Shown here in pieces: positions 1-64,000 of a stretch of DNA of 64,000 nt. Location of the stretch: NCBI GenBank assembly GCA_002723275.1, contig PBNZ01000043.1:212109-276108 (forward strand), given 5' to 3'. The number at the start of each line of letters is the position of its first letter. Position 1 is the first letter of the stretch. The notes under the pieces were generated by a model that did not search any database, had not been told where the DNA came from, and saw nothing but the letters and a program-made list of their open reading frames with translations. Position numbers and translations under genes: made by a program. Source of the stretch: Planctomycetaceae bacterium. Lineage in GTDB: Bacteria; Planctomycetota; Planctomycetia; Pirellulales; Pirellulaceae.

Positions 1-579
1 AATTTTTTCCCCGAAAGCAAACGGTACGTTTCTCCGGAAGCGGCGTTGAGCGTTTGTCGGTCCCTACCAGTGGCTCTCGAACGTGTCGGTGTGTTTGTGA
101 ACGCCGACGCCGAAACGATCCGCAGTCTGGCGACCGCCAACCAGCTCGATTGGATCCAGCTCCATGGGGATGAGCCAGCCGAATTGCTCGTTCAACTGCA
201 GGACTACCCGGTGATCAAGGCTTTCCGAATTGGTCCTGATGGAATCGACCCAGTTCACGATTACCTGAAACAATGTGAAACGCTCAACTGTCGCCCTGCC
301 GCAGTTTTACTGGACGCCTATCATCCCTCCGAATTCGGCGGAACCGGTCGCCGCATTGACTGGGAGATGCTCGCCGAGAAAACCCCCCTGGAGAGTGGTT
401 TGCCGTGGATCTTGGCGGGCGGGCTCACCGCCGAAAATACAGCCGACGCCATCGCAACCACCCGCCCGGACGCGGTTGATACGGCGAGCGGAGTCGAGAC
501 ATCACCCGGACAGAAGAGCGAGCCTCGGACGAAATCATTCGTCGAAGCGGCTCGCGCGGGTTTTTCGGCGAGCGGCTGA
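1..579 (+). CDS. trpF: Phosphoribosylanthranilate isomerase, 5' end outside window
   Basis: This enzyme isomerises N-(5-phosphoribosyl)anthranilate to the ribulose form in tryptophan synthesis. The frame is open from base 1, so the start lies outside the window. The first visible residues NFFPESKRYVSPE match the family motif that follows the N-terminal strand; a TTG at 46 in this frame is internal. Later come DWIQLHGDE, the catalytic-type Asp in LLDAYHPS (about residues 104-111 of the visible part) and WILAGGLTAENT, with the phosphate-binding SGVETSPG near the C-terminus. These are the strand ends of a TIM barrel. No trp gene follows, so it closes its transcription unit or stands alone. Assignment is firm. 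Confidence 0.93.
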   Translation, partial: NFFPESKRYVSPEAALSVCRSLPVALERVGVFVNADAETIRSLATANQLDWIQLHGDEPAELLVQLQDYPVIKAFRIGPDGIDPVHDYLKQCETLNCRPAAVLLDAYHPSEFGGTGRRIDWEMLAEKTPLESGLPWILAGGLTAENTADAIATTRPDAVDTASGVETSPGQKSEPRTKSFVEAARAGFSASG

Positions 580-686
580 CTTGCGTTGCGGACGCTTAGT
601 CCTATCATCTATAGGTTGAGTTTCTAGGATTTAACCCTCTGATTCGCTCTATTTATTAATTCAAACTGCACAGCCAGGAGGTCAAG

Positions 687-2000
687 GTGACCCAAATCGA
701 AACCCGTGAAACATTTAAGGTCAAAGACATCTCTCTCGCTGACTGGGGACGACGCGAGATCATGCTCGCTGAGAACGAAATGCCGGGGTTAATGGCGATT
801 CGTAAAAAATACGGTCCGACCCAACCGCTGAAGGGTGCACGGGTTGCAGGCTGCTTGCACATGACGATTCAGACGGCCGTCTTGATTGAGACGTTGACTG
901 AGCTCGGCGCCGAAGTGCAGTGGAGCAGCTGTAATAAGTTCTCGACTCAAGACCATGCAGCAGCGGCAATCGCTGAGACGGGCGTTCCGGTTTACGCCTG
1001 GAAGGGCGAGACGGACGAAGAGTACGACTGGTGCATTGACCAAACGATCTACTTCGCCGACGGCGAACCGCTCAATATGATTCTGGACGATGGCGGTGAC
1101 TTGACGGCTCTTGTCCACAAGAATTATCCGCAATTACTCGAAGGCATCCGCGGTCTCTCCGAAGAGACGACAACCGGGATCAAAGAGCTGCGCAAGATGT
1201 TGGATAAGGGCGAATTGAAAGTGCCCGCCATCAACGTCAATGATTCCGTGACGAAGGCCAAGTTCGACAACTTGTATGGCTGCCGAGAATCGTTGGTGGA
1301 TGGAATCAAGCGAGCGACGGACGTAATGGTTGCCGGTAAGGTCGCGGTTGTTGCTGGTTACGGCGACGTCGGCAAGGGCTGTGCTCACTCCTTGCAACGA
1401 TATGGCGCGCGAGTGATCATCACCGAGATCGACCCCATCAACGCTCTGCAGGCCGCGATGGAAGGCTTCCAGGTGACGACGATGGAAGAAGCCGCTTCGA
1501 TCGGTAACATTTTCGTGACAACAACCGGTAATCGCGACATCATCATGGGCGAGCACATGAAGGTCATGCCCAACGATGCGATCGTCTGTAACATTGGTCA
1601 CTTCGATCTCGAAATCGACATGGCTTGGCTCGATTCCCAAGGCGACGTGACTCGTCGAAATATCAAGCCTCTTGTCGATCGTTATACATTCGCCGACGGT
1701 CACTCGATTATCGTTTTGGCTGAGGGTCGTCTGGTGAACCTGGGTTGTGCGACTGGCCATCCCTCGTTCGTCATGTCCAATTCGTTCAGCAATCAGGTAT
1801 TGGCTCAGATCGCCTTGTGGACCGAACCCGACTCCTTCGAGTTAGGTTTGCACGTATTGCCGAAGAAGCTGGACGAAGAGGTCGCAAGATTACACCTCGA
1901 GCAGCTGGGCGTGAGGCTCACCAAGCTGAGCGACCTGCAGGCGGACTACATTGGAGTGCCTGCCGAAGGCCCCTTTAAACCTGATTATTACCGCTACTAA
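687..2000 (+). CDS. ahcY: Adenosylhomocysteinase
   Basis: This cytoplasmic NAD-dependent enzyme hydrolyses S-adenosylhomocysteine to adenosine and homocysteine, relieving product inhibition of methyltransferases. The GTG start has AGGAGG at 676-681, five bases upstream. Visible motifs are the substrate-domain [16 protein letters not shown], the Rossmann signature GYGDVGKG (about residues 225-232), HFDLEID, and the C-terminal KPDYYRY that contributes a Lys and Tyr to the neighbouring subunit's NAD site. The 437-residue length is normal for the bacterial form. A strong terminator follows at 2034-2070. I see no SAH riboswitch in the 107-base leader. Confidence 0.97.
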
Positions 2001-2033
2001 AGCGACTTGGGCGTTCAAGCCTCATTGACAGTT

Positions 2034-2070
2034 GAGAAAGGCTCCGGCATAACAACCGGAGCCTTTTCTC
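2034..2070 (+). terminator. Intrinsic terminator after ahcY
   Basis: GAGAAAGGCTCCGG (2034-2047) pairs with CCGGAGCCTTTTCTC (2056-2070) around an 8-base loop, allowing one unpaired T. The A-rich and T-rich flanks make it plausible in both directions. Confidence 0.85.
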
Positions 2071-2104
2071 ATGCACAACTCCAGCCCTTAACCCCCGCGA
2101 AGCA

Positions 2105-3409
2105 ATGCCCAAAATCCAAGCGTTTCCAGGCCTGAGATACGATCTCGGCCACGTCGGCTCCCTCAGCGATGTAATTGCCCCTCCCTACGACGTGATCGAT
2201 GACGAGCTACGAGACAGTCTCTACGAGCGCCATCCGTCGAACGTTATCCGCCTGATCCTGAATCGCGATGAACCGGGCGACAACGAAGAGTCGAATCGAT
2301 ACAGCCGAGCTGCTCGATTCCTGAAGAACTGGCGCAACGAGGGAATCTTGGAGCGAGAGGCCGATCCATCCATCTATGTCTATCATCAATCTTTCGAGGT
2401 TGACGGGCAGACTTTCAATCGGCGTGGCTTCATGTGCCGCACCCGATTGGAAAAGTTTGGTGAAGGGTCGATTTATCCGCATGAGGAGACACACGCTTCC
2501 GCCAAAGAGGACCGGCTCAAGTTAACCCGAGCCTGTCATGCGAATCTAAGTCAGATCTTTGGCCTCTATCCCGATCCAGACAATGAAGCCCAGGATATCC
2601 TGGAAGCCTACATCGTCGATCGCCAGCCGATCGAAGCCACCGACCATCTCGGCGTCGTCCACCGTATCTGGCCTGTGACCGATGTAAACGTCATCGCAAA
2701 TGTGACCTCCGTCATGGACAGTAAGCCCGTTTTCATCGCCGACGGCCATCATCGTTATGAGACGGCCTGCAACTATCGCGAGGAATTGGCAGCCAAAGGA
2801 CAGCTGAGCGAAAACGATCCAGCTAATTCCGTCTTGATGATGTGTGTCGGGATGAGCGACCCGGGCATGATCGTCCTGCCCACACACCGTCTTTTCCGAG
2901 GTGCTCCCGAACTAAGCTCAGAAGAGTTGATCGCCAAATTGGGTGATAACTTTGAATGCCAGGTCGCCGGCAATAGCCCCGGCGATGCGGAAAAAGTCTG
3001 GGAAGAAATCGAGACCGAGAATGAGCAGGGAACGGTCGGTCTCTACACGCGAAAAGACGGAAACTGGGTGTTGGCCCGTATTACTCCCGCTGGACGCGAG
3101 CGGATGAAACAGGTCGCCACGGACCACAGCTCCGACTGGCAGGGATTGGGAGTCAGCATTCTGCACCGGCTGATCATGGAGAATTTGCTCGATGCACCCA
3201 ATCTGCCGAAGCCCAAGTACGTCCACCTTGTCAGTGAATTGGAAGAGGGTCTCCAGGGAGAAGAAGACTTTCACCTGGCAGCTTTGGTCATGCCCGCCAC
3301 ACTCGATCATATCCGTGCCATCAGTGAGCACAGCGAGCGGATGCCGGCGAAGAGCACCTACTTCTACCCGAAACTGCTCAGCGGACTCGTCATCAATCCG
3401 CTGGACTAG
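2105..3409 (+). CDS. DUF1015 family protein
   Basis: This belongs to the DUF1015 (COG4198) family of about 400-450 residues, for which I know no settled biochemical role. Family marks are the opening VIAPPYDVI (about residues 24-32), SNVIRLIL, YIYHQ-like YVYHQSFEV, IYPHEETH, and the strongly conserved ADGHHRYETA near residue 212. The GHHR motif recalls the ParB/SerK fold, where such a motif sits in a nucleotide site; that parallel is inference. There is no signal peptide or membrane segment. It starts with ATG after the ahcY terminator and lies upstream of the parS-parAB locus, a position that may be chance. Confidence 0.88.
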   Translation: MPKIQAFPGLRYDLGHVGSLSDVIAPPYDVIDDELRDSLYERHPSNVIRLILNRDEPGDNEESNRYSRAARFLKNWRNEGILEREADPSIYVYHQSFEVDGQTFNRRGFMCRTRLEKFGEGSIYPHEETHASAKEDRLKLTRACHANLSQIFGLYPDPDNEAQDILEAYIVDRQPIEATDHLGVVHRIWPVTDVNVIANVTSVMDSKPVFIADGHHRYETACNYREELAAKGQLSENDPANSVLMMCVGMSDPGMIVLPTHRLFRGAPELSSEELIAKLGDNFECQVAGNSPGDAEKVWEEIETENEQGTVGLYTRKDGNWVLARITPAGRERMKQVATDHSSDWQGLGVSILHRLIMENLLDAPNLPKPKYVHLVSELEEGLQGEEDFHLAALVMPATLDHIRAISEHSERMPAKSTYFYPKLLSGLVINPLD

Positions 3410-3455
3410 CCACAAAGGCAAAGGGCTTCGACCCTGCCGATTTGCGAAGCCTGGG

Positions 3456-3471
3456 CGTTTCACGTGAAACC
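3456..3471. promoter_or_regulatory. parS: parS centromere site 1
   Basis: The palindrome GTTTCACGTGAAAC (3457-3470) matches the 14-base core of the near-universal chromosomal parS sequence TGTTTCACGTGAAACA; only the outermost bases differ (C at each end). It lies 230 bases before parA. ParB is expected to load here. Confidence 0.93.
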
Positions 3472-3491
3472 GTGAAATAGTTAAGCTGCGC

Positions 3492-3507
3492 GGTTTCACG
3501 TGAAACA
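3492..3507. promoter_or_regulatory. parS: parS centromere site 2
   Basis: A second perfect core GTTTCACGTGAAAC (3493-3506) lies 36 bases from the first, about three and a half helical turns. The 3' outer base A also fits the consensus and the 5' one is G. Confidence 0.93.
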
Positions 3508-3700
3508 AAGGTGAGTTTTCTGGTGCGCTAAAAATGGCAGAGTGCACCGATTTCGGCAAGAACTGACGTTCCGGCAATTCTTACTCCGGGTTTACAATGC
3601 GTGGCCCGACTTGGGAATCCAGCCACTCGGCGGCACGGCCATCAGGCTGTTGGGGATTCTCAGTCACTAAACTGAACGAGCCACCGCTGGAGGATCATGC

Positions 3701-4447
3701 GTGCCGCGGATCATGTGCGTCGCAAATCAGAAGGGCGGCGTGGGGAAAACAACGACCGCAATCAACTTGTCGGTGAGTTTGGCCCTGGGCGGTCAGCATA
3801 CCCTGCTGATTGACCTGGATCCCCAGTGCAATGCCACGACGGGCCTCGGACACGAGGCCACCGATCATCATCCGTTATTGACTCACCTGCCATTGGAACA
3901 CGTGCTGAATGACGTCACGGTGGAAGGGCTTGATGTGATGCCCGGCAGCCGCCGATTCGACGACATTCATTCCCTGGCGGAGGGGGAGGCGGATGCGTTG
4001 GTGCGAATCCAACGTTTTTTCGGCGAAGACGTCCGGGAATACGATTTTGTCCTGATCGACTGCCCGCCCTCCTTGGGCGTGCTCACCGAGGCGGCCCTCA
4101 GCGGGTCAACTGAGGTATTAATGCCGATTCAGTGCGAGTATTTCGCGATGGAGGGGCTGACCCAGATGATTCAGGTGATTCGTCGAGTGATGCAACAACC
4201 AGGCAACCAGCTTGAATTCGGGGGAATCGTACTCACCATGTACGATCATTCGCTCGAACTAACCCACGAAGTCGACGCGGAAGTCCGCGACTTCTTCGGC
4301 GACATCGTTTTTGATACCGTCGTCCCCCGCGATGTGTCCGTCTCAGAGGCACCGAGCTATGGACGATCAGTTTTGCAGTACGCTCCGCGGTCCCGTGGGG
4401 CGCGATCTTACGTGGAATTATGCATGGAGGTGTTGGACCGTGTCTAA
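3701..4447 (+). CDS. parA: ParA/Soj chromosome partitioning ATPase
   Basis: ParA-type P-loop ATPase (MinD/ParA superfamily) that works with ParB and parS to segregate the chromosome origin region. The deviant Walker A KGGVGKTT is at about residues 10-17, followed by the switch region DLDPQCNATTGLG and DCPPSLG (Walker B type). The 248-residue length without an N-terminal HTH matches the chromosomal Soj type. GTG is the chosen start, with GGAGG at 3689-3693. The gene overlaps parB by 8 bases, implying translational coupling. Two parS sites lie just upstream, so ParB probably spreads over or regulates this promoter. Confidence 0.96.
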   Translation: MPRIMCVANQKGGVGKTTTAINLSVSLALGGQHTLLIDLDPQCNATTGLGHEATDHHPLLTHLPLEHVLNDVTVEGLDVMPGSRRFDDIHSLAEGEADALVRIQRFFGEDVREYDFVLIDCPPSLGVLTEAALSGSTEVLMPIQCEYFAMEGLTQMIQVIRRVMQQPGNQLEFGGIVLTMYDHSLELTHEVDAEVRDFFGDIVFDTVVPRDVSVSEAPSYGRSVLQYAPRSRGARSYVELCMEVLDRV

Positions 4448-5492
4448 AGAAAGAAGGCTTGGGAGAGGATTGGCCGCGTTGCTCGGTGACGACAATGAAC
4501 CGGTCCATGTCCCGCAAGCGGATCGGATGCCCCGAATTCATCAACCCGAGGATGACTCGGTCGATCAAGAGACGAGTTCGAGCGAGCCCCCCGCAGAAGA
4601 ATACGCCCCACCATCGCATGGGACTCGTGAGGCCGAGGGGGCAAAAGATGGGGATTTGCTGCTACTGAGCGTCTATGAAATTGACGACAACCCGTTTCAA
4701 CCTCGTCGAGAATTCAGCGATAGCGAAATCACCTCTCTCGCCGAGAGCCTGAAAGAACACGATATGCTGCAGCCGGTGCTGGTGCGACGCGTCGGCGACC
4801 GATGGCAACTCATTTCGGGTGAACGTCGACTACGAGCCGCGATTCAGGCAGGTTGGAGCCAGGTTCCAGCCAGAGTAAGACAAGCCGATGATCGCCTTGT
4901 CGCTGAATTGGCCATCGTTGAAAATCTGCAACGTAAAGATCTGAACGCCATTGAAAAAGCGTTGTCTTTCCGACGCTACCTGGACCAACACCAGTGCACC
5001 CAAGATGACCTGGGGCAACGATTAAAGATCGATCGCTCCACGATCGCAAATCTGCTCCGACTGCTCGAATTACCCTCACGAGTCCAAGAAAACCTGCAGG
5101 AGGGTACCATTTCGGCAGGTCATGCACGTGCCTTGTTGCCGTTAGGCGATGAGCAAATTCAGATCGAATTCAGTCAAAGGATCCACCGTGAAGGAATCAG
5201 CGTCCGTGAAACGGAACGGCTGGTTCAAGAGCGAATCGAGCTAGAAGACGGTGACGGAACTGGCTCCAGCAGCAAAAAATCGGCTCGACGCAAAAAGCGT
5301 CCCCGTAGCAGTCACATCGCCTCACTCGAACAGCAAATGCGAATCCTTTTGGGCACCAAGGTCGACATTCGGCAATCCAGTCGGGGCCGTGGCCAAATCG
5401 TCATTCACTTCCGCAACCACGAGGAATTTGAGAGGTTGAGCCAGCTGATTCAGGATTCGGAAAGTGATCAGCAGCAAAGCTTTGCAGGGTGA
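4440..5492 (+). CDS. parB: ParB/Spo0J chromosome partitioning protein
   Basis: ParB is a CTP-dependent clamp that loads at parS. The GTG at 4440 is preferred to start codons further upstream in the same frame because GGAGG sits at 4426-4430 and because the protein then begins with the classic KERRLGRGLAALLG. After an acidic linker come the DDNPFQPRREF strand, the CTP-binding-type motif ISGERRLRAA (about residues 122-131), the ENLQRKDLNAIEKA segment and a helix-turn-helix (DRSTIANLLRLLELP). A basic linker (KKSARRKKRPR) leads to the C-terminal dimer domain. Length is 350 residues. parA lies directly upstream. Confidence 0.96.
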   Translation: MSKERRLGRGLAALLGDDNEPVHVPQADRMPRIHQPEDDSVDQETSSSEPPAEEYAPPSHGTREAEGAKDGDLLLLSVYEIDDNPFQPRREFSDSEITSLAESLKEHDMLQPVLVRRVGDRWQLISGERRLRAAIQAGWSQVPARVRQADDRLVAELAIVENLQRKDLNAIEKALSFRRYLDQHQCTQDDLGQRLKIDRSTIANLLRLLELPSRVQENLQEGTISAGHARALLPLGDEQIQIEFSQRIHREGISVRETERLVQERIELEDGDGTGSSSKKSARRKKRPRSSHIASLEQQMRILLGTKVDIRQSSRGRGQIVIHFRNHEEFERLSQLIQDSESDQQQSFAG

Positions 5493-5577
5493 TGAACGAG
5501 CAGAATTCGACCCGCAATTGCGGAAACGATGCGGTGTTGATAGCATGAGTGATTGCAAGCGGTTTCACCGACTTGCT

Positions 5578-5652
5578 CGGGGCGTAGCGCAGCCTGGCTA
5601 GCGCGCCTGCTTTGGGAGCAGGAGGTCCCCAGTTCGAATCTGGGCGCCCCGA
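5578..5652 (+). tRNA. tRNA-Pro (anticodon TGG)
   Basis: All four arms can be drawn: acceptor CGGGGCG with CGCCCCG, D arm GCGC...GCGC, anticodon stem CCTGC/GCAGG around TTTGGGA (anticodon TGG), and T arm CCCAG-TTCGAAT-CTGGG. The discriminator base is A at 5652. The 3' CCA is not encoded. Confidence 0.97.
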
Positions 5653-5660
5653 CTTATTCC

Positions 5661-5706
5661 GATATAGCTCGTCGCAAGAATTTGTGGCGAGCTGTATCTT
5701 TTTTGG
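5661..5706 (+). terminator. Intrinsic terminator after tRNA-Pro
   Basis: GATATAGCTCGTCGC (5661-5675) can pair with GTGGCGAGCTGTATC (5684-5698), with two G-U pairs and one mismatch, followed by a run of six T. Confidence 0.85.
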
Positions 5707-5872
5707 GAAATCAGCCGAGAGCAACCCGGCACTCTACCCCATTGCAAGCCGTTTGGAACGATTCGATTTCGTAGAAGATTTCAAGGCGATTAAACCAGTG
5801 CTAGCACTCACGGCTGCTAGCCCTCGAATCAAAGGCGATCCGCTCGACTCACGGCTCGACCTGCCGATGGTT

Positions 5873-6241
5873 TCAGCTCCCGGCCTTCGGTTTCCGGCAA
5901 AAATCATCCGTGGCGGCCTCGATGGTGGGATAGATCTGCAAAACGTGATCGAGCATCACCAGTTCGATCACTTCGCGAATCATACCATGCACACGACTTA
6001 GTTTTAAACCACCGCCAAGTTGTTTCATTTTTGTGTGAACCCGCACCAACACCCCAAGCCCAATGCTCGAAATGAATTGCAAGCGATCGCAATCAAGGAT
6101 CAGTTGATGGCGCCCCTCATTGAGCTCAGCATCAATTGCGGCGAACAACGAATCACAGGCACCGGCATCGAGTTGACCTGATAATTCGATCAGAAGAATG
6201 TCTTGATGCGGTCCGATCTCTTGTTGGCGATAATCGATCAT
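5873..6241 (-). CDS. STAS domain protein, anti-anti-sigma type
   Basis: A single STAS domain of 122 residues, the SpoIIAA/RsbV type that binds an anti-sigma kinase when unphosphorylated. The N-terminal strand is LLIELSGQLDAG, and the key helix-start motif is FISSIGLGVLVRVH (about residues 56-69), whose serines include the usual phosphorylation position. No anti-sigma kinase or PP2C phosphatase lies next to it, so its partner must be elsewhere. It starts 18 bases downstream of the EEP hydrolase gene on the same strand, so the two may be co-transcribed. The partner and pathway are unknown. Confidence 0.88.
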   Translation of the reverse strand: MIDYRQQEIGPHQDILLIELSGQLDAGACDSLFAAIDAELNEGRHQLILDCDRLQFISSIGLGVLVRVHTKMKQLGGGLKLSRVHGMIREVIELVMLDHVLQIYPTIEAATDDFCRKPKAGS

Positions 6242-6259
6242 CGTTTTGCCACACTCACT

Positions 6260-7126
6260 TTAATCACGTTGGAAATCGACAATCACTGGATAGTGATCTG
6301 ACATTTTCGCAGTGGCCGCGTCGACGACGGAAAAAGCATCGACACAACGTTTCACCATCGGCGCGTTTGCAAAGACAAAATCAAGTCGACGAGCGTCACC
6401 GTCATCCCCGGATTTATCGATTTGTGTCGGAAAAGTCCCCTGAAAGCTGCTGCGAAATTTCGCTTCTAGGTCAACGAAGCCAACCGCTTCAAGTCTGTCC
6501 AGAACCGAGTAATCCAAACGTCCTTCGCGTAAGTTTCTTTCTTTGAATCTTTGATCTCGCGCTGCAAAGAATGGCACCAGTTGTGCGTGATCCTGATATT
6601 GCTTTTGGTCTTTTGTCGAAAACGTATTGAAGTCACCGGCGAGAACGACGCGCGCATCGGCGGGTAATGTTTTGACATCTGTCAGGATGAGACCGATTTC
6701 CCGTCCTCGGGTTTCCCAGTTACTCGGATGCATGTGGATGACATACAGATAAAATCCAGCCGTTTTCACACGCATGAGCCCGTGATGAAAACCGTCTCGA
6801 ATTCGACGAACATCGTCGAGTGGTACGCGAGACGTCACTCCGGTTGCAAACCCATCCTCTTTCAGGAGTGCGCAATAGCGATGCCCCCATTGCGCCGCAT
6901 CTTCCTGAAGTTGCTCTAAGGTGTAACCGTTAAGTTCCTGGAGGCTTACTACATCCGGCCTATGGTCACGCATCCACTGGAGCCAGTCGCCTTTTCGGTC
7001 GGTGTTCTTCGTAAAACCATACCAAACGTTGTAAGTGATCAGTCGAGTACGATCGCCAGCCTGTACCGCTCCCAAAGCAGGACAAACGAGCGTAAACAGC
7101 AGAGCGGAGATGAAGAGTCGTGTCAC
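6260..7126 (-). CDS. Secreted endonuclease/exonuclease/phosphatase family protein
   Basis: A metal-dependent phosphodiesterase fold of the EEP superfamily (DNase I, exonuclease III, sphingomyelinase). A signal peptide spans about residues 1-23 (hydrophobic core FISALLFTLVCPALGAVQA). Catalytic motifs are ITYNVWYG, VSLQELNG (metal-binding Glu), VLAGDFNTF (Asp-x-Asn) and the C-terminal MSDHYPVIVDF (Asp-His pair). With 288 residues it is a single domain. It is exported, so the substrate is likely extracellular or periplasmic: nucleic acid, phospholipid head group or inositol phosphate cannot be told apart from sequence. The STAS gene follows it. Confidence 0.87.
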   Translation of the reverse strand: MTRLFISALLFTLVCPALGAVQAGDRTRLITYNVWYGFTKNTDRKGDWLQWMRDHRPDVVSLQELNGYTLEQLQEDAAQWGHRYCALLKEDGFATGVTSRVPLDDVRRIRDGFHHGLMRVKTAGFYLYVIHMHPSNWETRGREIGLILTDVKTLPADARVVLAGDFNTFSTKDQKQYQDHAQLVPFFAARDQRFKERNLREGRLDYSVLDRLEAVGFVDLEAKFRSSFQGTFPTQIDKSGDDGDARRLDFVFANAPMVKRCVDAFSVVDAATAKMSDHYPVIVDFQRD

Positions 7127-7178
7127 TTGTGCACCTCATGAAACCAAGATTTGTTCCCAGATGATCGGGAACAATCAT

Positions 7179-7667
7179 TTAGACATCGTCATCAAGTTGC
7201 CAATCGTCGATTTCCGCATCGGATGACTCAGATGGTTGCAACCGCAACGAAATGGCTTCGAAAAAATCCTCATCGCGATTGTATTCGCTGGAAACAGGAA
7301 ACTCGTAGATAACTAAAGGGTCACCCTCCATCATTTCGGAATAGATCACAACTCGACGATCGCTGACGGAATAGAATCCGTCACGAATATCGATAAAGGC
7401 ATCCGAATAGAAGTACAACACTTCCTCATTCTCACTCAGTGCTCCAAGATCTTTCATCTCAGTGATAAATCGCTGAGGCATGGCTTTGCCGGGATAGACC
7501 GATGTGTCCGGGCTAACAACGCCGATGTAGAGCACCGCTGCAGTCACGATGCAAATGGGAACTCCAATGAGGACACCCAAGACCCCCAGCACCCAACCCC
7601 ACCAAGGCATTCGCCGGCATTTGGCGGTTTCATTGCCGACAAGTTCGGCTTCATGAATGTCATTCAC
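7179..7667 (-). CDS. Hypothetical single-pass membrane protein
   Basis: I do not recognise a family. The 162-residue product has a basic patch (KCRRMPWWGW) then one hydrophobic segment at about residues 23-50, then a soluble, probably external part. The soluble part contains a segment with predicted beta strands (EEVLYFYSDAF, RRVVIYSEMMEG) and an acidic tail ending DDWQLDDDV. It lies upstream of the EEP gene on the same strand with a 52-base gap. Base composition resembles its neighbours. A similar 'stress the surface strand' layout occurs in planctomycete-only small membrane proteins, but the role is unknown. Confidence 0.65.
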   Translation of the reverse strand: MNDIHEAELVGNETAKCRRMPWWGWVLGVLGVLIGVPICIVTAAVLYIGVVSPDTSVYPGKAMPQRFITEMKDLGALSENEEVLYFYSDAFIDIRDGFYSVSDRRVVIYSEMMEGDPLVIYEFPVSSEYNRDEDFFEAISLRLQPSESSDAEIDDWQLDDDV

Positions 7668-7875
7668 GAGTGCATCCCCTCATCATGGTACTGATCGACT
7701 GACCAAACTTCCGATTCACAACCCAAGCCTGTCTCCCCTGCCCTTCTAGTTTACGCGTTGCAAACCGGGCATCAAGCAGAACAACTCTGTCTCGGGCCGA
7801 TGAATTTCCAATGCGAAGCGGTCCAGGCCAAGCTAGACTTGGAATCCAGCGAGACTGAGAATTGAAAGTTCCACG

Positions 7876-8346
7876 ATGAGCAGCATTGCCGACCGCCCCT
7901 TCAAACACGAATCGACCCCGAATCAAGATATCCAGGTCTTGAACTGGCCCCTGGTCCAAGACGGCTGGCGGAGCGTGGCTTACGTATTCGTAACAGTTAG
8001 CACTGGAATGGCGGTCTACTGGGGCGCGCAGAACGGACTCACGACGGCGTTTGCCATTTCGGCACTCATGATCTCAATGTGGCGGTTCTGGTTGCCAGTG
8101 CAGTTTCGCCTGAGCCATCTTGGAATCATCCAAACCTGCCTGGGCCGCCGCCATCTTTATCAATGGAAAACGATACGTCGCTGCGACGCCCTACAAAATG
8201 GCCTGCTGATCCTCTTCAACACCGATCGTTCTTCACTCGCTTTGTTCTCAAGTCTCTATATTGGTTGGCGAGATCAGCGCGAGCAGATGCTGGCTTTCGT
8301 TGAAAATCGTGCTCGGCTGCCTGCTCGCGATTCAAATGCCTCCTGA
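7876..8346 (+). CDS. Hypothetical membrane protein with PH-like tail
   Basis: This 156-residue protein has two hydrophobic segments (about residues 36-53 and 57-76) followed by a soluble part of alternating strands (FRLSHLGIIQTCLGRRHLYQWKTIRRCDAL). That layout resembles bacterial PH-like (bPH2, YdbS/YdbT-type) membrane proteins, in which WKxI and a following strand are typical. The C-terminal helix (QREQMLAFVENR) fits the closing helix of such a fold. The family call is by layout only. It is transcribed away from the preceding minus-strand genes and towards the OPT transporter gene, with which it may share a promoter region. Confidence 0.6.
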   Translation: MSSIADRPFKHESTPNQDIQVLNWPLVQDGWRSVAYVFVTVSTGMAVYWGAQNGLTTAFAISALMISMWRFWLPVQFRLSHLGIIQTCLGRRHLYQWKTIRRCDALQNGLLILFNTDRSSLALFSSLYIGWRDQREQMLAFVENRARLPARDSNAS

Positions 8347-8531
8347 GACGCGCGAGTTTGGCAAAAACGCTCGCCCTGGCATCAAGTTTTGTAGAACATC
8401 CGATGCTCCAGCGTCTGATTGTTGAGTGTGGCCGAATCGAATGACCTAGGCCTGTGACGCTGACTGGGCTACGATGCTTCATCCCGTGTTTCCTCGGCAA
8501 ACCGCTAATCTTCCACCTTGGAACGGATGCC

Positions 8532-10292
8532 ATGTCGCAAGAGCAATACCGCGAATTAACGGTAGCTGCCGTCGTCCTTGGAATTATCCAAGGCATCATT
8601 CTGAACGTCGCGTTCGTGTATGCTGCCTTGAAGCTCGGCTTCTCGATTGGTGGCTCAACCGTAGCGGCAATCATGGGATATGCCATTCTGCGAGGGGTCA
8701 TGCGGAAGGGCACGATGGTTGAGAACAATATCAACCAGACGATCGCCTCGGGAATGAATACGGCCGGCACCGGAATTGTCTTTACCGTACCCGCATTATT
8801 TTTGCTGCAAGCGAGCCAGGCTGCTCAAGGCAACGATTCTCTTCAATTCAGCTTTCTTCCATTGGCGATTGCCGGCATAGCAGGCGCGATCCTGGGTGTT
8901 GTGGTAATCATTCCGCTCCGTAAGCAGATGATTGAATTGGACCGTTTGCGGTTTCCATCTGGGGTGGCCACCGCCACCATCATTCGAGCGGGTTCGACCG
9001 GTCTGGATAAGGCCATCCTACTGGGTGCTGGAGTCCTAATCAGCGTTATCTGGAAACTGCTGCTTGAGTCGGGCTGGCTCAACTCCCCGACGATGGTCGC
9101 CAACTGGGGATTCGGGATTCAATCGGAGGAACTTCATTTCGGGTTCGGTATCATTCCGGATTATTGTGCGCCGGTCGTCTATTTATCGTTGATGAACATG
9201 GCCGCTGGGATGCTTGCCGGTCGAGGTGGAATTCCATTCTTTCTGGGCGGAGCCATTGCCTGGTGGGTCATCTCACCTGCAACGGTCGGGCTTGGCTGGG
9301 CTCCAGCCACTGAGCAAGGCATCACACTCATCGGCGGCCAAATGCTTCGTCCGATCGGCATCGGAGTCATCATTGGCGGAGCATTGATGGGCGTGGTCAT
9401 GTCCATCCCGGCCATCCGAGCAGCCTTTGCAACCTTGGCGAGCGCCACCAAAACGGCCGGCGTAGGTGGACGTCGCAGCGATGAAATGAGCATGTGGACT
9501 ATCGCCTGGGGTACCGGTGCCGCGATCCTGCTGTTCTTTCTCGCGTCGCGTATGACAGAAGGCGTCACCACCGGTCAGGCGATCATTTCGGCAATCGTCG
9601 GCACCTTGTGGTTAGGTTTAGCCGCTCTGATCGTGGCTCAGGCAACCGGTCTGACAGACATCTCGCCCATGTCAGGGATGGCTTTGATTTCGGTGACGCT
9701 AATGATGTTTTTGCTCAATAAAAACGTCGCTGCCGCGATGGTTGTCGGAGTTGCCGTCTGCGTGGCAATCGGTCAAGGCGCGGACATGATGCAGGATCTC
9801 AAAACCGGATTCATGATCGGTGCTCGACCGATCAAGCAACAGATCGTGCAATTTGCAACTACCTGGATCGGCGCGATCATCGCGTTGGTCGTTGTCTATG
9901 TTCTCTGGGCAGGAGGCGAAGGAGATCAAAACGGATTCGGCCCCGGCACTGCCCTCCCCGCGCCACAAGGCGGCGCGCTGATGGGTATCCTGGAAGCAGT
10001 CAGTCAAGGTGATGTACCGCTCGGCAAATACGTCGCGGGCAGTGCGATCGGTGCCGTACTCGGCGCAGCCCCACTTTCCGGAATGGGTGTCCTGGTTGGC
10101 TTGGCGATGTACCTTCCGTTTTCAATCACCTTGGGTTACGGCCTTGGCTGCTTTACTCAGATGATCGTCCAACGAATCAAAGGTAGTACCTTCTGCGAAG
10201 AAAAACTCGTCCCACTGGCTGCTGGTTTGATCGTGGGCGAAGCATTGACCGGCGTCATTCTGACGGCCATTAAGATCTACTCAAACAAATAA
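8532..10292 (+). CDS. OPT/YSL family oligopeptide transporter
   Basis: A polytopic inner-membrane protein of about 586 residues with roughly 14-16 hydrophobic segments, of the oligopeptide transporter (OPT) family, which moves peptides or metal chelates by proton symport. Family marks are the opening RELTVAAVVLGIIQGIILN, NINQTIASGMNTAGTG, the GLDKAILLG segment and the repeated glycine-rich helices. Translation from a GTG at 8454 would add 26 residues without family likeness; the ATG at 8532 directly before SQEQYRELT is preferred. A two-TM protein of unknown role starts 22 bases downstream and may be an accessory subunit. The substrate cannot be read from sequence. Confidence 0.9.
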   Translation: MSQEQYRELTVAAVVLGIIQGIILNVAFVYAALKLGFSIGGSTVAAIMGYAILRGVMRKGTMVENNINQTIASGMNTAGTGIVFTVPALFLLQASQAAQGNDSLQFSFLPLAIAGIAGAILGVVVIIPLRKQMIELDRLRFPSGVATATIIRAGSTGLDKAILLGAGVLISVIWKLLLESGWLNSPTMVANWGFGIQSEELHFGFGIIPDYCAPVVYLSLMNMAAGMLAGRGGIPFFLGGAIAWWVISPATVGLGWAPATEQGITLIGGQMLRPIGIGVIIGGALMGVVMSIPAIRAAFATLASATKTAGVGGRRSDEMSMWTIAWGTGAAILLFFLASRMTEGVTTGQAIISAIVGTLWLGLAALIVAQATGLTDISPMSGMALISVTLMMFLLNKNVAAAMVVGVAVCVAIGQGADMMQDLKTGFMIGARPIKQQIVQFATTWIGAIIALVVVYVLWAGGEGDQNGFGPGTALPAPQGGALMGILEAVSQGDVPLGKYVAGSAIGAVLGAAPLSGMGVLVGLAMYLPFSITLGYGLGCFTQMIVQRIKGSTFCEEKLVPLAAGLIVGEALTGVILTAIKIYSNK

Positions 10293-10314
10293 CTGGAACG
10301 TTGGACCTCGAGTC

Positions 10315-10854
10315 ATGTTGAAACCCACCGCCATTCTGATCCTGTTGATCGGTGTCGTAATTGCGGCAACCGCGGCAATGCAGATGCCGGCTCCAGAACA
10401 AACATTTGCTTCCTCAGCTCGGTTCATCGTGCTCGGTGTTCTCGTCGCTATCGCCGGAGTCGCTCTGTGGCACGGCAGTCTTTATCAGGAACGAAAAGGG
10501 AGTCGGAAGACAACGTCCGCTCGCTCCGATCCATTCACCTTACTGCGGGAAATCAAGAGCCCGCTACTGAGTTTGCAGGCGACAGCCCCCAATCAGTCAA
10601 CCGACCAGCTCTCAGCGGCGGTTGAGGCGCTGATCCAAAGCTATGTCCTCCCCTTTTCCGAAGTACGGCATCGAATCGTGGAACAGCTTGGAATGCGGCG
10701 TGGAGCCGAGATCCTGGTCGATTTTGCCATTGTCGAGCGCATGCTCAATCGTGCCTGGTCGGCCGCCAGTGACGAATCCCATTCGGAGGCCATTGCGTCA
10801 ATTAACGAAGCAACAGCTGCTTTTAATGTGGTCAGCCGTGCCCTGGACGCTTGA
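10315..10854 (+). CDS. Hypothetical protein with two N-terminal TM segments
   Basis: The 179-residue product has hydrophobic segments at about residues 5-22 and 37-54, then a soluble helical part. In it, EVRHRIVEQLGMRRGAEILVDFAIVERMLNRAWSAASD looks like an amphipathic helical bundle. I do not recognise the family. The gene follows the OPT transporter by 22 bases on the same strand, so co-transcription is likely and a role linked to that transporter is a reasonable guess. No catalytic motif is visible. Confidence 0.72.
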   Translation: MLKPTAILILLIGVVIAATAAMQMPAPEQTFASSARFIVLGVLVAIAGVALWHGSLYQERKGSRKTTSARSDPFTLLREIKSPLLSLQATAPNQSTDQLSAAVEALIQSYVLPFSEVRHRIVEQLGMRRGAEILVDFAIVERMLNRAWSAASDESHSEAIASINEATAAFNVVSRALDA

Positions 10855-11282
10855 TACGATCTCTTCTCGATTGATCGTTTCACCAGCAAGATTCGCCGGC
10901 TTTTCGCGATGGAAATATAGAAATCGCACCACCACTCGATTGGGACTTTCATTTTTCTTGACAATCTGGACGATCAGCGTCGTTTTGTCAGATTTAGGAT
11001 TTATAGTTCCAACGGCCTGCGCCGTAGCCTACAATGAGCCCAACTTGAGTTTGGTTCGCAGATGCGTTGAGGCGAGTTCACTGATTCAAAGTGGACACTT
11101 CGCCCCAACAATCAAAAGAACCGAGATTCAAAACTGGGTCAAAGATCGTCGGGTTTCCAATCACGTTCTGTGCGACGATCACTGACTCGGACAAAGACGT
11201 TTCTGCGTCGAAGGAAGACGACAACAAAGACGTTTACCGCTGCGCGGCTGCAACATGACTTATCGAAGGAGCAGGTTCGCCG
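10855..11282. other. Intergenic region before the ArsR-type gene
   Basis: I find no convincing gene here. A 12-base direct repeat ACAAAGACGTTT occurs at 11191-11202 and 11224-11235, spaced 33 bases start to start, 48 bases before the regulator's ATG. It could be an operator or chance. A possible SD (GAAGGAGCAGG, about 11265-11275) precedes the regulator. Confidence 0.4.
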
Positions 11283-11666
11283 ATGAATGACTGGACGACA
11301 AATAATGCGCTCGCGACACCGCGTGTTGCCGAATCAACCGTTTCCGTCTCCGAAGAAATTCAACCCAAGCCATCCCAGGACACGGCTTCTTTGGGGCTGA
11401 AAGATCTCGCAAATTCGTTTCGCCTGCTGGCCGATGAAACGAGACTGAGGGTCTTGAATTTGCTTGTCGAATTCGATGAATTGCACGTCCGTGCCCTGTG
11501 CGAGTTACTGGGTCAAAGCCAACCGGCAGTCAGCCATCATTTGGGATTATTGCGATCGGCCGGCCTGGTCCGAGTTCGCCGAGACGGCAAACACAACTTC
11601 TACAGCACGGTTCCAGAGAAACTGGAATCCGTCATCGAACTCGCTCGTCATAATGTAATGCCATGA
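11283..11666 (+). CDS. ArsR/SmtB family transcriptional regulator
   Basis: A 127-residue winged-helix repressor of the ArsR family. After a 37-residue polar N-terminal extension come the family sequence FRLLADETRLRVLNLL (about residues 48-63), LHVRALCELLGQSQPAVSHHLGLLRSAGLV (recognition helix SQPAVSHHL) and the wing VRRDGKHNFYSTV. I see none of the usual metal-site cysteines (no CxC before the recognition helix), so it may sense something other than arsenic or cadmium, or nothing. No obvious target operon is adjacent. ATG with an upstream GGAGCAGG is the chosen start. Confidence 0.9.
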   Translation: MNDWTTNNALATPRVAESTVSVSEEIQPKPSQDTASLGLKDLANSFRLLADETRLRVLNLLVEFDELHVRALCELLGQSQPAVSHHLGLLRSAGLVRVRRDGKHNFYSTVPEKLESVIELARHNVMP

Positions 11667-12204
11667 CATCGAGTCGGTCCGACTGATGATGCGGGAACCG
11701 AAATGTTGGACACGAGCCTGTGCACATTTCATCGGCGTCCAGAACGACGGCGATGAAACAACGGAGCGTATTTGTTGCGAATCGTATCCCGACGGAATTC
11801 CGAACGAGATCGCGCATGGCAACGACCAACATCTAGAGCTGAGAGGCGACGAGGTAAGAGATCTCGTATTCGTGGAATCGGATTCAGTAGAGAACGAGTA
11901 ATCATCTGCCAACGCATCAGCCGCTCATTAAAATGATGAGCCAATGGTCTGATCATCTGTAACTCGGTGTCAACGGAGGCTAAGCCGAACGATCGAGCTG
12001 CGAAAATCGCCAAAACCACGATGGCAAACCCAAGATGACAGGTTGTTTCATGAATCTGTCGATTCGCACCTTGCAGGTTGTTCCAAATGCTATGATTAAT
12101 CGTAGCAGCGGTTTAGTCCCCCGCGGGACGGGTCACAAACCGTTGATTTTTTCGGCGTTTTCTCACAGAAACTGCCGAAGGCATATTCTGGAGGCAACCG
12201 TGCG
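11667..12204. other. Intergenic region, no supported gene
   Basis: About 540 bases between the ArsR-type gene and the acyltransferase gene. Short open frames occur on both strands but none shows domain-like sequence or a good ribosome site. The last 15 bases hold the SD of the next gene (GGAGG, 12190-12194). Confidence 0.5.
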
Positions 12205-12819
12205 ATGTATCGAACCGACTGGAAAACCTGGTATCTGCCCATGAATCGAAAGGTGCGAAAAAAACTTGGTGGCGTCAGTTGGTTCAGAAACCTGGTACGA
12301 GCGTTGCGTCAACGTTATGTCCGTTTGAAGTATCGCATCCCCCACGTTCATCCGACGGCATCCTTGTATCCCCGGCAGCAGTTTCTCTCGGCCGACCTGG
12401 TGGCTCACGAATACACCTTTTTGGCTCAAAACTGCCACGTAGGAGCGAACGTCGAATTAGGACGTTATGTCATGCTTGGGCCAAGCGTCCTGATTGTTGG
12501 AGGCGACCATGAAATCAATCGCCCAGGTATCCCGATGATTTTTGCGGGTCGTTCTGAGGTCGCCACGAAGACGATTGTCGAAGCCGACGTTTGGATTGGT
12601 GCAAATGCGATCGTCATGGCGGGCGTGCGAATTGGACGAGGTTCGGTCGTGGCAGCCGGAGCAGTCGTCACGAAAGACATCGAGCCCTATTCCATTGTCG
12701 CAGGCGTTCCTGCCAAGAAGATCAAAGATCGGTTCGACACGGAAGAGGAACGTCGTCGCCACGACGAGATGTTGGATCAACCGCCGGAATCTGGCGAAGT
12801 GTGCACTTTACGCGCGTGA
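12205..12819 (+). CDS. Left-handed beta-helix acyltransferase (hexapeptide repeat)
   Basis: An acetyl- or acyltransferase of the LbetaH superfamily, 204 residues. A basic N-terminus (RKVRKKLGG...RALRQRYVRLKYR) precedes hexapeptide repeats from about residue 50 on (VHPTASLYP, VGANVELGRYVMLGPS). The catalytic-type His lies in VGGDHEI, and the typical end of this group is VWIGANAIVMAGVRIG...GAVVTKDIEPYSIVAGVPAKKI. It resembles sugar O-acetyltransferases of the WbbJ/CapG kind. It faces a glycosyltransferase gene tail to tail, which suggests surface-glycan work. SD GGAGG (12190-12194) supports ATG 12205. Confidence 0.88.
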   Translation: MYRTDWKTWYLPMNRKVRKKLGGVSWFRNLVRALRQRYVRLKYRIPHVHPTASLYPRQQFLSADLVAHEYTFLAQNCHVGANVELGRYVMLGPSVLIVGGDHEINRPGIPMIFAGRSEVATKTIVEADVWIGANAIVMAGVRIGRGSVVAAGAVVTKDIEPYSIVAGVPAKKIKDRFDTEEERRRHDEMLDQPPESGEVCTLRA

Positions 12820-12847
12820 AATCAACGCGAGCGACTCCACGACTCAA

Positions 12848-14062
12848 CTAATCCGCATCGAAGGATTGGATTGTTGGAAGCGGTAACTCCCTGGTCCCCG
12901 TTGCTGCATAGCCGATCGCATCGACAACGTTGGCAGTGTAAGTGTCGACATTATGTTCCTTGAGAATAACGTTTCTGGCATTTTCCTTCATGATGGCCAA
13001 AGTGGCAGGCTGGCCCAAGAGCGTCTTCAATTTTTCGACGAGGGCCGATACCACGACCTCGTCATCATTAGACGAAATCCGGAAGCCGCTTTCTCCGTTT
13101 CGGACCAGGTCGACTTCACAACCGTCTCCCAATCCACAGAGCACGGGAAGCCCGTGTGCCAGCGCCTCGCTAACGGCCAAACCGCCGAGTCCGGGTAAGA
13201 CAAAAACGTCAGCAATCTCGAAATAATCTGAGACTTGTTCGACGACCTGACCCGCGAACAATGTTTGCTCTGCAATCGCCTGTTCGGCGGCTAGTTGCTG
13301 CAAACGGGAACGATCGGGACCATCACCGACAATGACGAGTCTCGCATCAGGATACTCATCTCGGAGGCTGCGATAAGCGTGCAGTAATCGATCAATCTTC
13401 TTACTCCGAACTAAGGCACCCACGAAGAGAATCGTTGTTGTTTGATCGGTTATTCCAATTTGCTCACGCAAGGCGGCAACCGACGATTGGCGTGATTCAA
13501 TGTCCGCGAAGACACGTTCGGTATCGACACAATTCACCGCACGAAAGCAGCGTTCGTCGGGATAACCCATCCGCTGAAAATAACGCAGCGCGACGCTACT
13601 ATATCCCAGGTAAACGGACGCCCTTCGCTCTTGCCATTGCATCATTGCACGAAAGATACGGCTCGGTAATGACAACTGGCGTTTGCCTTGCAATTCGCCG
13701 AGAGTCCACCAGACAACCGGCGTTCGCGTCAGCATGGCGTAGGCCAAGACAAAGAAGTTTGTGAAGAAGTTACTGCCACCCTCAGACAAAATGACATCCG
13801 GTCGCATCCGCAACAAGGTCACCCAGATCAAGGGATGGCATACCCATTGCACGCCAGATTTTTTGATCGTCCAGTGTTCGACATGCGAAATATCGTCCAG
13901 GTTGTCTCCGTTGGTCACCTTCGTATTCGGAACAGATGAGCCATGAAGAACGGTGAGCTGGATCCTGGGGTGACGGCTCAGCCTTGCGAAAATGGGGACG
14001 CGCCAGTGCTGACAAACGCGGTACGTAACTGCGACCTTAATCGGTTTCTTGGAGTCTTCCAT
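12848..14062 (-). CDS. Glycosyltransferase family 1/4 (GT-B fold)
   Basis: A 404-residue GT-B glycosyltransferase. The N-terminal domain starts KVAVTYRVCQHWRVPIFARL and the nucleotide-sugar domain starts TTILFVGALVRSKKIDRLLHAY (about residues 210-231), followed by RLVIVGDGPDRSRL. The sugar-nucleotide site reads LPGLGGLAVSEALAHGLPVLCG: the second Glu of the family EX7E motif is present, while the first is replaced by Gly. It has no signal peptide and probably acts at the inner face of the membrane on a surface glycan. It is convergent with the acyltransferase gene, 28 bases apart. Donor and acceptor are unknown. Confidence 0.88.
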   Translation of the reverse strand: MEDSKKPIKVAVTYRVCQHWRVPIFARLSRHPRIQLTVLHGSSVPNTKVTNGDNLDDISHVEHWTIKKSGVQWVCHPLIWVTLLRMRPDVILSEGGSNFFTNFFVLAYAMLTRTPVVWWTLGELQGKRQLSLPSRIFRAMMQWQERRASVYLGYSSVALRYFQRMGYPDERCFRAVNCVDTERVFADIESRQSSVAALREQIGITDQTTTILFVGALVRSKKIDRLLHAYRSLRDEYPDARLVIVGDGPDRSRLQQLAAEQAIAEQTLFAGQVVEQVSDYFEIADVFVLPGLGGLAVSEALAHGLPVLCGLGDGCEVDLVRNGESGFRISSNDDEVVVSALVEKLKTLLGQPATLAIMKENARNVILKEHNVDTYTANVVDAIGYAATGTRELPLPTIQSFDAD

Positions 14063-14430
14063 TCCCGAAGTCTAAACCAAATTGAGCGGTAGTGGTTACA
14101 CGAATACGCCCGGAAACGGGCGGCTACATCAAGTTCATGAAAGTCTCTGGACGGCGGGACGGACCGCCATTTTGATCATTCACAAGACAAGTCTAGTTCA
14201 TACGTTAAGAGATGAATTCGTTAACGCCACGTGAGTTGTACCGCTAGCTACCCATCGTGCTCCGAGCACGTCGCGATTCGATGCTCCCAAAGACATTCTC
14301 ATTGCCTTCTTTTCCAAACGCTGGCTTGAGCGATCAAAACCGGGATTGGATCCAAGCCCGGGGGGCGAATCTGTCGGCTTGCTTCGCTAAAATCGAAACG
14401 ATACTCCCGCACGCAAGTCCATCTAGTTCC

Positions 14431-14931
14431 ATGAATGAATTCGTCCATCAACGCCACAAGCCACCCTCCGAGCTCGACCGGGCTCGCGAGTTAGTGCTGG
14501 CGGTACCGCAGCTTCGGAGCAATGTGAATCTGGCCAGGATTATACGTACCGCGGGTTGCTGCGGAATTAACCGTGTGATCACCAGCAGTAACCAGCGGAT
14601 CGATGCTAAGGTCGCACGTGACTCGCTCGAACACATCACGGTCGAACGCCGCCGCAGTCTCGCGCCGGTGTTACGGGAGTTATCCAGTGAGGGATACTCA
14701 ATCGTAGGACTTGAGCAGAGTAGTGGCTCTCGCAACCTGCATGAATTCGAATTCGATCGTCGCAGCGTCCTGGTGATTGGGCACGAACGAGACGGGATTC
14801 GCGAGGAATTACTCGGCAATCTGGACCAGGTCGTCGAGATCCCCGTCTATGGCATGCCTTACAGCTACAACGTGGCGACCGCCACATCGATGGCTCTTTA
14901 CGAATATTGTCGTCAATTTCCGCGAGGTTGA
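14431..14931 (+). CDS. TrmH/SpoU-family RNA 2'-O-methyltransferase
   Basis: A SAM-dependent ribose methyltransferase with the trefoil-knot SPOUT fold. Motif 1 is SNVNLARIIRTAGCCGI (about residues 30-46), motif 2 SVLVIGHERDGIREELL and motif 3 IPVYGMPYSYNVATATSMALYEY, which contains the knot Asn. The ATG at 14431 gives 166 residues, the usual size for the domain. The frame stays open upstream to a GTG at 14257, but those 58 residues are low in family likeness and I see no SD for either start. The target RNA (tRNA or 23S rRNA) cannot be chosen from sequence. Confidence 0.85.
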   Translation: MNEFVHQRHKPPSELDRARELVLAVPQLRSNVNLARIIRTAGCCGINRVITSSNQRIDAKVARDSLEHITVERRRSLAPVLRELSSEGYSIVGLEQSSGSRNLHEFEFDRRSVLVIGHERDGIREELLGNLDQVVEIPVYGMPYSYNVATATSMALYEYCRQFPRG

Positions 14932-15236
14932 GCGTCGGAACGACTTTGCGAAAGAAGCCTGAGCGGGCGGCTCGAATTCGGAAAAAACACCCCTCTACCA
15001 CGGTGATTTTGGTGTCTTGCCGAAGCGTAGCACCATGGCCTAGAATGTCGGGTTTGCCATGTTCCCGTGACAACGACCGAGTGTCTCGCGGACGTTTCGC
15101 ATGAGGCTAATGTCGTTTCCAAACGACCGGATCCGCTGCGACTGAAGGAACATCCATATTTTGTCGGGGCTGCCCCAAGGGGTACCCTACAGGTGAGAGA
15201 CGATTGATCGTCACTTCCAATTGAAGGGGAAACAAC
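14932..15236. other. Intergenic region before purA
   Basis: No gene seen in these 305 bases. GAAGGGGAAAC at about 15222-15232 is the probable ribosome site of purA. There is no clear terminator for the methyltransferase gene. Confidence 0.5.
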
Positions 15237-16565
15237 GTGCCAGGCACCTGCGTGATCGGATTGCAGTGGGGTGATGAAGCCAAGGGCAAGCTGGTCGATC
15301 TGCTGACAGCAGACTTTGATTGGGTTGTCCGATATCAAGGCGGTGCCAACGCCGGGCATACGGTGGTGGTCGGTGAGGACACCTACAAACTGCATCACAT
15401 CCCGAGCGGCATTCTCTCCACCGAGGCAAAGAACCTGATTACACCGGGTGTGGTTCTGAACCCACCGACGATCCTGAAGGAGATCGAGTCGCTGACCTCT
15501 CGTAACATTCGGGTCGCGGAAAACCTTTTGATCAGCGATCGAGTCCATCTCGTGCTGCCCTGGCACTTGGAAGAAGATCGCATCCTGAACAAGGCAGTGG
15601 TTGACGGTGAGAACATTGGAACGACACTGCGGGGCATCGGCCCCTGCTACCGCGACAAAGTGGGGCGAACTTATGCAGTGCGAGTTGGCGACATGTATCG
15701 CCCGGACTTTCGTGAAAAAATCGAACGAACAACCGCTGCAAAACAGAATTTGCTAGGCAGCATCGATCCGAGCTATGCCTTGCAATTGAACGCAGACGAA
15801 ATCTACCAAGAGTATTCGGGGTACGCCGAGAAGCTCAAGCCACATGTCGCAGATACGACGGCGATGTTGCTCGATGCTGTCGATGCCGATGCTCGCATCC
15901 TTTTTGAGGGAGCTCAGGGAGCTCTGCTCGACATCGACCATGGTACCTTTCCGTTCGTCACGAGCAGTAACAGTTCCGGAGTTGGCGTTGCGGCGGGTTC
16001 TGGAGTTCCACCACGTTGCATCACACGTGTCATTGGCGTCATCAAGGCGTACAGCACTCGCGTCGGCGGCGGTCCATTCCCAACAGAGCAGGACAACGAA
16101 ACGGGTCAGCATATACGCGACCTTGGCAATGAGTATGGCACCACAACGGGTCGGCCACGACGTTGTGGCTGGTTTGATGCGGTCGCCGTTCGTTACACGG
16201 CTCGCCTCAGTGGCGTTGATATGTTGTCGCTGATGATGCTGGATGTGCTGAGTGAACTTGAGGAGATTCAGATTTGCGTGGCTTATGAAATCAACGGCCA
16301 AAGGGTAACCGATTTCCCGAGCCATCCGGACGATTTACGACAAGCCAAACCGATCTACGAAACGCTGGCTGGCTGGCAAACGGATGTGACGAAGATTGAT
16401 CGAGCCGAAGATTTGCCGGAAAATGCCATCGCTTATATGAACCGCATCTCAGAACTTGTGGGGCGTCCCGTTGGCGTCGCATCGGTCGGCCCCGACCGCG
16501 CCCAGACAATGTTTCTCGACGAAGAACTCGCACAAACCTATGGGAATTCGGCTTCGAGCCGTTAA
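15237..16565 (+). CDS. purA: Adenylosuccinate synthetase
   Basis: This GTP-dependent enzyme joins aspartate to IMP, the first committed step to AMP. The N-terminal P-loop reads QWGDEAKGK (residues 10-18), with the catalytic-type Asp13 and the His in NAGHTVV (about residue 41). Further marks are [34 protein letters not shown] and [13 protein letters not shown]. The usual glycine between Glu and Lys of the P-loop is Ala here. Length (442) is normal. GTG is the start, with a purine-rich GAAGGGGAAAC upstream. uppS follows after 68 bases, possibly from its own promoter. Confidence 0.96.
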
Positions 16566-16633
16566 CAGCGAACCGAATTTCATCGCTGTTCGTAAACTGT
16601 TCGAGACTAACACAACCCTCGGACAAAAATCAC

Positions 16634-17398
16634 GTGTCATCTTCATCCACCACTACAGAAGCAGCAACGCTCGAGCTCGAACCGGCTCGTCGCCCCAGTC
16701 ACGTTGCCGTCATTATGGATGGGAACGGACGTTGGGCGCAACGGCAGGGTTTACCGCGGATCGAGGGACATCGACGCGGTGTCTCAAGCGTTCGACGCAC
16801 GACGGAAGAATGCGCTAGACTTGGAGTCGACCAACTGACGCTCTATTGCCTGTCAAGCGAGAATTGGAAGCGCCCCCAAAGCGAACTCGACTTCTTGATG
16901 CACTTGCTAGAGCAATACATGATCGAAGAACGAGCTTTGATCATGAAACAGGATATTTCTGTGAGCGTGATCGGTCGCCGCGACGGTATCCCCGACTCGG
17001 TGCTCCAGGAAATCGACAAGACCATCGAAATGAGTGCTTCTAACAGGGGCACTCGACTCTGTCTCGCCATTAACTACGGCGGGCGCTCCGAAATGGTCGA
17101 TGCCGTTCAGAGAATCGCGAAAGATGTCTTCAGTGGCGACATCGACATAGCAAACATCAACGAACAAACGATTTCTGATTACCTTTATACGTCCGGAATG
17201 CCTGACCCCGACCTCCTGATTCGAACCGCAGGGGAGATGCGTGTCAGCAATTTTCTACTGTGGCAAATCAGCTATGCAGAACTTTGGGTCACGTCCAAAT
17301 GTTGGCCCGAATTCGAAATCTCGGATCTCCATCAAGCCATGCGAGATTTTGCCAACCGAGATCGACGCTACGGTGGTCTAAACCCCAAAAAAACGTAG
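16634..17398 (+). CDS. uppS: Isoprenyl (undecaprenyl) diphosphate synthase
   Basis: A cis-prenyltransferase that makes the undecaprenyl diphosphate carrier for cell-envelope glycans. The diagnostic HVAVIMDGNGRWAQ (about residues 23-36) has the catalytic Asp. Then come EGHRRG, LYCLSSENWKRP, LAINYGGRSEMVDA and the C-terminal PDLLIRTAGEMRVSNFLLWQISYAEL. Family members usually read RTxGExRxSNF, matched here. The 254 residues are typical. GTG at 16634 gives a short polar N-terminal extension of about 20 residues. cdsA starts 16 bases after the stop, an arrangement common to this pair in many bacteria. Confidence 0.95.
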   Translation: MSSSSTTTEAATLELEPARRPSHVAVIMDGNGRWAQRQGLPRIEGHRRGVSSVRRTTEECARLGVDQLTLYCLSSENWKRPQSELDFLMHLLEQYMIEERALIMKQDISVSVIGRRDGIPDSVLQEIDKTIEMSASNRGTRLCLAINYGGRSEMVDAVQRIAKDVFSGDIDIANINEQTISDYLYTSGMPDPDLLIRTAGEMRVSNFLLWQISYAELWVTSKCWPEFEISDLHQAMRDFANRDRRYGGLNPKKT

Positions 17399-17414
17399 AG
17401 GCAGGAGGCCCACA

Positions 17415-18314
17415 GTGCTTGGATGGCGTTTATTTTCGGCAGCCGCTCTTATCGTTCCACTGCTTGCCGTCATCTGGCTTGATGACCAATTCAACGCAGG
17501 GCGACCCGGAATCTGGCTCTGCCCGATCGCGGTCATCGTGGGAGTCATGGGCTGCCAAGAGGTCAACTGGTTGCTGAGTCGCAAAGGCCTGGCAGTTTCG
17601 CGAACTCCGAACCTGCTCGCCACATTCAGCGTCCTCTTCGTTTCCTTGGCACCATTGCTTTGGATTGAATATCCTGTTGATTGTGTGATTGGGAAACCAG
17701 GTTGGTCATTGTTGGGCATGGCCTTAGCCGTGGCCATCATTTTTACGGCAGAATTGATTCGATATCGTGAGCCCGGTGAATCGTTAACCCGCTTAGCGAC
17801 CGGACTTTTTGCAACAGTCTATAGCGGATTGCTGCTGAGCTTCCTGATACAGCTCCGCTTTCTGCACGATAGTCGCGTCGGACTCCTCGCGGTCATCGCG
17901 ACAATCTTGATTGTCAAACTTTCCGATTCCGGTGCCTACTTCGTGGGCCGAGCGATTGGGAAAAATAAATTGGCCCCCCATCTCAGCCCCGGCAAGACAA
18001 TCGAGGGTTTCTGTGGGGGTATTCTGTTTGCCATGGGGGGAGCTTGGGCTGTCCATTCCTGGCTACTCCCGACTTTTGCTCCCGACACTTCCATAGGCTC
18101 TCTACTCTGGTTTTTGATTTACGGCGCGACGCTGGCAATCGCTGGAGTTCTCGGCGATCTCTCGGAATCTCTGATGAAACGAGAGGCGGGTGAAAAAGAT
18201 TCGAGTCGTTGGCTCCGTGGCCTGGGTGGAGTGCTAGATGTGATTGATTCGATGCTAAGTACGGCTCCAGTAAGCTTTGCCTGGTGGGCGAGCGGTTTAC
18301 TGGTCGCATCTTAG
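17415..18314 (+). CDS. cdsA: Phosphatidate cytidylyltransferase
   Basis: An integral membrane enzyme converting phosphatidic acid and CTP to CDP-diacylglycerol. About eight hydrophobic segments are visible in 299 residues. Active-site marks are KLSDSGAYFVGRAIGKNKLAP, HLSPGKTIEGF and the C-terminal signature region with DLSESLMKREAGEKDSS and LRGLGGVLDVIDSML. GTG at 17415 has AGGAGG at 17403-17408. It is almost certainly co-transcribed with uppS; the dxr/rseP genes that often follow are absent here. Confidence 0.95.
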   Translation: MLGWRLFSAAALIVPLLAVIWLDDQFNAGRPGIWLCPIAVIVGVMGCQEVNWLLSRKGLAVSRTPNLLATFSVLFVSLAPLLWIEYPVDCVIGKPGWSLLGMALAVAIIFTAELIRYREPGESLTRLATGLFATVYSGLLLSFLIQLRFLHDSRVGLLAVIATILIVKLSDSGAYFVGRAIGKNKLAPHLSPGKTIEGFCGGILFAMGGAWAVHSWLLPTFAPDTSIGSLLWFLIYGATLAIAGVLGDLSESLMKREAGEKDSSRWLRGLGGVLDVIDSMLSTAPVSFAWWASGLLVAS

Positions 18315-18515
18315 GAGGCGAAAACGGGGGACATTTGGCCAACTACGGATGCCAGAGAACCTAAAATCAAGTCCGTAAGTCATTCAATGAAAACAACTTA
18401 CGGCAGTTCAATCGTTTGCGGCTTTTGCTGCTGCATCTTCGAGTAGTATAGTTGTAGGGATTGAAATTAAGGAGGAAAACACGCAGATCAGCTGGTTCGC
18501 TGACTGCGGCTTTTG

Positions 18516-19481
18516 ATGACCGAAGCAACCATATCGCTGGTCGACGTCAATTCGCTTTTATCGTTGTTCGGCGCCGGCGACCAGCACATCAAGAAGATTC
18601 GCTCGACGCTCGGTGTGGAAATCACTCATCGAGACGGCAAAATCCGGGTCGCCGGCCCGGATCAGGAAGTCGCGAAGGCCACCGAGGCGCTTGAGCATCT
18701 CAAGTCACTCGTGGAACGGCGCGGCAGTCTTGCCGACGAAGAGGTCACCGAGATTCTCCGTCGTGTAACGGATCGCGATCCTAACGAACCGGAACCGGAA
18801 CCGATCTCGGTCCTGGCAACCGGTCGTAAGATTCGCGCTCGGACTCCGGGCCAGATCAAATACATCAAGGCGATCCGAGATCACGATCTGACTTTTGCCG
18901 TAGGCCCATCGGGAACGGGTAAGACCTACCTTGCGGTGGCGTTAGCGGTCGAAGCATTAAAGGAAGAGCGGATTCGCAAGATTGTCCTGGTTCGCCCTGC
19001 TGTTGAAGCCGGTGAGAGTCTGGGTTTTCTGCCAGGCGATCTGCAAGCCAAGATCAATCCCTATCTGCGCCCCCTGCTCGATGCCTTACACGAAATGATG
19101 GACTACGATCAGATCAAGCGACAGATGGAGGAGGATGTGATCGAGGTTGTCCCACTGGCTTACATGCGGGGACGTACTTTGAACGAGGCCTTCATCATCC
19201 TCGACGAAGCTCAAAACACGACCGTGGCACAAATGAAGATGTTTCTGACGCGAATGGGCACAGGTTCGAAGATCGTGGTTGCCGGCGATGAGACTCAACT
19301 TGATTTACCCCCCCACACTCGCAGTGGTTTAACGGATGCACTAATGCGACTAAAAAACATATCGGGATTCAAGCAGATTCGACTCGGAAAAGGCGACATC
19401 GTGCGACATCCACTCGTAACTCAGATTGTGCGAGCTTACGAAGAGGGTGCGAATCGACGGCGGGTGGGCTCAAAGCAGTAA
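18516..19481 (+). CDS. PhoH family ATPase
   Basis: A cytoplasmic PhoH-like P-loop ATPase, often linked to RNA metabolism and encoded beside ybeY. The N-terminal KH-like part is followed by a linker with GRKIRARTPGQIKYI, then Walker A GPSGTGKTYLA (about residues 130-140), RPAVEAGESLGFLPGDL, and Walker B FIILDEAQNTT. Length is 321 residues. An in-frame stop at 18501-18503 limits the start to ATG 18516 (or TTG 18513). A strong AAGGAGG at 18469-18475 lies about 40 bases upstream, too far to serve this ATG directly. The HD gene follows after 3 bases. Confidence 0.94.
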   Translation: MTEATISLVDVNSLLSLFGAGDQHIKKIRSTLGVEITHRDGKIRVAGPDQEVAKATEALEHLKSLVERRGSLADEEVTEILRRVTDRDPNEPEPEPISVLATGRKIRARTPGQIKYIKAIRDHDLTFAVGPSGTGKTYLAVALAVEALKEERIRKIVLVRPAVEAGESLGFLPGDLQAKINPYLRPLLDALHEMMDYDQIKRQMEEDVIEVVPLAYMRGRTLNEAFIILDEAQNTTVAQMKMFLTRMGTGSKIVVAGDETQLDLPPHTRSGLTDALMRLKNISGFKQIRLGKGDIVRHPLVTQIVRAYEEGANRRRVGSKQ

Positions 19482-19484
19482 ATC

Positions 19485-21890
19485 ATGTCGTCTTCAACCG
19501 GCAATCCGAAACGGACTCGATCCGATCGTGTCGCGACATTAAAGCTGCCGCCTGGCACGATCGAGCGCGCCTGGAACACCTTGTGGCGTGGAGACGTCAT
19601 TTTGCGTCTCTCGCTATGCTTCGTGACCGCCTTGGCGGTCTGGATCATCACAGGCTTCTGGAATCCTCCGTTCGAATACCGATTGGGGGATGTCCCAACA
19701 CGGAATGTGGTATCTCGTGTCAGCTTCGAGATCATCGACCCTCAGAAAACCGAGTTGGCCAGGGAGGAAGCGAGACGATTACAACATTGCGTATACGATC
19801 ACGATCCACGCCCATTGCTCGAATTACAGCAAGCGCTAAAGGACAAAGTTTTTCAGCTCGTTGGAGCTGATTCTTATGAGGACGTCGATAAGGATCTGTG
19901 GAGTGAATTCCTGACGGAGCCTCCGACAGAAGAACAGAGTGCGGCCGTTCAAAATGAGTTAAACGAAGTTGGAAGCCTCATCTCGTCACTCGCTACCCAA
20001 GGTGCCGGACCTCCGATCGATCTCGCACCGGGACAACCGATCACCGCGGAATATCGGAAGCGAGCCGAATTCGAACGATTCAAGAAATCGCTCGGGGACG
20101 ACCCTAATCTCGAAAAGTTTGTGGAGGGCGTTAGTCGCAGCCTCACTGAGTTTGAGAAAACGGGTTTACTCGACAAGCTTGGACACAGCCTTTCCGAGGG
20201 CAACCAATCACAAATCCAGATTCGCGACAGCAATAATGGTTTTCAGGTGACGCCCGTCGATGATGTCCGAATCGGCCAGGCCTTACCTCGCATCAAGGAC
20301 AAACTGCAAGCCAATCTGATCACCTCCGAATTGGCAAACCAGGTGTTCAGTTGGCTACGTCCCAACATCAAATCAACGCTGACTTACAATCCAGACAAAA
20401 CTCGCGAATGGATTGATGACATTGTTGCCAAGATGCCTCCGGAGACGGACCAATACACGTCGAATGAATCGGTGTTGGCCAAAGCCGGCGTCATCTTGGA
20501 TGCGAAAACCGTCGCGCTGTTACGGGAAGAGCACAACCAATTCATAAATGACTTGGATAGTCGCAGGCTGTTCTTCTTCTCGTTGTCGAAGTTTGGAATG
20601 TATCTGGCAATCTACACGTTGTGCGGATTCTACATCTACTTCCGCCACCGCCCTTTGCTCACAGATATTTCGAGTCTTGCAAAGCTGCTGTCGTTGATTC
20701 TCCTGACGGTGACAGTGAGTTGGTTTGCGGCACCGTCTCGTTTTGAATTGATACCCTTGTTGCTATTCAGCATGACGATGGTAATTCTTTATAAGCAAGA
20801 GCTGGCGCTGTTATTGTCGACCTCAGTCGCTCTCGTCACGGTACTCTCTCTGGGCTATGGCGTGATGGAGTTGGTAACTGTCCTGGCAAGCATGGCCATG
20901 GCAGTGCTGTTGTTACGGCACATCCGCAGTCGGACCAAATTGATTTACGTGGCTGTTTTGACAGCCGTCGGCACGTTCATGACATCGATTGGCGTCGGCA
21001 CGATGAGTCACTTTATCGACATTGCCAATACGGTCACAACCACGCCTGAAGTGGCTCCCCCCGTCGACCTTTTTCTCGATTCCCTGTGGCTGGCAAGTTG
21101 TGCAGTGGCAGCCGGCTTGCTGCTGACCGGTTTACTTCCGTTCATCGAACGCTTCTTCGATGTCCAGACTGATCTAAGCCTTCTTGAGCTTGGCGATCCT
21201 GCGCATCCGCTCCTGCAAGAACTTGTTCGTCGGGCTCCCGGAACTTACAACCACTCCATCAACGTCGCATCCATTGCTCAGGCCGCCGCCGAATCCATCG
21301 GCGCCAACGGGCTCCTTGTCCGTGTCGGAGCTTACTTTCACGACATTGGTAAAATGTTGAAGCCCGGCTATTTCGTCGAAAACCAGCTTGGCAAAGATAA
21401 TTGCCACGAGTCACTTTTGCCGGCGATGAGTACCCTGGTCATCATCGCGCATGTCAAAGACGGCGCGGATCTGGCTCGACAACACAACCTACCTGACTCA
21501 ATTATCGACTTCATCCAACAACATCACGGGACAACGCTCGTCGAATACTTCTATCGTCGTGCAAACGAACAGAAGGAATCGGATCCGGAGGCGGCGGCAG
21601 TCGATGAAGGCAGCTATCGCTATCCGGGACCCAAACCGCAAACACGCGAAGCGGCGGTACTCATGCTGGCAGATGCCGTTGAAAGTGCAGCCAGAACGCT
21701 AGTCGAACCGGCGCCAGCTCGCATCGAAAGTCTTGTCGAGGAAATCTCGATGAAACGGCTGCTCGATGGACAATTCGACGAATGCGGTTTAACCCTGCGT
21801 GAGTTAAGAACGATCCAGCAGAGCTTGATGAAGTCGCTCGCAGCGGTCTACCACGGCCGCATCAAGTACCAAGATCAACAAACGGCCTGA
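19485..21890 (+). CDS. 7TM-HD family cyclic-dinucleotide phosphodiesterase (PgpH-like)
   Basis: An 801-residue membrane protein of the PgpH type, which in Listeria hydrolyses cyclic di-AMP. An N-terminal TM (about residues 42-60) is followed by a large outer domain, then a group of seven hydrophobic segments (about residues 360-560), then a cytoplasmic HD domain. HD metal ligands are seen in TYNHSINVA, YFHDIGKM (about residue 620), CHESL, and HHGTTLVEYFY, with the second D in MLADAVESAART. The start is three bases after the phoH stop, and ybeY begins two bases after this stop, so this is an operon. The c-di-AMP substrate is inferred from the family. Confidence 0.92.
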   Translation: MSSSTGNPKRTRSDRVATLKLPPGTIERAWNTLWRGDVILRLSLCFVTALAVWIITGFWNPPFEYRLGDVPTRNVVSRVSFEIIDPQKTELAREEARRLQHCVYDHDPRPLLELQQALKDKVFQLVGADSYEDVDKDLWSEFLTEPPTEEQSAAVQNELNEVGSLISSLATQGAGPPIDLAPGQPITAEYRKRAEFERFKKSLGDDPNLEKFVEGVSRSLTEFEKTGLLDKLGHSLSEGNQSQIQIRDSNNGFQVTPVDDVRIGQALPRIKDKLQANLITSELANQVFSWLRPNIKSTLTYNPDKTREWIDDIVAKMPPETDQYTSNESVLAKAGVILDAKTVALLREEHNQFINDLDSRRLFFFSLSKFGMYLAIYTLCGFYIYFRHRPLLTDISSLAKLLSLILLTVTVSWFAAPSRFELIPLLLFSMTMVILYKQELALLLSTSVALVTVLSLGYGVMELVTVLASMAMAVLLLRHIRSRTKLIYVAVLTAVGTFMTSIGVGTMSHFIDIANTVTTTPEVAPPVDLFLDSLWLASCAVAAGLLLTGLLPFIERFFDVQTDLSLLELGDPAHPLLQELVRRAPGTYNHSINVASIAQAAAESIGANGLLVRVGAYFHDIGKMLKPGYFVENQLGKDNCHESLLPAMSTLVIIAHVKDGADLARQHNLPDSIIDFIQQHHGTTLVEYFYRRANEQKESDPEAAAVDEGSYRYPGPKPQTREAAVLMLADAVESAARTLVEPAPARIESLVEEISMKRLLDGQFDECGLTLRELRTIQQSLMKSLAAVYHGRIKYQDQQTA

Positions 21891-21892
21891 TC

Positions 21893-22369
21893 GTGATACG
21901 AGTCGAAGTTTCAAATCGCCAGACTTCTCTCGACGTGAACACGTGTGTTCTACGTCAGGTCGTTGAAGATGTCCTTCATTGCGAAGGCGTCCAAAGCGCC
22001 GAGGTAAGCGTGGCAATCGTCGGAGATCAAGAGATCCATCAACTGAATCTTCGTTATCTCGATCACGATTATCCGACAGACGTGTTAAGCTTCGTCTTGG
22101 AACGGAACGAGGAGCGTTTGGAAGGTGAGGTCATCGTCAGCACAGAAACAGCAATCGCAAGATGTAGCGAATTTGGCTGGACGGCGGTTGAGGAATTGAC
22201 GTTGTATACAATCCACGGAACACTGCATCTGGTGGGTTACTTGGACAAGACTTCTGAGGACGTCGCTCAAATGCGTGAACGAGAAACCTTCCACCTTGGC
22301 CAACGCGGAATGAAGCGTCCGGCTTCGGCGACTCCCCATTCCTGCTCTCAAGGAGACGTTAAAAAGTGA
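21893..22369 (+). CDS. ybeY: YbeY-type rRNA maturation endoribonuclease
   Basis: A small metal-dependent RNase of the UPF0054 family, active in 16S rRNA maturation and quality control. The fingerprint NLRYLDHDYPTDVLSF (about residues 51-66) is complete. The zinc motif, normally HGxLHLxGYDH, reads HGTLHLVGYLD here: His108 and His112 are kept, while the third ligand position (118) is Asp with Leu in place of the usual Asp before it. Asp can bind metal, so the protein may still be active. It starts with GTG 2 bases after the HD gene and overlaps the next gene by 4 bases. Confidence 0.9.
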   Translation: MIRVEVSNRQTSLDVNTCVLRQVVEDVLHCEGVQSAEVSVAIVGDQEIHQLNLRYLDHDYPTDVLSFVLERNEERLEGEVIVSTETAIARCSEFGWTAVEELTLYTIHGTLHLVGYLDKTSEDVAQMRERETFHLGQRGMKRPASATPHSCSQGDVKK

Positions 22370-23655
22370 CCGATGGGTCCTTGATTTGGATCGGTTTGCT
22401 GAGCACTCTGGGCGCCTTCGTGACCGCGACGGCGACCAAGGTCGTGGGCGAATTGTCCTGGCACGAGCTCGAAGAGTACTGCCGCCTCCGCAAAATGCCG
22501 GATCGCTTTGATGAGATTCACGGTCGCGCTGATTCCGTGGCGTCGACGACAGAAACGCTACAGATCCTTTTCTCGCTCGCAGCTCTTCTGGCATGGTCTG
22601 GCTTGCTGCTCGGCGACTATGCGGAACGATCCTGGCCTCAGAACTTGGCAATTTTCACAACGCTGTGCCTCGTCTGTTTGGCCACAGTTCTCTGGATTCC
22701 TCGTGAGATCGCCCGTTGGTGGGCTCCGCCTTTTCTGGTTCGTAGTTGGTGGTTATGGAGCACCGCAGACAAACTTCTCTTGCCCCTGCATGGAGTCGCC
22801 TGGAGTTTTCGTGTGTTGTTGCGTCGCCTCGACGGTCGGGCAGCCGAACCCAGCGAGGAGGAAGCACTCGAAGACGAAATTCTCTCGATCGTCACCGAAG
22901 GCCAACACGATGGCTTACTTGAGGCAGACGTGCGGGAGATGATCGCCGGTGTTATTGAATTAGATGATGCGGACGTTGCCGATATCATGACGCCGCGTTC
23001 GAAAATGGATGCAATCCCCGTCGATACTAACTGGCAAAATGTCCTCGAGTTCGTCGTCAAAATGGGGCGCACTCGCATCCCTGTCTATCAAGACAACTTG
23101 GACGACATTGCCGGCGTCCTTTACGTCAAGGATTTGTTAGCGGAACAGGCAAGCGAGCAAGACAAACCACAGCAGGAACTACGTTCACTACTGCGTGAGG
23201 CGTGGCGAGTCCCAAAAAGTATGCGTCTGGACGAACTTCTGCAGAAGTTTCTGCACACGCGCAACCACCTTGCCATCGTCGTCGATGAGTTCATGCATGT
23301 GGTGGGACTCGTAACGATCGAAGACGTGCTCGAAGAGATCGTCGGCGAGATTGTCGACGAATCGGACAAAGAAGAGGTTGGAGAGATCCATACAATCTCG
23401 GAGACCATTGCCGAAATCTATGCCCGCGCCCATCTCGAAGAAATCAACGAAAAGCTCGGAACGCAACTCCCGGAAGACCAGGAGTATGACACGCTCGGCG
23501 GCTTTGTGCTCAGCGAGATGGGACGAATCCCCAAAGTCGGCGAATCACTCGAATGGGAAGGATTACGGCTTACGGTTCTCGAAGCCAACAAACGTCGCGT
23601 GGAACGCATGCGTCTGGAAAGCCAAACCAAACGAAAAACCGCCAGAGCAAATTAA
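22366..23655 (+). CDS. CNNM/CBS-pair membrane protein (HlyC/CorC family)
   Basis: A 429-residue protein of the hemolysin/CorC group, thought to take part in magnesium or cobalt efflux. The order is: N-terminal CNNM membrane domain with three to four hydrophobic segments (residues 1-140), an acidic linker (SEEEALEDEILSIV), a CBS pair with DIMTPRSKMDAIPVD and DDIAGVLYVKDLL then HLAIVVDEFMHVVGLVTIEDVLEEIVGEI, and a C-terminal CorC_HlyC domain (YDTLGGFVLSEMGRIPKVGES). The GTG start overlaps the ybeY stop (GTGA). This closes the phoH-HD-ybeY-corC string common in bacteria. A second open phase after the C-terminus is discussed under findings. Confidence 0.92.
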   Translation: MTDGSLIWIGLLSTLGAFVTATATKVVGELSWHELEEYCRLRKMPDRFDEIHGRADSVASTTETLQILFSLAALLAWSGLLLGDYAERSWPQNLAIFTTLCLVCLATVLWIPREIARWWAPPFLVRSWWLWSTADKLLLPLHGVAWSFRVLLRRLDGRAAEPSEEEALEDEILSIVTEGQHDGLLEADVREMIAGVIELDDADVADIMTPRSKMDAIPVDTNWQNVLEFVVKMGRTRIPVYQDNLDDIAGVLYVKDLLAEQASEQDKPQQELRSLLREAWRVPKSMRLDELLQKFLHTRNHLAIVVDEFMHVVGLVTIEDVLEEIVGEIVDESDKEEVGEIHTISETIAEIYARAHLEEINEKLGTQLPEDQEYDTLGGFVLSEMGRIPKVGESLEWEGLRLTVLEANKRRVERMRLESQTKRKTARAN

Positions 23656-23763
23656 TGCTCCGACGGATGAAGTCAGTATACCACCGGCTAGAAGTGATCA
23701 ACCGGCTTTGCATACTGTCGATCTCGATGAGATCGATAAGAGAAGAGTCAATAAAGCGAGCTT

Positions 23764-24237
23764 CTATTCCGTGTTCGCTTGAAGATCCACATAGGTTTGT
23801 TCAAGAATGCGGCCAAAGCACTCATGGGGTTTGCGAGGGGTTCCAGCTCGTGGCCAAGGTTTTACGTCTGCCAATTCTGGCATGATCTGAACCAGTTCGT
23901 TTCGCAGATTGTTCGCCATCCGTTCCACCATTGGCTCTTCCGTTGCCTCCAGAATCGAGCCGACTGTTTTCATCGCCTTCAACAGTTTCGCCCGATCCCA
24001 AATACCTTCGGGAGTCGCATCTTTACTGCCAATGAGCAACTCGCTGAGAGGAACATCCAGAGCTTTCTGCCAGGCGTACATCAAGCTCACAGGCAAATCG
24101 ATGTATTCATCTTCCAGCCTTGAAATGTGAGACACCGGCACGCCTAATCTGGCGGCGGCTCGTGGAGCTGACATGCCTTCGAGTTTCCTGACTGTCGCCA
24201 CACGATGATATCGCTTGCGGTCGTTACTGACGATCAT
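23764..24237 (-). CDS. XRE-family helix-turn-helix regulator
   Basis: A 157-residue regulator with an N-terminal Cro/C1-type HTH: TVRKLEGMSAPRAAARLGVPVSHISRLEDEYIDLPVSLMYAWQKAL (about residues 15-60), in which the turn and the recognition helix HISRLED are clear. The rest is helical, with MVERMANNLRNELVQIMPEL, and has no known ligand domain that I can name. It is transcribed against the preceding corC-type gene. Several planctomycetes carry a small XRE protein of this type as a lone gene. Its target is unknown. Confidence 0.85.
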   Translation of the reverse strand: MIVSNDRKRYHRVATVRKLEGMSAPRAAARLGVPVSHISRLEDEYIDLPVSLMYAWQKALDVPLSELLIGSKDATPEGIWDRAKLLKAMKTVGSILEATEEPMVERMANNLRNELVQIMPELADVKPWPRAGTPRKPHECFGRILEQTYVDLQANTE

Positions 24238-24812
24238 TTCTTGGGTTCCTCATCTACGACGTTTCCCAGCTGATGGCTGTGAACGCACATGCCTCGTTCC
24301 CCGTCATCACGACGGCATATTCGGGGAACGGCGAAAGATACGAGAATCGTGGACAGCTCGTTTTGCTGCATCACAACAGGCCGCTACAGGCCTTAAACAG
24401 GACCGAGCTTCGAGCCTGTTGAGCTGTGGTTGCGTCGAAATAGCTCTTCCTCAACCCAACAATTCCGGATCTCGCGCGGATGAAACCTGTCTCTTTCCGA
24501 CAGTTTCATTCCCCACGTAAAAATCGCTGCAGTTTTGGCGGCCTGCTGGCCTTTTTGGGCCTCCTGTTACCGCTGATCTGCCTCACGAATACACGCGACG
24601 GCTAGAGCGAACCTCCGCCAGAGATTTTCAGATTCTCCTTGTCAAACTTTGCCGGCTCAGAACTAGCCCAGCTCAGAAAAGGGGGTGTCTGATTCTTGGC
24701 CAGCATTGGCTAGAATGGGGAGAGAGGCACGAGCGACTGGCGGCGAGCGGAAAACCAAGTCGCGACAGGCTCCCATCACCCCGGACGAAATCCGATCAAG
24801 CATCGGCCAATC
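24238..24812. other. Intergenic region upstream of the ECF sigma gene
   Basis: 575 bases with no supported gene. It must hold the divergent promoters of the XRE gene and the sigma gene. GTCAAACTTTGCCG at about 24639-24652 resembles TGTCAAAGTTTGCCG at about 58138-58152 upstream of the polysaccharide export gene; a shared promoter element is possible but unproved. Confidence 0.4.
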
Positions 24813-25382
24813 ATGACCAATAACGCGACAACGGAAATCCTGATCGATCTGCAACAAGGCAACCGCAGTCGCATCGATGAGCTATCGGACATCATTTACG
24901 GCGAACTGCGAGATATGGCGCAAAATTTCCTACGTCGAGAGCGTGCCGACCATACCTTGCAGCCCACTGCATTGGTCCACGAAGCTTTCCTTCGAATGGC
25001 AGATCAGCAGCGGGTGAATTGGCAAGGTCGCTCCCACTTTATGGCGATCAGTGCTCAAGCAATGCGACGAATTCTCGTCGATCACGCTCGCTCAAAACAC
25101 CGACAGAAGCGAGGTGGCAACTGGGATCGTGTGATGCTGACCGACGATGCCATGCTGAGCCGCCATCGCGATGAAGACGTGCTGGCCGTCGACGAAGCAC
25201 TCGAAAAACTGGAGGCGATCGATCCGATTCGTGCGAAGATTGTCGAATTGCGGTTCTTTTCCGGCATGAGTATCAAGGAGGTCGCTGAATCTCTCGAGAT
25301 GTCGCCACGAACCGTCGAACGACATTGGACAGCGATCCGTGCTTGGCTGCGGAAGGAGTTATCTGAGGAGACGGATGAGTGA
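24813..25382 (+). CDS. ECF-family RNA polymerase sigma factor, planctomycete type
   Basis: A 189-residue sigma factor with region 2 (ELRDMAQNFLRRERADHTLQPTALVHEAFLRM) and region 4 (LRFFSGMSIKEVAESLEMSPRTVERHWTAIRAWL). The TLQPTALVHEAF and SHFMAISAQAMRRILVDHAR phrases mark the subgroup that is greatly expanded in planctomycetes and usually sits beside Ser/Thr kinase genes. No classical anti-sigma factor is adjacent. The stop overlaps the GTG of the kinase gene (GTGA), so the two are translationally coupled and likely form one signalling unit. Confidence 0.95.
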   Translation: MTNNATTEILIDLQQGNRSRIDELSDIIYGELRDMAQNFLRRERADHTLQPTALVHEAFLRMADQQRVNWQGRSHFMAISAQAMRRILVDHARSKHRQKRGGNWDRVMLTDDAMLSRHRDEDVLAVDEALEKLEAIDPIRAKIVELRFFSGMSIKEVAESLEMSPRTVERHWTAIRAWLRKELSEETDE

Positions 25383-27676
25383 CGGATAATCGCCAGAAAC
25401 AGGCGATGAACATCTTTCTGCGAGCCACCGAAGTTGAGGGCTCGCAGCGCACACAGTTGATCCAAGACGAGTGTGGTACGGATACCGAATTGCGCAAAGA
25501 AGTCGAATCTCTCTTGCGGCACCACACCACCAAGACACTTCTCGCAGAAGAACTCCCAACGATTACTGCAGCTCGTTCCAGCAAGTTCCCAAATCGGGAA
25601 AAACGCAAGACGATCATGCGACAAGCGTCGGCAGGTCTCAAACGGCGGCAGCTTGCATTGATCTCCGTGGGTATCATGGTGCTTGTCGTCATTGGTACCG
25701 CAACATGGGCGTTCACTCGAGTTCGTGATTCTCTTCGTCAAAGCGTCCGTCGCCAGCTGGAAACTGTGTTGGATGCGGAAATTGAAGCGCTCGAATTGTG
25801 GATTGATCTTCAACAAGCCGATGTTGCTGCCTGGGCAAATGACCCAGAAATCCGAGGACTCATCAATCAGCTCGACGAGGCTCATCGAAGTAACGACCAG
25901 GCTCGTACCGCTCAGCTAAATGAACAACTGATGTCACTTTTAGTGACGGTCACGAACGACGATGCGTTTCAGGGAATCGCGGTGGTCAATCGAGACGGAG
26001 ACTTCATCGGCGGCTCCAGCCAATGGACTGGCGCGAAGATCAATTCAGCCGGCGAACCTTACCTGAATAAACTCAATAACGGAAAAGGTTTCTTTGCGAT
26101 TCCGTCACTGAAACGTCGCTTCGTCGTCGGCATTCCCTCGCCAGTCCACAACCCGTCGGTTGCCTTGGGCGCGCCTGTATTCCGAGCTGAAAATGACGAT
26201 GAAGTCGTGGGCGGCTTGTGTTTCGGCTTTGACGCCGACGAGGAATTCGCCCGAATCTTTTCGGTCGCCGACTTTGACAACAGCGGCGATACCTATGCCT
26301 TCGCTTCCGATGCGTTGGTCATTTCCAACATTTCCAACACCACTAACCAGCGATGGGTTCGTGAACTGGGCCTGATCGATCAGGATGGACAAACGGCATT
26401 AAGTTTTTACATCCGGGATCCTGGCGGCAACTTGACCGAAGGTTACGTTGCTCGTGTAAGTGCTGAACAACGTCCCACTCGTATCGTCGAATTCGCCGTC
26501 AACAACCTGGAAAACCGCACGGTGACGAACGTGAAGGGTTACCGAAATTATCTGGGGATCGAGGTCGTCGGAGCCGCACGCTGGATCGATCAACTTGGAC
26601 TGGGTGTGGCCACCGAAATGTCATTGCAGTCTGCCTTCGAACCTTTACGGTACGTGACGAGCGCTTTTTTGTTTTTGATCATCAGCGTCGTTGCTTTAGC
26701 GATCGGCTTGATGGCCTCAGCTTTGTCACTGATTCGCCTTAACAACCGAGTGGGTAAGGCAGAACGACTCGGGGCGTACGAGTTGCAAGAGCTGATTGGA
26801 CAGGGTGGCATGGGGCGGGTCTACAAGGCAACGCATGCCTTTCTGAAACGCATTGCAGCAATCAAACTTCTGGATGAAATGCAGACGGACACAGAGCACA
26901 TCGCTCGCTTCGAACGCGAGGTGCAACTCACCTGCACTCTCACCCATCCAAATACCATTCAGATCTATGATTATGGTCGAACGGACTCCAATGTCTTTTA
27001 CTATGCCATGGAGTACCTGCCGGGGATCACCTTGGAACAATTAATCACCGTTTCAGGAAACATCGGCCCCGCACGAACGGTTCATTTGCTGAGCCAAGTT
27101 TGCTCATCGCTCCGCGAAGCCCATTACCTTGGCCTGATCCACCGAGACATCAAGCCCGCGAACTTGATGCTTTGTAACCGAGGTGGCATTGCTGATTTCG
27201 TCAAAGTCCTGGACTTTGGTATCGCAAAGCAGATTTCAAGCGAGCAGGAACTAACACACGACAACAGCATCGTAGGAACGCCCCATTATATTGCCCCCGA
27301 ACGAATCTCCGGTGACCTGGTGGTGGATGCGAGGTCAGACCTTTACTCCGTGGGCTGCGTGGCGTTTTTTCTGCTCACCGGCAAAACTCCATTCGATGCG
27401 AGCAAACCGGTTCAGCTGTTTTATCAGTTACTTAACGAGCAAGCACCTCGGGCCTCAACTCGCACGGAACAGCCAATCCCAACCGCTCTCGATGATCTGA
27501 TCGATCGATGCCTCCAACAAGATCCCGATCAGCGACCTCAAAACGCGGAAGAAATGCTTGAAATTCTCGACGCATTAGCGAACGAGTATCCCTGGAGTCA
27601 GGCAGATGCCATCGGCTGGCAAGAAGAGTTTGCGTCGGAATTATCCGATCAGATGGATGAGTCGTCCAGCGCCTGA
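25379..27676 (+). CDS. Membrane Ser/Thr protein kinase with extracytoplasmic sensor domain
   Basis: A 765-residue Hanks-type kinase with an unusual order. It has a short cytoplasmic N-terminus with the acidic helical motif found in many planctomycete kinases (residues 1-60), then TM1 (about 92-112), an outer domain of about 310 residues, and TM2 (about 425-452). The C-terminal kinase has the P-loop IGQGGMGRVYKA (about 471-482), AIKLL lysine, HRDIKPANLML, VLDFGIAK and GTPHYIAPERI. The outer domain resembles a double Cache sensor by strand pattern and position, which is inference. It is coupled to the ECF sigma gene, so phosphorylation of that sigma factor by this kinase is the simplest model. 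Confidence 0.93.
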   Translation: MTDNRQKQAMNIFLRATEVEGSQRTQLIQDECGTDTELRKEVESLLRHHTTKTLLAEELPTITAARSSKFPNREKRKTIMRQASAGLKRRQLALISVGIMVLVVIGTATWAFTRVRDSLRQSVRRQLETVLDAEIEALELWIDLQQADVAAWANDPEIRGLINQLDEAHRSNDQARTAQLNEQLMSLLVTVTNDDAFQGIAVVNRDGDFIGGSSQWTGAKINSAGEPYLNKLNNGKGFFAIPSLKRRFVVGIPSPVHNPSVALGAPVFRAENDDEVVGGLCFGFDADEEFARIFSVADFDNSGDTYAFASDALVISNISNTTNQRWVRELGLIDQDGQTALSFYIRDPGGNLTEGYVARVSAEQRPTRIVEFAVNNLENRTVTNVKGYRNYLGIEVVGAARWIDQLGLGVATEMSLQSAFEPLRYVTSAFLFLIISVVALAIGLMASALSLIRLNNRVGKAERLGAYELQELIGQGGMGRVYKATHAFLKRIAAIKLLDEMQTDTEHIARFEREVQLTCTLTHPNTIQIYDYGRTDSNVFYYAMEYLPGITLEQLITVSGNIGPARTVHLLSQVCSSLREAHYLGLIHRDIKPANLMLCNRGGIADFVKVLDFGIAKQISSEQELTHDNSIVGTPHYIAPERISGDLVVDARSDLYSVGCVAFFLLTGKTPFDASKPVQLFYQLLNEQAPRASTRTEQPIPTALDDLIDRCLQQDPDQRPQNAEEMLEILDALANEYPWSQADAIGWQEEFASELSDQMDESSSA

Positions 27677-27990
27677 GCGATCTGGATCAGGGATTGCTCA
27701 AACTCCCGGTGTTCGGCATGCCGAGGAATAAGCCCCGCCTCAGCGGTCACGAACGACAAGCCTTCAGGACGTTCTGCACAGCGGCGAGCCAATTCCATCA
27801 CCTTCTGGATCGCCTCAGTGAGTGTCGGAGACGCTTGAGAGATGCTCGACAACTGCTGATGCCGCAGTTTGAGTTCATCCCAGAGAGTGGCATTTAAAGA
27901 ACCGGGGCCACCAGATAAGTATTGTTTCCAAAGGCATCTGGCGGCCCGTTCGAATTCCTTGAGACCGTTTTTTGATTCGTGTTCATCCAT
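27649..27990 (-). CDS. Hypothetical helical protein
   Basis: A 113-residue, almost fully helical product (NGLKEFERAARCLWKQYL, LTEAIQKVMELARRCAERPEG) without signal peptide or TM. I do not recognise it. It overlaps the 3' end of the kinase gene by 28 bases on the opposite strand and ends with DSSI. It lies 18 bases upstream of the TPR gene on the same strand, so the two may be co-transcribed. Codon use looks normal for the window. Confidence 0.6.
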   Translation of the reverse strand: MDEHESKNGLKEFERAARCLWKQYLSGGPGSLNATLWDELKLRHQQLSSISQASPTLTEAIQKVMELARRCAERPEGLSFVTAEAGLIPRHAEHREFEQSLIQIAQALDDSSI

Positions 27991-28008
27991 GACACCGATC
28001 AGGATTGA

Positions 28009-29628
28009 TTAGAGCGGTCCGACGTTAGCGTCATAAGTCATCTCGGCATTATCGACTTCGCTCTGCAGACGATCAGCCGCCTGTTCGCGGAACTGACGTG
28101 CCTGTTCGTTTTGTCGATCGCGACGCAAAACATTGTTGAAATCCTCAATCGCTCGATCATTACGTCCGACGTTCATGTACGCCAAACCACGATTCAAGTA
28201 AGCAGGAACGAAGTTTCGTGACGATCGAAGTGCCCGTGTGTAAGCCCGAATCGCGTCGAGATCATCACCTTGCTGTGCATGGGTGATCCCCTGCCAGTAA
28301 CTCGCTCGTGGCTCGAATTGATAGGGGTTTCGCGGATCATTCGCAGCCGCTGCAAAATCCTGCAGAGCTTCGTCGTATTCGTTTTGATGGAAGTAACAGA
28401 TGCCGCGGCGAAGATACGCCTCGGTGTAGGCGGGGAACAAATCGACGGCCTTTGTGTAATCGTCGATGGCTCCATCAATGTCTCCCAGCATTCGCTTGGC
28501 ATGGCCACTACTGAAGTGGGCCCGAGCCAACTCAAGTGGATCTTTTGTGCCGCCCAGGATCTGATCGCAATCCTTGATGGCCTGTTGGTAAATCGCGTTG
28601 CGATCTTCACCCTCTAACTCGTTTGCCAAAGCGATCATGTTTTCGGCGCGAGACATCAAGATGTTTTCGGCCCGGTTATTGGTCGGGTCTCGTGGTTCCC
28701 ACGATTTCGTTTCAGTCCCAAACTCTGCCGCCGACAAAAATCCGTTAATCGCATTGATCGCGGCTCTTAGATCAGCAACAACCTGCTGATCGTCAGCGTC
28801 AGACTTGGCGGATTCGAAATTTGCTCGCTGTGAAAAGGCCAATCCCAGATCCGCGGCAGCCTGCGAATTCTCACCGAGAATCGAAACAGCCTTTTCAAGA
28901 TCTTCAATCGAGGGATCAAGTTCACGAATTCGAGATAAAACGCGGCCTCGTTCCAAATAGGCTTCGCCGTTGTTCGCATCAAGTTCAATGGCTCGATCCA
29001 AAGAGGTAATCGCCTGAATTAAACTACGTTGACCAGCCTGATCGTTACCCTGTGTTGGCGACGTCAAAACAAGTCGCAATAAGGCTTTCGCTTGCAAGAA
29101 CAAGCTCTGTGGATCTCCAGGATTTTGAGCAATGGCCTGGGCAAAATCATCCGCAGCCTCACGGAAGCGTGCCGTCTCCAGGTAGAGCTCGCCTCTTTGG
29201 ACATGAGAATCGTTGACAAGACCTTCGTAACGCGCCGCTCCAGGACTGACGATCGCTCGAGAATAAGCCTCAATTGCATCATCAAGCAATCCAAGCTCAC
29301 TCAAACATCGAGCACGTCCGAAATGGGCCGGTGCAAAAGTTCGATCAAGTGCGAGTACCTTATTGAATTCCGCCAGTGCCTCGTCAAACTTTTGGTCCTG
29401 CAAAAGCTGTGCAGCTGCCGTATTGGCTCGCTCAAATTCAGCTTGAGGATCCAGAGCTGCGGCAGACGCACCCCCATCACCCAGGACATCGCCGGTGGTA
29501 CTAGAACCGGAATCCAGGTTGTCGTCAAAAATGCCTTGTGCGGCAAGCGGTACAGTAAGCGTCCCCGATAAAACGAGGGACAGAGCAATCGTCAGGAGTC
29601 GAAAGCTGTGGGTCGAAGCCAATTTCAT
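28009..29628 (-). CDS. Exported TPR-repeat protein
   Basis: A 539-residue protein with a signal peptide (core LTIALSLVLSGTLTVPLAAQG, cleaved near residue 31), an acidic low-complexity stretch, and about nine TPR units. Clear units are FDEALAEFNKVLALDRTFAPA, LDDAIEAYSRAIV, IDGAIDDYTKAVDLFPAY, YDEALQDFAAAANDP and NDRAIEDFNNVLRRDRQNE. TPRs form a superhelical scaffold for protein contacts. It should sit in the periplasm or at the cell surface. No partner is suggested by the neighbours. The ATG at 29628 is the only good start. Confidence 0.88.
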   Translation of the reverse strand: MKLASTHSFRLLTIALSLVLSGTLTVPLAAQGIFDDNLDSGSSTTGDVLGDGGASAAALDPQAEFERANTAAAQLLQDQKFDEALAEFNKVLALDRTFAPAHFGRARCLSELGLLDDAIEAYSRAIVSPGAARYEGLVNDSHVQRGELYLETARFREAADDFAQAIAQNPGDPQSLFLQAKALLRLVLTSPTQGNDQAGQRSLIQAITSLDRAIELDANNGEAYLERGRVLSRIRELDPSIEDLEKAVSILGENSQAAADLGLAFSQRANFESAKSDADDQQVVADLRAAINAINGFLSAAEFGTETKSWEPRDPTNNRAENILMSRAENMIALANELEGEDRNAIYQQAIKDCDQILGGTKDPLELARAHFSSGHAKRMLGDIDGAIDDYTKAVDLFPAYTEAYLRRGICYFHQNEYDEALQDFAAAANDPRNPYQFEPRASYWQGITHAQQGDDLDAIRAYTRALRSSRNFVPAYLNRGLAYMNVGRNDRAIEDFNNVLRRDRQNEQARQFREQAADRLQSEVDNAEMTYDANVGPL

Positions 29629-29753
29629 GGTGCAATCCTCGATGATCAGACTGAAAAGCGTCTAAGCGTCCTCAATTATAGAACCCGGTTAGGCGTCAGA
29701 AGAAAGTTCCACGATATAGGTTGAGTAATTCTCGAACGTTTTCCCCTGCCACC

Positions 29754-30014
29754 CTACTGGCCACCTGGAATATTCGTCACGATCGATTCCAAGCGATCCT
29801 GCAACTCTTCAACCGTCGGCAGATAACCGACGACTCGATCGGCAAAAGAATCCATCACGCTGCTGTCGTCCATCAAACCCTAATTATCGGCGGTCGGTCT
29901 CAACACCATTCTTCCGTTCGACATGTCTTGCAGAAGATGCTCAATAGGATCGCATGCTCCGACCCCTTCGATAACTGAGGCCAGACCTTTTAGGCTACGT
30001 CGTGCAAGCCGCAT
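29754..30014 (-). other. Two possible very short genes or a gene remnant
   Basis: On the minus strand a 44-codon frame (30014 to 29880; contains IEGVGACDPIEHLLQDM) ends 6 bases before the ATG of a 39-codon frame (29873 to 29754; contains VVGYLPTVEELQDRLESI). Both show amphipathic helices and normal codon use, unlike random frames. No ribosome site is evident for either, and the phase upstream of the first is broken by a stop. They may be two small peptides, or remains of one gene. Function unknown. Confidence 0.3.
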
Positions 30015-30271
30015 TCGTTCAACCGCAGAGTCGGCCAGTTACTCTCAACATCCTGCCGATCGTCGGAAGGCAACTCGCGCGATCGTTGGTTGAGCGCTCA
30101 AATGAGCGTTCACGAACCTAAACATCCGATCGCCATATCGACGAAAAAACAACAAAATCCAACTAATCCTCCCAATCCTCTCAATTTTCGATTGAACAGG
30201 AGCTCTAGGGCATATAGGATGCGGGGGTTACGAGATTACTGTTTCGTAAACAACTCCTGGAAACGCCAACG

Positions 30272-30355
30272 AAAAACGCCTGATTCTCAATCTTTCGACA
30301 TGCTTCGCGGCTTTGCGCGAGGCGGTGCTCGAAGATGGGTATCAGGCGTTTTTTT
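30272..30355 (+). ncRNA. Long layered hairpin ending in poly-T (terminator or leader RNA)
   Basis: AAAAACGCCTGAT (30272-30284) pairs with ATCAGGCGTTTTT (30341-30353). Inside lie a second stem (ATCTTTCGA with TCGAAGAT, one bulge) and a third (GCTTCGCG with CGCGAGGC, one G-U pair). The T run makes it terminator-like, yet it ends only 45 bases before the PEP-CTERM gene and no gene in the same direction ends upstream, so a structured RNA or attenuator is also possible. Confidence 0.55.
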
Positions 30356-30399
30356 GTTTATATCTCAACTGTCGTGAGAATGATACAAGGAATGACTAG

Positions 30400-31038
30400 A
30401 TGCGAATTGCAACTACGTTTTTAGTGATGCTCTGCTTAGTGACAACTGCCGCTGCAGAATCAGTAACGATCAAGAACGCAAGCTTTGAAGCGCCCGCACA
30501 GGATCCAGGCGGTTGGACTAACGATCTTCCCGATTGGGACGGTCCTCCAGCAGCTGGCGACGCGTTCATCGAATATATCGATGGTTTTGTCTCTGAAAGC
30601 GTCAATCACATCGGTATTCAGAACGGTCAAGAAGTGTCCCAAAACCTGGGCGTTTCCCTTCAAGCGAATTCGGTTTACACGCTAACCGTTGGTGTTGGAA
30701 ATCGTAACGACAGTTTCACGCCGACAGACGGCAGTCAAGCTTCGACCTTCGGTCTCTATGCTGGTGGTGACGCTGGTGATGGTGGAACGCTGTTGGCCGA
30801 ATCGACCGTCGACGCTGGCCCACTGGGCGCATCGACTTTCGCAGACTTTTCGCTCGTGTACGAGACAACCGACGCTCTTGAAGCAGGTGACTTGTTCGTC
30901 TCCCTGCGAACGACCGGCGGTGGTCGAGCTCACTACGACAACATTCGTCTGGAAGTCGTTCCGGAACCCACTTCCTTGACGTTGATTGGCATTGCAGGCC
31001 TCGGCCTGATGTCGCTCCGACGACGTCGCACGAAGTAG
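30400..31038 (+). CDS. PEP-CTERM sorting domain protein
   Basis: A 212-residue secreted protein. The signal peptide is residues 1-17 (TTFLVMLCLVTTAAAES). The body looks like a jelly-roll, carbohydrate-binding-like domain (VTIKNASFEAPAQDPGG at the start of the mature part, SVYTLTVGVGNRND, GDLFVSLRTTGGGRAHYDN). The C-terminus is a complete PEP-CTERM tag: VPEPTSLTLIGIAGLGLM followed by RRRR, which directs exosortase (EpsH-type) processing. No exosortase gene is in the window. SD AAGGA (30387-30391) supports the ATG. A structured RNA lies just upstream and a strong terminator downstream, so it is a single-gene unit. Confidence 0.92.
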   Translation: MRIATTFLVMLCLVTTAAAESVTIKNASFEAPAQDPGGWTNDLPDWDGPPAAGDAFIEYIDGFVSESVNHIGIQNGQEVSQNLGVSLQANSVYTLTVGVGNRNDSFTPTDGSQASTFGLYAGGDAGDGGTLLAESTVDAGPLGASTFADFSLVYETTDALEAGDLFVSLRTTGGGRAHYDNIRLEVVPEPTSLTLIGIAGLGLMSLRRRRTK

Positions 31039-31083
31039 CAACGTTTCCAACGCCGCATCGCGTTGAAAATTGTCAGGTATAAT

Positions 31084-31129
31084 GAAGAGCGGGTTGGTGG
31101 CAGTGCCCCAACCCGCTCTTCTTTTTTTT
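31084..31129 (+). terminator. Intrinsic terminator after the PEP-CTERM gene
   Basis: GAAGAGCGGGTTGG (31084-31097) pairs with CCAACCCGCTCTTC (31108-31121) around a 10-base loop, followed by eight T. It is the strongest terminator in the window. Confidence 0.93.
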
Positions 31130-31191
31130 GGCGGTTAGGACGACCGTACCGAATGTGACGGAATCAGGTCGCCCAGCTACCTGCCAAAACC

Positions 31192-34100
31192 ATGCGTCAA
31201 TTATGGTTAACGTTAATTGCGAGCTTGCTGGTCCTTGTAACCGGGTGTCGGCAAGATCCCGTACCGCAGGAATCATCTCCGGCTATTCCCGCCTCTCCCG
31301 AGAGGGCAACGTCCCCTGACTCAACTCAACTTGAAGAGACCTCGACATCGCGGCTTCATGAGTTAGCGAGCGATTCCAACGGAACGCCCAGCGACCCTCT
31401 TGCAGAGGGTTGGGAATTTGAAGAGTTCAATCAGCAGGCGAATTCGCGTTTGAAGCAACTGGGGAAACTGGTCACATCTCCAGAGTTCAAAGCATCACAT
31501 TTTGCCGAATTGTCAGCGACATCCTTCGCGGCAACGGAATTACAGCCGGAGGATCTGGAGAGAGCCTATCAGGGTCAAGTCTTTGAGGTCGAGCGACTGA
31601 GTCAGGATTTTCAGTTGAGCCGCGATTCGACATCAATTGCTGCAGCCTTCAAGCCACTCTGGGAACGATTTGGACAGCTCCAAGATCCGCACTTCAAGTT
31701 TAAGGTTTTCCGTGTCTCGGAAGACGGCGACGAATTCGTCACCAAACAATACGTTCAGTTTTCTGGCTTCAGTGAGGGCCATTCGGTTGAACAGAACTCA
31801 ACCTGGATCATTGGCTGGCAGCCCAACCGTCCGAAAGGTGCTCCGACGATCGCCTGGATTGAATTAGTCGACTTTGAACAGGTCACGTCGACTCAAGCGG
31901 GAGGTGGTCGGCTACTAGTCGATTGCACTCGCTCTGTCCTGCAGTCGGTCCCCGCCTACGAGTCGACACTCTTGCCGGGCATCGGTCATTGGCGAGAGCG
32001 TCTTGAAAAAGAATTCGCGATTCACAACTTCGGACACCATGGCCTCGCTTTGGGCGATGTGAACGGAGACGACTGGGATGACATCTACGTCTGCCAAACC
32101 GGCGGACTTCCAAATCTGCTTTTGATACGACAACCAGACGGAACGGTCGTCGACGGCGCGGCAGAAGCCGGTGTTGACTATCTCGACAACACGCGCAGCG
32201 CTCTCTTCTTGGATCTCGACAACGATGGGGACCAGGACCTGGTCTTATCTTTGACAAGTGGCCTGCTGCTCGCCGAAAACGACGGTGCTGGGAGATATCG
32301 ATTGCGAGCTCGTATTCCGAGTGTCCGCGAGGGCTTTTCCCTGGCCGCCGCCGACTACGACCAAGATGGCTGGACGGACCTCTTTGTTTGCGTCTACTAC
32401 GGGGCGGGTAATGATGTCTCAGAACTTCCCCTCCCCCTCCCCTACTTCGACGCCACCAACGGCGGTGCGAATCATTTAATTCGAAATCATGGTGATTGGA
32501 AATTCTCCGAAGTCACCGAGGCTGTGGGACTGGACACAGACAATCGACGATTCAGCTTCGCGGCGGCGTGGGAAGACGATGACAACGACGGTGATCTTGA
32601 TCTGTTAATCGTGAACGATTTTGGACCGAACCAACTTTTCCGTAACGACTCGGGACAATTCAAGGATGTTGCCAGCGATATTGGCCTTCGCGACGGGGCG
32701 TTTGGAATGTCCGCAACCTGGGGAGATTTTGACCACGATGGTCGCTTTGATATTTACGTCTCGAACATGTTTTCGGCAGCCGGAAACCGAGTGACCTTTA
32801 CCGAGAGGTTCAAGCCCGATTCAACCCAGGAAACTCGAGCCAAGTACCAATACCTTGCTCGTGGCAATTCTCTTTTTCGCAATCGGGGTTCAAATCATTA
32901 CGACGACGTTAGCGAAACGATGCGAGTCACGATGGGTCGCTGGAGCTGGGCTTCGCTCTTCGTGGACCTAAACAACGACAGCTGGGAAGATCTGTTGGTA
33001 ACCAATGGATTCATTACAGGTCGAGATACCGAAGATTTGTGAAGTGTTCTTTGGCGGCAGGTCGTGTCGCAATCTCCCGTATCATCCGATGAGTTCGACA
33101 TTGCTCGCCAGGAAGATTCGGACTATCGCCGGCGCCTGCGGGAATTAAATCAACGATTAAGGCACAACGGCACATTAAGCGGTCACGAGCGGAATTGCGC
33201 TTTCCTGAATCTCCAAGGAACCGACTTCGCCACCGTCTCAGCCGTCAGTGGATTTGACTTCGACGACGATGCTCGCGGCCTGGCTGTCGTCGATTGGGAC
33301 GGAGACGGCGACCTGGATTTATGGACCACCAGTCGGACAGGTCCTCGGCTTCGCTTTCTCCGTAACGAACTAACGGACAACCATCACTTCTTGCTTTTAC
33401 GTCTGGAAGGTGTGCGTTGTAATCGTGATGCGATCGGAGCCAAGGTCATCGTCGCGATTGCCGATCGTCCTAACGAAAAGCTGATGAAGAGTCTTCGGGC
33501 CGGCGAGGGGTTTCTTTCACAAGGCAGTAAATGGCTGCACTTTGGCCTGGGAGATTCGGACAACATCAAGAGTGTTACGGTGCTCTGGCCGGACGGATCT
33601 CGACAAAGCTTTTCCAATCTTGCTGCGGATGGTCGGTATCGAATCGTCCAAGATCAACCGGAAGCAATCCGAATCGATGCGGCCGGCGAGTTTCCAAGAA
33701 TCCAACAGCTGCCACAGACTCAAACCAAAGACATTCAGGCTGCCAGGATTCCGCTCCTCCACCGAATCCCAGTGCCTAACTTGCCGATACAGTCTCTGAA
33801 TTCCGACCCTCAGGGCGGAACGATTGTTCCGGGCTCGTCAGGTCCACAACTGATCAACTTAGTTGCGACCTGGTGCCCGGCGTGCCGCGAAGAAATGGCG
33901 ATCTGGTCGCAACATCACGAGGGGTTGAAAGCCACGGGCCTCGATATCCACTGCATCATCGTCGATGAGATGATCGACAGTCCCACCTCGCCTACCGCTG
34001 ACGACGCGACATTGGCAGCCTTCCCAACTCATCGAGCAACGGCGGAACTCTCACAACGTCTTCAAGACGTCCATCAGATCCCCTTCACCCCGCACGTTGC

Positions 34101-34791
34101 GATGCCGGTTCCGACGAGCTTTTTGGTCGACGCAACAGGACATCTCGCGGTAATTTATCGAGGTCCAGTCGCTGTCGATACGCTCCTCGAAGATATCGCC
34201 AAACTCGCGCTCAACGAAACCGAATGGCAACTGGAAACGAAAGTTCATCCGGGCCGTTGGAACCAGGTCCCAAGCGAACCGGATTTCCTCACCCTTGCTC
34301 GCGAGCTGGTTAATCGTGGTGCCTATTTGGACGCGGTGGAATACACAACTCGATTCGAAGATAAATTTGCTCGAAGCAATGAGTTTTCGAAACTGTTGAC
34401 TTGGTTGGCCGATTCGCTGATCCAGCAGAATCCTACGGTGGCCGTTGCAGAATATCGGCGAGCTCTGCGAATGAACCCTAACGACGTAACGGCGATGAAT
34501 AACTTCGCATGGCAACTTGCCACGGACCCGCGCACGGAAGTACGAGATGGCGATCTCGCCGTGCAATTAGCCGAAAAGGCAGCTCGCCTGACCAAACTCG
34601 AAGATTACGGCGTCCTCGATACGCTGGGCGCGGCCTACGCGAGTATCAAAAACTTCAAGCGAGCGACAGCAGCCGCCAAACGGGGCATCACCTTGGCTGA
34701 AGCCCAGGGAGCTGATCCCGCCTTGATCGGTAGAATGCAATCGCGTCTCAAACGGTACCGGGAAGCCAGCCAAAACAGCGATAACCGTTGA
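31192..34791 (+). CDS. FG-GAP/ASPIC-UnbV lipoprotein with thioredoxin-like and TPR parts; in-frame TGA (candidate selenoprotein)
   Basis: The frame is open from ATG 31192 to 34791 apart from one TGA at 33040-33042, giving 1199 residues with residue 617 encoded by TGA. In order: lipoprotein signal (lipobox LVTGC, Cys19); a linker; an FG-GAP/VCBS beta-propeller of the CRTAC1 type (calcium-like loops DVNGDDWDD, DLDNDGDQD, DYDQDGWTD, DDNDGDLD, DFDHDGRFD, DLNNDSWED); the TGA; one more loop DWDGDGDLD; an ASPIC/UnbV domain with VLWPDGSRQ; a TlpA-like thioredoxin fold with WCPAC (Cys895, Cys898); and C-terminal TPRs. Domains continue smoothly across the TGA. A SECIS-like hairpin follows it. If TGA were a stop, the product would be a 616-residue truncated propeller, and a GTG at 33064 could start a leaderless remainder. 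An error in the sequence is the other alternative. Confidence 0.8.
33051..33072 (+). promoter_or_regulatory. Candidate bacterial SECIS element
   Basis: Nine bases after TGA (33040-33042) the RNA can fold as UUG, bulged G, CGGCA, loop GGUCG, UGUCG, CAA (33051-33072). Pairs are 51-72, 52-71, 53-70, 55-69, 56-68, 57-67 (G-U), 58-66 and 59-65; base 54 is the bulge. A 5' bulge below a GGUC apical loop at this distance (G at +18 and +19) matches the known E. coli fdhF element closely, including the heptamer GCAGGUC. Confidence 0.7.
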
Positions 34792-34860
34792 AACTCTGAG
34801 AGGATTGCCACGGATCTCGCGCCCCCACGGACCCGGTATGGCGTTTCCGAATCAGGTCGA

Positions 34861-36177
34861 TCAAGATCCGTCCGGCGAAGTCGCCTGGTTTTCGATCCGG
34901 TAAATATGCGTTTCAGTCCGGACGATGAACGCGTCGCCGTCCACCGCTGGAGTTGCGAGGAGCCGTTGATCTTTTAGTTCATTCTCGGCCACGATCGTGA
35001 GTTTTCTTGTGGGTCGAATCACAGTCGCCTTCCCATCTTCGTTGAAGAAGTAAATCCGATCCTTCGCATAAATAGGAGAAGCCGAATATCGACCGGGCAA
35101 TCTCTCCTTCCAAACTGTCTTGCCGGTCTTGGCCTCGAGACAGGTGGCGATCCCATCCCGGTTCACAACAAAGAGTAGATCGCCGACCAACAACGGCGAA
35201 CATCGCTGTGGCATACTCTTGATCTCTTTCCACAAGACGTGGGAGTCGGTCACATCACCGTTCCCTTCGGGGCGAATTGCCCAGAGTTCCGGACGATCTC
35301 GATCGACAATCGCAAACACCAATCCGTGTCCGTAAACAGGTCGCGGAGCGACCGACCAACCTCGATGCTGCACACGCCACAGTTCTTTTCCCTGGAGGTC
35401 ATACGCGTAGACCGCACGACCACCTGGGCTAACCATTTGCTGGCCCGCCCCGCGCGGAATAACAGTCGGCATGCAATACGCTTTACGATGGTGTACTGGA
35501 ATCTCTTCAAAGTCGATAGACCTTGGCGTCTTCCAAACGGTTTCACCCGTCGCCCGATCAAGTGCGATGATGTACTGAACATCTCGGCCATCCACATGGA
35601 CGACAAGGTGGCCACCAATCAACGTCGGCGAACTAGCGGGACCAGCGCCTGCCTCATGATCACACTTCAAATCGCGGCGCACCCAAATCTTGTCACCTGT
35701 TGTGGTGTCGAGGCAGGCCGTTCCATAAGTTCCGAAATGAACAAAGACACGTCCTTCTTCAATCACCGGCGTGGGCGTCGCATAAGTATTCTCGTCCGTG
35801 ATTCTCATTGGCTCTTCCACATCAAAGAGATGGAGATCATGCTCGATCTGACCTGTTTTTTTATCGATGCACATGGCAAATAGCTGATGACCATCTCGCG
35901 TCGCCGTGGTCAGCCAGATTTGGTCGCCCCAAATGACTGGCGATGACCAGCCTCGGTCGTGGATGGCTGTTTTCCAAGACACATTTTTCGACTCACTCCA
36001 CGAACGCGGCAAGTTTTCCGCCGACGAATAGCCATCGCCTGTCGGGCCGCGAAATTGCCACCACATCTCATCGGCTGAAACCAAGCCAGTCCAGCCGATT
36101 AACAGAAGCAGCACGATTGAGAAAAGGTGGTATGGAAATTGAAAAGACATCATGGTGTGTTTAACTGACATGATCAA
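34861..36177 (-). CDS. Exported PQQ-like beta-propeller protein
   Basis: A 438-residue protein with a signal peptide (core FSIVLLLLIGWTGLVSA). The mature part starts with WWQFRGPTGDGYS, the typical opening of planctomycete PQQ-binding-like repeat proteins, followed by about seven blades with motifs such as LFAMCIDKKTGQI, ACLDTTTGDKIWVRRD, IIALDRATGETVWKT and TCLEAKTGKTVWKERL. These proteins rarely have a known substrate and may be scaffolds. No quinoprotein dehydrogenase active-site motif is visible, so enzyme activity is not claimed. Its 3' end lies 70 bases from the preceding gene's 3' end. Several ATG codons are available at the N-terminus; the first keeps the full signal. Confidence 0.87.
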   Translation of the reverse strand: MIMSVKHTMMSFQFPYHLFSIVLLLLIGWTGLVSADEMWWQFRGPTGDGYSSAENLPRSWSESKNVSWKTAIHDRGWSSPVIWGDQIWLTTATRDGHQLFAMCIDKKTGQIEHDLHLFDVEEPMRITDENTYATPTPVIEEGRVFVHFGTYGTACLDTTTGDKIWVRRDLKCDHEAGAGPASSPTLIGGHLVVHVDGRDVQYIIALDRATGETVWKTPRSIDFEEIPVHHRKAYCMPTVIPRGAGQQMVSPGGRAVYAYDLQGKELWRVQHRGWSVAPRPVYGHGLVFAIVDRDRPELWAIRPEGNGDVTDSHVLWKEIKSMPQRCSPLLVGDLLFVVNRDGIATCLEAKTGKTVWKERLPGRYSASPIYAKDRIYFFNEDGKATVIRPTRKLTIVAENELKDQRLLATPAVDGDAFIVRTETHIYRIENQATSPDGS

Positions 36178-36672
36178 TAGTCGAGCCGGTGCGATTTACT
36201 GAAGTCATAGAAAGAAGAGTCATGAAGCTGTTCAACATTGTAGCCAATTGAAAATCAACTGCAGACAACCGAACCGGATCTCTTTTGCAAATTTCTTTAC
36301 CGGCAGCCAGCCAACGAGTCGGGTCCTGACCGGATCCTTCGCAGTCCATCGATCCACCAAGGCCCGGCATCAAAGAAACGGGCATGCCCCGTTGAAAACG
36401 TTTGCCAACCTTCGCCGATGAAACTCATTGGGTGGCTGACAATGTTCGATTTCCAGCTTGCTTCTGCGACAGTAGGCTGCGGCGAGGATGAGGGCGGAAA
36501 CAGACAGCAATTCGTTTTTTGGTGATCTCCATCGAATAACTCGCAACTTGTGATTTCTTGTGATACCTTGACGGGATAAATTGACTGAGATCATTGCCTA
36601 TCAGCAATCACCGTAAAACTCACCTGTGGTCTGCAAAGATCTTTGAGCAACCTCACGGGAAGAGCAAAAGGC
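36178..36672. other. Intergenic region between divergent genes
   Basis: About 495 bases between the propeller gene and the lipid operon, which point away from each other. I see no convincing gene. The region must hold both promoters. A TTG at 36643, in phase with the next gene, would add ten residues. Confidence 0.45.
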
Positions 36673-37509
36673 ATGAAGATTCCCGGCAACGATTCACAAC
36701 CAACATCGAACCAGCATCTTGCTGCTTCCTCTGCCCAAGACGCAGCACCGTCGACATCGACTTTGCCCGTCCACGATGCGATTCCATTCTCGCGCCGCAT
36801 TCTTGAGACCTTAGCGATTACCGCTACCTTGACGCTGATTGTCTTGAACGTTGGCAGGCTGACCACGGCAGACATCCCCGTAAACTGGTTCACCTGGTTT
36901 TTGATTCCGGTGGGCATGGGCGCGGCTGATTTCCTGTCCGGCCTGATCCATTGGGGCGCAGATACTTGGGGACGTGAAAGCATGCCTTTGATTGGTCGAC
37001 GTTTGCTTCACCCGTTTCGCGTACACCACGTCAATCAAGCTGACTTTTTAGAACGTCGATTTATCGATACCAATGGCGACGTGGCCATTCTGGCACTGCC
37101 AGGCCTGGTCGGCATCTCTCTGATTCCGCTGGAAACGACTCTGCAATACAACCTGACGACGTTTTGCGTTTCCTTCTTAGCCGTCGGCTCGATGACGAAT
37201 CAGATTCACCAGTGGGCTCATATGCCGCAACCACCGTGGCTTGTAAAGCAACTTCAAAACTGTGGCATCTTGTTGGGAAGCAACGCGCATGCGCTCCACC
37301 ATTCGCCCCCCTACACCGAGAACTACTGCATTACGACAGGCTGGTGCAACCGACCGTTGGCCTCGATCGATTTCTTTCGTCGGCTCGAGCGAGGCATCAC
37401 GCGTGTGACCGGCTACCAGCCTCGCAGTGATGAGGAAGCTTATCAGGAAAAGTTCACAAATAACGTGAATGAGAAACCTTCGCTGACTTCAATTCATGGA
37501 GGAAGTTAA
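36673..37509 (+). CDS. CarF/PEDS1-type plasmanylethanolamine desaturase-like protein
   Basis: An integral membrane desaturase of the TMEM189/CarF family, whose members introduce the vinyl-ether bond of plasmalogens. Family motifs are in order: DFLSGLIHWGADTWG (about residues 94-108), HPFRVHHVNQADFLERRF, TNQIHQWAHM, and SNAHALHHSPPYTENYCITTGWCNRPL followed by FFRRLER. The histidines HW, HH, HxxxH and HxxHH supply the expected di-iron ligands. Four hydrophobic segments are visible. ATG 36673 gives 278 residues; a TTG at 36643 is possible. The next gene starts 3 bases after the stop, giving a lipid operon. Desaturase activity on ether lipids is inferred from the family. Confidence 0.85.
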   Translation: MKIPGNDSQPTSNQHLAASSAQDAAPSTSTLPVHDAIPFSRRILETLAITATLTLIVLNVGRLTTADIPVNWFTWFLIPVGMGAADFLSGLIHWGADTWGRESMPLIGRRLLHPFRVHHVNQADFLERRFIDTNGDVAILALPGLVGISLIPLETTLQYNLTTFCVSFLAVGSMTNQIHQWAHMPQPPWLVKQLQNCGILLGSNAHALHHSPPYTENYCITTGWCNRPLASIDFFRRLERGITRVTGYQPRSDEEAYQEKFTNNVNEKPSLTSIHGGS

Positions 37510-37512
37510 ACT

Positions 37513-38661
37513 TTGAACGACCGAGTACCCTCAGACGAAGAACAACAACCTTTTCTCGCGTTGGAAACTACCGAAGGAACTGAATTCGGTCGTGGCTGGC
37601 TAAGCGGTATTCTCTCGTCCGTCCTTGGAATCGCGAGCCTTGGAAGCGTGCTCTGCATCCGCTTTCCGAATATCTTCGCCTTTCCGGAACTGTTAAATCG
37701 CTACAGCGATTACTTGATTTACATCCGAGCAATCCTTCACGTCTCGTTAATTGCAGCCTTTATCTTGGGAACGATCTCGGTTTGTCTCCGGAAGAACAAG
37801 ATGATGGGTTTGATTGGTATCTCAGCAACTTTAATCGCAGCCCTCTTAGGAGGCTCCAAGGTAATCACAGGAGAATTCTCTGAGGATTCGTTTCTCGCAT
37901 TGGACTGGTTTGTCTTGAATCTGATTCTTTATACAGCTGTCTACATTCCCTTGGAGCGTTTATTTGCGAAACATCCTGACCAGCCCACGTTTCGCAAGGA
38001 ATGGCACGTCGATCTGACCTACTTTTTTCTCAACACACTCTTAATTCAGATCACAAGCTTATTGACGCTCCAACCCGCGATTGTCTTTTTCGACTGGGCG
38101 CGAATTTCCGCAATTGAACAAACGCTTTCGTCACTGCCCCTCGTGATTCAAGTGCCCTGCTGTTTGCTGGTTGCTGACTTCGCTCAATACTGGATTCATC
38201 GCACATTTCATGTGGTTCCATTCCTCTGGAAATTCCATGCGATTCATCACTCGGCCGAGGCAATGGACTGGCTCGCCGGAGCTCGACTACACCTTGTGGA
38301 TGCGTTAGTCACTCGCAGCCTCACTTATGCTCCACTCTATGTGCTTGGTTTTTCCCAGACAACGATCGTAATCTACGTGATCATTGTCGCCATCCAGGCA
38401 ACCTTCATACACGCCAACTTACGCTGGGAATTCCATTGGTGTCGTCATTTGATTGCAACCCCCTTCTTTCATCATTGGCATCACGCTGCCGAGCGAGAAG
38501 CGATCGACAAGAATTTTTCAGTCCACGCAACACTTTGGGATTGGCTCTTCGGTACCTATTACGTCCCTAAGCGGTGGCCACAGGAGTACGGATTGTGTGG
38601 CACGCGCGATGTCCCATCGAGCTGGCTGCGTCAATTCCTGTATCCGTTTCGGCGCAAGTAA
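37513..38661 (+). CDS. Fatty-acid hydroxylase/sterol desaturase family membrane protein
   Basis: A di-iron membrane oxygenase of 382 residues. The three histidine clusters are HRTFH (about residues 235-239), FHAIHHSAE, and FFHHWHHAAE, the order typical of the family that includes sterol C4/C5 oxidases and alkylglycerol monooxygenase. Two extra hydrophobic segments at the N-terminus make it longer than single-domain members. TTG 37513 is chosen because GGAGGA (37498-37503) lies 9 bases upstream and because it begins just after the CarF-like stop. Its pairing with a CarF-like desaturase suggests an ether-lipid or long-chain lipid substrate; the family alone does not decide this. Confidence 0.87.
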   Translation: MNDRVPSDEEQQPFLALETTEGTEFGRGWLSGILSSVLGIASLGSVLCIRFPNIFAFPELLNRYSDYLIYIRAILHVSLIAAFILGTISVCLRKNKMMGLIGISATLIAALLGGSKVITGEFSEDSFLALDWFVLNLILYTAVYIPLERLFAKHPDQPTFRKEWHVDLTYFFLNTLLIQITSLLTLQPAIVFFDWARISAIEQTLSSLPLVIQVPCCLLVADFAQYWIHRTFHVVPFLWKFHAIHHSAEAMDWLAGARLHLVDALVTRSLTYAPLYVLGFSQTTIVIYVIIVAIQATFIHANLRWEFHWCRHLIATPFFHHWHHAAEREAIDKNFSVHATLWDWLFGTYYVPKRWPQEYGLCGTRDVPSSWLRQFLYPFRRK

Positions 38662-38702
38662 GAAGAGTCACGTTAAGATCCACCCTGCACAAGCGAGACA
38701 AA

Positions 38703-39608
38703 ATGCGATCGTTCACCATTGTTGCGCGTGCTGAATCGGGCCAAGGAAAATCGCATCGCATCGCTCGAACGGTTTATGAACGCCTGAAAAACCATGGTGC
38801 AGCATGTCAACTTTTAATCACGTCACCTGAACAAACTCTTCGTGAGTTGGTCGAACGGAGTCTACATCAACATGCAGAGATACAACAGAAAGATTGGTGT
38901 CTCGTGATATGTGGCGGCGACGGCGCGATTCAAGAAGCGATCAACGCAGTCATGGCTCAACCTACCTCCCAATTGCTGCTGGGATTGGCACCAGCAGGAA
39001 CATGCAATGATTTCGCCCACGGATTGGCCCTCTCCCCTGCTCCCGAAGAGATTGTTAACGTCCTATTGAACGGTGTCCCTCATGCAATCGACCTGGGCCT
39101 GGCCGGTGAAAAACATTTTTGCACAATCGCCACAGTTGGCTTGGAATCCACCGTCAATCGATTTCTTCGCGATCACAAAACATACTCACCTCGACGGTGG
39201 CTGTTTGTTTTAACGGCGGCATGGCAATTAATGATCCTGAAAGCCGTGCAACTGCAAGTCACCATTGATGGGGAAGCTCAAGAAGCGAGCATTCTTAATC
39301 TGGTCGCTGCCAATACTCGTTCCTATGGCGGGCGCGTTCGCATCGCACCCTTGGCGAATCCGACCGATGGACGACTTGATCTCTTGATGATTCAATCTCG
39401 CTCCAGACTCAGCCGGATGTTCACGCTTCTTGACGCTCTCCGAGGGCGACACCTGAACCGACGTGAAGTCTTTTATCAGCCCGTCAAACGGGTCAAAATC
39501 GAGAGCCGTCAACCTTACGAAGTCTGGGCCGATGGCGAACCTCTGGGCACCACGCCAATCGAAATCTCAGTGGTTCCGGCCGCATTGCGCATCCTGAGGC
39601 CACCGTAA
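38703..39608 (+). CDS. Diacylglycerol/lipid kinase family protein
   Basis: A 301-residue DAGK-catalytic-domain protein (YegS/DgkB type) that phosphorylates a lipid hydroxyl with ATP. Motifs are VICGGDGAIQEAINAVM (about residues 66-82, usual form GGDGTxxEVxN), LGLAPAGTCNDFAHGL, and the C-terminal TDGRLDLLMIQ and YEVWADGEPLGTTP. ATG 38703 is chosen over upstream starts in the same frame because family likeness begins with FTIVARAESGQGK. The gap to the hydroxylase is 41 bases. Together with the two upstream genes it forms a lipid-modifying unit. Substrate (diacylglycerol, alkylglycerol or sphingoid base) unknown. Confidence 0.88.
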   Translation: MRSFTIVARAESGQGKSHRIARTVYERLKNHGAACQLLITSPEQTLRELVERSLHQHAEIQQKDWCLVICGGDGAIQEAINAVMAQPTSQLLLGLAPAGTCNDFAHGLALSPAPEEIVNVLLNGVPHAIDLGLAGEKHFCTIATVGLESTVNRFLRDHKTYSPRRWLFVLTAAWQLMILKAVQLQVTIDGEAQEASILNLVAANTRSYGGRVRIAPLANPTDGRLDLLMIQSRSRLSRMFTLLDALRGRHLNRREVFYQPVKRVKIESRQPYEVWADGEPLGTTPIEISVVPAALRILRPP

Positions 39609-39800
39609 CGCTTTACGTCGCCGTTCGAAGCTTGTCCGATCTGGGGCACCCTGCCCCTCTCGAGGAGACACCGACGGTTTTTCGGGGTATGTGAGACGTC
39701 AACCCAAAAGAAGTTCGTAGAATTTTTCGCCCGCGGGCAGAGCGATTGATGGTAGGAAAATCGCCTTGGATTTTCGAGCAGTCCCGTCCCATCAAGAAAA

Positions 39801-39871
39801 CTCGGGAACTAGGATTTGAACCTAGACTAACGGAACCAAAATCCGTGGTGCTGCCATTACACTATTCCCGA
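39801..39871 (-). tRNA. tRNA-Gln (anticodon TTG)
   Basis: On the minus strand the acceptor TCGGGAA (39871 to 39865) pairs with TTCCCGA (39808 to 39802), discriminator G at 39801. The anticodon stem ACGGA/TCCGT encloses TTTTGGT, giving anticodon TTG. The T arm CTAGG-TTCGAAT-CCTAG is perfect. CCA is not encoded. Confidence 0.95.
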
Positions 39872-39906
39872 AAACCTGGCCGATGAAATCAGCCACTGAT
39901 TACACT

Positions 39907-40578
39907 TTACGCATTCGAGGCCCGATTAACAACTGCGAAAGAGAGCTGTTCGAGCTCAATCGCCAAATCCACACCAACAATCCGGACCCCGTCAGGCAGA
40001 TTGAGCGTCACCGGGGCGAAATTCAGGACCCCCACCATCCCGGCTTCAACCAGCCGGACTGCAACTTCCTGAGCCGCTGATCCGGGAACGGCAATCACCC
40101 CCAACCGGATTCCCTCCCGGCGGGTGACATCAGTCAGGTCATCGATGTGGTAAACCGTGATCCCGTCGATTTGAACGCCCGTTTGACTCTTGTCAGCATC
40201 AAAAGCCGCGACGACTCGAAAGCCCTGGCGACTAAACCCACGGTACCCCAACAGAGCTCGCCCGAGGTTCCCGACACCGATGATTGCGATCGGCCAATCC
40301 TGATCGGTGCCCAGAATCTGCTGGATCGCTTCAATCAGTTCAGCACAGCGGTATCCGATTCCGGGATAACCAAACTGTCCAAAATAGGCGAGATCTTTTC
40401 GAACTTGAGCATCGGTGAATCCCAACAACGAACCCAGCTGGGTGGAGCTGATGGTTTCCTTGCCTTCTTGTTGAATTTGCTGCAATTCGCGCGAATAGAG
40501 ACTCAGACGACTTACGACCGCCTGAGGTACTGGATTCTCAGGCCCTCCTCGGGGCTCATTGCTGTTGGATTGAGTCAT
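39907..40578 (-). CDS. rex: Redox-sensing transcriptional repressor Rex
   Basis: A 223-residue NADH/NAD+ sensor that represses fermentative and respiratory genes when NADH is low. The N-terminal winged helix has AVVSRLSLYSRELQQI and GFTDAQVRKDLAYFGQFG, with the family-typical GYPGIGY. The Rossmann part has IIGVGNLGRALLGY (about residues 92-105) and AAFDADKS. ATG 40578 (MTQSN) is preferred to TTG 40587. It lies between tRNA-Gln and the prepilin-like gene. No target operator is visible in its own short upstream region. Assignment is firm. Confidence 0.94.
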   Translation of the reverse strand: MTQSNSNEPRGGPENPVPQAVVSRLSLYSRELQQIQQEGKETISSTQLGSLLGFTDAQVRKDLAYFGQFGYPGIGYRCAELIEAIQQILGTDQDWPIAIIGVGNLGRALLGYRGFSRQGFRVVAAFDADKSQTGVQIDGITVYHIDDLTDVTRREGIRLGVIAVPGSAAQEVAVRLVEAGMVGVLNFAPVTLNLPDGVRIVGVDLAIELEQLSFAVVNRASNA

Positions 40579-40635
40579 CAAAGGCAAACTGAATCGGTGA
40601 CGCGCCGGTAAACTGCGGGCGGGGAAGCCGATACT

Positions 40636-41139
40636 CTAATGGCTCCCGAATAGCCGCTCAAGAGAATAAATCTCGAGATGAGAGATCGACCTCACAGCTG
40701 GAAATACTCTTGATGATCGATCCAAACTCCACCTGTCTGGGGATTGTCTAACCAGTCCCCAAGATTTACGGGGGGCGACATGCATCGCCTCGGGCGGATC
40801 GCTTTCGATCAAACGTACTTGATTTCTGCAGCCAGAAATCGCCTCACTAAACGCATTTTCGGGGAGCGTCTTGAGATAGGGTTGAATTTGAGGCTGTCCT
40901 GTCGGACGAGCATCGCCGCGGATGGACTTCCCATCGTTATCGGCCTCGCAGGTCAAATTGGCCAGATTGACAGGCATACGGCCTTGATGATCGGCGGAAT
41001 ATTGCCTGATCTGAAACCGAATTTTCTGCAGATTGTGAAGGGTCCGCTGTCTCGCATCTTCTCGTTCGTTGTGGACATGAAAAGGCATTAATACGCCTGC
41101 AATGCCCGCGAACAATGTCACCACGATCACGAATTCCAT
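40636..41139 (-). CDS. Prepilin-like protein, N-terminus probably lost to a frameshift
   Basis: From ATG 41139 the product starts with a hydrophobic helix (EFVIVVTLFAGIAGVLMPF) and a soluble part of about 145 residues typical in style of type II secretion pseudopilins. Before the ATG the same phase continues as KRFVRSG-TWFME, a class III prepilin cleavage site with Gly at -1 and Glu at +5. No start codon precedes it, because a TGA closes the phase. The other phase offers ATG 41200 followed by MLIRLKEVPS. One base inserted or removed near 41165-41175 would join them into a normal prepilin of about 187 residues. So this is a damaged gene, or the sequence has an error. Confidence 0.6.
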   Translation of the reverse strand: MEFVIVVTLFAGIAGVLMPFHVHNEREDARQRTLHNLQKIRFQIRQYSADHQGRMPVNLANLTCEADNDGKSIRGDARPTGQPQIQPYLKTLPENAFSEAISGCRNQVRLIESDPPEAMHVAPRKSWGLVRQSPDRWSLDRSSRVFPAVRSISHLEIYSLERLFGSH

Positions 41140-41200
41140 GAACCATGTGCCAGATCGAACAAAGCGTTTCGGAGGGCACCTCTTTCAATCGGATCAGCAT

Positions 41201-41711
41201 TGGGAAGGACCAAGCTCCAGATTCTCGTAGGTCGTCAACCGCGGAGGGTCAACTGCTCCACCGATCTTGCTCATCGAATGAGATGAATCATTACAACCGG
41301 AACGAATTGCCACGTGTGGGGGACAAAAGGGCATTGCATTCCTAGCAATGCATTCACGCTGACAGAGGAACTCCGTCGATAAAGCTCCCGAGGATTGCTC
41401 AAACGAGCTGAACAAACGACTCAACGAAATCACCCGAGTCCCTGTTGTCGTCAAAGTAGCAGTTATGCAGCGCATACAACTCAAAACACCCTGTCTATTC
41501 ATTCATTTGACTACCTGCATAGCTCCTATCTTGACGATGTTAGTCGACGTCGGAATGGATCTCGCAACGATTCATCGCCTTGGGCTCTCTGTGTCAGTCC
41601 GAGACGACTCCGTTCGAAGCGTGCGAGCAGCGTTCTGAGCAAGAAGACAAATGCGACAAATCGTCGCCAGACTAGTTCCCGGTAACATGTGTTTTGTGAA
41701 GGAGATCGGAG
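41201..41711. other. Intergenic region upstream of the YTV gene
   Basis: About 510 bases with no supported gene. It serves as the promoter region of the abundant-looking repeat protein. The ribosome site is AAGGAGAT at about 41698-41705. Confidence 0.4.
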
Positions 41712-43751
41712 ATGAGCACGCGTTTTGGAGTGCCGATCTTAGCAGTTCTTATAACTGTTGGTTCGGCGAACCTGGCAAGTGCCGCTTATTGTGGCGCCGC
41801 CAACTATAGCAATTGCGATTGTACGGCGGACGGATCGTCCGACGGCAACGCGAGTGCGGATGATGGCAGCACCACAGTGATGGTGACTCGCAAAAAGGTC
41901 GTCTGTGTACCCGAAAAGTACACCGCCTACCGCACCGTCTATGACACTGTCTATGAAGACAAGACGATCAACTGCACCAGCTATGTTCGCGAGAATCGCG
42001 TACGCACCGTGAATTACACGGTTCGCAAGCCGGTGTGGGAAACACGCCAGCGTGAGATCAACTACACGGTGATGAAGCCGGTCTGGGAAACCAAGACTCG
42101 CACCATCAACTACACGGTCAACCGACCAGTGTGGGAAACTCGCCAACGTGAGATCAAGTACACGGTGATGAAACCCGTCTGGGAAACCAAGACTCGCACG
42201 ATTAATTACACAGTTAATCGCAAAGTCTGGGAAACACGTCAGCGTGAGATCAACTACACGGTGATGAAGCCGGTCTGGGAAACCAAGACTCGCACCATCA
42301 ACTACACGGTCAACCGACCGGTATGGGAAACTCGCCAACGCGAGATCAAGTACACCGTGATGAAGCCAGTCTGGGAAACCAAGACTCGCACCATCAACTA
42401 CACGGTCAACCGACCGGTGTGGGAAACTCGCCAACGCGAGATCAACTACACAGTGATGAAACCGGTCTGGGAAACTCGCACTAAGGAAATCCCCTACACG
42501 GTTCGTCGACCGGTATGGGAAACACGAGAAAAGACGATTAACTATACGGTGATGAAGCCGGTCTGGGAAACCAAGACTCGCACCATCAATTACACAGTCA
42601 TGCGTCCAGTCTGGGAAACCAAGACTCGCAACGTCACGACGTACGTTCGCAAGGCAGTTCCCTATACGAAGACGATCACCGTCAAGGGCGGACACTGGGA
42701 AACTCGCAAGACAGTCATTCCCGGTCGCACTTACACGCGAACCGTCCAGATGCCTGGCAAGTGGACTTATGATCCCTGCACATGCCGATGCGTTTACTGC
42801 CCCGGCGAATGCAAGACGATCTGCTGCAAACGACCTGATCGGGTCTGCTGCAAGAAAGTCTGGGTTCCCACCTGTGAGGAAAAGACGATCAATTGCGTAA
42901 AGTACGTGTGCGAGCCCTGCACCAAGCAGGTCGAATACAAGTGCTGCAAGATGGTCCCCGAATGCAAGACCAAGACCTGCACCTACAAGGTTTGCAAGAT
43001 GGTTCCCGAATGCCGAACCAAGACGTGCACCTATAAGGTTTGCAAGTACGTCTGCGAGCAAAAAGTTCGCACGTGCACTTACAAGGTTTGCAAGATGGTT
43101 CCCGAATGCAAGACCAAGGTTTGCACCTACAAGGTCTGCAAGATGGTTCCCGAATGCAAGACCAAGACGTGTACCTACAAGGTTTGCAAGATGGTTCCCG
43201 AATGCAAGACTAAGGTTTGCACCTACAAAGTCTGCAAGATGGTCCCCGAATGCAAGACCAAGACCTGCACCTACAAGGTTTGCAAGATGGTTCCCGAATG
43301 CAAGACCAAGGTTTGCACCTACAAGGTCTGCAAGATCGTTCCCGAATGCAAAACCAAGACGTGCACCTACAAGGTTTGCAAGATGGTTCCCGAATGCAAG
43401 ACCAAGGTTTGCACCTACAAGGTCTGCAAAATGGTTCCCGAATGCAAAACCAAAACGTGCACCTACAAGGTTTGCAAGATGGTTCCCGAATGCCGAACGA
43501 AGACCTGCACCTACAAGGTTTGCAAGATGGTCTGCGAACAACGCACGAAGGAAATCTGCTACACGGTGTGCAAGCCAGTTTGCACAACGAAGACGATTAA
43601 AGTAGCCAAACGAGTTTGCCGCAAAGAACCCGTTGAACGCTGCCGCATGGTACGCAAGGTGATTTGCGAGCAAGTCCCGGTTAAGGTCTGCTGCCCACAG
43701 CCCAGTTGCTGTGAACCCACTTGTGGCGCAGAGCCGAGCTGCGGAGCTTAG
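41712..43751 (+). CDS. YTV-repeat, Cys-rich cell-surface protein
   Basis: A 679-residue exported protein. The signal peptide is residues 1-25 (core VPILAVLITVGSANLASA). A first array (about residues 101-307) has 13 units of 16 residues of the form YTVMKPVWETKTRTIN. A middle part has CxC-rich segments and one RTYTRTVQMPGKW. A second array (about residues 423-614) has 12 units of the form CTYKVCKMVPECKTKT. The tail CCPQPSCCEPTCGAEPSCG is Cys-rich. Such YTV proteins were described as planctomycete wall proteins in Rhodopirellula baltica; a disulfide-linked wall role is the family's likely one. Composition is extremely biased (Lys, Thr, Val, Cys), unlike the flanking genes. Confidence 0.9.
   Translation: MSTRFGVPILAVLITVGSANLASAAYCGAANYSNCDCTADGSSDGNASADDGSTTVMVTRKKVVCVPEKYTAYRTVYDTVYEDKTINCTSYVRENRVRTVNYTVRKPVWETRQREINYTVMKPVWETKTRTINYTVNRPVWETRQREIKYTVMKPVWETKTRTINYTVNRKVWETRQREINYTVMKPVWETKTRTINYTVNRPVWETRQREIKYTVMKPVWETKTRTINYTVNRPVWETRQREINYTVMKPVWETRTKEIPYTVRRPVWETREKTINYTVMKPVWETKTRTINYTVMRPVWETKTRNVTTYVRKAVPYTKTITVKGGHWETRKTVIPGRTYTRTVQMPGKWTYDPCTCRCVYCPGECKTICCKRPDRVCCKKVWVPTCEEKTINCVKYVCEPCTKQVEYKCCKMVPECKTKTCTYKVCKMVPECRTKTCTYKVCKYVCEQKVRTCTYKVCKMVPECKTKVCTYKVCKMVPECKTKTCTYKVCKMVPECKTKVCTYKVCKMVPECKTKTCTYKVCKMVPECKTKVCTYKVCKIVPECKTKTCTYKVCKMVPECKTKVCTYKVCKMVPECKTKTCTYKVCKMVPECRTKTCTYKVCKMVCEQRTKEICYTVCKPVCTTKTIKVAKRVCRKEPVERCRMVRKVICEQVPVKVCCPQPSCCEPTCGAEPSCGA
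42012..42633 (+). repeat. 48-bp tandem array 1 (13 units, YTV-type)
   Basis: Thirteen 48-bp units lie head to tail inside the coding frame. Units alternate between two subtypes (VMKPVWETKTRT and VNRPVWETRQRE), so the real repeating unit is mostly a 96-bp dimer. Confidence 0.9.
42978..43553 (+). repeat. 48-bp tandem array 2 (12 units, CTYKVCK-type)
   Basis: Twelve 48-bp units, with subtypes ending KTKT and KTKV alternating through the central units. Unit starts fall exactly 48 bases apart from 42978 to 43506. The period is the same as in array 1. Confidence 0.92.
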
Positions 43752-43810
43752 TGTTACCTACCACTTTCTGAGTTCGCTCAGAAAGCAACTGGTCTGGCGA
43801 TTTCGCTAGG

Positions 43811-43841
43811 GCCCGGTCCATCCTGGACCGGGCTTTTTTTA
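43811..43841 (+). terminator. Intrinsic terminator after the YTV gene
   Basis: GCCCGGTCCA (43811-43820) pairs with TGGACCGGGC (43824-43833) with a 3-base loop and seven T. It stops the YTV transcript just before the convergent protease gene. Confidence 0.92.
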
Positions 43842-44465
43842 TTGTCTTTTGTTAACCAGATAAGCGATCGCCACAAAGTCATAGAAGGCATGCGCAATGA
43901 TCGGAATCCACAAGCTGTCGAAGTACCAGTAGAGAGCTCCCAAATACCCCCCGACCAGAAAAGCCAGCAGCGCATAGGTCTTCGTTAAACAGTGGGCGAG
44001 TCCGAAGCACAAACTGGCCACGAACCACGCAGCCACGGCGCCACTCCAATAGGTGAGGATGTCAGCGGCTGGCTGCTCATTCGACGGCATGGGGCTGTCG
44101 GCCCACCAGACGACGAGCCCTTGTTGAATCAATCCTCGAAACAACAGCTCCTCGCCCACCCCTGCCGCGAGAGCTACGAAGGCCCACCCTATCGGCCTCG
44201 ACCCATGGAATAACGGTACAAGCGTTTCATGGACGAGCTGGCGAAACTGACGCATCACCCACCAGTTGGATCGTTCGATCAGCCACAATCCGAGCAGCAT
44301 CGGCACGGTGGCAAGCAGTCCCATGACGAGATCGTGGGGGAGGTGGAAACCCTGTAACTCGGCGATCAAATCGAAGCCAAGCCACCATGCGAGGGCGACC
44401 GCCAGGAGACCCAACCCCAGCTCCAACACCACGCCCCATAAGATCGTCTGATTCCCTGGCTTCAT
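43839..44465 (-). CDS. CPBP-family intramembrane metalloprotease
   Basis: A 208-residue membrane protein of the CAAX protease/bacteriocin-processing (Abi) family. About six hydrophobic segments are seen. The motif GVGEELLFRGLIQQGL (EExxxR, about residues 103-118) is followed by CFGLAHC and IPIIAHAFYDFVAI, which supply the Glu and His active-site residues. In bacteria such proteins process peptides or act in immunity to bacteriocins; the substrate here is unknown. It stands convergent to the YTV gene, the stop lying just within the terminator. Confidence 0.88.
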   Translation of the reverse strand: MKPGNQTILWGVVLELGLGLLAVALAWWLGFDLIAELQGFHLPHDLVMGLLATVPMLLGLWLIERSNWWVMRQFRQLVHETLVPLFHGSRPIGWAFVALAAGVGEELLFRGLIQQGLVVWWADSPMPSNEQPAADILTYWSGAVAAWFVASLCFGLAHCLTKTYALLAFLVGGYLGALYWYFDSLWIPIIAHAFYDFVAIAYLVNKRQ

Positions 44466-44679
44466 AACAGATTAGCCAACCTTGTCCCGATCAGGCTTAT
44501 CGCAACGGTTCAGACCTCAGCGGTTTAAACCCCTGTAAGCTCGATGATTCTGGCGTCGAATTCGTGGAAATTCGACCATTGTAACCGCTGGGCGCTTCCT
44601 TGACGGTCTGAGGCGCCCTTGTTAGACTCCCGAATTCTTTCTGGACGGCCAGAGCTGTCCGGAACCGTAGAAAGTCGTC

Positions 44680-44730
44680 ATGTCAGCATTAGAACCGAAC
44701 CCATGGTTCGGTAACCAGGTTCGGTAACCA
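44680..44730 (+). promoter_or_regulatory. Palindrome, direct repeat and tiny ORF before ppdK
   Basis: ACCGAACC (44694-44701) and GGTTCGGT (44705-44712) form an inverted repeat around CAT. GGTTCGGTAACCA then occurs twice in tandem (44705-44717, 44718-44730). A 15-codon frame (ATG 44680 to TAA 44727) covers both. These may be a protein-binding site or leader structure; function is not known. Confidence 0.4.
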
Positions 44731-44744
44731 AAGGGACACTTGAA

Positions 44745-47414
44745 ATGGCCAAGCGAAAGACAGCTCGCGCGAACAAAATGATCTACTACTTCGGCAAGAC
44801 GCGGACCGACGGACGTGGCACAGGGAAGGATATTATCGGTGGTAAAGGCTTGAATCTCGCCGAAATGACGGGAATCGGCCTGCCGGTCCCGCCCGGCTTC
44901 ACCATCACGACAGAAGTCTGTGCCAACTACTACATCAATGGGGAAAAGCTACCGGCTACCCTGATGAAGGAAGTCGAAAAGACGGTCAAGACTTTAGAGA
45001 AAGAGCTCGGAAAAAAGTTTGGCGACGAGAAAAACCCCTTGCTGGTTTCCGTTCGATCCGGTGCAGCCGTTTCCATGCCTGGGATGATGAACACAATTCT
45101 AAATCTTGGGCTCAATGACACTTCGGTCGTCGGTCTAGCCAATGCGACTGACAATCCACGATTTGCCTATGACGCTTATCGCCGCGTCATCAACATGTTT
45201 GGCGATGTCGTCATGGAAGTGGACCACGAGCACTTCGAAGAGGCATTCAGCAAGATCAAACGCAAGTATCGGGTCAAAGATGACAATGATGTCCCGGCCG
45301 AGGGCATGATCGAGTTATGCGATGCCTACAAGGCTGTTTACCGAAAATACGCGAAGAAAGACTTCCCTCAGAATCCCTACGAGCAGCTGGAATTGGCCAT
45401 CAAGGCAGTTTTCGCCAGTTGGAATACTCCGCGAGCGATTCGGTACCGTGAGGTTGAGAACATTCGCGGCCTGAAGGGAACGGCAGTCAACGTCCAATCG
45501 ATGGTTTACGGAAACATGGGCGAAGACTCCGGAACGGGCGTTGCCTTTACTCGAGACCCGTCCACGGGGAAAAATGAGTTCTACGGCGAATTCCTGATCA
45601 ACGCTCAGGGCGAAGACGTGGTCGCTGGTATCCGCACGCCATCTCCAGTTGAAGAGATGCCGAAGTGGAATAAAAAGGTTTACAAGGAACTCTTAAACAT
45701 CAAAAAGGTTTTGGAAAACCACTATCGTGATGTTCAGGACATTGAGTTCACGATTGAACGTGGCAAGCTGTACATGCTGCAGACCCGTAGCGGCAAACGG
45801 ACCGGTGCTGCAGCCGTCAAGATTGCCTGTGACATGGTGAAAGAGAAACTGATCGACGAAAAGACAGCTCTTTTGAGAATTCCGGCGGGCGATCTTACGC
45901 AACTGCTTCTGCCAAGCTTCTCTGCAAGTGCGAAAAAGAAGGCGGAAGTTCTGACGCGCGGCTTGCCCGCTTCACCCGGTGCTTCCGTGGGTAAGCTCGC
46001 CTTTTCAGCCGATGAGGCTGTTGCTCGCTCCGATGCCGGTGAAACGGTCCTGCTGGTCCGCAAGGAAACGAGCCCCGAAGACATTGATGGCATGCACCGT
46101 GCCGCGGGCATTCTGACGAGCACCGGTGGTATGACGAGTCATGCCGCTGTGGTCGCCCGTGGCTGGGGTCGTTGTTGCGTCGCAGGCGCCGGTGAAGTTG
46201 TCATCGACGAAAAGGGACGCAAGATCAAGGTCAACGGTAAGACCTACAACCATAACGATACGCTCTCGATCGATGGTTCCACGGGTGAGGTCATGTCCGG
46301 TTCGGTCGCAACGACAGAGCCCAGCCTCTCGGGTGATTTTTCCAAGATCATGAAGTGGTCGGATAAATATCGCCGACTCGCCATTCGCACCAACGCCGAT
46401 ACGCCGGCCGATTCCGATCGAGCTCGATCCTTTGGTGCTGAGGGCATTGGTCTCTGCCGAACCGAACACATGTTCTTCGACGAGAAGCGAATTGGTTCGA
46501 TGCGTGAAATGATTGTCGCCGAGACTCTTCAAGCTCGCGAAAAAGCACTGAAGAAGTTGCTTCCGTTCCAACGCAAGGACTTCGAAGGAATCTTTAAGGC
46601 AATGAAGGGGCTGCCAGTCACGATCCGCCTACTGGATCCACCGCTGCACGAATTCCTACCGCACGACTCCAAAAGTCAGACGGAACTGGCCAAAGTGCTT
46701 GGCATCACCTCGGCAACACTGAAAGCTCGTGTTCAACAGCTTCACGAAGCCAATCCAATGCTTGGTCATCGAGGTTGTCGCCTAAGCGTGACCTATCCAG
46801 AAATCCTTCGCATGCAGGTGACGGCCATCGTGGAAGCGATGATCAATTGCAAGAAGAAGCGAATCGAAGCAAAGCCGGAAATCATGATTCCACTTGTCGG
46901 TACGGCCGCGGAATTAAGAGTTCTCCGAGCTCTCACTGAAGATACGATTGCGGAAACGATTGCCAAGAAGAAGTACAGCGGCAAATTGAATATCCCAATC
47001 GGAACGATGATTGAAATCCCGCGTGCTGCATTAACCGCAGATCAAGTGGCTGAACATGCCGACTTCTTCAGCTTTGGCACCAACGACCTCACGCAAATGA
47101 CATTTGGCTACAGCCGTGATGACGTGAACACGTTCTTGCCAGACTACCTGCAACAAGAGATTCTGCCAGGTGATCCCTTCCAATCGCTCGACACCGAAGG
47201 CGTTGGCCAATTGGTCGACATGGGTGTCTCGAAGGGACGTTCAGCCCAGAAAGGTCTGAAATGCGGCATCTGCGGCGAACATGGCGGTGACCCTGCCTCG
47301 ATCGCCTTCTGTGATTCCGTCGGCCTGGACTACGTTAGCTGCTCGCCGTTCCGAGTCCCGATTGCTCGTCTGGCAGCCGCTCAGGCAGTTCTGAACCAGA
47401 AGAAGAAAAAGTAG
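44745..47414 (+). CDS. ppdK: Pyruvate, phosphate dikinase
   Basis: This enzyme interconverts pyruvate, ATP and Pi with PEP, AMP and PPi, a reversible step in glycolysis or gluconeogenesis. The 889-residue protein has the ATP-grasp domain (GGKGLNLAEMTGIGLPVPPGF at about residues 26-46, VSVRSGAAVSMPGMM). It also has the swivelling phosphohistidine domain with GGMTSHAAVVARGWGR (His at about residue 466) and the PEP domain ending SFGTNDLTQMTFGYSRDD and KCGICGEHGGDP, whose second Cys is the catalytic acid. A short N-terminal MAKRKTARAN extension precedes MIYYFG. A leader with repeats lies upstream and a terminator downstream. Confidence 0.97.
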   Translation: MAKRKTARANKMIYYFGKTRTDGRGTGKDIIGGKGLNLAEMTGIGLPVPPGFTITTEVCANYYINGEKLPATLMKEVEKTVKTLEKELGKKFGDEKNPLLVSVRSGAAVSMPGMMNTILNLGLNDTSVVGLANATDNPRFAYDAYRRVINMFGDVVMEVDHEHFEEAFSKIKRKYRVKDDNDVPAEGMIELCDAYKAVYRKYAKKDFPQNPYEQLELAIKAVFASWNTPRAIRYREVENIRGLKGTAVNVQSMVYGNMGEDSGTGVAFTRDPSTGKNEFYGEFLINAQGEDVVAGIRTPSPVEEMPKWNKKVYKELLNIKKVLENHYRDVQDIEFTIERGKLYMLQTRSGKRTGAAAVKIACDMVKEKLIDEKTALLRIPAGDLTQLLLPSFSASAKKKAEVLTRGLPASPGASVGKLAFSADEAVARSDAGETVLLVRKETSPEDIDGMHRAAGILTSTGGMTSHAAVVARGWGRCCVAGAGEVVIDEKGRKIKVNGKTYNHNDTLSIDGSTGEVMSGSVATTEPSLSGDFSKIMKWSDKYRRLAIRTNADTPADSDRARSFGAEGIGLCRTEHMFFDEKRIGSMREMIVAETLQAREKALKKLLPFQRKDFEGIFKAMKGLPVTIRLLDPPLHEFLPHDSKSQTELAKVLGITSATLKARVQQLHEANPMLGHRGCRLSVTYPEILRMQVTAIVEAMINCKKKRIEAKPEIMIPLVGTAAELRVLRALTEDTIAETIAKKKYSGKLNIPIGTMIEIPRAALTADQVAEHADFFSFGTNDLTQMTFGYSRDDVNTFLPDYLQQEILPGDPFQSLDTEGVGQLVDMGVSKGRSAQKGLKCGICGEHGGDPASIAFCDSVGLDYVSCSPFRVPIARLAAAQAVLNQKKKK

Positions 47415-47451
47415 CAACGGGCTTCGGCTTAACTGCAACACCAGTTCATAC

Positions 47452-47488
47452 AACGGGTATCTGTCGAACTAGGCAGATGCCCGTTTTT
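47452..47488 (+). terminator. Intrinsic terminator after ppdK
   Basis: AACGGGTATCTG (47452-47463) pairs with CAGATGCCCGTT (47474-47485, one G-U pair), then a T run. It overlaps the last codons of the convergent lpxA gene. Confidence 0.85.
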
Positions 47489-48329
47489 GCTGTTTTTCGT
47501 CGGCCGATTTGGATTCCGGCAGATGCAGACGAATCGTCGCCTGCTTGGGTACGCGGCGTTCTTGAACGCAACCGCGTTTGGTGGCTTCCATGAAGTCAGC
47601 CATATCTTGCCCCAGGCTCGTCGGAAATTGCTTTCGCAAGCTTTCGATCACATCGTCCCAGGACAGACCACTGCGAAACGCCACGCGGTAGATGGCTTTG
47701 AGTTCCTGAATCTGTGCCCGATCAAATCCACCACGACGCAAGCCAACTAGATTCAACCCAACGATCAAATTGGAATCACCATCAACGGTCACATACGGCG
47801 GAACATCCTTGGTGATACGGGCCTGGCCTCCCACCATCGTAAAAGCACCTACACGACAAAACTGATGGACGCCAACGGCTCCAGAAAGATAGGCTGAATT
47901 CCCAACGGTTACGTGGCCAGCCAGCATCACATTGTTGGCGATGATCGTATGGTTACCCAAGAGACAATCGTGCGCAACGTGCGCGTTGACCATCAGGAGA
48001 TTATCGTCTCCGATTTCCGTCCGGTCGTCTTTGCCTAAGCCACGATGTACGGTCACATTTTCGCGAAAAGTATTGCGGTCGCCAATGATTAGCTGTCCGG
48101 ACTGTGCTGACTGCTGCTTATGTTGCGGCAGGCCTCCCAGCACAACACCCTCGGCAAGATAGTTCTCGCGCCCCATTCGGGTGCCAAACCGGACCACCGC
48201 ATGACTCTCGATAACCGTCCCTTCGCCGATCACTGCTTCAGCTTCGACGACGCAGAAGGGACCTATTTCGGCGTCACTGGCGACATGAGCCTTCGGACTA
48301 ATGCACGACGACGGATGAATATTCGACAT
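47469..48329 (-). CDS. lpxA: Acyl-ACP-UDP-N-acetylglucosamine O-acyltransferase
   Basis: First enzyme of lipid A synthesis: it attaches a hydroxyacyl chain to UDP-GlcNAc. The N-terminal half is a left-handed beta-helix (IHPSSCISPKAHVASDAEIG, VIGEGTVIESHAV) containing RENVTVHRG and the catalytic His in NAHVAHDC (His120). The helix ends with VHQFCRVGAFTMVGGQARI. The C-terminal helical domain is present (LRRGGFDRAQIQELKAIYR) and is followed by about 20 extra polar residues, so 286 residues exceeds the usual ~262. It indicates a Gram-negative type outer membrane. No other lpx gene is adjacent. Confidence 0.94.
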   Translation of the reverse strand: MSNIHPSSCISPKAHVASDAEIGPFCVVEAEAVIGEGTVIESHAVVRFGTRMGRENYLAEGVVLGGLPQHKQQSAQSGQLIIGDRNTFRENVTVHRGLGKDDRTEIGDDNLLMVNAHVAHDCLLGNHTIIANNVMLAGHVTVGNSAYLSGAVGVHQFCRVGAFTMVGGQARITKDVPPYVTVDGDSNLIVGLNLVGLRRGGFDRAQIQELKAIYRVAFRSGLSWDDVIESLRKQFPTSLGQDMADFMEATKRGCVQERRVPKQATIRLHLPESKSADEKQQKRASA

Positions 48330-48636
48330 GAAGGACGCCCTCTGCTGACCTGTCTCTTTTGCTCTATCCCGGTTGCTGCAACGAACCTACAACCGGATGC
48401 TCACCAGCCTTCTATATCGGATTTTCGGGTAATCTCGATTAAAGGGATTTCAGCGATAATCCAGCTACCTGTCGGCCCCGTGCGAGTTGCAGGCAAACTT
48501 GATACACTCAGAAACGTAGGCAGCCAACGTGGACCTGCACCCTCGACAGATTGGTGCTCTGCCGCAAATCCCAGTGTGCCTCCGCCCTCCATCAAGCAGG
48601 CGGAGAGTTTATGTGGCTTGGTAAACAGGTGAATCG
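48330..48636. other. Intergenic region between lpxA and a small TPR gene
   Basis: About 307 bases with divergent promoters. An open frame crosses here (48120-48632 on the + strand), but it mostly overlaps lpxA and shows no domain-like sequence, so I take it as a shadow. Confidence 0.45.
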
Positions 48637-48975
48637 ATGTCCGACATTAATCAGATGTACAACACGGCCGAGAAGCTCAAAGATGACGACAAATTGGATG
48701 ATGCTATCGCCAAATTGAAGGAGCTACTGGAAATAGAATCGGGACATGTGCTATCACATCTGGCACTGGCAGTGCTGTACGGTCGAGTTGGCAAACACGA
48801 GCTGGCTGTCGAACATGGCAAAAAGGCTTGTGAGCTGGATCCGAACGATCCCTTCAACTTCACGGCTATGAGTGTCACGTTTCAGCGCGCATGGCAGAGT
48901 ACGCAAAAGCAGGAATACATTCAGCTGGCAGAGGACGCCATGGCACGTGCTCAAACCCTACAGGGTCACGGTTGA
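48637..48975 (+). CDS. Small TPR protein
   Basis: A 112-residue cytoplasmic protein of about two and a half TPR units: LKDDDKLDDAIAKLKELLEIESGHVLSHLALAVLYGRVGKHELAVEHGKKACELDPNDP is not quoted whole, but its parts DDAIAKLKELLEIE and HELAVEHGKKACELDPND show the pattern. There is no signal peptide. The last 10 bases overlap the 3' end of the cysteine desulfurase gene on the other strand. Its start ATG is 7 bases after a weak AACAGGTG. It is probably an adaptor; its partner is unknown. Confidence 0.8.
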   Translation: MSDINQMYNTAEKLKDDDKLDDAIAKLKELLEIESGHVLSHLALAVLYGRVGKHELAVEHGKKACELDPNDPFNFTAMSVTFQRAWQSTQKQEYIQLAEDAMARAQTLQGHG

Positions 48976-50111
48976 TAGGAGTCGGCCAATACTTGCCAAC
49001 TCTGTTCGAGCAAATCAATGGCGTGATCAACGTCTTCCTCAGACGTTTGCCATCCCAATGATAAGCGTACCGTCCCGCGCGCGATCTCTGGAGGCAGCTC
49101 GATTGCCTGAAGCGTCGCGGAGAGTGATGTAGTGCCACTATGACACGCTGATCCGGTCGAGGCACAGAGCTCAGGAACACGATCGAGTAATTCCTGGCCA
49201 ATCACATTCGGAAAGTTAACGCTGAGCGTATTTGGCAAGCGTTGCTCAGCCGGCCCATTGAAGGTTAACGAATCAATCTTCTGAGCGAGCCCTCGAAACA
49301 ATCTTTCACGAAGCGTGGTTAATCGCTCCTGGTTTTCACCGAGCCCTAGATTGGCCAGCGTGGCTGCCTGCCCCAATCCCGCGATATAAGCAACATTCTC
49401 GGTGCCAGGACGCAACCCTTTTTCATGACCGGCTCCATAAACCACGGGCCGAAGTCGAGTGCCGCGTCGTACGTAGAGTGCTCCGATGCCTTTGGGCGCA
49501 TACACCTTGTGTCCTGCAAGGGACAGCAGATCGACGCCAAGTTCATCGACCTGAGTTCGAATTTTCCCAATTGACTGGGCCGCGTCGGTATGGAGCAGCA
49601 CACCCTGCGACCTGCAGAGGCCGGAGATTTCCTGAATCGGTTGGATCGTACCGATTTCATTATTGGCGTGCATAATACTCACCAGCGTAGTATTCTCCTG
49701 CATCGCTGCCGCAACTGCCCCCACATTCACAATTCCCTGGTGATCGGTCGGTACGATTGAAACTTCGCAGCCCATTCGTTTCAGGAATGCAGCGGGCTCG
49801 GTCGTTGCGGGATGCTCCACAGCAGAGATGATGATGTGCCCAGCATATTCCGTTTCAGTCTGCGTGGCACCGAGGATCGCCAAGTTATTACTCTCAGTTC
49901 CGCCGCTCGTAAAAAAGACTTCATCAGTGCTCGCGCCTAACAGCGAACTGACTTGCTCGCGAGCATCTTCAATTGCTTGATTACAAATACGTCCTTGTGC
50001 GTGATGGCTCGATGGATTGCCACAATAGCGTGTCAAATAGGGCACCATCGCTTCGTAAACACTAGGGGCGATGGGTGTAGTGGCGTTGTAGTCCAGATAG
50101 ATTTGCTTCAT
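48966..50111 (-). CDS. Cysteine desulfurase (NifS/IscS family)
   Basis: A PLP enzyme that removes sulfur from cysteine for Fe-S clusters, thio-modified tRNA, or, in some cases, selenium from selenocysteine. It begins MKQIYLDYNATTP, the standard opening, so ATG 50111 is chosen over a start at 50225. Marks are GGTESNNLAILGA, LHTDAAQSIGKI, LSLAGHKVYAPKGIGALYV (PLP Lys) and the active-site loop CASTGSACHSG. The 381 residues and short loop fit the NifS/IscS (group I) branch. It is a stand-alone gene: no iscU or tRNA thiolase is adjacent. Which acceptor it serves is unknown. Confidence 0.94.
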   Translation of the reverse strand: MKQIYLDYNATTPIAPSVYEAMVPYLTRYCGNPSSHHAQGRICNQAIEDAREQVSSLLGASTDEVFFTSGGTESNNLAILGATQTETEYAGHIIISAVEHPATTEPAAFLKRMGCEVSIVPTDHQGIVNVGAVAAAMQENTTLVSIMHANNEIGTIQPIQEISGLCRSQGVLLHTDAAQSIGKIRTQVDELGVDLLSLAGHKVYAPKGIGALYVRRGTRLRPVVYGAGHEKGLRPGTENVAYIAGLGQAATLANLGLGENQERLTTLRERLFRGLAQKIDSLTFNGPAEQRLPNTLSVNFPNVIGQELLDRVPELCASTGSACHSGTTSLSATLQAIELPPEIARGTVRLSLGWQTSEEDVDHAIDLLEQSWQVLADSYQP

Positions 50112-51144
50112 CGAAGAACTTCTCCCAATTCGTCTCTTCGCAGTCGTCCTATTGCAAAAGTCTAGCAACAACCGTGGGTCGTGAAAACGCACCTGCCCCG
50201 AAGGACTGCAAGAATAGAATGTCAATGATGTGATAATCTTCTTCGAATATTGTGCTTAACAAGAATAAATCTATACCAATAGAAGCGACCACAGCAGCCG
50301 TCTGATCCGTCGCAAAATCAAACGGGAAATTTTCGATTCTCGTCAAGTTTGAAAAACAGGACAATATCCTGCAAAGCTGCTCTGTCCTGCCAGTCAAGAA
50401 AAGCAACGACAATCGAACGTTACAAGTGTCCGTCATTTTTCTCTTTGCAAAATTGCAATGACGTGAGCATGACGGTTAACGAGCAACGGCGATCGACCCT
50501 CGCTCTCGTTATCCCAAAACTCGTCTACCAGAAACAACTGATATGCGATTACAGACGAGCAGCAAATCTGGCACTTAACAAAACCTGCTGATCGATTGGC
50601 TACTCAGGATCAAATCGCGCCGCGATTTAAGGCAAGTCTGGAGCGGTATTATGTTGAAAAATTTTCAGCGATGATTAAGGCCTCCGATAAAGTACAACGG
50701 ACGAAGTATGCTTGTCGGAGTAAATATTTTCCTAAATCTGTAAGCAGATTTAATGAGGAACAGCACGACAGATCTGTACTTCAAATTGAAAATCGCTGTG
50801 CCTGAACTCAAATACGTGGGCTGCGTAATATTGCTACTGCAAGCCACGATGAAGCACTTGAGTTGGCCGAAGATACACTTCGCCTTCAGACTGATTTAGC
50901 TTGAAACGCAATGACGACAAAGAAAGTCAGCATCGCTGGATGCGTGCCGCCGTCGCACTCGATTAATTTGATAGGCATAACGTCAAAATCTTCGATCTGC
51001 ATGACTTATACGTTTATCACGACTTTGGAAATTCATGCCGCTATTTTATGACAAGAAAAAATTGCACGGCAGAAGCGAAAGAGTCGCAGGAGCATCGAGA
51101 AGCATGTATTGGGTGCGAGATGCATCGCGACTGTCAGGATCCGA
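50112..51144. other. AT-rich, gene-poor region
   Basis: About a kilobase with clearly lower GC than its neighbours. A frame from TTG 50596 to 50803 is closed by TGA and continues in the same phase to 50904; the later part (RNIATASHDEALELAEDTLRLQTD) reads like a helical protein end. I cannot name it, and it may be a gene remnant. Confidence 0.4.
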
Positions 51145-52224
51145 TTAGGCATCGCGACCAATAACTTGTTCGATGGAGTCTAACCCTTCTGCTTTGAGCC
51201 TGGATGCTAGTCCTTTGGCGATTTGTTTAGGGAGCGCAGGACCACCGTAGACAAACCCCGTGTACACTTGAACCAAAGTGGCACCGGCACAAATACGCGT
51301 CCAAGCGTCTTCTGCAGTTTCGATACCGCCGGCAGCGATTATCACCATTTGCGTCCCGACACGTTGGTGCAAGCGACGCAAAACCTTTAACGCTCGTTCT
51401 TTAAGCGGAGCACCGCTAAGTCCACCGGCTCCTATACCTTCAATTTCAGATTTATAGGTTTTAAGACCCGTCCGTGAGATCGTGGTGTTAGTCGCGATGA
51501 TACCCGCTAATTTGAGTTTTAGCGCCAGATCCGCAATCGCATCAATGTCTTCGTCGTTAAGGTCTGGTGCAATTTTCACAAGTAATGGCGGTGGTATCTC
51601 GCAGACTTCTGCAGAGGCGTTTTGAACAGCCGTAATAATGGCCTCCAATTCATCGACAGCTTGGAGATCGCGGAGCCCTGGCGTGTTCGGGGAGCTCACA
51701 TTGACAACCAGGTAATCAGCATATGGCCCTACCCGTCGCGTGCTGGTCGCGTAATCCTTGGCGGCATCTTCCTTTGGCGTAATTTTACTTTTTCCAATGT
51801 TAACACCCAAAATGACATTTCGTTTGGTCATCAAACGTGGGATAGCATCCTTGGAACCGCTGTTGTTGAAACCCATGCGATTAATCAAAGCGCGATCTTG
51901 CGGAAGGCGAAACATGCGAGGTTGCGGGTTTCCAGTTTGAGGATGGGCTGTGAGGGTACCAACTTCAACAGCCCCGAAACCAAGTCCACCAAGGGCGTTG
52001 TAACCGATAGCGTCTTTATCAAATCCGGCTGCTAGTCCAACTGGGTTCGAAAATCGGAGCCCAAATGCGTTGACTTGTAAATATGGTTCATTCACACGAT
52101 AGAATGCACGCAGCAAGTGACCGACAATCGGAAAAGCCATGGCAAAACGTAATAAGCTGAATCCCAGATGGTGTGCGCGTTCGGCAGGGAACAGAAAAAA
52201 AAGTGTGCGTAAAAGGCGATACAT
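51145..52224 (-). CDS. pyrD: Dihydroorotate dehydrogenase (quinone), class 2
   Basis: A membrane-associated flavoenzyme that oxidises dihydroorotate to orotate with quinone. The N-terminal two-helix part (LLRTLFFLFPAERAHHLGFSLL) that anchors class 2 enzymes is present. Then come NPVGLAAGFDKD (FMN), INRMGFNNSG, NVSSPNTPGLRDLQ (catalytic Ser), and SGAPLKERALKVLRRL and VQVYTGFVYGGP near the end. Length 359 is normal. Its ATG overlaps the stop of the upstream hypothetical gene (TAATG), so translation is coupled. The region around it is lower in GC than most of the window. Confidence 0.95.
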   Translation of the reverse strand: MYRLLRTLFFLFPAERAHHLGFSLLRFAMAFPIVGHLLRAFYRVNEPYLQVNAFGLRFSNPVGLAAGFDKDAIGYNALGGLGFGAVEVGTLTAHPQTGNPQPRMFRLPQDRALINRMGFNNSGSKDAIPRLMTKRNVILGVNIGKSKITPKEDAAKDYATSTRRVGPYADYLVVNVSSPNTPGLRDLQAVDELEAIITAVQNASAEVCEIPPPLLVKIAPDLNDEDIDAIADLALKLKLAGIIATNTTISRTGLKTYKSEIEGIGAGGLSGAPLKERALKVLRRLHQRVGTQMVIIAAGGIETAEDAWTRICAGATLVQVYTGFVYGGPALPKQIAKGLASRLKAEGLDSIEQVIGRDA

Positions 52225-52757
52225 TATCGTAAAACCACTGGGAGAATACCGTGAATAAGAATGTAGAACAAAAAGAACACAAACAGAGTCGGTGCGTATT
52301 TTGCAACTCGTCCGTCGCTATGGTTGCAAGCCCAGGCTGGGTCTCGCAGCCTAGAAAGTAAAAATAGAACACACTGCCAAATTCGCCTGAAACGGCCGAA
52401 GCTCGTATTTTTCAACCGCCTTCGCAACAAAAAAGTACGCCCTGAGCGACCTTTCCAAACTCCCCATTGGTAGCCGGGGGAGCAGTGTCGTTTACGGTCG
52501 AGGACATTTGCGAATTGACGAGCCGCGTGAACGACATGGTACAAGACTGGCACGATACCTTCAAAGAATAAAGCAACGGCAACAGAGCCCTGGCCCTCCA
52601 AGATCGGTACTGGTCGTTGTCCTTGACGATTTAAAATAATGTCGTCTTCAGACCATTCAGCGACTTTGATGTCCAACATCGAATAGGCTCGCCGCATCAA
52701 AATTTGGCGTATCATTCCGCATTGATTTTTCACGACAGTTTTGCCGCGTACTTCCAT
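52224..52757 (-). CDS. Hypothetical protein coupled to pyrD
   Basis: A 177-residue frame whose stop overlaps the pyrD start as TAATG, which supports it as a real gene. I do not recognise a family. The middle part has ILEGQGSVAVALFFEGIVPVLYHVV and the C-terminus has a clear hydrophobic helix (TLFVFFLFYILIHGILPVVL), suggesting a tail-anchored membrane protein. The N-terminus may start later at an internal ATG. No pyrimidine pathway link can be read from sequence. Confidence 0.5.
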   Translation of the reverse strand: MEVRGKTVVKNQCGMIRQILMRRAYSMLDIKVAEWSEDDIILNRQGQRPVPILEGQGSVAVALFFEGIVPVLYHVVHAARQFANVLDRKRHCSPGYQWGVWKGRSGRTFLLRRRLKNTSFGRFRRIWQCVLFLLSRLRDPAWACNHSDGRVAKYAPTLFVFFLFYILIHGILPVVLR

Positions 52758-53302
52758 GATCCCAATTCCCCAGAAGTCCTCATCTCCTCGTTCACCGGAA
52801 TGTGTTATTTGAAATATCTAAACAAATAACGACTGTTCTATCAGCAAATTGCAGTCACGCAGTGAGTTTATGATTCAATGAATAACTTTAGGTCTATGTC
52901 AATCCTAACATGACCCGCTCGCCAATTGATATCTCGCACCCCAACCTGAGTTATCCAATAAGAAGCTTGGGATCATGCTCGGCAGTCGAATAACCTACCA
53001 TTGCTTGAGGCACCATGACTAGCACCGGGGCTACCGCGATTAGCTCCGAGCCCGCCGTCTAACGCGATGAGAAGACGCGAGATCTTTTGAATCGTCTTGG
53101 ATGTGCCGGTCACTTTTACCAATGCGGCGAGCAAATTCGCATCACTCAACGAATGCGTAGCAGTTTGCCGAGCGTTTTGATTAAACGCGAGCAAAACTCG
53201 ATCATCTGATCAGATGGACTGCAGATTGGCTTCAACGGGACATGCCCACCTGGCAAAAGCCAACGCATTTCGAGGTGCGAGATGGGCGATTCGAAACCGC
53301 AA
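52758..53302. other. Intergenic region, no supported gene
   Basis: About 545 bases between the hypothetical gene and the giant TPR gene. A 73-codon frame (52973-53194, minus) has helix-like sequence (LSDANLLAALVKVTGTS) but no ribosome site and no family likeness; it is left uncalled. Confidence 0.35.
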
Positions 53303-56300
53303 TTACAATTGCGGCTCTCCCTCTGCCATCTCGTCCTTCAGTTTTTCTTGGAGCCTTCTAAATTTCTCAGCTTCCGACTGCGACATATCGGATTCCTGAA
53401 GCCCCAGGTCCAATGCACGTTGCAAGCTTTGAGCCGCTTGTTGCCGGTCACCGTTTCCGTCATATGCAAGTGCCAAGTGGAACAACATCGGACCACTCTC
53501 GTTTCCTGAATTCAGGGCAAGATTGAGATCCTTTACCGCGTTCGCATAATCGCCACTAGCAAGATAAGCGAGGGCCCGAGTGTCGAGGAAATCGGCACGT
53601 GGCCCAAGTTGATCGATAGCATCACCAATGACCTCCAAAGCTTCAGCACCCTTGCCGCTTGCTGCGAGTTGATAAGCCAAGTTATTTCTCACAACGGCCT
53701 TTTGAAGATCAGAAGCATCAGATCGGTTCAAAAACGCTCGATAAAGTTGATCCAATTTTTCGGTGTCACCCTGAATGTCATAGAAATCCACCTCTAACCA
53801 ACTGAGTTCCGAATTATCGAGATTACGTGATCTTGCAGCATCGAACCATTTGCGAATCCGAGCGAACACCTCGGAATCAGCTGGAATGTTACCTTCGTTC
53901 GTTCGCAACCCTCGCAGTGCAAGCGTGAAGTAGTATCTCATCATCGCGGGATCATTGGCCTTAATTGCCTTTACGATTTCTTTCTGGCAAAGTTCGATCG
54001 CTTCATTCAACTTTTTACCACCCGGAACTCGCGAGTAGAATTCAACCAGTCGCCGGTCTTCGTTCGGTCGCAGCTGGATATATCGCTTCCATTGTTTCTC
54101 AGCCAATTCATAGAAACGCGGGTCGTGTTTCCCTGCCTCTTCCATGATGATCGCAACGTTTGAGACATTATTCGCCTGGGCCGGATTCCGAACCTGCTTT
54201 GACAAATTAAGTAGTGCCTTAGCAGCATCCTGAGCATTGCCTTGGCGAACGAGCAAGATCGTACTGAACCGCAACGAATCTACGGATTGTGTCGGAATGC
54301 TGCGAAGCCACGCTGCTGCATCGGCTAATTCATCTTCTTCGAGTAGCCATTCGACGAACGTTGCAGCATAACCGGAATCGTTCGGAGCATTGGCCATGAC
54401 ATCCAGCATGGTCGCCTTCGCTTCTTCCCAACGACCGTTTTGCTTGTGAAGTGAAGCAAGGATCGCTCGCTCAGGAACCGACAAGCGGCGTTGCTGTCGG
54501 ATCTCATCCAGTCGTGTAGCGGCCCGCTCTCGTGATAAAGCCTCGGGACGTTGCGCCGAGAATCGCAGCCAGAACACCAAGTCTTCACCCGTTAAGTTCC
54601 CGGATTGATCGGCGTTTTGCTCAAGCAGCTCCAACGCTTGCAGGAAATCCTTGTACACACTCGTTGCCGCCAGCATCGATGCCTTCGTCCGTCGGGCCCA
54701 ATTCGCACTGCTGCCATTGGAAGCGATGATCGTCTCAAGCGATTGCGCCATCTTTTCGTTTTGACCGGAAGCCTGATAGGCAAGCACGAGATTTCTCAAG
54801 AGCACGTCGTTTTCGGGATCCGCTTGAATTCCAGCTTCATATGCTTTGACGGCCTCACCATAGTCGCCGAGCAATGCCTGACATTGCCCCTGAATCAGCG
54901 GCAGACTTTCGCTAGAAACTTTGTTTGAAAGTTGAGCAACAAGGGATCTCGCATCATCTGCTCGGCCTTCTTCTAACAACAAGGCGACCATCCGAGTCCA
55001 TCCCTGAGGAACATTTGGATCAAGTTGAATCGCTCGTTTGAGAGTATTCAGAGCCTCCGCTTTTTGACCGGCGACTGCCTGGACATCGGAGAGCAATACC
55101 AAGTCGAGTACCTCGGTGGTATCCTCGGGAATCAGAGATTCCGCACGTGCTAAAGCCGCCTGAGGATCTGCAGATGCGATCTGTCTCAAATCGTCGATTA
55201 AATCATCCCGACTCTTCTCAACATCGGGCAATTGGCTCATCAGCTTGAAGGCTTCGGCACTACGACCTAATGTCTTGTAAATCGTTGCTAATTTTTTAAT
55301 TGACTGAATGTGTCCGGGACGTTTCTCCAGAGCAGTCTCAAGAGCACTTGCCGCAGCTTCAAAATTACTTCTCTTGTTCAAGATGTCTGCCTGCAGCTCA
55401 TAGACTGGGGCCCAATCGGGACGAGCATCACGAGCCTTTTCGACAAGGTCCCAAGCCTCCGTTAAGGCTCCATCATCGGCGTTGCCGTTCTCATTTTCCC
55501 AGAGAAGACGAGTTGCCTCAGCAATTCGCCATTCCGTCGAATTCTTACCCGGATCCGTCGCCAACTCTTGCATGATTTGTCCGATCAAATCCCTGTTACC
55601 GGACTTGATCGCGAGATCGAAGATTGTCGTCTTCAGGGTCACATTCGACGGATCCTGGGCTGACAATTCCAGTAGCAGCTTAATCGCATCGTCAAACGCC
55701 CGAATACGAGCAAGTTGATTGACGACCACCGATTTCAAGAGCGCCTGATTTTTGGGCGTATAGCCTTCGCTACCATTCAACAAGCCAAGCAGCTGAGCAG
55801 AAGCATCATCTCCACCCATAGCGACAATCCGATCGGCTCGTGCCGCTCGTAATGGCAAGGAGTCTCCGAAGAGATCCTGAATCTGGTTGAGGATCGACAT
55901 TCCTTGATCGTTGTCCGTCGTCAAATTATTGAGCAGCATCCAGAGATTCGCGTTGTTTCGATGTCGCTGCACAGCCGTCTCGGCAAGTGCACGAGCCTCA
56001 CGAAGCTGTCCCTTGCGCCGCAGCAGATCAATTTGGAACTGCAGCTGTTGTGCATCTGTGTATTCCTGCCTTTCGACCCAGATCTTCGCCATGTTATCGA
56101 CACTGGTCCAGTCACGCGCGGCCTCGGGCTTCTGCTGTTCTCGCGCGATGCGGCAATCCATGGTCATACGAAAGATCAGAACCTTGCCTTCGGGGGTCAG
56201 GACTTCCGTATTTTTGACAATTTCCGTGAGATGTTCTTCAGCTTCGTCATAGCGTCCCTGCAAGAACAAAGAACGCGCCAGTTCAAACTTGGCATTGCTT

Positions 56301-57634
56301 GAATTCTCACCCATTCGTTCGGCAATCGGCGCGACTTTATCGTGTTGCCCAAGCCCCTTATAGACGCCCATCAAGAGCGAATCGATACGTCGCGATACCC
56401 AATCCGAATGTCGTCCTCGGGATGACAACCGCAACAAGAGAGACTCTGCATCTCTCAGCTTTCCCTCTTTGATCAAGACGCGAGCCAGGAGCATGTCCAA
56501 GCGGGAGGGATCAAACCTTTCTTCTCTCAATCGCTTGATATCATTCCGACAATCTTCAACCCGCCCCAAATCCAACTCGATCGAGGCTCTTTGATAGATC
56601 AACTCAGGGTTGAGCGGAAGCTTTGCCAGCCCCTGTTCCACAACCGCGAGCGCCGCCTCATTGTTTCCTTCTCTCAGCTTAACCTCCGACAAAGCCATGT
56701 AGATTCGTCGATCGTCGGGATACTTATCAAGCGACCCTAGGAGCAAAGTATTGGCCTCTTGAATGCGGCCAAGCTTCAGATAGATCGAGACCGCATTGAG
56801 AACAACGCCGATGGACGAATCGCCTGACTGCGAGTCGACATCCAAAGCCTTCTGCACATCGGCAAGCGATTTTTCTTCTGCCTGCGGATCTTCATCCTTT
56901 CCTTGATAGAAGGATGCACGTCGCAGATAACCACTTGCCGACTCTGGATTCTTTTCAACCATCCGATTCAGAATGGCGAGCGAAACTTCATCAGCGATTT
57001 CGCGGGAACTTTGGCGTTCCAACATGGAGAGCAGCACCATGTAGGCAGTTACTTCATCGACAGCTGTCGCCTGCTCGTCACTGAAAGAATTTGAACTTGC
57101 GTTGTATCCGACCATTGCCGAGAGCTCGGCGATCGCCTCGCCCGTCTTGCTTTGCGCCTCCAGGCATTGAGCGAAAATGACCTTGTCCTTGCTCGTCATC
57201 TCTCCTGCCGATTCGATGCTTTTTAGATGACTGACAGCATCCGGGATTCGCATGACGGTCGGATGCAAGGCAAAGTCGAGGCCCAATCGTCGCAACTCGA
57301 CATCCTCAGGATGATTTCGAATCGCCTTCTCGAGCGAATTGTATTGCTTGTAGATTTCTTGAAGATTGACCGATTCCGCGGACAAAGTACGGTCGCGTGA
57401 GGCGCCCAGGAGTACTTTCAGTTGCTCCATGTCATCCGGTTCATACCGCAGATATCGCTGCAAGATACGAATCTGTTCATCAATATCGCCCTTTTCGCCT
57501 GCACGGTCGGCTCGCTCCCGCAAATTGGCTGCATTGCGGGCAAGTTGATACCCATGAAGAAAGTGCGTGCCCACAACGAGCACCATGAAACCAATTACCA
57601 AAAACAACAAGAAGGGAATGTTCAGCTTCTTCAT
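53303..57634 (-). CDS. Very large membrane-anchored TPR protein
   Basis: A 1443-residue protein with one N-terminal TM (about residues 6-26, IPFLLFLVIGFMVLVVGTHFL), after which nearly the whole chain is TPR or TPR-like helical repeats. Clear units are KGDIDEQIRILQRYLRYEPDD, GNNEAALAVVEQGLAKLPLNPEL, SNFEAAASALETALEKRPGHI, GEAVKAYEAGIQADPENDV and the last ADYANAVKDLNLALNS-like block. Length is exceptional. Its outer part should be a long solenoid in the periplasm. It points away from a polysaccharide export gene, about 590 bases away, and proteins of this style often occur beside exopolysaccharide/PEP-CTERM loci, so a role in a surface-polymer machine is possible. Confidence 0.88.
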   Translation of the reverse strand: MKKLNIPFLLFLVIGFMVLVVGTHFLHGYQLARNAANLRERADRAGEKGDIDEQIRILQRYLRYEPDDMEQLKVLLGASRDRTLSAESVNLQEIYKQYNSLEKAIRNHPEDVELRRLGLDFALHPTVMRIPDAVSHLKSIESAGEMTSKDKVIFAQCLEAQSKTGEAIAELSAMVGYNASSNSFSDEQATAVDEVTAYMVLLSMLERQSSREIADEVSLAILNRMVEKNPESASGYLRRASFYQGKDEDPQAEEKSLADVQKALDVDSQSGDSSIGVVLNAVSIYLKLGRIQEANTLLLGSLDKYPDDRRIYMALSEVKLREGNNEAALAVVEQGLAKLPLNPELIYQRASIELDLGRVEDCRNDIKRLREERFDPSRLDMLLARVLIKEGKLRDAESLLLRLSSRGRHSDWVSRRIDSLLMGVYKGLGQHDKVAPIAERMGENSSNAKFELARSLFLQGRYDEAEEHLTEIVKNTEVLTPEGKVLIFRMTMDCRIAREQQKPEAARDWTSVDNMAKIWVERQEYTDAQQLQFQIDLLRRKGQLREARALAETAVQRHRNNANLWMLLNNLTTDNDQGMSILNQIQDLFGDSLPLRAARADRIVAMGGDDASAQLLGLLNGSEGYTPKNQALLKSVVVNQLARIRAFDDAIKLLLELSAQDPSNVTLKTTIFDLAIKSGNRDLIGQIMQELATDPGKNSTEWRIAEATRLLWENENGNADDGALTEAWDLVEKARDARPDWAPVYELQADILNKRSNFEAAASALETALEKRPGHIQSIKKLATIYKTLGRSAEAFKLMSQLPDVEKSRDDLIDDLRQIASADPQAALARAESLIPEDTTEVLDLVLLSDVQAVAGQKAEALNTLKRAIQLDPNVPQGWTRMVALLLEEGRADDARSLVAQLSNKVSSESLPLIQGQCQALLGDYGEAVKAYEAGIQADPENDVLLRNLVLAYQASGQNEKMAQSLETIIASNGSSANWARRTKASMLAATSVYKDFLQALELLEQNADQSGNLTGEDLVFWLRFSAQRPEALSRERAATRLDEIRQQRRLSVPERAILASLHKQNGRWEEAKATMLDVMANAPNDSGYAATFVEWLLEEDELADAAAWLRSIPTQSVDSLRFSTILLVRQGNAQDAAKALLNLSKQVRNPAQANNVSNVAIIMEEAGKHDPRFYELAEKQWKRYIQLRPNEDRRLVEFYSRVPGGKKLNEAIELCQKEIVKAIKANDPAMMRYYFTLALRGLRTNEGNIPADSEVFARIRKWFDAARSRNLDNSELSWLEVDFYDIQGDTEKLDQLYRAFLNRSDASDLQKAVVRNNLAYQLAASGKGAEALEVIGDAIDQLGPRADFLDTRALAYLASGDYANAVKDLNLALNSGNESGPMLFHLALAYDGNGDRQQAAQSLQRALDLGLQESDMSQSEAEKFRRLQEKLKDEMAEGEPQL

Positions 57635-58226
57635 GGCTTATTTCGTCATCGTTTTCGAAAAGGAATCGTGAAGTTGTGAGGACACAGCGTCGGTTCGGCA
57701 CCTGATGTGTCGCTGCAATATTTGAACCGACCTTTCGACAGCCCGATCGGGCTGGATTCGTCAGACACAGGACTGAACGGCGCGTAGCTTTGCCTTGCTG
57801 GCAGTGATATCGACTTTATTCTACGAAGCTAAGCCGCTTTTTGCTTGCTACGAAGCTCAACCGCTTTTTGCTCGCGTTAATCGACTCATCCTAAGCGTCT
57901 ATTTGGGTCTGTCAAATCCGCGATGGGAGACGTCCGGTCGACCAATCTTCGATCAGCCGCCGAATACGTATAGCTCTCAAAATGCCCAAACTCAAGATAT
58001 GACTACGTTTAGACGCCACAAATGCGTATCGCTAGCTGCTGGCAGGGCCAAATGGATACCAATTAGAGCGAAAGCAGCGAATAGAGGGTGATATTTAGAC
58101 AAAATTCGAGAAAGCCGAAAACGAAAGCAAAGAACCTGTCAAAGTTTGCCGATTATTCCGGCTGTAGGGGTCAGATAGACTTATCCACGTGAGGCCTCAT
58201 CGCCTCCGGACTAGGGAAAGCAGATC
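57635..58226. other. Divergent intergenic region with a short duplication
   Basis: About 590 bases between divergent genes, with no supported gene. An imperfect tandem copy of about 27 bases (CTACGAAGCTAAGCCGCTTT at 57821 and CTACGAAGCTCAACCGCTTT at 57848) is present. Confidence 0.45.
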
Positions 58227-59384
58227 ATGAAGATGACTTGCCAAGCAAATACCAGCACTAAGACACAGACTTCCATCGCGACGTGGTTACTTGCGGCCAT
58301 CAGTTGCCTTTCGCTCAGCGGATGTGTGGCGATTCCTTCGGGAAACCTGGGCATCCAGCCGCACGAACTGGAATCTCATCCGCAGTTAGCTCCGATTATG
58401 GATGCCAGCGAGATCGATGAGAATGGCAATCCGCTCACGGAACCCGTTCCGTCGGCGATCAGCCCACCTTCAGAACTGGCAAAAGTTTCCTTGCCACGCT
58501 ATCGGGTGGCTCCGCCGGACATTCTCGTCATCCAAGCGATTCGGCTTTTCCCCAAAGATCCTTATTACATCCAAAGCTCAGACTACCTCCAGATCATTGT
58601 TCCAAATGCACTCTTTGATCAACCGATCGCTTCGACCTACCAAGTCGACTCCTCGGGTCGAGTCAATCTAGGTGCAGCCTATGACTCTGTGAAGATTGCG
58701 GGAATGACGATTGACGAAGCTCAGGATGCCGTTGCTGAACACTTGTCACGGTTGATCGAAAATCCGCAGGTATCCATCTCACTGTTACAGGCCTCGGGCG
58801 TCCAGCAGATCGCTGGTGAACACCTGATCGGTCCAGACGGATTCATCAACCTTGGAATTTACGGCAGTGTCTACGTCTCGGGATTGACGGTTGAGGAGGC
58901 ACGCCTGGCCATTGAAACGAAACTCGCCGAGTATCTTGACCATCCAAAGGTATCCGTCGACGTCCTGATCTATAACAGCAAGTTCTTTTACATCATCACG
59001 GAGGGTGCGGGCTTCGGGGACAACGTTGTTCGCATTCCGATCACGGGTAACGAAACCGTTTTGGACGCAATCGCCCAGGTCGGAGGTCTCCAGCAAGTTT
59101 CTAGTAAACGACTCTGGATCTCCCGACCAGCTCCGAAGGAGTCAGGTTGTGATCAGATCCTGCCGATTGACTGGCAAGCAATTACACGCGGTGCATCGAC
59201 CGCGACGAATTACCAACTGTTGCCTGGAGACCGGATCTTTGTGGCCGAAGACAAGCTGGTTGCTGTCAACTCGCTCGTCACCAAGGTACTCAATCCTGTC
59301 GAACGCATGATGGGCTTCACGTTGCTCGGTGCTCAGACGATTCAGTTCCTCCAACGATTCCCACGCGGAAGTTTCACCTTCTAA
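58227..59384 (+). CDS. Polysaccharide export lipoprotein (Wza/BexD family)
   Basis: An outer-membrane polysaccharide export protein of 385 residues. A lipoprotein signal ends at the lipobox LSGC (Cys33). A Poly_export domain begins with YRVAPPDILVIQAIRLFP (about residues 91-108) and contains YQVDSSGRVNLGAAYDSVKIAGMTIDEAQ. Two SLBB-type domains follow, including GEHLIGPDGFINLGIYGSVYVSGLTVEEA and the last AGFGDNVVRIPITGNETVLDAIAQVGG. The C-terminus is hydrophobic. No Wzc-like kinase or synthase is next to it, so it may serve a distant cluster. The next gene begins 95 bases downstream. Confidence 0.92.
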   Translation: MKMTCQANTSTKTQTSIATWLLAAISCLSLSGCVAIPSGNLGIQPHELESHPQLAPIMDASEIDENGNPLTEPVPSAISPPSELAKVSLPRYRVAPPDILVIQAIRLFPKDPYYIQSSDYLQIIVPNALFDQPIASTYQVDSSGRVNLGAAYDSVKIAGMTIDEAQDAVAEHLSRLIENPQVSISLLQASGVQQIAGEHLIGPDGFINLGIYGSVYVSGLTVEEARLAIETKLAEYLDHPKVSVDVLIYNSKFFYIITEGAGFGDNVVRIPITGNETVLDAIAQVGGLQQVSSKRLWISRPAPKESGCDQILPIDWQAITRGASTATNYQLLPGDRIFVAEDKLVAVNSLVTKVLNPVERMMGFTLLGAQTIQFLQRFPRGSFTF

Positions 59385-59478
59385 GGTCATCGCCTGATTG
59401 GCAAACATTGTCGCCTGATTGGCAACCTATCGTGTAGATCCTGGAAGGTACCCCCTTAACTCAAAGGACAGCCCCCAA

Positions 59479-60978
59479 ATGGTTAGACATCGATCTAAAA
59501 AGTTGTTTCTAATCGCCAGTGCCGCGATGCTCATCGCCCAGCCGCAAGCGTCGGGACAATTGGTCGGTCGTCATCATCACGAGCATCACATTGGAAACGT
59601 CTCGTGTGCCGTCGGCAATTGCCCGACGAACGTCCTGACATATGGCTATTTCCGCGAAAACTGGCGTCGTTGGCCGGAGCAGGCTCCGGAGCCTCAATCA
59701 CGAGCGTTGACGCCCTTCGTGATTCCTGATCGAGTCCCCTTCAAGCCGATTGTTCCGGACGCACGGGATGAAGCTTCGCAACGGACTCGCAATCGTCAAC
59801 CGATCCAAGCGAGACCGGAAGACGCCAGTACCGGATCCAGCCCACAAAGCTCGGCTCCGTCGACGAACAACAGTCAACAGACTCTGGATTTCGGATCGCT
59901 TCCAGATGACACGACGCCACCTGGTACCGCGGCACCAGATGCGACGCTTCCGGGAGACATCAGCAATCCGGCTACGGAAACAACTCCTGCACCGGCGGAC
60001 GAATCCACGACGCCTAAAACGGATGACGACATCTTTGGTTCGCCCGATCCGTTACCTGAATCTCCTGCGGAAACCGAAGGGGAAGATGAATTTGATCTCG
60101 ATCTACTCGATCTGGGCGAAAAGTCCGAGCGTGGTGATCGAGTTGCATCACTGAACGAACAAGATGGTCTTGAAAGCAACGTGAGAACCATTTCTGCCGA
60201 GGTCGAGATTGCGACGACTGCACCCGCTACGCCCTCCTCGTCAGCGGACAGCTCAGCTCAGATTGCACCCACGCAAACTCAGCAGCCGGCGCATCCTGCA
60301 GCCAATAGAACTCCTCAGCAGGGTCAACTGCTCCACCCATCACAGTCGATTCAACAACAACCTGTCGCAGCTCATCCGCAAGCTCTGGTAGCTCGACCGA
60401 CCACTTTAGTCGTTCAGCCGCACCCCTACATCGGACAGCCGCTGGCCACTACCGTTCAGCCTCAAAGGTTCGTCGGACAGCCCGTCGCAGCCGGCGTCCA
60501 TCCTCAAGCATATGTCGGACAGCCAGTCGCAGCTGGTGTCCATCCTCAGGCATATGTCGGACAGCCCGTCACAGCCGGCGTCTATCCTCAGGCATATGTC
60601 GGACAGCCCGTCGCAGCCGGCGTCCATCCTCAGGCATATACAGGGCAGCCAGCAACAACGTTTGCTCATCCAGCGACAGCCGCCACTGGTCGACCGAGTC
60701 AATTGACAACCGTGAATGCTCGACCTCTGGGTCAAGTCCACCATCAAGTGACGCAATACGCTCCACATCATAATCCCCTTAGATTCCAAGGGGATTCGGG
60801 AACAGCCGAGCCAACCGTTCATCCGCCAACTCAAAATCAACCTACAGCCGCAGCGGCAGCTCCAGCCGCTGAACTGACAACCGTTGAGAAGGTCACGGTC
60901 GAAATCCAAGAAGAACCTCGAAAGACGGAACGACCACGGCCAACGAGCGGACGTCGTAATCCACTTCGACAGCGTTAA
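59479..60978 (+). CDS. Exported repeat protein with GQP repeats
   Basis: A 499-residue secreted protein. ATG 59479 gives a signal peptide (RSKKLFLIASAAMLIAQPQASG), whereas the TTG at 59419 in the same phase would bury it. A planctomycete-style motif YGYFRENWRRWPEQ follows, then a long disordered, acidic Thr/Pro-rich stretch. Next come six 14-residue units (xxYVGQPVAAGVHPQA) at about residues 315-405, and a Gln/Ala-rich, basic C-terminus. I do not recognise the family. It lies directly after the export lipoprotein gene, so it may belong to the same surface-polymer system. Confidence 0.72.
   Translation: MVRHRSKKLFLIASAAMLIAQPQASGQLVGRHHHEHHIGNVSCAVGNCPTNVLTYGYFRENWRRWPEQAPEPQSRALTPFVIPDRVPFKPIVPDARDEASQRTRNRQPIQARPEDASTGSSPQSSAPSTNNSQQTLDFGSLPDDTTPPGTAAPDATLPGDISNPATETTPAPADESTTPKTDDDIFGSPDPLPESPAETEGEDEFDLDLLDLGEKSERGDRVASLNEQDGLESNVRTISAEVEIATTAPATPSSSADSSAQIAPTQTQQPAHPAANRTPQQGQLLHPSQSIQQQPVAAHPQALVARPTTLVVQPHPYIGQPLATTVQPQRFVGQPVAAGVHPQAYVGQPVAAGVHPQAYVGQPVTAGVYPQAYVGQPVAAGVHPQAYTGQPATTFAHPATAATGRPSQLTTVNARPLGQVHHQVTQYAPHHNPLRFQGDSGTAEPTVHPPTQNQPTAAAAAPAAELTTVEKVTVEIQEEPRKTERPRPTSGRRNPLRQR
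60433..60684 (+). repeat. 42-bp tandem array (6 units, GQPVAAGVHPQAYV)
   Basis: Six 42-bp units in phase with the coding frame. The GQP codons start at 60433, 60475, 60517, 60559, 60601 and 60643, exactly 42 apart. The last unit is divergent. Confidence 0.9.
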
Positions 60979-61000
60979 CAACACGCTGCCTATCGTCCAA

Positions 61001-61042
61001 CAACAAGCCACTCGACCAGCCAGGGATTCGAGTGGCTTGTTG
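61001..61042. terminator. 15-bp inverted repeat between convergent genes
   Basis: CAACAAGCCACTCGA (61001-61015) and TCGAGTGGCTTGTTG (61028-61042) are perfect inverted repeats with a 12-base loop. There is no T run on either side, so it is either a Rho-assisted terminator or a protein site. Confidence 0.55.
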
Positions 61043-61062
61043 ACGTTTACCGCCTGCGAGCG

Positions 61063-61758
61063 TTACTGAGAAACAAACCGTCGCAGCCGTGCGGCCATGT
61101 TTGGATTCATTGGTTCGTCAGCCATCCGCTCTTGGACACCATCCGCCCGCATGTAGCTATCAGCCTGGAGAGGCGATCCATCTATTCTTGCGCGGGATGG
61201 TTGCAGGTTCGAACGACTCAGAAGATGCAGCGAGCTCTCCCGACGATCGGGCCGCACCTTCCGTGAACTGCGCAACTCGATGGAGGCCGCGACGCGACGG
61301 CCATCTCGATTCTCCCACAGCTGCCGCATTGTCTGCTGACTTAGCGGCATCGACGCATCGTGGATGAAGATATAGTCCCCCAAAGCCATTGGAATCGACT
61401 CATCCACCACCAGCACAGGATCGCTGACCTCGGAACACTCGACCAATTTCACTTGAGGAAACGACGCCGACAGCTCCGCAGCTATTTCGGGCGTTTGATC
61501 GAAGGAACCATAGTCGATGATCAGAATCTCAAAGTCCGCCGACAATTCCGACAGGATTTCCAGGAGACGATCCACACGTAACGCCAACTCGTATTGCAAG
61601 TTTCGAACTGGCAATATGACACTAATCGAAGAGCTCAAGAGTCTTTTCCTTTTTGAACCAGAGCAGAGCAACGGCCGCGTGGCATCCCTCCACATTTGCA
61701 TATTGGCTGCGACCGTGTTTTTTTGCATCGGCCTGCGACACCGTTGATCTGTAGGCAT
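61063..61758 (-). CDS. Short GT2-like glycosyltransferase
   Basis: A 231-residue product. Near residue 45 it has ISVILPVRNLQYELALRVDRLL and then ADFEILIIDYGSFDQTPEIA, the nucleotide-binding start of family 2 glycosyltransferases, but IDYGS replaces the usual VDDGS. The DxD site is not obvious and the second half is short and polar, so the domain is truncated for the family. It may be inactive or a remnant. A later start (MQMWRD) would remove about 19 residues. It is convergent with the repeat-protein gene. Confidence 0.6.
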   Translation of the reverse strand: MPTDQRCRRPMQKNTVAANMQMWRDATRPLLCSGSKRKRLLSSSISVILPVRNLQYELALRVDRLLEILSELSADFEILIIDYGSFDQTPEIAAELSASFPQVKLVECSEVSDPVLVVDESIPMALGDYIFIHDASMPLSQQTMRQLWENRDGRRVAASIELRSSRKVRPDRRESSLHLLSRSNLQPSRARIDGSPLQADSYMRADGVQERMADEPMNPNMAARLRRFVSQ

Positions 61759-61939
61759 TGCTGTCAGCTACAAGTTACTCGTGACTTACCGATTCTGACG
61801 CCTTACAAGATTTGGGCAGTCGATGAGGGGGCCTGCCACGGGCGAACGGAAAGTAGGCAGCCCTAGCGATTGCCAACCAATCCGGATATCCTGAATCGTT
61901 TCCACAGCCGCAAATCTTCTCTATTACGGAGACTCGGTC

Positions 61940-62335
61940 GTGACCGACGTAAACGGACCCGACTTCAGCCGGGGAACCCAGGGCTGCCTACCGGCCGTCG
62001 CGCAAGACGCTAAGACGGGGCAAGTTTTGATGCTTGCTTACATGAATCAGGAGGCATTTGACCTCACCGTTTCCAGTGGGCGGGCCGTCTACTACAGTCG
62101 CAGTCGCGAGCGTCTCTGGCACAAAGGTGAAGAAAGCGGCCATGTACAAGTCGTGCAGCAAATCTTAATCGACTGCGATGCCGATGCGATCCTGTTGCGA
62201 GTTGAGCAAGAGGGCGCAGCCTGCCACAAAGGCTATCGAAGCTGCTTCTTTCGCGAATTGACATCGGAGGGATCGCGAGTCATCGCCGAACGTCATGTCG
62301 ACCCGAAGGACGTTTACAAGAACCCCAAAAAATAA
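61940..62335 (+). CDS. hisI: Phosphoribosyl-AMP cyclohydrolase
   Basis: Third step of histidine synthesis: it opens the adenine ring of phosphoribosyl-AMP. The 131-residue, cyclohydrolase-only form (no HisE fusion) has the metal-binding sequences [27 protein letters not shown] (only parts needed: DCDADA for magnesium, and the Cys residues in [10 protein letters not shown] for zinc) and [13 protein letters not shown] is the start with GGAG at 61928-61931. No other his gene is adjacent. The assignment is firm. Confidence 0.94.
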
Positions 62336-62410
62336 AGACGCTGCTCACCGAAGGTCATCAGACCTCAGACGGCGAAAACGATCGATTCACTCAAAGAAAG
62401 GCCTGTACTC

Positions 62411-62875
62411 ATGTCAGCAGATGCAAAAATCGCCGAACTCGCACTCGAACTTCCCCCCGCTCCTAAACCCGCAGGCGTCTATAAGCCAGCGTTGATTGTG
62501 GGCGACCTTTGCTATGTCTCGGGACACGGTCCGTTACTGCCCGATGGAACCCTCATCACGGGTGTCGTTGGTGACAGCATGACTCAGGAACAGGGCTACG
62601 AAGCCGCCAAACAAACGGGGCTGGCGATTCTGGCGACCCTCAAAGCCCATCTCGGATCTCTCGATCGCATCGATCGCGTCGTGAAGCTGCTGGGGATGGT
62701 GAACTGTACTCCTGAGTTCGGAGCACAACCGGCAGTCATCAATGGCTGCAGTGAATTGATGGCTAGCGTGTTTGGCGACGATCACGGTGTTGGCACTCGC
62801 AGTGCCGTTGGCTTCAACGCATTACCAGGTGGCATTGCAATCGAAATTGAAGGAGCATTCTTGCTCAAATCTTAG
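62411..62875 (+). CDS. RidA family protein (YjgF/YER057c/UK114)
   Basis: A trimeric enamine/imine deaminase-like protein of 154 residues, longer than canonical RidA (~128). Marks are LCYVSGHGPLLPDG, LAILATLKAHLGSLDRIDRVVKLLGMV and the C-terminal TRSAVGFNALPGGIAIEIEGAF, which holds the conserved Arg and the Glu of the active-site cleft. It lies 75 bases after hisI; a link to a reactive intermediate is possible but not needed. It belongs to the larger RidA subgroup whose substrates are unknown. Confidence 0.9.
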   Translation: MSADAKIAELALELPPAPKPAGVYKPALIVGDLCYVSGHGPLLPDGTLITGVVGDSMTQEQGYEAAKQTGLAILATLKAHLGSLDRIDRVVKLLGMVNCTPEFGAQPAVINGCSELMASVFGDDHGVGTRSAVGFNALPGGIAIEIEGAFLLKS

Positions 62876-63038
62876 CGGTCGCAGCATCCCTATCCGACCG
62901 TGAATGTTGCTGGCTCGAAGCCACCCATCTTGTCCCGTCAGGATGACGGGATCGTACAAGCATCGATGAGGCACCCTTGCTGCATGCCTCATCGTCAAGC
63001 TCTTGCCTGATCCGCCGAAACATAGGACTACAGTCATC

Positions 63039-64000
63039 CTAGCGTTCCCCCGCCGGTCGATCGATACGGCGTTCCACCCGAAGTTCGGTCAGCTTGCGAT
63101 GACGTTGATTGTGATCTTCTCTCGCCAGACGTGCCATGAATTCACGGGATGGTCGATCGAGAATCACAAGTCGGTCTTTTTCCGGACTCCCCGGTGTGCG
63201 AATAATGCAAATGACCTCAGCCCTACCCTGCTGAGGATTGAGAATCTCTGCCTCGCGTTGCCGATCGATATTTTGCATTGAATTCGTCGACGCCACGGGA
63301 TTAACCGTTTGAGATGGTGCAGCTGGAGCGCTGGTCGCTGCTGTCCTGGACGGTACAGCAACCGTTTGGGGACCGCGATCTTTCGTCCTGGTAAGATCAG
63401 GCTGAGCATCTTTAGGAGGCATGGCCTGATAGACGAAGGCGAGCTTCGCGACATCAAGCTTCTTATGGATCGACTGGTAGGCCGCGTAGAGCCCTTCATT
63501 GGTTTCTGGGTCGGCAGCGTTACAGACCCCGACTAGAAATCCATCCTTCGAGAATAATCCTCCACCGCTACGACCGTCGACAGGACGGCCAGAAACCGTA
63601 ATATTCTCCGGTCCCAAAAACTTGTTGACGGCGTTGATCTGTCCACGCATCACCGTGGGATCAGCACCGCGATTACAACCGATGGAAAAGACGGGCTGGC
63701 CGCGAGAAACTCGATAGTCTGACCCTGCAATACGAACGGGTCGAATGGGAGCTCGCAAGGGGATGGCAATCAATGCTAGATCTCGATCCAGATCATGCCG
63801 AAGCAACTTGCCAGTCACCGTACCTTTCTGCGAGGACTCGAAAAGTTCGACGGTAATCCTTCCTTTGCCTTGTGAACTTCGGAAAATGTGACCGCAGGTG
63901 AGCACCAGTCCTTCGATCGAATTTCGGGCTTGATGAACATCAACAATCGTTCCGGTACCAAACGAATGGCCTCCTGCATCGTCAACGCGTAAACGGACTG
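63039..64000 (-). CDS. Trypsin-like serine protease, 5' end outside window
   Basis: The minus-strand frame is open to the window end, so the true start lies beyond 64000. The catalytic His lies in GLVLTCGHIF, the Asp in HDLDRDLALIAI and the Ser in GRSGGGLF, all in the S1/HtrA order. After the protease fold comes a Pro/Ala/Thr-rich linker and a basic C-terminal tail (RLAREDHNQRHRKLTELRV). No PDZ domain is visible in the visible part. It is probably exported, but the signal region is not in the window. Confidence 0.87.
   Translation of the reverse strand, partial: VRLRVDDAGGHSFGTGTIVDVHQARNSIEGLVLTCGHIFRSSQGKGRITVELFESSQKGTVTGKLLRHDLDRDLALIAIPLRAPIRPVRIAGSDYRVSRGQPVFSIGCNRGADPTVMRGQINAVNKFLGPENITVSGRPVDGRSGGGLFSKDGFLVGVCNAADPETNEGLYAAYQSIHKKLDVAKLAFVYQAMPPKDAQPDLTRTKDRGPQTVAVPSRTAATSAPAAPSQTVNPVASTNSMQNIDRQREAEILNPQQGRAEVICIIRTPGSPEKDRLVILDRPSREFMARLAREDHNQRHRKLTELRVERRIDRPAGER

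Follow-up and report, generated by a model that had tools for sequence, protein, structure and literature searches.

The reading frame at 31192-34791 and its product

The window, the whole stretch of 64,000 nucleotides of Planctomycetaceae DNA that was analysed, holds a long reading frame whose terminal stop lies at 34789-34791 and whose single internal stop is the TGA of codon 617, directly followed by the residues SVLWRQVV (Table 1). An earlier interpretation made from the letters alone (the sequence-only reading) had claimed that this frame is open save for one TGA, that both sides of it belong to one propeller/ASPIC-UnbV protein and that the second part has no signal peptide of its own. 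Translation confirmed the frame, and Pfam placed FG-GAP repeats before the TGA and UnbV_ASPIC after it, both over the cut-offs (111.5 and 69.5 bits). An ORF downstream of the TGA would begin at GTG 33064 and no signal peptide was seen in it by eye; the upstream part has a lipobox-like motif at its beginning, and at the column of its cysteine 24 of the 39 clade A rows have Cys (clades are described below).

The protein was modelled with the TGA as Cys (mean pLDDT 89.3). Its assignment to the CRTAC1/ASPIC-UnbV proteins comes from the Pfam domains together with the predicted CRTAC1 fold, for which murine CRTAC1 (9etn_A) matched at Z 40.0 and the next entries at Z 31. Further fold matches of the models were LGI1 (Z 31) and Aldos-2-ulose dehydratase 4a7k (Z 27). 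Concerning the thioredoxin-like domain, the CPAC motif and the fold matches of the model to TlpA (4txv/1jfu) and ResA point to it. The Redoxin/AhpC-TSA matches of the window gene after the TGA are weak and below the Pfam cut-offs, whereas two of three scanned clade A mates score above the Pfam cut-off, and the TlpA equivalog cut-off of NCBIfam was not reached by the window protein (29.9 of 230 bits, E 4.3e-7).

Just upstream, a gene for an HpiC1-like protein is read in the same direction. Other clade A genes frequently have similar PEP-CTERM-type neighbours, and hence secreted surface proteins are a candidate substrate.

Table 1. Features of the locus, in window coordinates
Feature	Position	Strand	Basis
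HpiC1-like protein ending in a PEP-CTERM-type tail, upstream neighbour	30400..31038	+	same direction as the window gene
Whole gene, 1199-aa FG-GAP/ASPIC-UnbV lipoprotein of clade A, predicted to contain Sec	31192..34791	+	translation; relatives with the same TGA; structure model
Signal peptide and lipobox-like LVTGC, Cys19	31192..31248	+	read by eye; alignment column
UGA codon 617, putative selenocysteine	33040..33042	+	translation, alignment, synonymous-codon fixation
bSECIS-like hairpin, 6 bp (33054-33059 with 33065-33070), loop GGUCG 33060-33064	33054..33070	+	fold, clade A helix pairing, codon fixation
Cys669, possible partner of Sec	33196..33198	+	conserved in 38/42 clade A rows
UnbV_ASPIC domain, residues 747-816	33430..33639	+	Pfam, E 2.3e-19
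TlpA/ResA-like thioredoxin domain, borders approximate	33742..34206	+	sub-cut-off Pfam, NCBIfam, fold matches
CPAC motif, residues 895-898	33874-33885	+	within the thioredoxin-like domain
Helical TPR-like C-terminal region, residues 1033-1194	34288..34773	+	model secondary structure; TPR-type matches, also in clade mates

Relatives of the gene and the selenocysteine machinery

Homologs were aligned at residue 617, a check that the sequence-only reading had proposed. The seed profile came from 56 sequences like those of clades A and C, selected by a TGA-holding motif, with the site column masked as X. The search scored the best five candidates per genome and, among the matches listed, mainly site-spanning rows were taken; the sample comprised 30 loci, 98 regions and 27 stretches of the own genome. 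In the 141 aligned rows the UGA column holds TGA in 120 (two of which are the window gene), Cys in five, another residue or a gap in 16 and Trp in none. The top 44 rows listed, the window gene plus 43 further rows with identities of 38-54%, carry exactly one stop each, and it is a TGA. Since the relatives share the same TGA column, a chance TGA is excluded. The five Cys relatives, two of them paralogs in this genome, continue past the site for about 200 residues; as they diverge in the residues behind the site, they do not serve as a clean codon control.

After removal of L090, a copy of the window locus L028, at least 119 distinct TGA genes were counted, 15 of them in this genome. In the tree, from which L188 (a copy of L045) was also dropped, they fall into three clades (A, B and C), with the window gene in clade A. 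Regarding the spread of the family, 43 of the 392 genomes from the phylum contain a TGA-hairpin pattern and none its reversed control; in a few of the 43 the match is probably due to chance. A looser two-clade pattern matched in 126 of 241 family genomes; its single matches were not used, because the reversed control also matches in many genomes. Counts of this looser pattern against its control were 21 versus 0 in G004, 18 versus 0 in G063 and 12 versus 2 in this genome. The GTDB scan brought up a single relative, in a Verrucomicrobiales MAG.

The sel genes, which the sequence-only reading had wanted to be looked for, are all in the genome: SelA (578 bits), SelB (386 bits), SelD (356 bits, itself with one in-frame TGA) and tRNA-Sec (71.3 bits, anticodon TCA). 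Considering the top-scored loci per genome, SelB is over the cut-off in 35 of 39 TGA genomes, and TGA forms occur in 35 of 63 genomes with SelB versus 4 of 56 others (Fisher p 6e-9). The four TGA genomes without SelB over the cut-off are G034, which has SelA and tRNA-Sec, G063 and G002, which have tRNA-Sec, and G101 (91% complete), where none of SelA, SelB and tRNA-Sec is over the cut-off.

The region after the UGA and the cysteine partners

The bSECIS rule, as given in the available part of PMC13188914, comprises a loop of 3-9 nt, an upper stem of 4-16 bp, a G in the first two loop positions, a spacing of 16-37 nt from the UGA and an MFE of at most -7.5. The window hairpin falls within it, with a 6-bp stem and the loop GGUCG at 17 nt from the UGA (-8.7 kcal/mol). 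The sequence-only reading had described a hairpin with a 5' bulged base and a GGUC loop; hairpin and loop hold, and the bulged base is absent from the predicted stem. The fold does not stand out from shuffled sequence in stability (z +0.62, with 144 of 200 shuffles equalling or surpassing it) and an Rfam search of 401 bases found nothing, so the window hairpin alone was rejected as proof of a SECIS.

Each of the three clades has its own hairpin just 3' of the UGA. The clade A helix is paired in 307 of 312 cells, and its pair 17/27 in all 52 genes. Where residue +9 is Ala (three genes), the Arg-codon wobble base of this pair is C, and where it is Thr (one gene), the base is T; no other clade A gene has these bases there. 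One helix pair of clade C is mismatched in 6 of 13 genes. The bSECIS rule, with the stem-length test dropped, is satisfied by 110 of the 119 genes (clade A 48/52, B 53/54, C 9/13). It was nevertheless rejected as proof, since synonymous shuffles pass too often (A 740/2040, B 933/2160, C 326/520; 36-63%), and for clade C, which it does not separate from its shuffles, it is uninformative. Regarding folding energy, only 13 of the 118 real genes do better than every one of their 40 shuffles.

The codon-fixation test is stronger than this permissive rule. Clade A (52 genes) uses GTG for V+8 in 42/42 and GTC for V+7 in 39/52; among its 85 conserved fourfold columns, whose median top-codon share is 0.375, these two rank 1 and 2. 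In clade B (50 genes), V+8 is GTG in 46/47, A+6 is GCT in 47/50 and V+7 is GTC in 46/50 (ranks 1-3 of 57). Thus, in both large clades no fourfold synonymous codon elsewhere in the gene is as fixed as these hairpin codons, and this pattern indicates that the latter are kept by selection on synonymous positions.

The cysteines around the putative Sec follow a pattern of their own. Sec-x-Cys is present in 54 of 54 clade B genes and 10 of 13 in clade C, whereas clade A has no Cys at +2 and carries a C-terminal thioredoxin-like CxxC domain, in which C895 and C898 of CPAC are kept in 41 of 41 rows. Either the +2 Cys or the downstream CxxC, but not both, is found in 114 of 118 genes (L086, with 138 residues after the site, was left out of this table of 119); the exceptions include L115, with neither, and L107, with both. 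Other fairly conserved clade A cysteines are 301 (36/41 rows), 400 (32/41) and 245 (25/41). The sequence-only reading had considered a redox function plausible because CPAC lies in the same chain; the idea stays plausible and is sharpened by this alternation. From these motifs we infer that the family could be a secreted selenol oxidoreductase whose resolving partner, at first a local Cys, was replaced by a fused thioredoxin domain, an exchange that seems to have happened at least twice, in the whole of clade A and independently in the clade C member L081.

Probable selenocysteine at residue 617 and comparison with known systems

The machinery, the conserved UGA column, the clade hairpins and the fixed codons together make the insertion of Sec at residue 617, as the sequence-only reading had claimed, very likely. 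The gene product would be one exported lipoprotein: by analogy with established bacterial Sec biology, SelB with Sec-tRNA would bind the hairpin and Sec would be inserted as the ribosome crosses the UGA. There are other ways to read the TGA. A Cys or Trp codon could have mutated to TGA recently, or been miscalled as TGA, and the source assembly consists of 47 contigs and has 3.56% contamination; nevertheless, a pseudogene or sequencing error is highly improbable when the same TGA stands in that many distinct genes across many genomes, 15 of them here, with both flanks conserved and the synonymous codons after it fixed. TGA does function as a stop in the window, since it ends six of the 28 other long ORFs (seven of 29 with the ORF in question), and a GTG-started ORF exists at 33064. 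An ordinary stop would leave two proteins, or a short propeller protein and an untranslated tail, but the UnbV_ASPIC and thioredoxin-like domains continue the frame, no export signal is seen by eye in the second half, the Cys relatives run through the site and the hairpin codons are under selection, which makes this reading very doubtful. Decoding as Trp, or readthrough without selenium, would likewise yield the full-length chain and is hardly credible against a column with no Trp and five Cys, a full Sec machinery and the use of TGA as a stop by those six other ORFs; Trp reassignment was rejected on the absence of Trp in the 141 rows.

Supposing that Sec is inserted, its role has to be weighed as well. 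The UGA might mainly be a selenium switch, giving the full-length protein with selenium and a shorter lipoprotein with its own role without it. Residues 1-616 alone still match FG-GAP_3 in four stretches; however, the switch leaves the alternation of +2 Cys and CxxC unexplained and is improbable. A metal or metalloid ligand, or a structural residue, is a less remote alternative, albeit an unlikely one. FG-GAP propellers bind metal ions. Several known selenoproteins are also thought to bind metals, according to the available part of PMC13188914. Against a ligand role, the alternation in 114 of 118 genes suits thiol exchange better. Judging from the motifs, there is about an even chance that the Sec, in the CRTAC1-like propeller/ASPIC region and outside the cytoplasm, would be a catalytic redox residue. 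The Cys two residues after it would resolve it in clades B and C; in clade A this would be done by the fused TlpA/ResA-like CxxC domain, possibly together with Cys669. The fuller picture is tentative: an exported beta-propeller selenoenzyme family with either a local Sec-x-Cys or a thioredoxin domain fused in cis, in which clade A may be self-reducing at the cell surface and act on or together with exported partners of the PEP-CTERM type.

The window gene apparently belongs to a large, uncatalogued selenoprotein family. Because standard ORF calling splits such genes in two, an entire selenoprotein family can escape notice. The sequence-only reading knew of no established selenoprotein of this kind, in agreement with the 2026 catalogue of 119 prokaryotic selenoprotein families, where Table 1 of the available part of PMC13188914 has no FG-GAP, VCBS, CRTAC1 or ASPIC/UnbV family. 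No description of an FG-GAP/ASPIC-UnbV selenoprotein family was found in the open-access literature, with subscription papers, preprints and supplements outside the scope; this covers parts of PMC4807772 (without Table S9, which holds selenoprotein candidates in two planctomycetes), PMC12013277, PMC5029168 and PMC9312934. With 15 members here and 21 matches to the looser pattern in a second genome of the genus, where the reversed control gave 0, this single family would rival many complete bacterial selenoproteomes; the record sizes quoted in the available part of PMC13188914 are 57 and 63. The family would put Sec into a cell-surface beta-propeller protein and offers a natural series for studying Sec resolution (Sec-x-Cys, Sec with a fused CxxC, and the Cys form).

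As regards known systems, the window family shares with the bacterial selenoproteins described in the available part of PMC13188914 an in-frame UGA in a conserved protein, a bSECIS-like hairpin 16-37 nt downstream, SelA/SelB/SelD/tRNA-Sec, Cys-containing relatives and redox-type motifs. The modelled protein has the FG-GAP propeller and ASPIC fold in common with murine CRTAC1 (rmsd 2.3; 456 residues, 23% identity, model range 231-822), and beyond it has the UGA at 617, an N-terminal domain, the thioredoxin-like domain and a helical C-terminus. Its CPAC domain resembles the TlpA/ResA/DsbE thiol-disulfide oxidoreductases, with TlpA and ResA among its fold matches; unlike them, it is fused within a 1199-aa protein, and its CxxC is made of Cys, with the Sec about 280 residues away. 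The Sec-x-Cys of clades B and C is also found in the UGC/UxC motif selenoproteins of the same catalogue, in its available part (UGC-containing TlpA, DUF1573 and SO_0444), which are annotated as different families. Finally, unlike in the catalogued families, the Sec of the window family would be located in the propeller/ASPIC part rather than the thioredoxin domain.

The reading frame and its relatives

Translation bore out the frame described in the sequence-only reading, which is open from 31192 to 34791 except for a single internal stop, the TGA at 33040-33042 (codon 617 of 1199) proposed to encode selenocysteine (Sec). The view that one propeller/ASPIC-UnbV protein runs across this codon also held: Pfam FG-GAP repeats precede it, as does a start that by eye resembles a lipobox (LVTGC), and UnbV_ASPIC follows it (E 2.3e-19). 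With the TGA read as Cys, AlphaFold gave a well-predicted chain (mean pLDDT 89.3, pTM 0.87). Its central model residues 231-822, on both sides of the TGA, match the murine CRTAC1 fold with a Z of 40.0 and an rmsd of 2.3 across 456 residues. The CPAC thioredoxin-like motif reported earlier in the same chain lies at residues 895-898; Redoxin/AhpC-TSA matches after the TGA are weak, below the Pfam cut-offs, and TlpA and ResA are fold matches of the C-terminal domain. The C-terminal end is helical and TPR-like.

The protein search found matches in all 119 genomes searched from the same taxonomic family, and each of the first 44 rows listed had exactly one stop, a TGA. Thirty loci, 98 further regions and 27 stretches of the window's own genome were fetched and aligned to a profile built with the site column masked. 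In line with the proposal of Sec at residue 617, UGA occupies this column in 120 of 141 rows, a set in which the window gene and one other locus each appear twice; the remaining rows have Gly (6), Cys (5), Ala (2), Ser (2), a gap (2), Asp (1), Lys (1), Leu (1) or Arg (1). With the duplicate row of the window gene discarded, 119 distinct TGA genes remain, 15 of them in the own genome, where PF07593 has 37 places (one below the cut-off). Two own-genome paralogs (L079 and L083) carry Cys at the Sec column beside these 15 Sec forms.

The TGA genes form three clades, and a FastTree tree of 139 rows recovered A and C clean (support 0.90 and 1.0) and B clean save a single non-Sec sequence (0.999). 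A separate clade (1.0) unites the Cys forms and groups with Gly and gap relatives beside clade A, and all non-TGA rows but one Ala row fall outside the TGA clades.

Clades of TGA genes, their hairpins, and coordinates of other features
Feature	Genes	Position	Motif at the site	Hairpin	Remark
Clade A	52	loop 17 nt after UGA	DLUSFFWRQVVSQSP	GCGrCA-GGUCG-UGUCGC	includes the window gene
Clade B	54	loop 20 nt after UGA	PDGUxCLWRAVVSQP	GGCUGU-CGUGUC-ACAGCC	
Clade C	13	loop 17 nt after UGA	mostly DLUSCLWRxVVR	GCGCNC-GGUC-GUGCGC	one pair mismatched in 6/13
Laminin_G_3 neighbour		L071:7013-8296			
Laminin_G_3 neighbour		L072:6497-7738			
Laminin_G_3 neighbour		L069:752-1567			
Gene with PEP-CTERM-type tail		window 30400-31038			tail at 30958
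Lipid genes		window 36643-39605			
YTV-repeat protein		window 41712-43748			PF07639
SelD gene (L204)		own genome, contig C44:1006-1932			

Regarding the neighbourhood, PEP-CTERM-type tails, scored with our own motif, occur near 21/52 clade A, 1/13 clade C and 0/54 clade B genes, counts taken over loci of unequal mean length (7.2, 5.8 and 4.3 kb, respectively) and different genomes, with shared loci such as L071 counted repeatedly. Within the own genome, ten clade A loci (105.8 kb) have 11 tails, 14 further ASPIC loci (136.0 kb) have 5, and 24 loci of other kinds (100.1 kb) have none. The sole tail in the window belongs to the gene upstream of the proposed Sec gene. Moreover, three of the ten neighbour proteins scanned, from three clade A loci, present Laminin_G_3 domains. 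Elsewhere in the window, consecutive lipid desaturase, fatty acid hydroxylase and diacylglycerol kinase-like genes are likely a lipid-modification cluster, and one protein carries 13 YTV repeats, a repeat type linked to planctomycetes. Together with the gene content, these repeats suggest that the window derives from Planctomycetota.

Hairpin pairing and synonymous codons

Each clade's hairpin was the best among 135 six-base-pair registers tried, with 307/312 cells paired in A, 308/312 in B (52 distinct sequences) and 69/78 in C. Since this region also encodes conserved protein, synonymous choice was tested at conserved fourfold-degenerate columns over whole genes (52 of clade A, 50 of clade B). 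Hairpin columns take the top two ranks among 85 in clade A (GTG 42/42, GTC 39/52; median top-codon share 0.375) and the top three among 57 in clade B (GTG 46/47, GCT 47/50, GTC 46/50; median 0.419); conserved Pro columns with a third base immediately beyond the hairpin come 33rd of 85 and 54th of 57. Furthermore, in 52/52 clade A genes, the third base of the Arg codon forms a pair with position 1 of codon +9 after the site (A-T 27, G-T 19, C-G 3, G-C 2, T-A 1). This wobble base is C where codon +9 encodes Ala (three genes) and T where it encodes Thr (one gene), neither base appearing in any other clade A gene, and it is G in both genes with Pro. Judged from the codons, such a pattern is one of selection on the RNA, as would be expected of a bacterial SECIS (bSECIS).

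The general bSECIS rule (section 5 of the review PMC13188914) describes 110/119 genes, but also 36%, 43% and 63% of synonymous shuffles in A, B and C, so that it adds nothing over shuffles in clade C, where the SECIS rests on 13 sequences. Mean energies of real versus shuffled sequences were -9.5 and -5.8 kcal/mol in A, -10.6 and -7.8 in B, and -9.9 and -7.7 in C; only 13/118 genes had a lower energy than all 40 of their own shuffles.

Possible cysteine partners of the proposed Sec residue

Candidate partners were tabulated for those 118 TGA genes in which 150 residues or more follow the site, which excludes L086. Cys at +2 with no later CxxC was found in 64 genes of clades B and C, and a later CxxC with no +2 Cys in 49 clade A genes and one clade C gene (L081), an either-or rule obeyed in 114/118. 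The exceptions are L107 (both), L115 (neither), L058, which is cut by a contig end, and L076, in which one base of the second Cys codon is unreadable. Besides the Sec column, the most conserved clade A cysteines are 895 and 898 (41/41 rows) and 669 (38/42), followed by 301 (36/41), 400 (32/41) and 245 (25/41). In the B/C alignment, apart from the Sec column, only the +2 (40/41) and an N-terminal lipobox-like position (31/40) have Cys in at least half of the rows. In L081, on contig C21 of the own genome, the C-terminal part includes a thioredoxin-like stretch (ATWCEAC) that seems to have been fused independently.

These motifs suggest that Sec could be redox-active and that its resolving thiol may have shifted twice from the +2 Cys to a fused thioredoxin domain. 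A metal-binding role for Sec is possible but less likely.

Sec machinery, distribution and known selenoproteins

If codon 617 is Sec, as the sequence-only reading held, the genome should encode selA, selB, selD and tRNA-Sec, and all four were found. The tRNA-Sec model also matches elsewhere (11 matches, three above the cut-off), and the true one, on contig C29 (71.3 bits), was settled by the ARAGORN call of tRNA-SeC with anticodon tca. The protein genes are SelB (386 bits), SelA adjoining it (578 bits) and SelD (356 bits). The SelD frame contains one in-frame TGA; SelD is thus probably a selenoprotein itself, and the window gene is probably not the only place in the genome where UGA is read as Sec.

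Among the 119 family genomes, TGA forms occur in 35/63 with SelB above the cut-off versus 4/56 without it (Fisher p 6e-9), counts that are lower bounds because only top-scored loci per genome were examined. Regarding those four, G034 has SelA and tRNA-Sec, and G063 has tRNA-Sec. G002 (TGA gene L168) has tRNA-Sec with no SelA or SelB above the cut-off, and G101 (L175), with none of the three above it, remains an unexplained exception; an assembly gap or recent loss could account for both. Across the phylum, the clade A/C pattern appears in 43/392 genomes, in 20 families (reversed control 0), although a few of these hits look like chance matches. One relative, L058 (JALRGB010000155.1), belongs to clade A and comes from a Verrucomicrobiales MAG, by either transfer or misbinning. 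It shares 45% identity with the window protein, a closeness that just one of the 40 other relatives in alignment A1 surpasses.

With respect to known systems, Table 1 of PMC13188914 (2026) contains 119 prokaryotic selenoprotein families, with FG-GAP, CRTAC1 and ASPIC/UnbV absent from that table, and no NCBIfam model (June 2026) scored above its cut-off for the four family members tested. Selenoproteins of two strains are reported in a planctomycete genome paper of 2016 (PMC4807772); its section 17 does not mention an FG-GAP/ASPIC-UnbV family and its main text does not mention CRTAC or UnbV. Bacterial selenoproteins are a known kind, and the FG-GAP/ASPIC-UnbV Sec family appears to be new.
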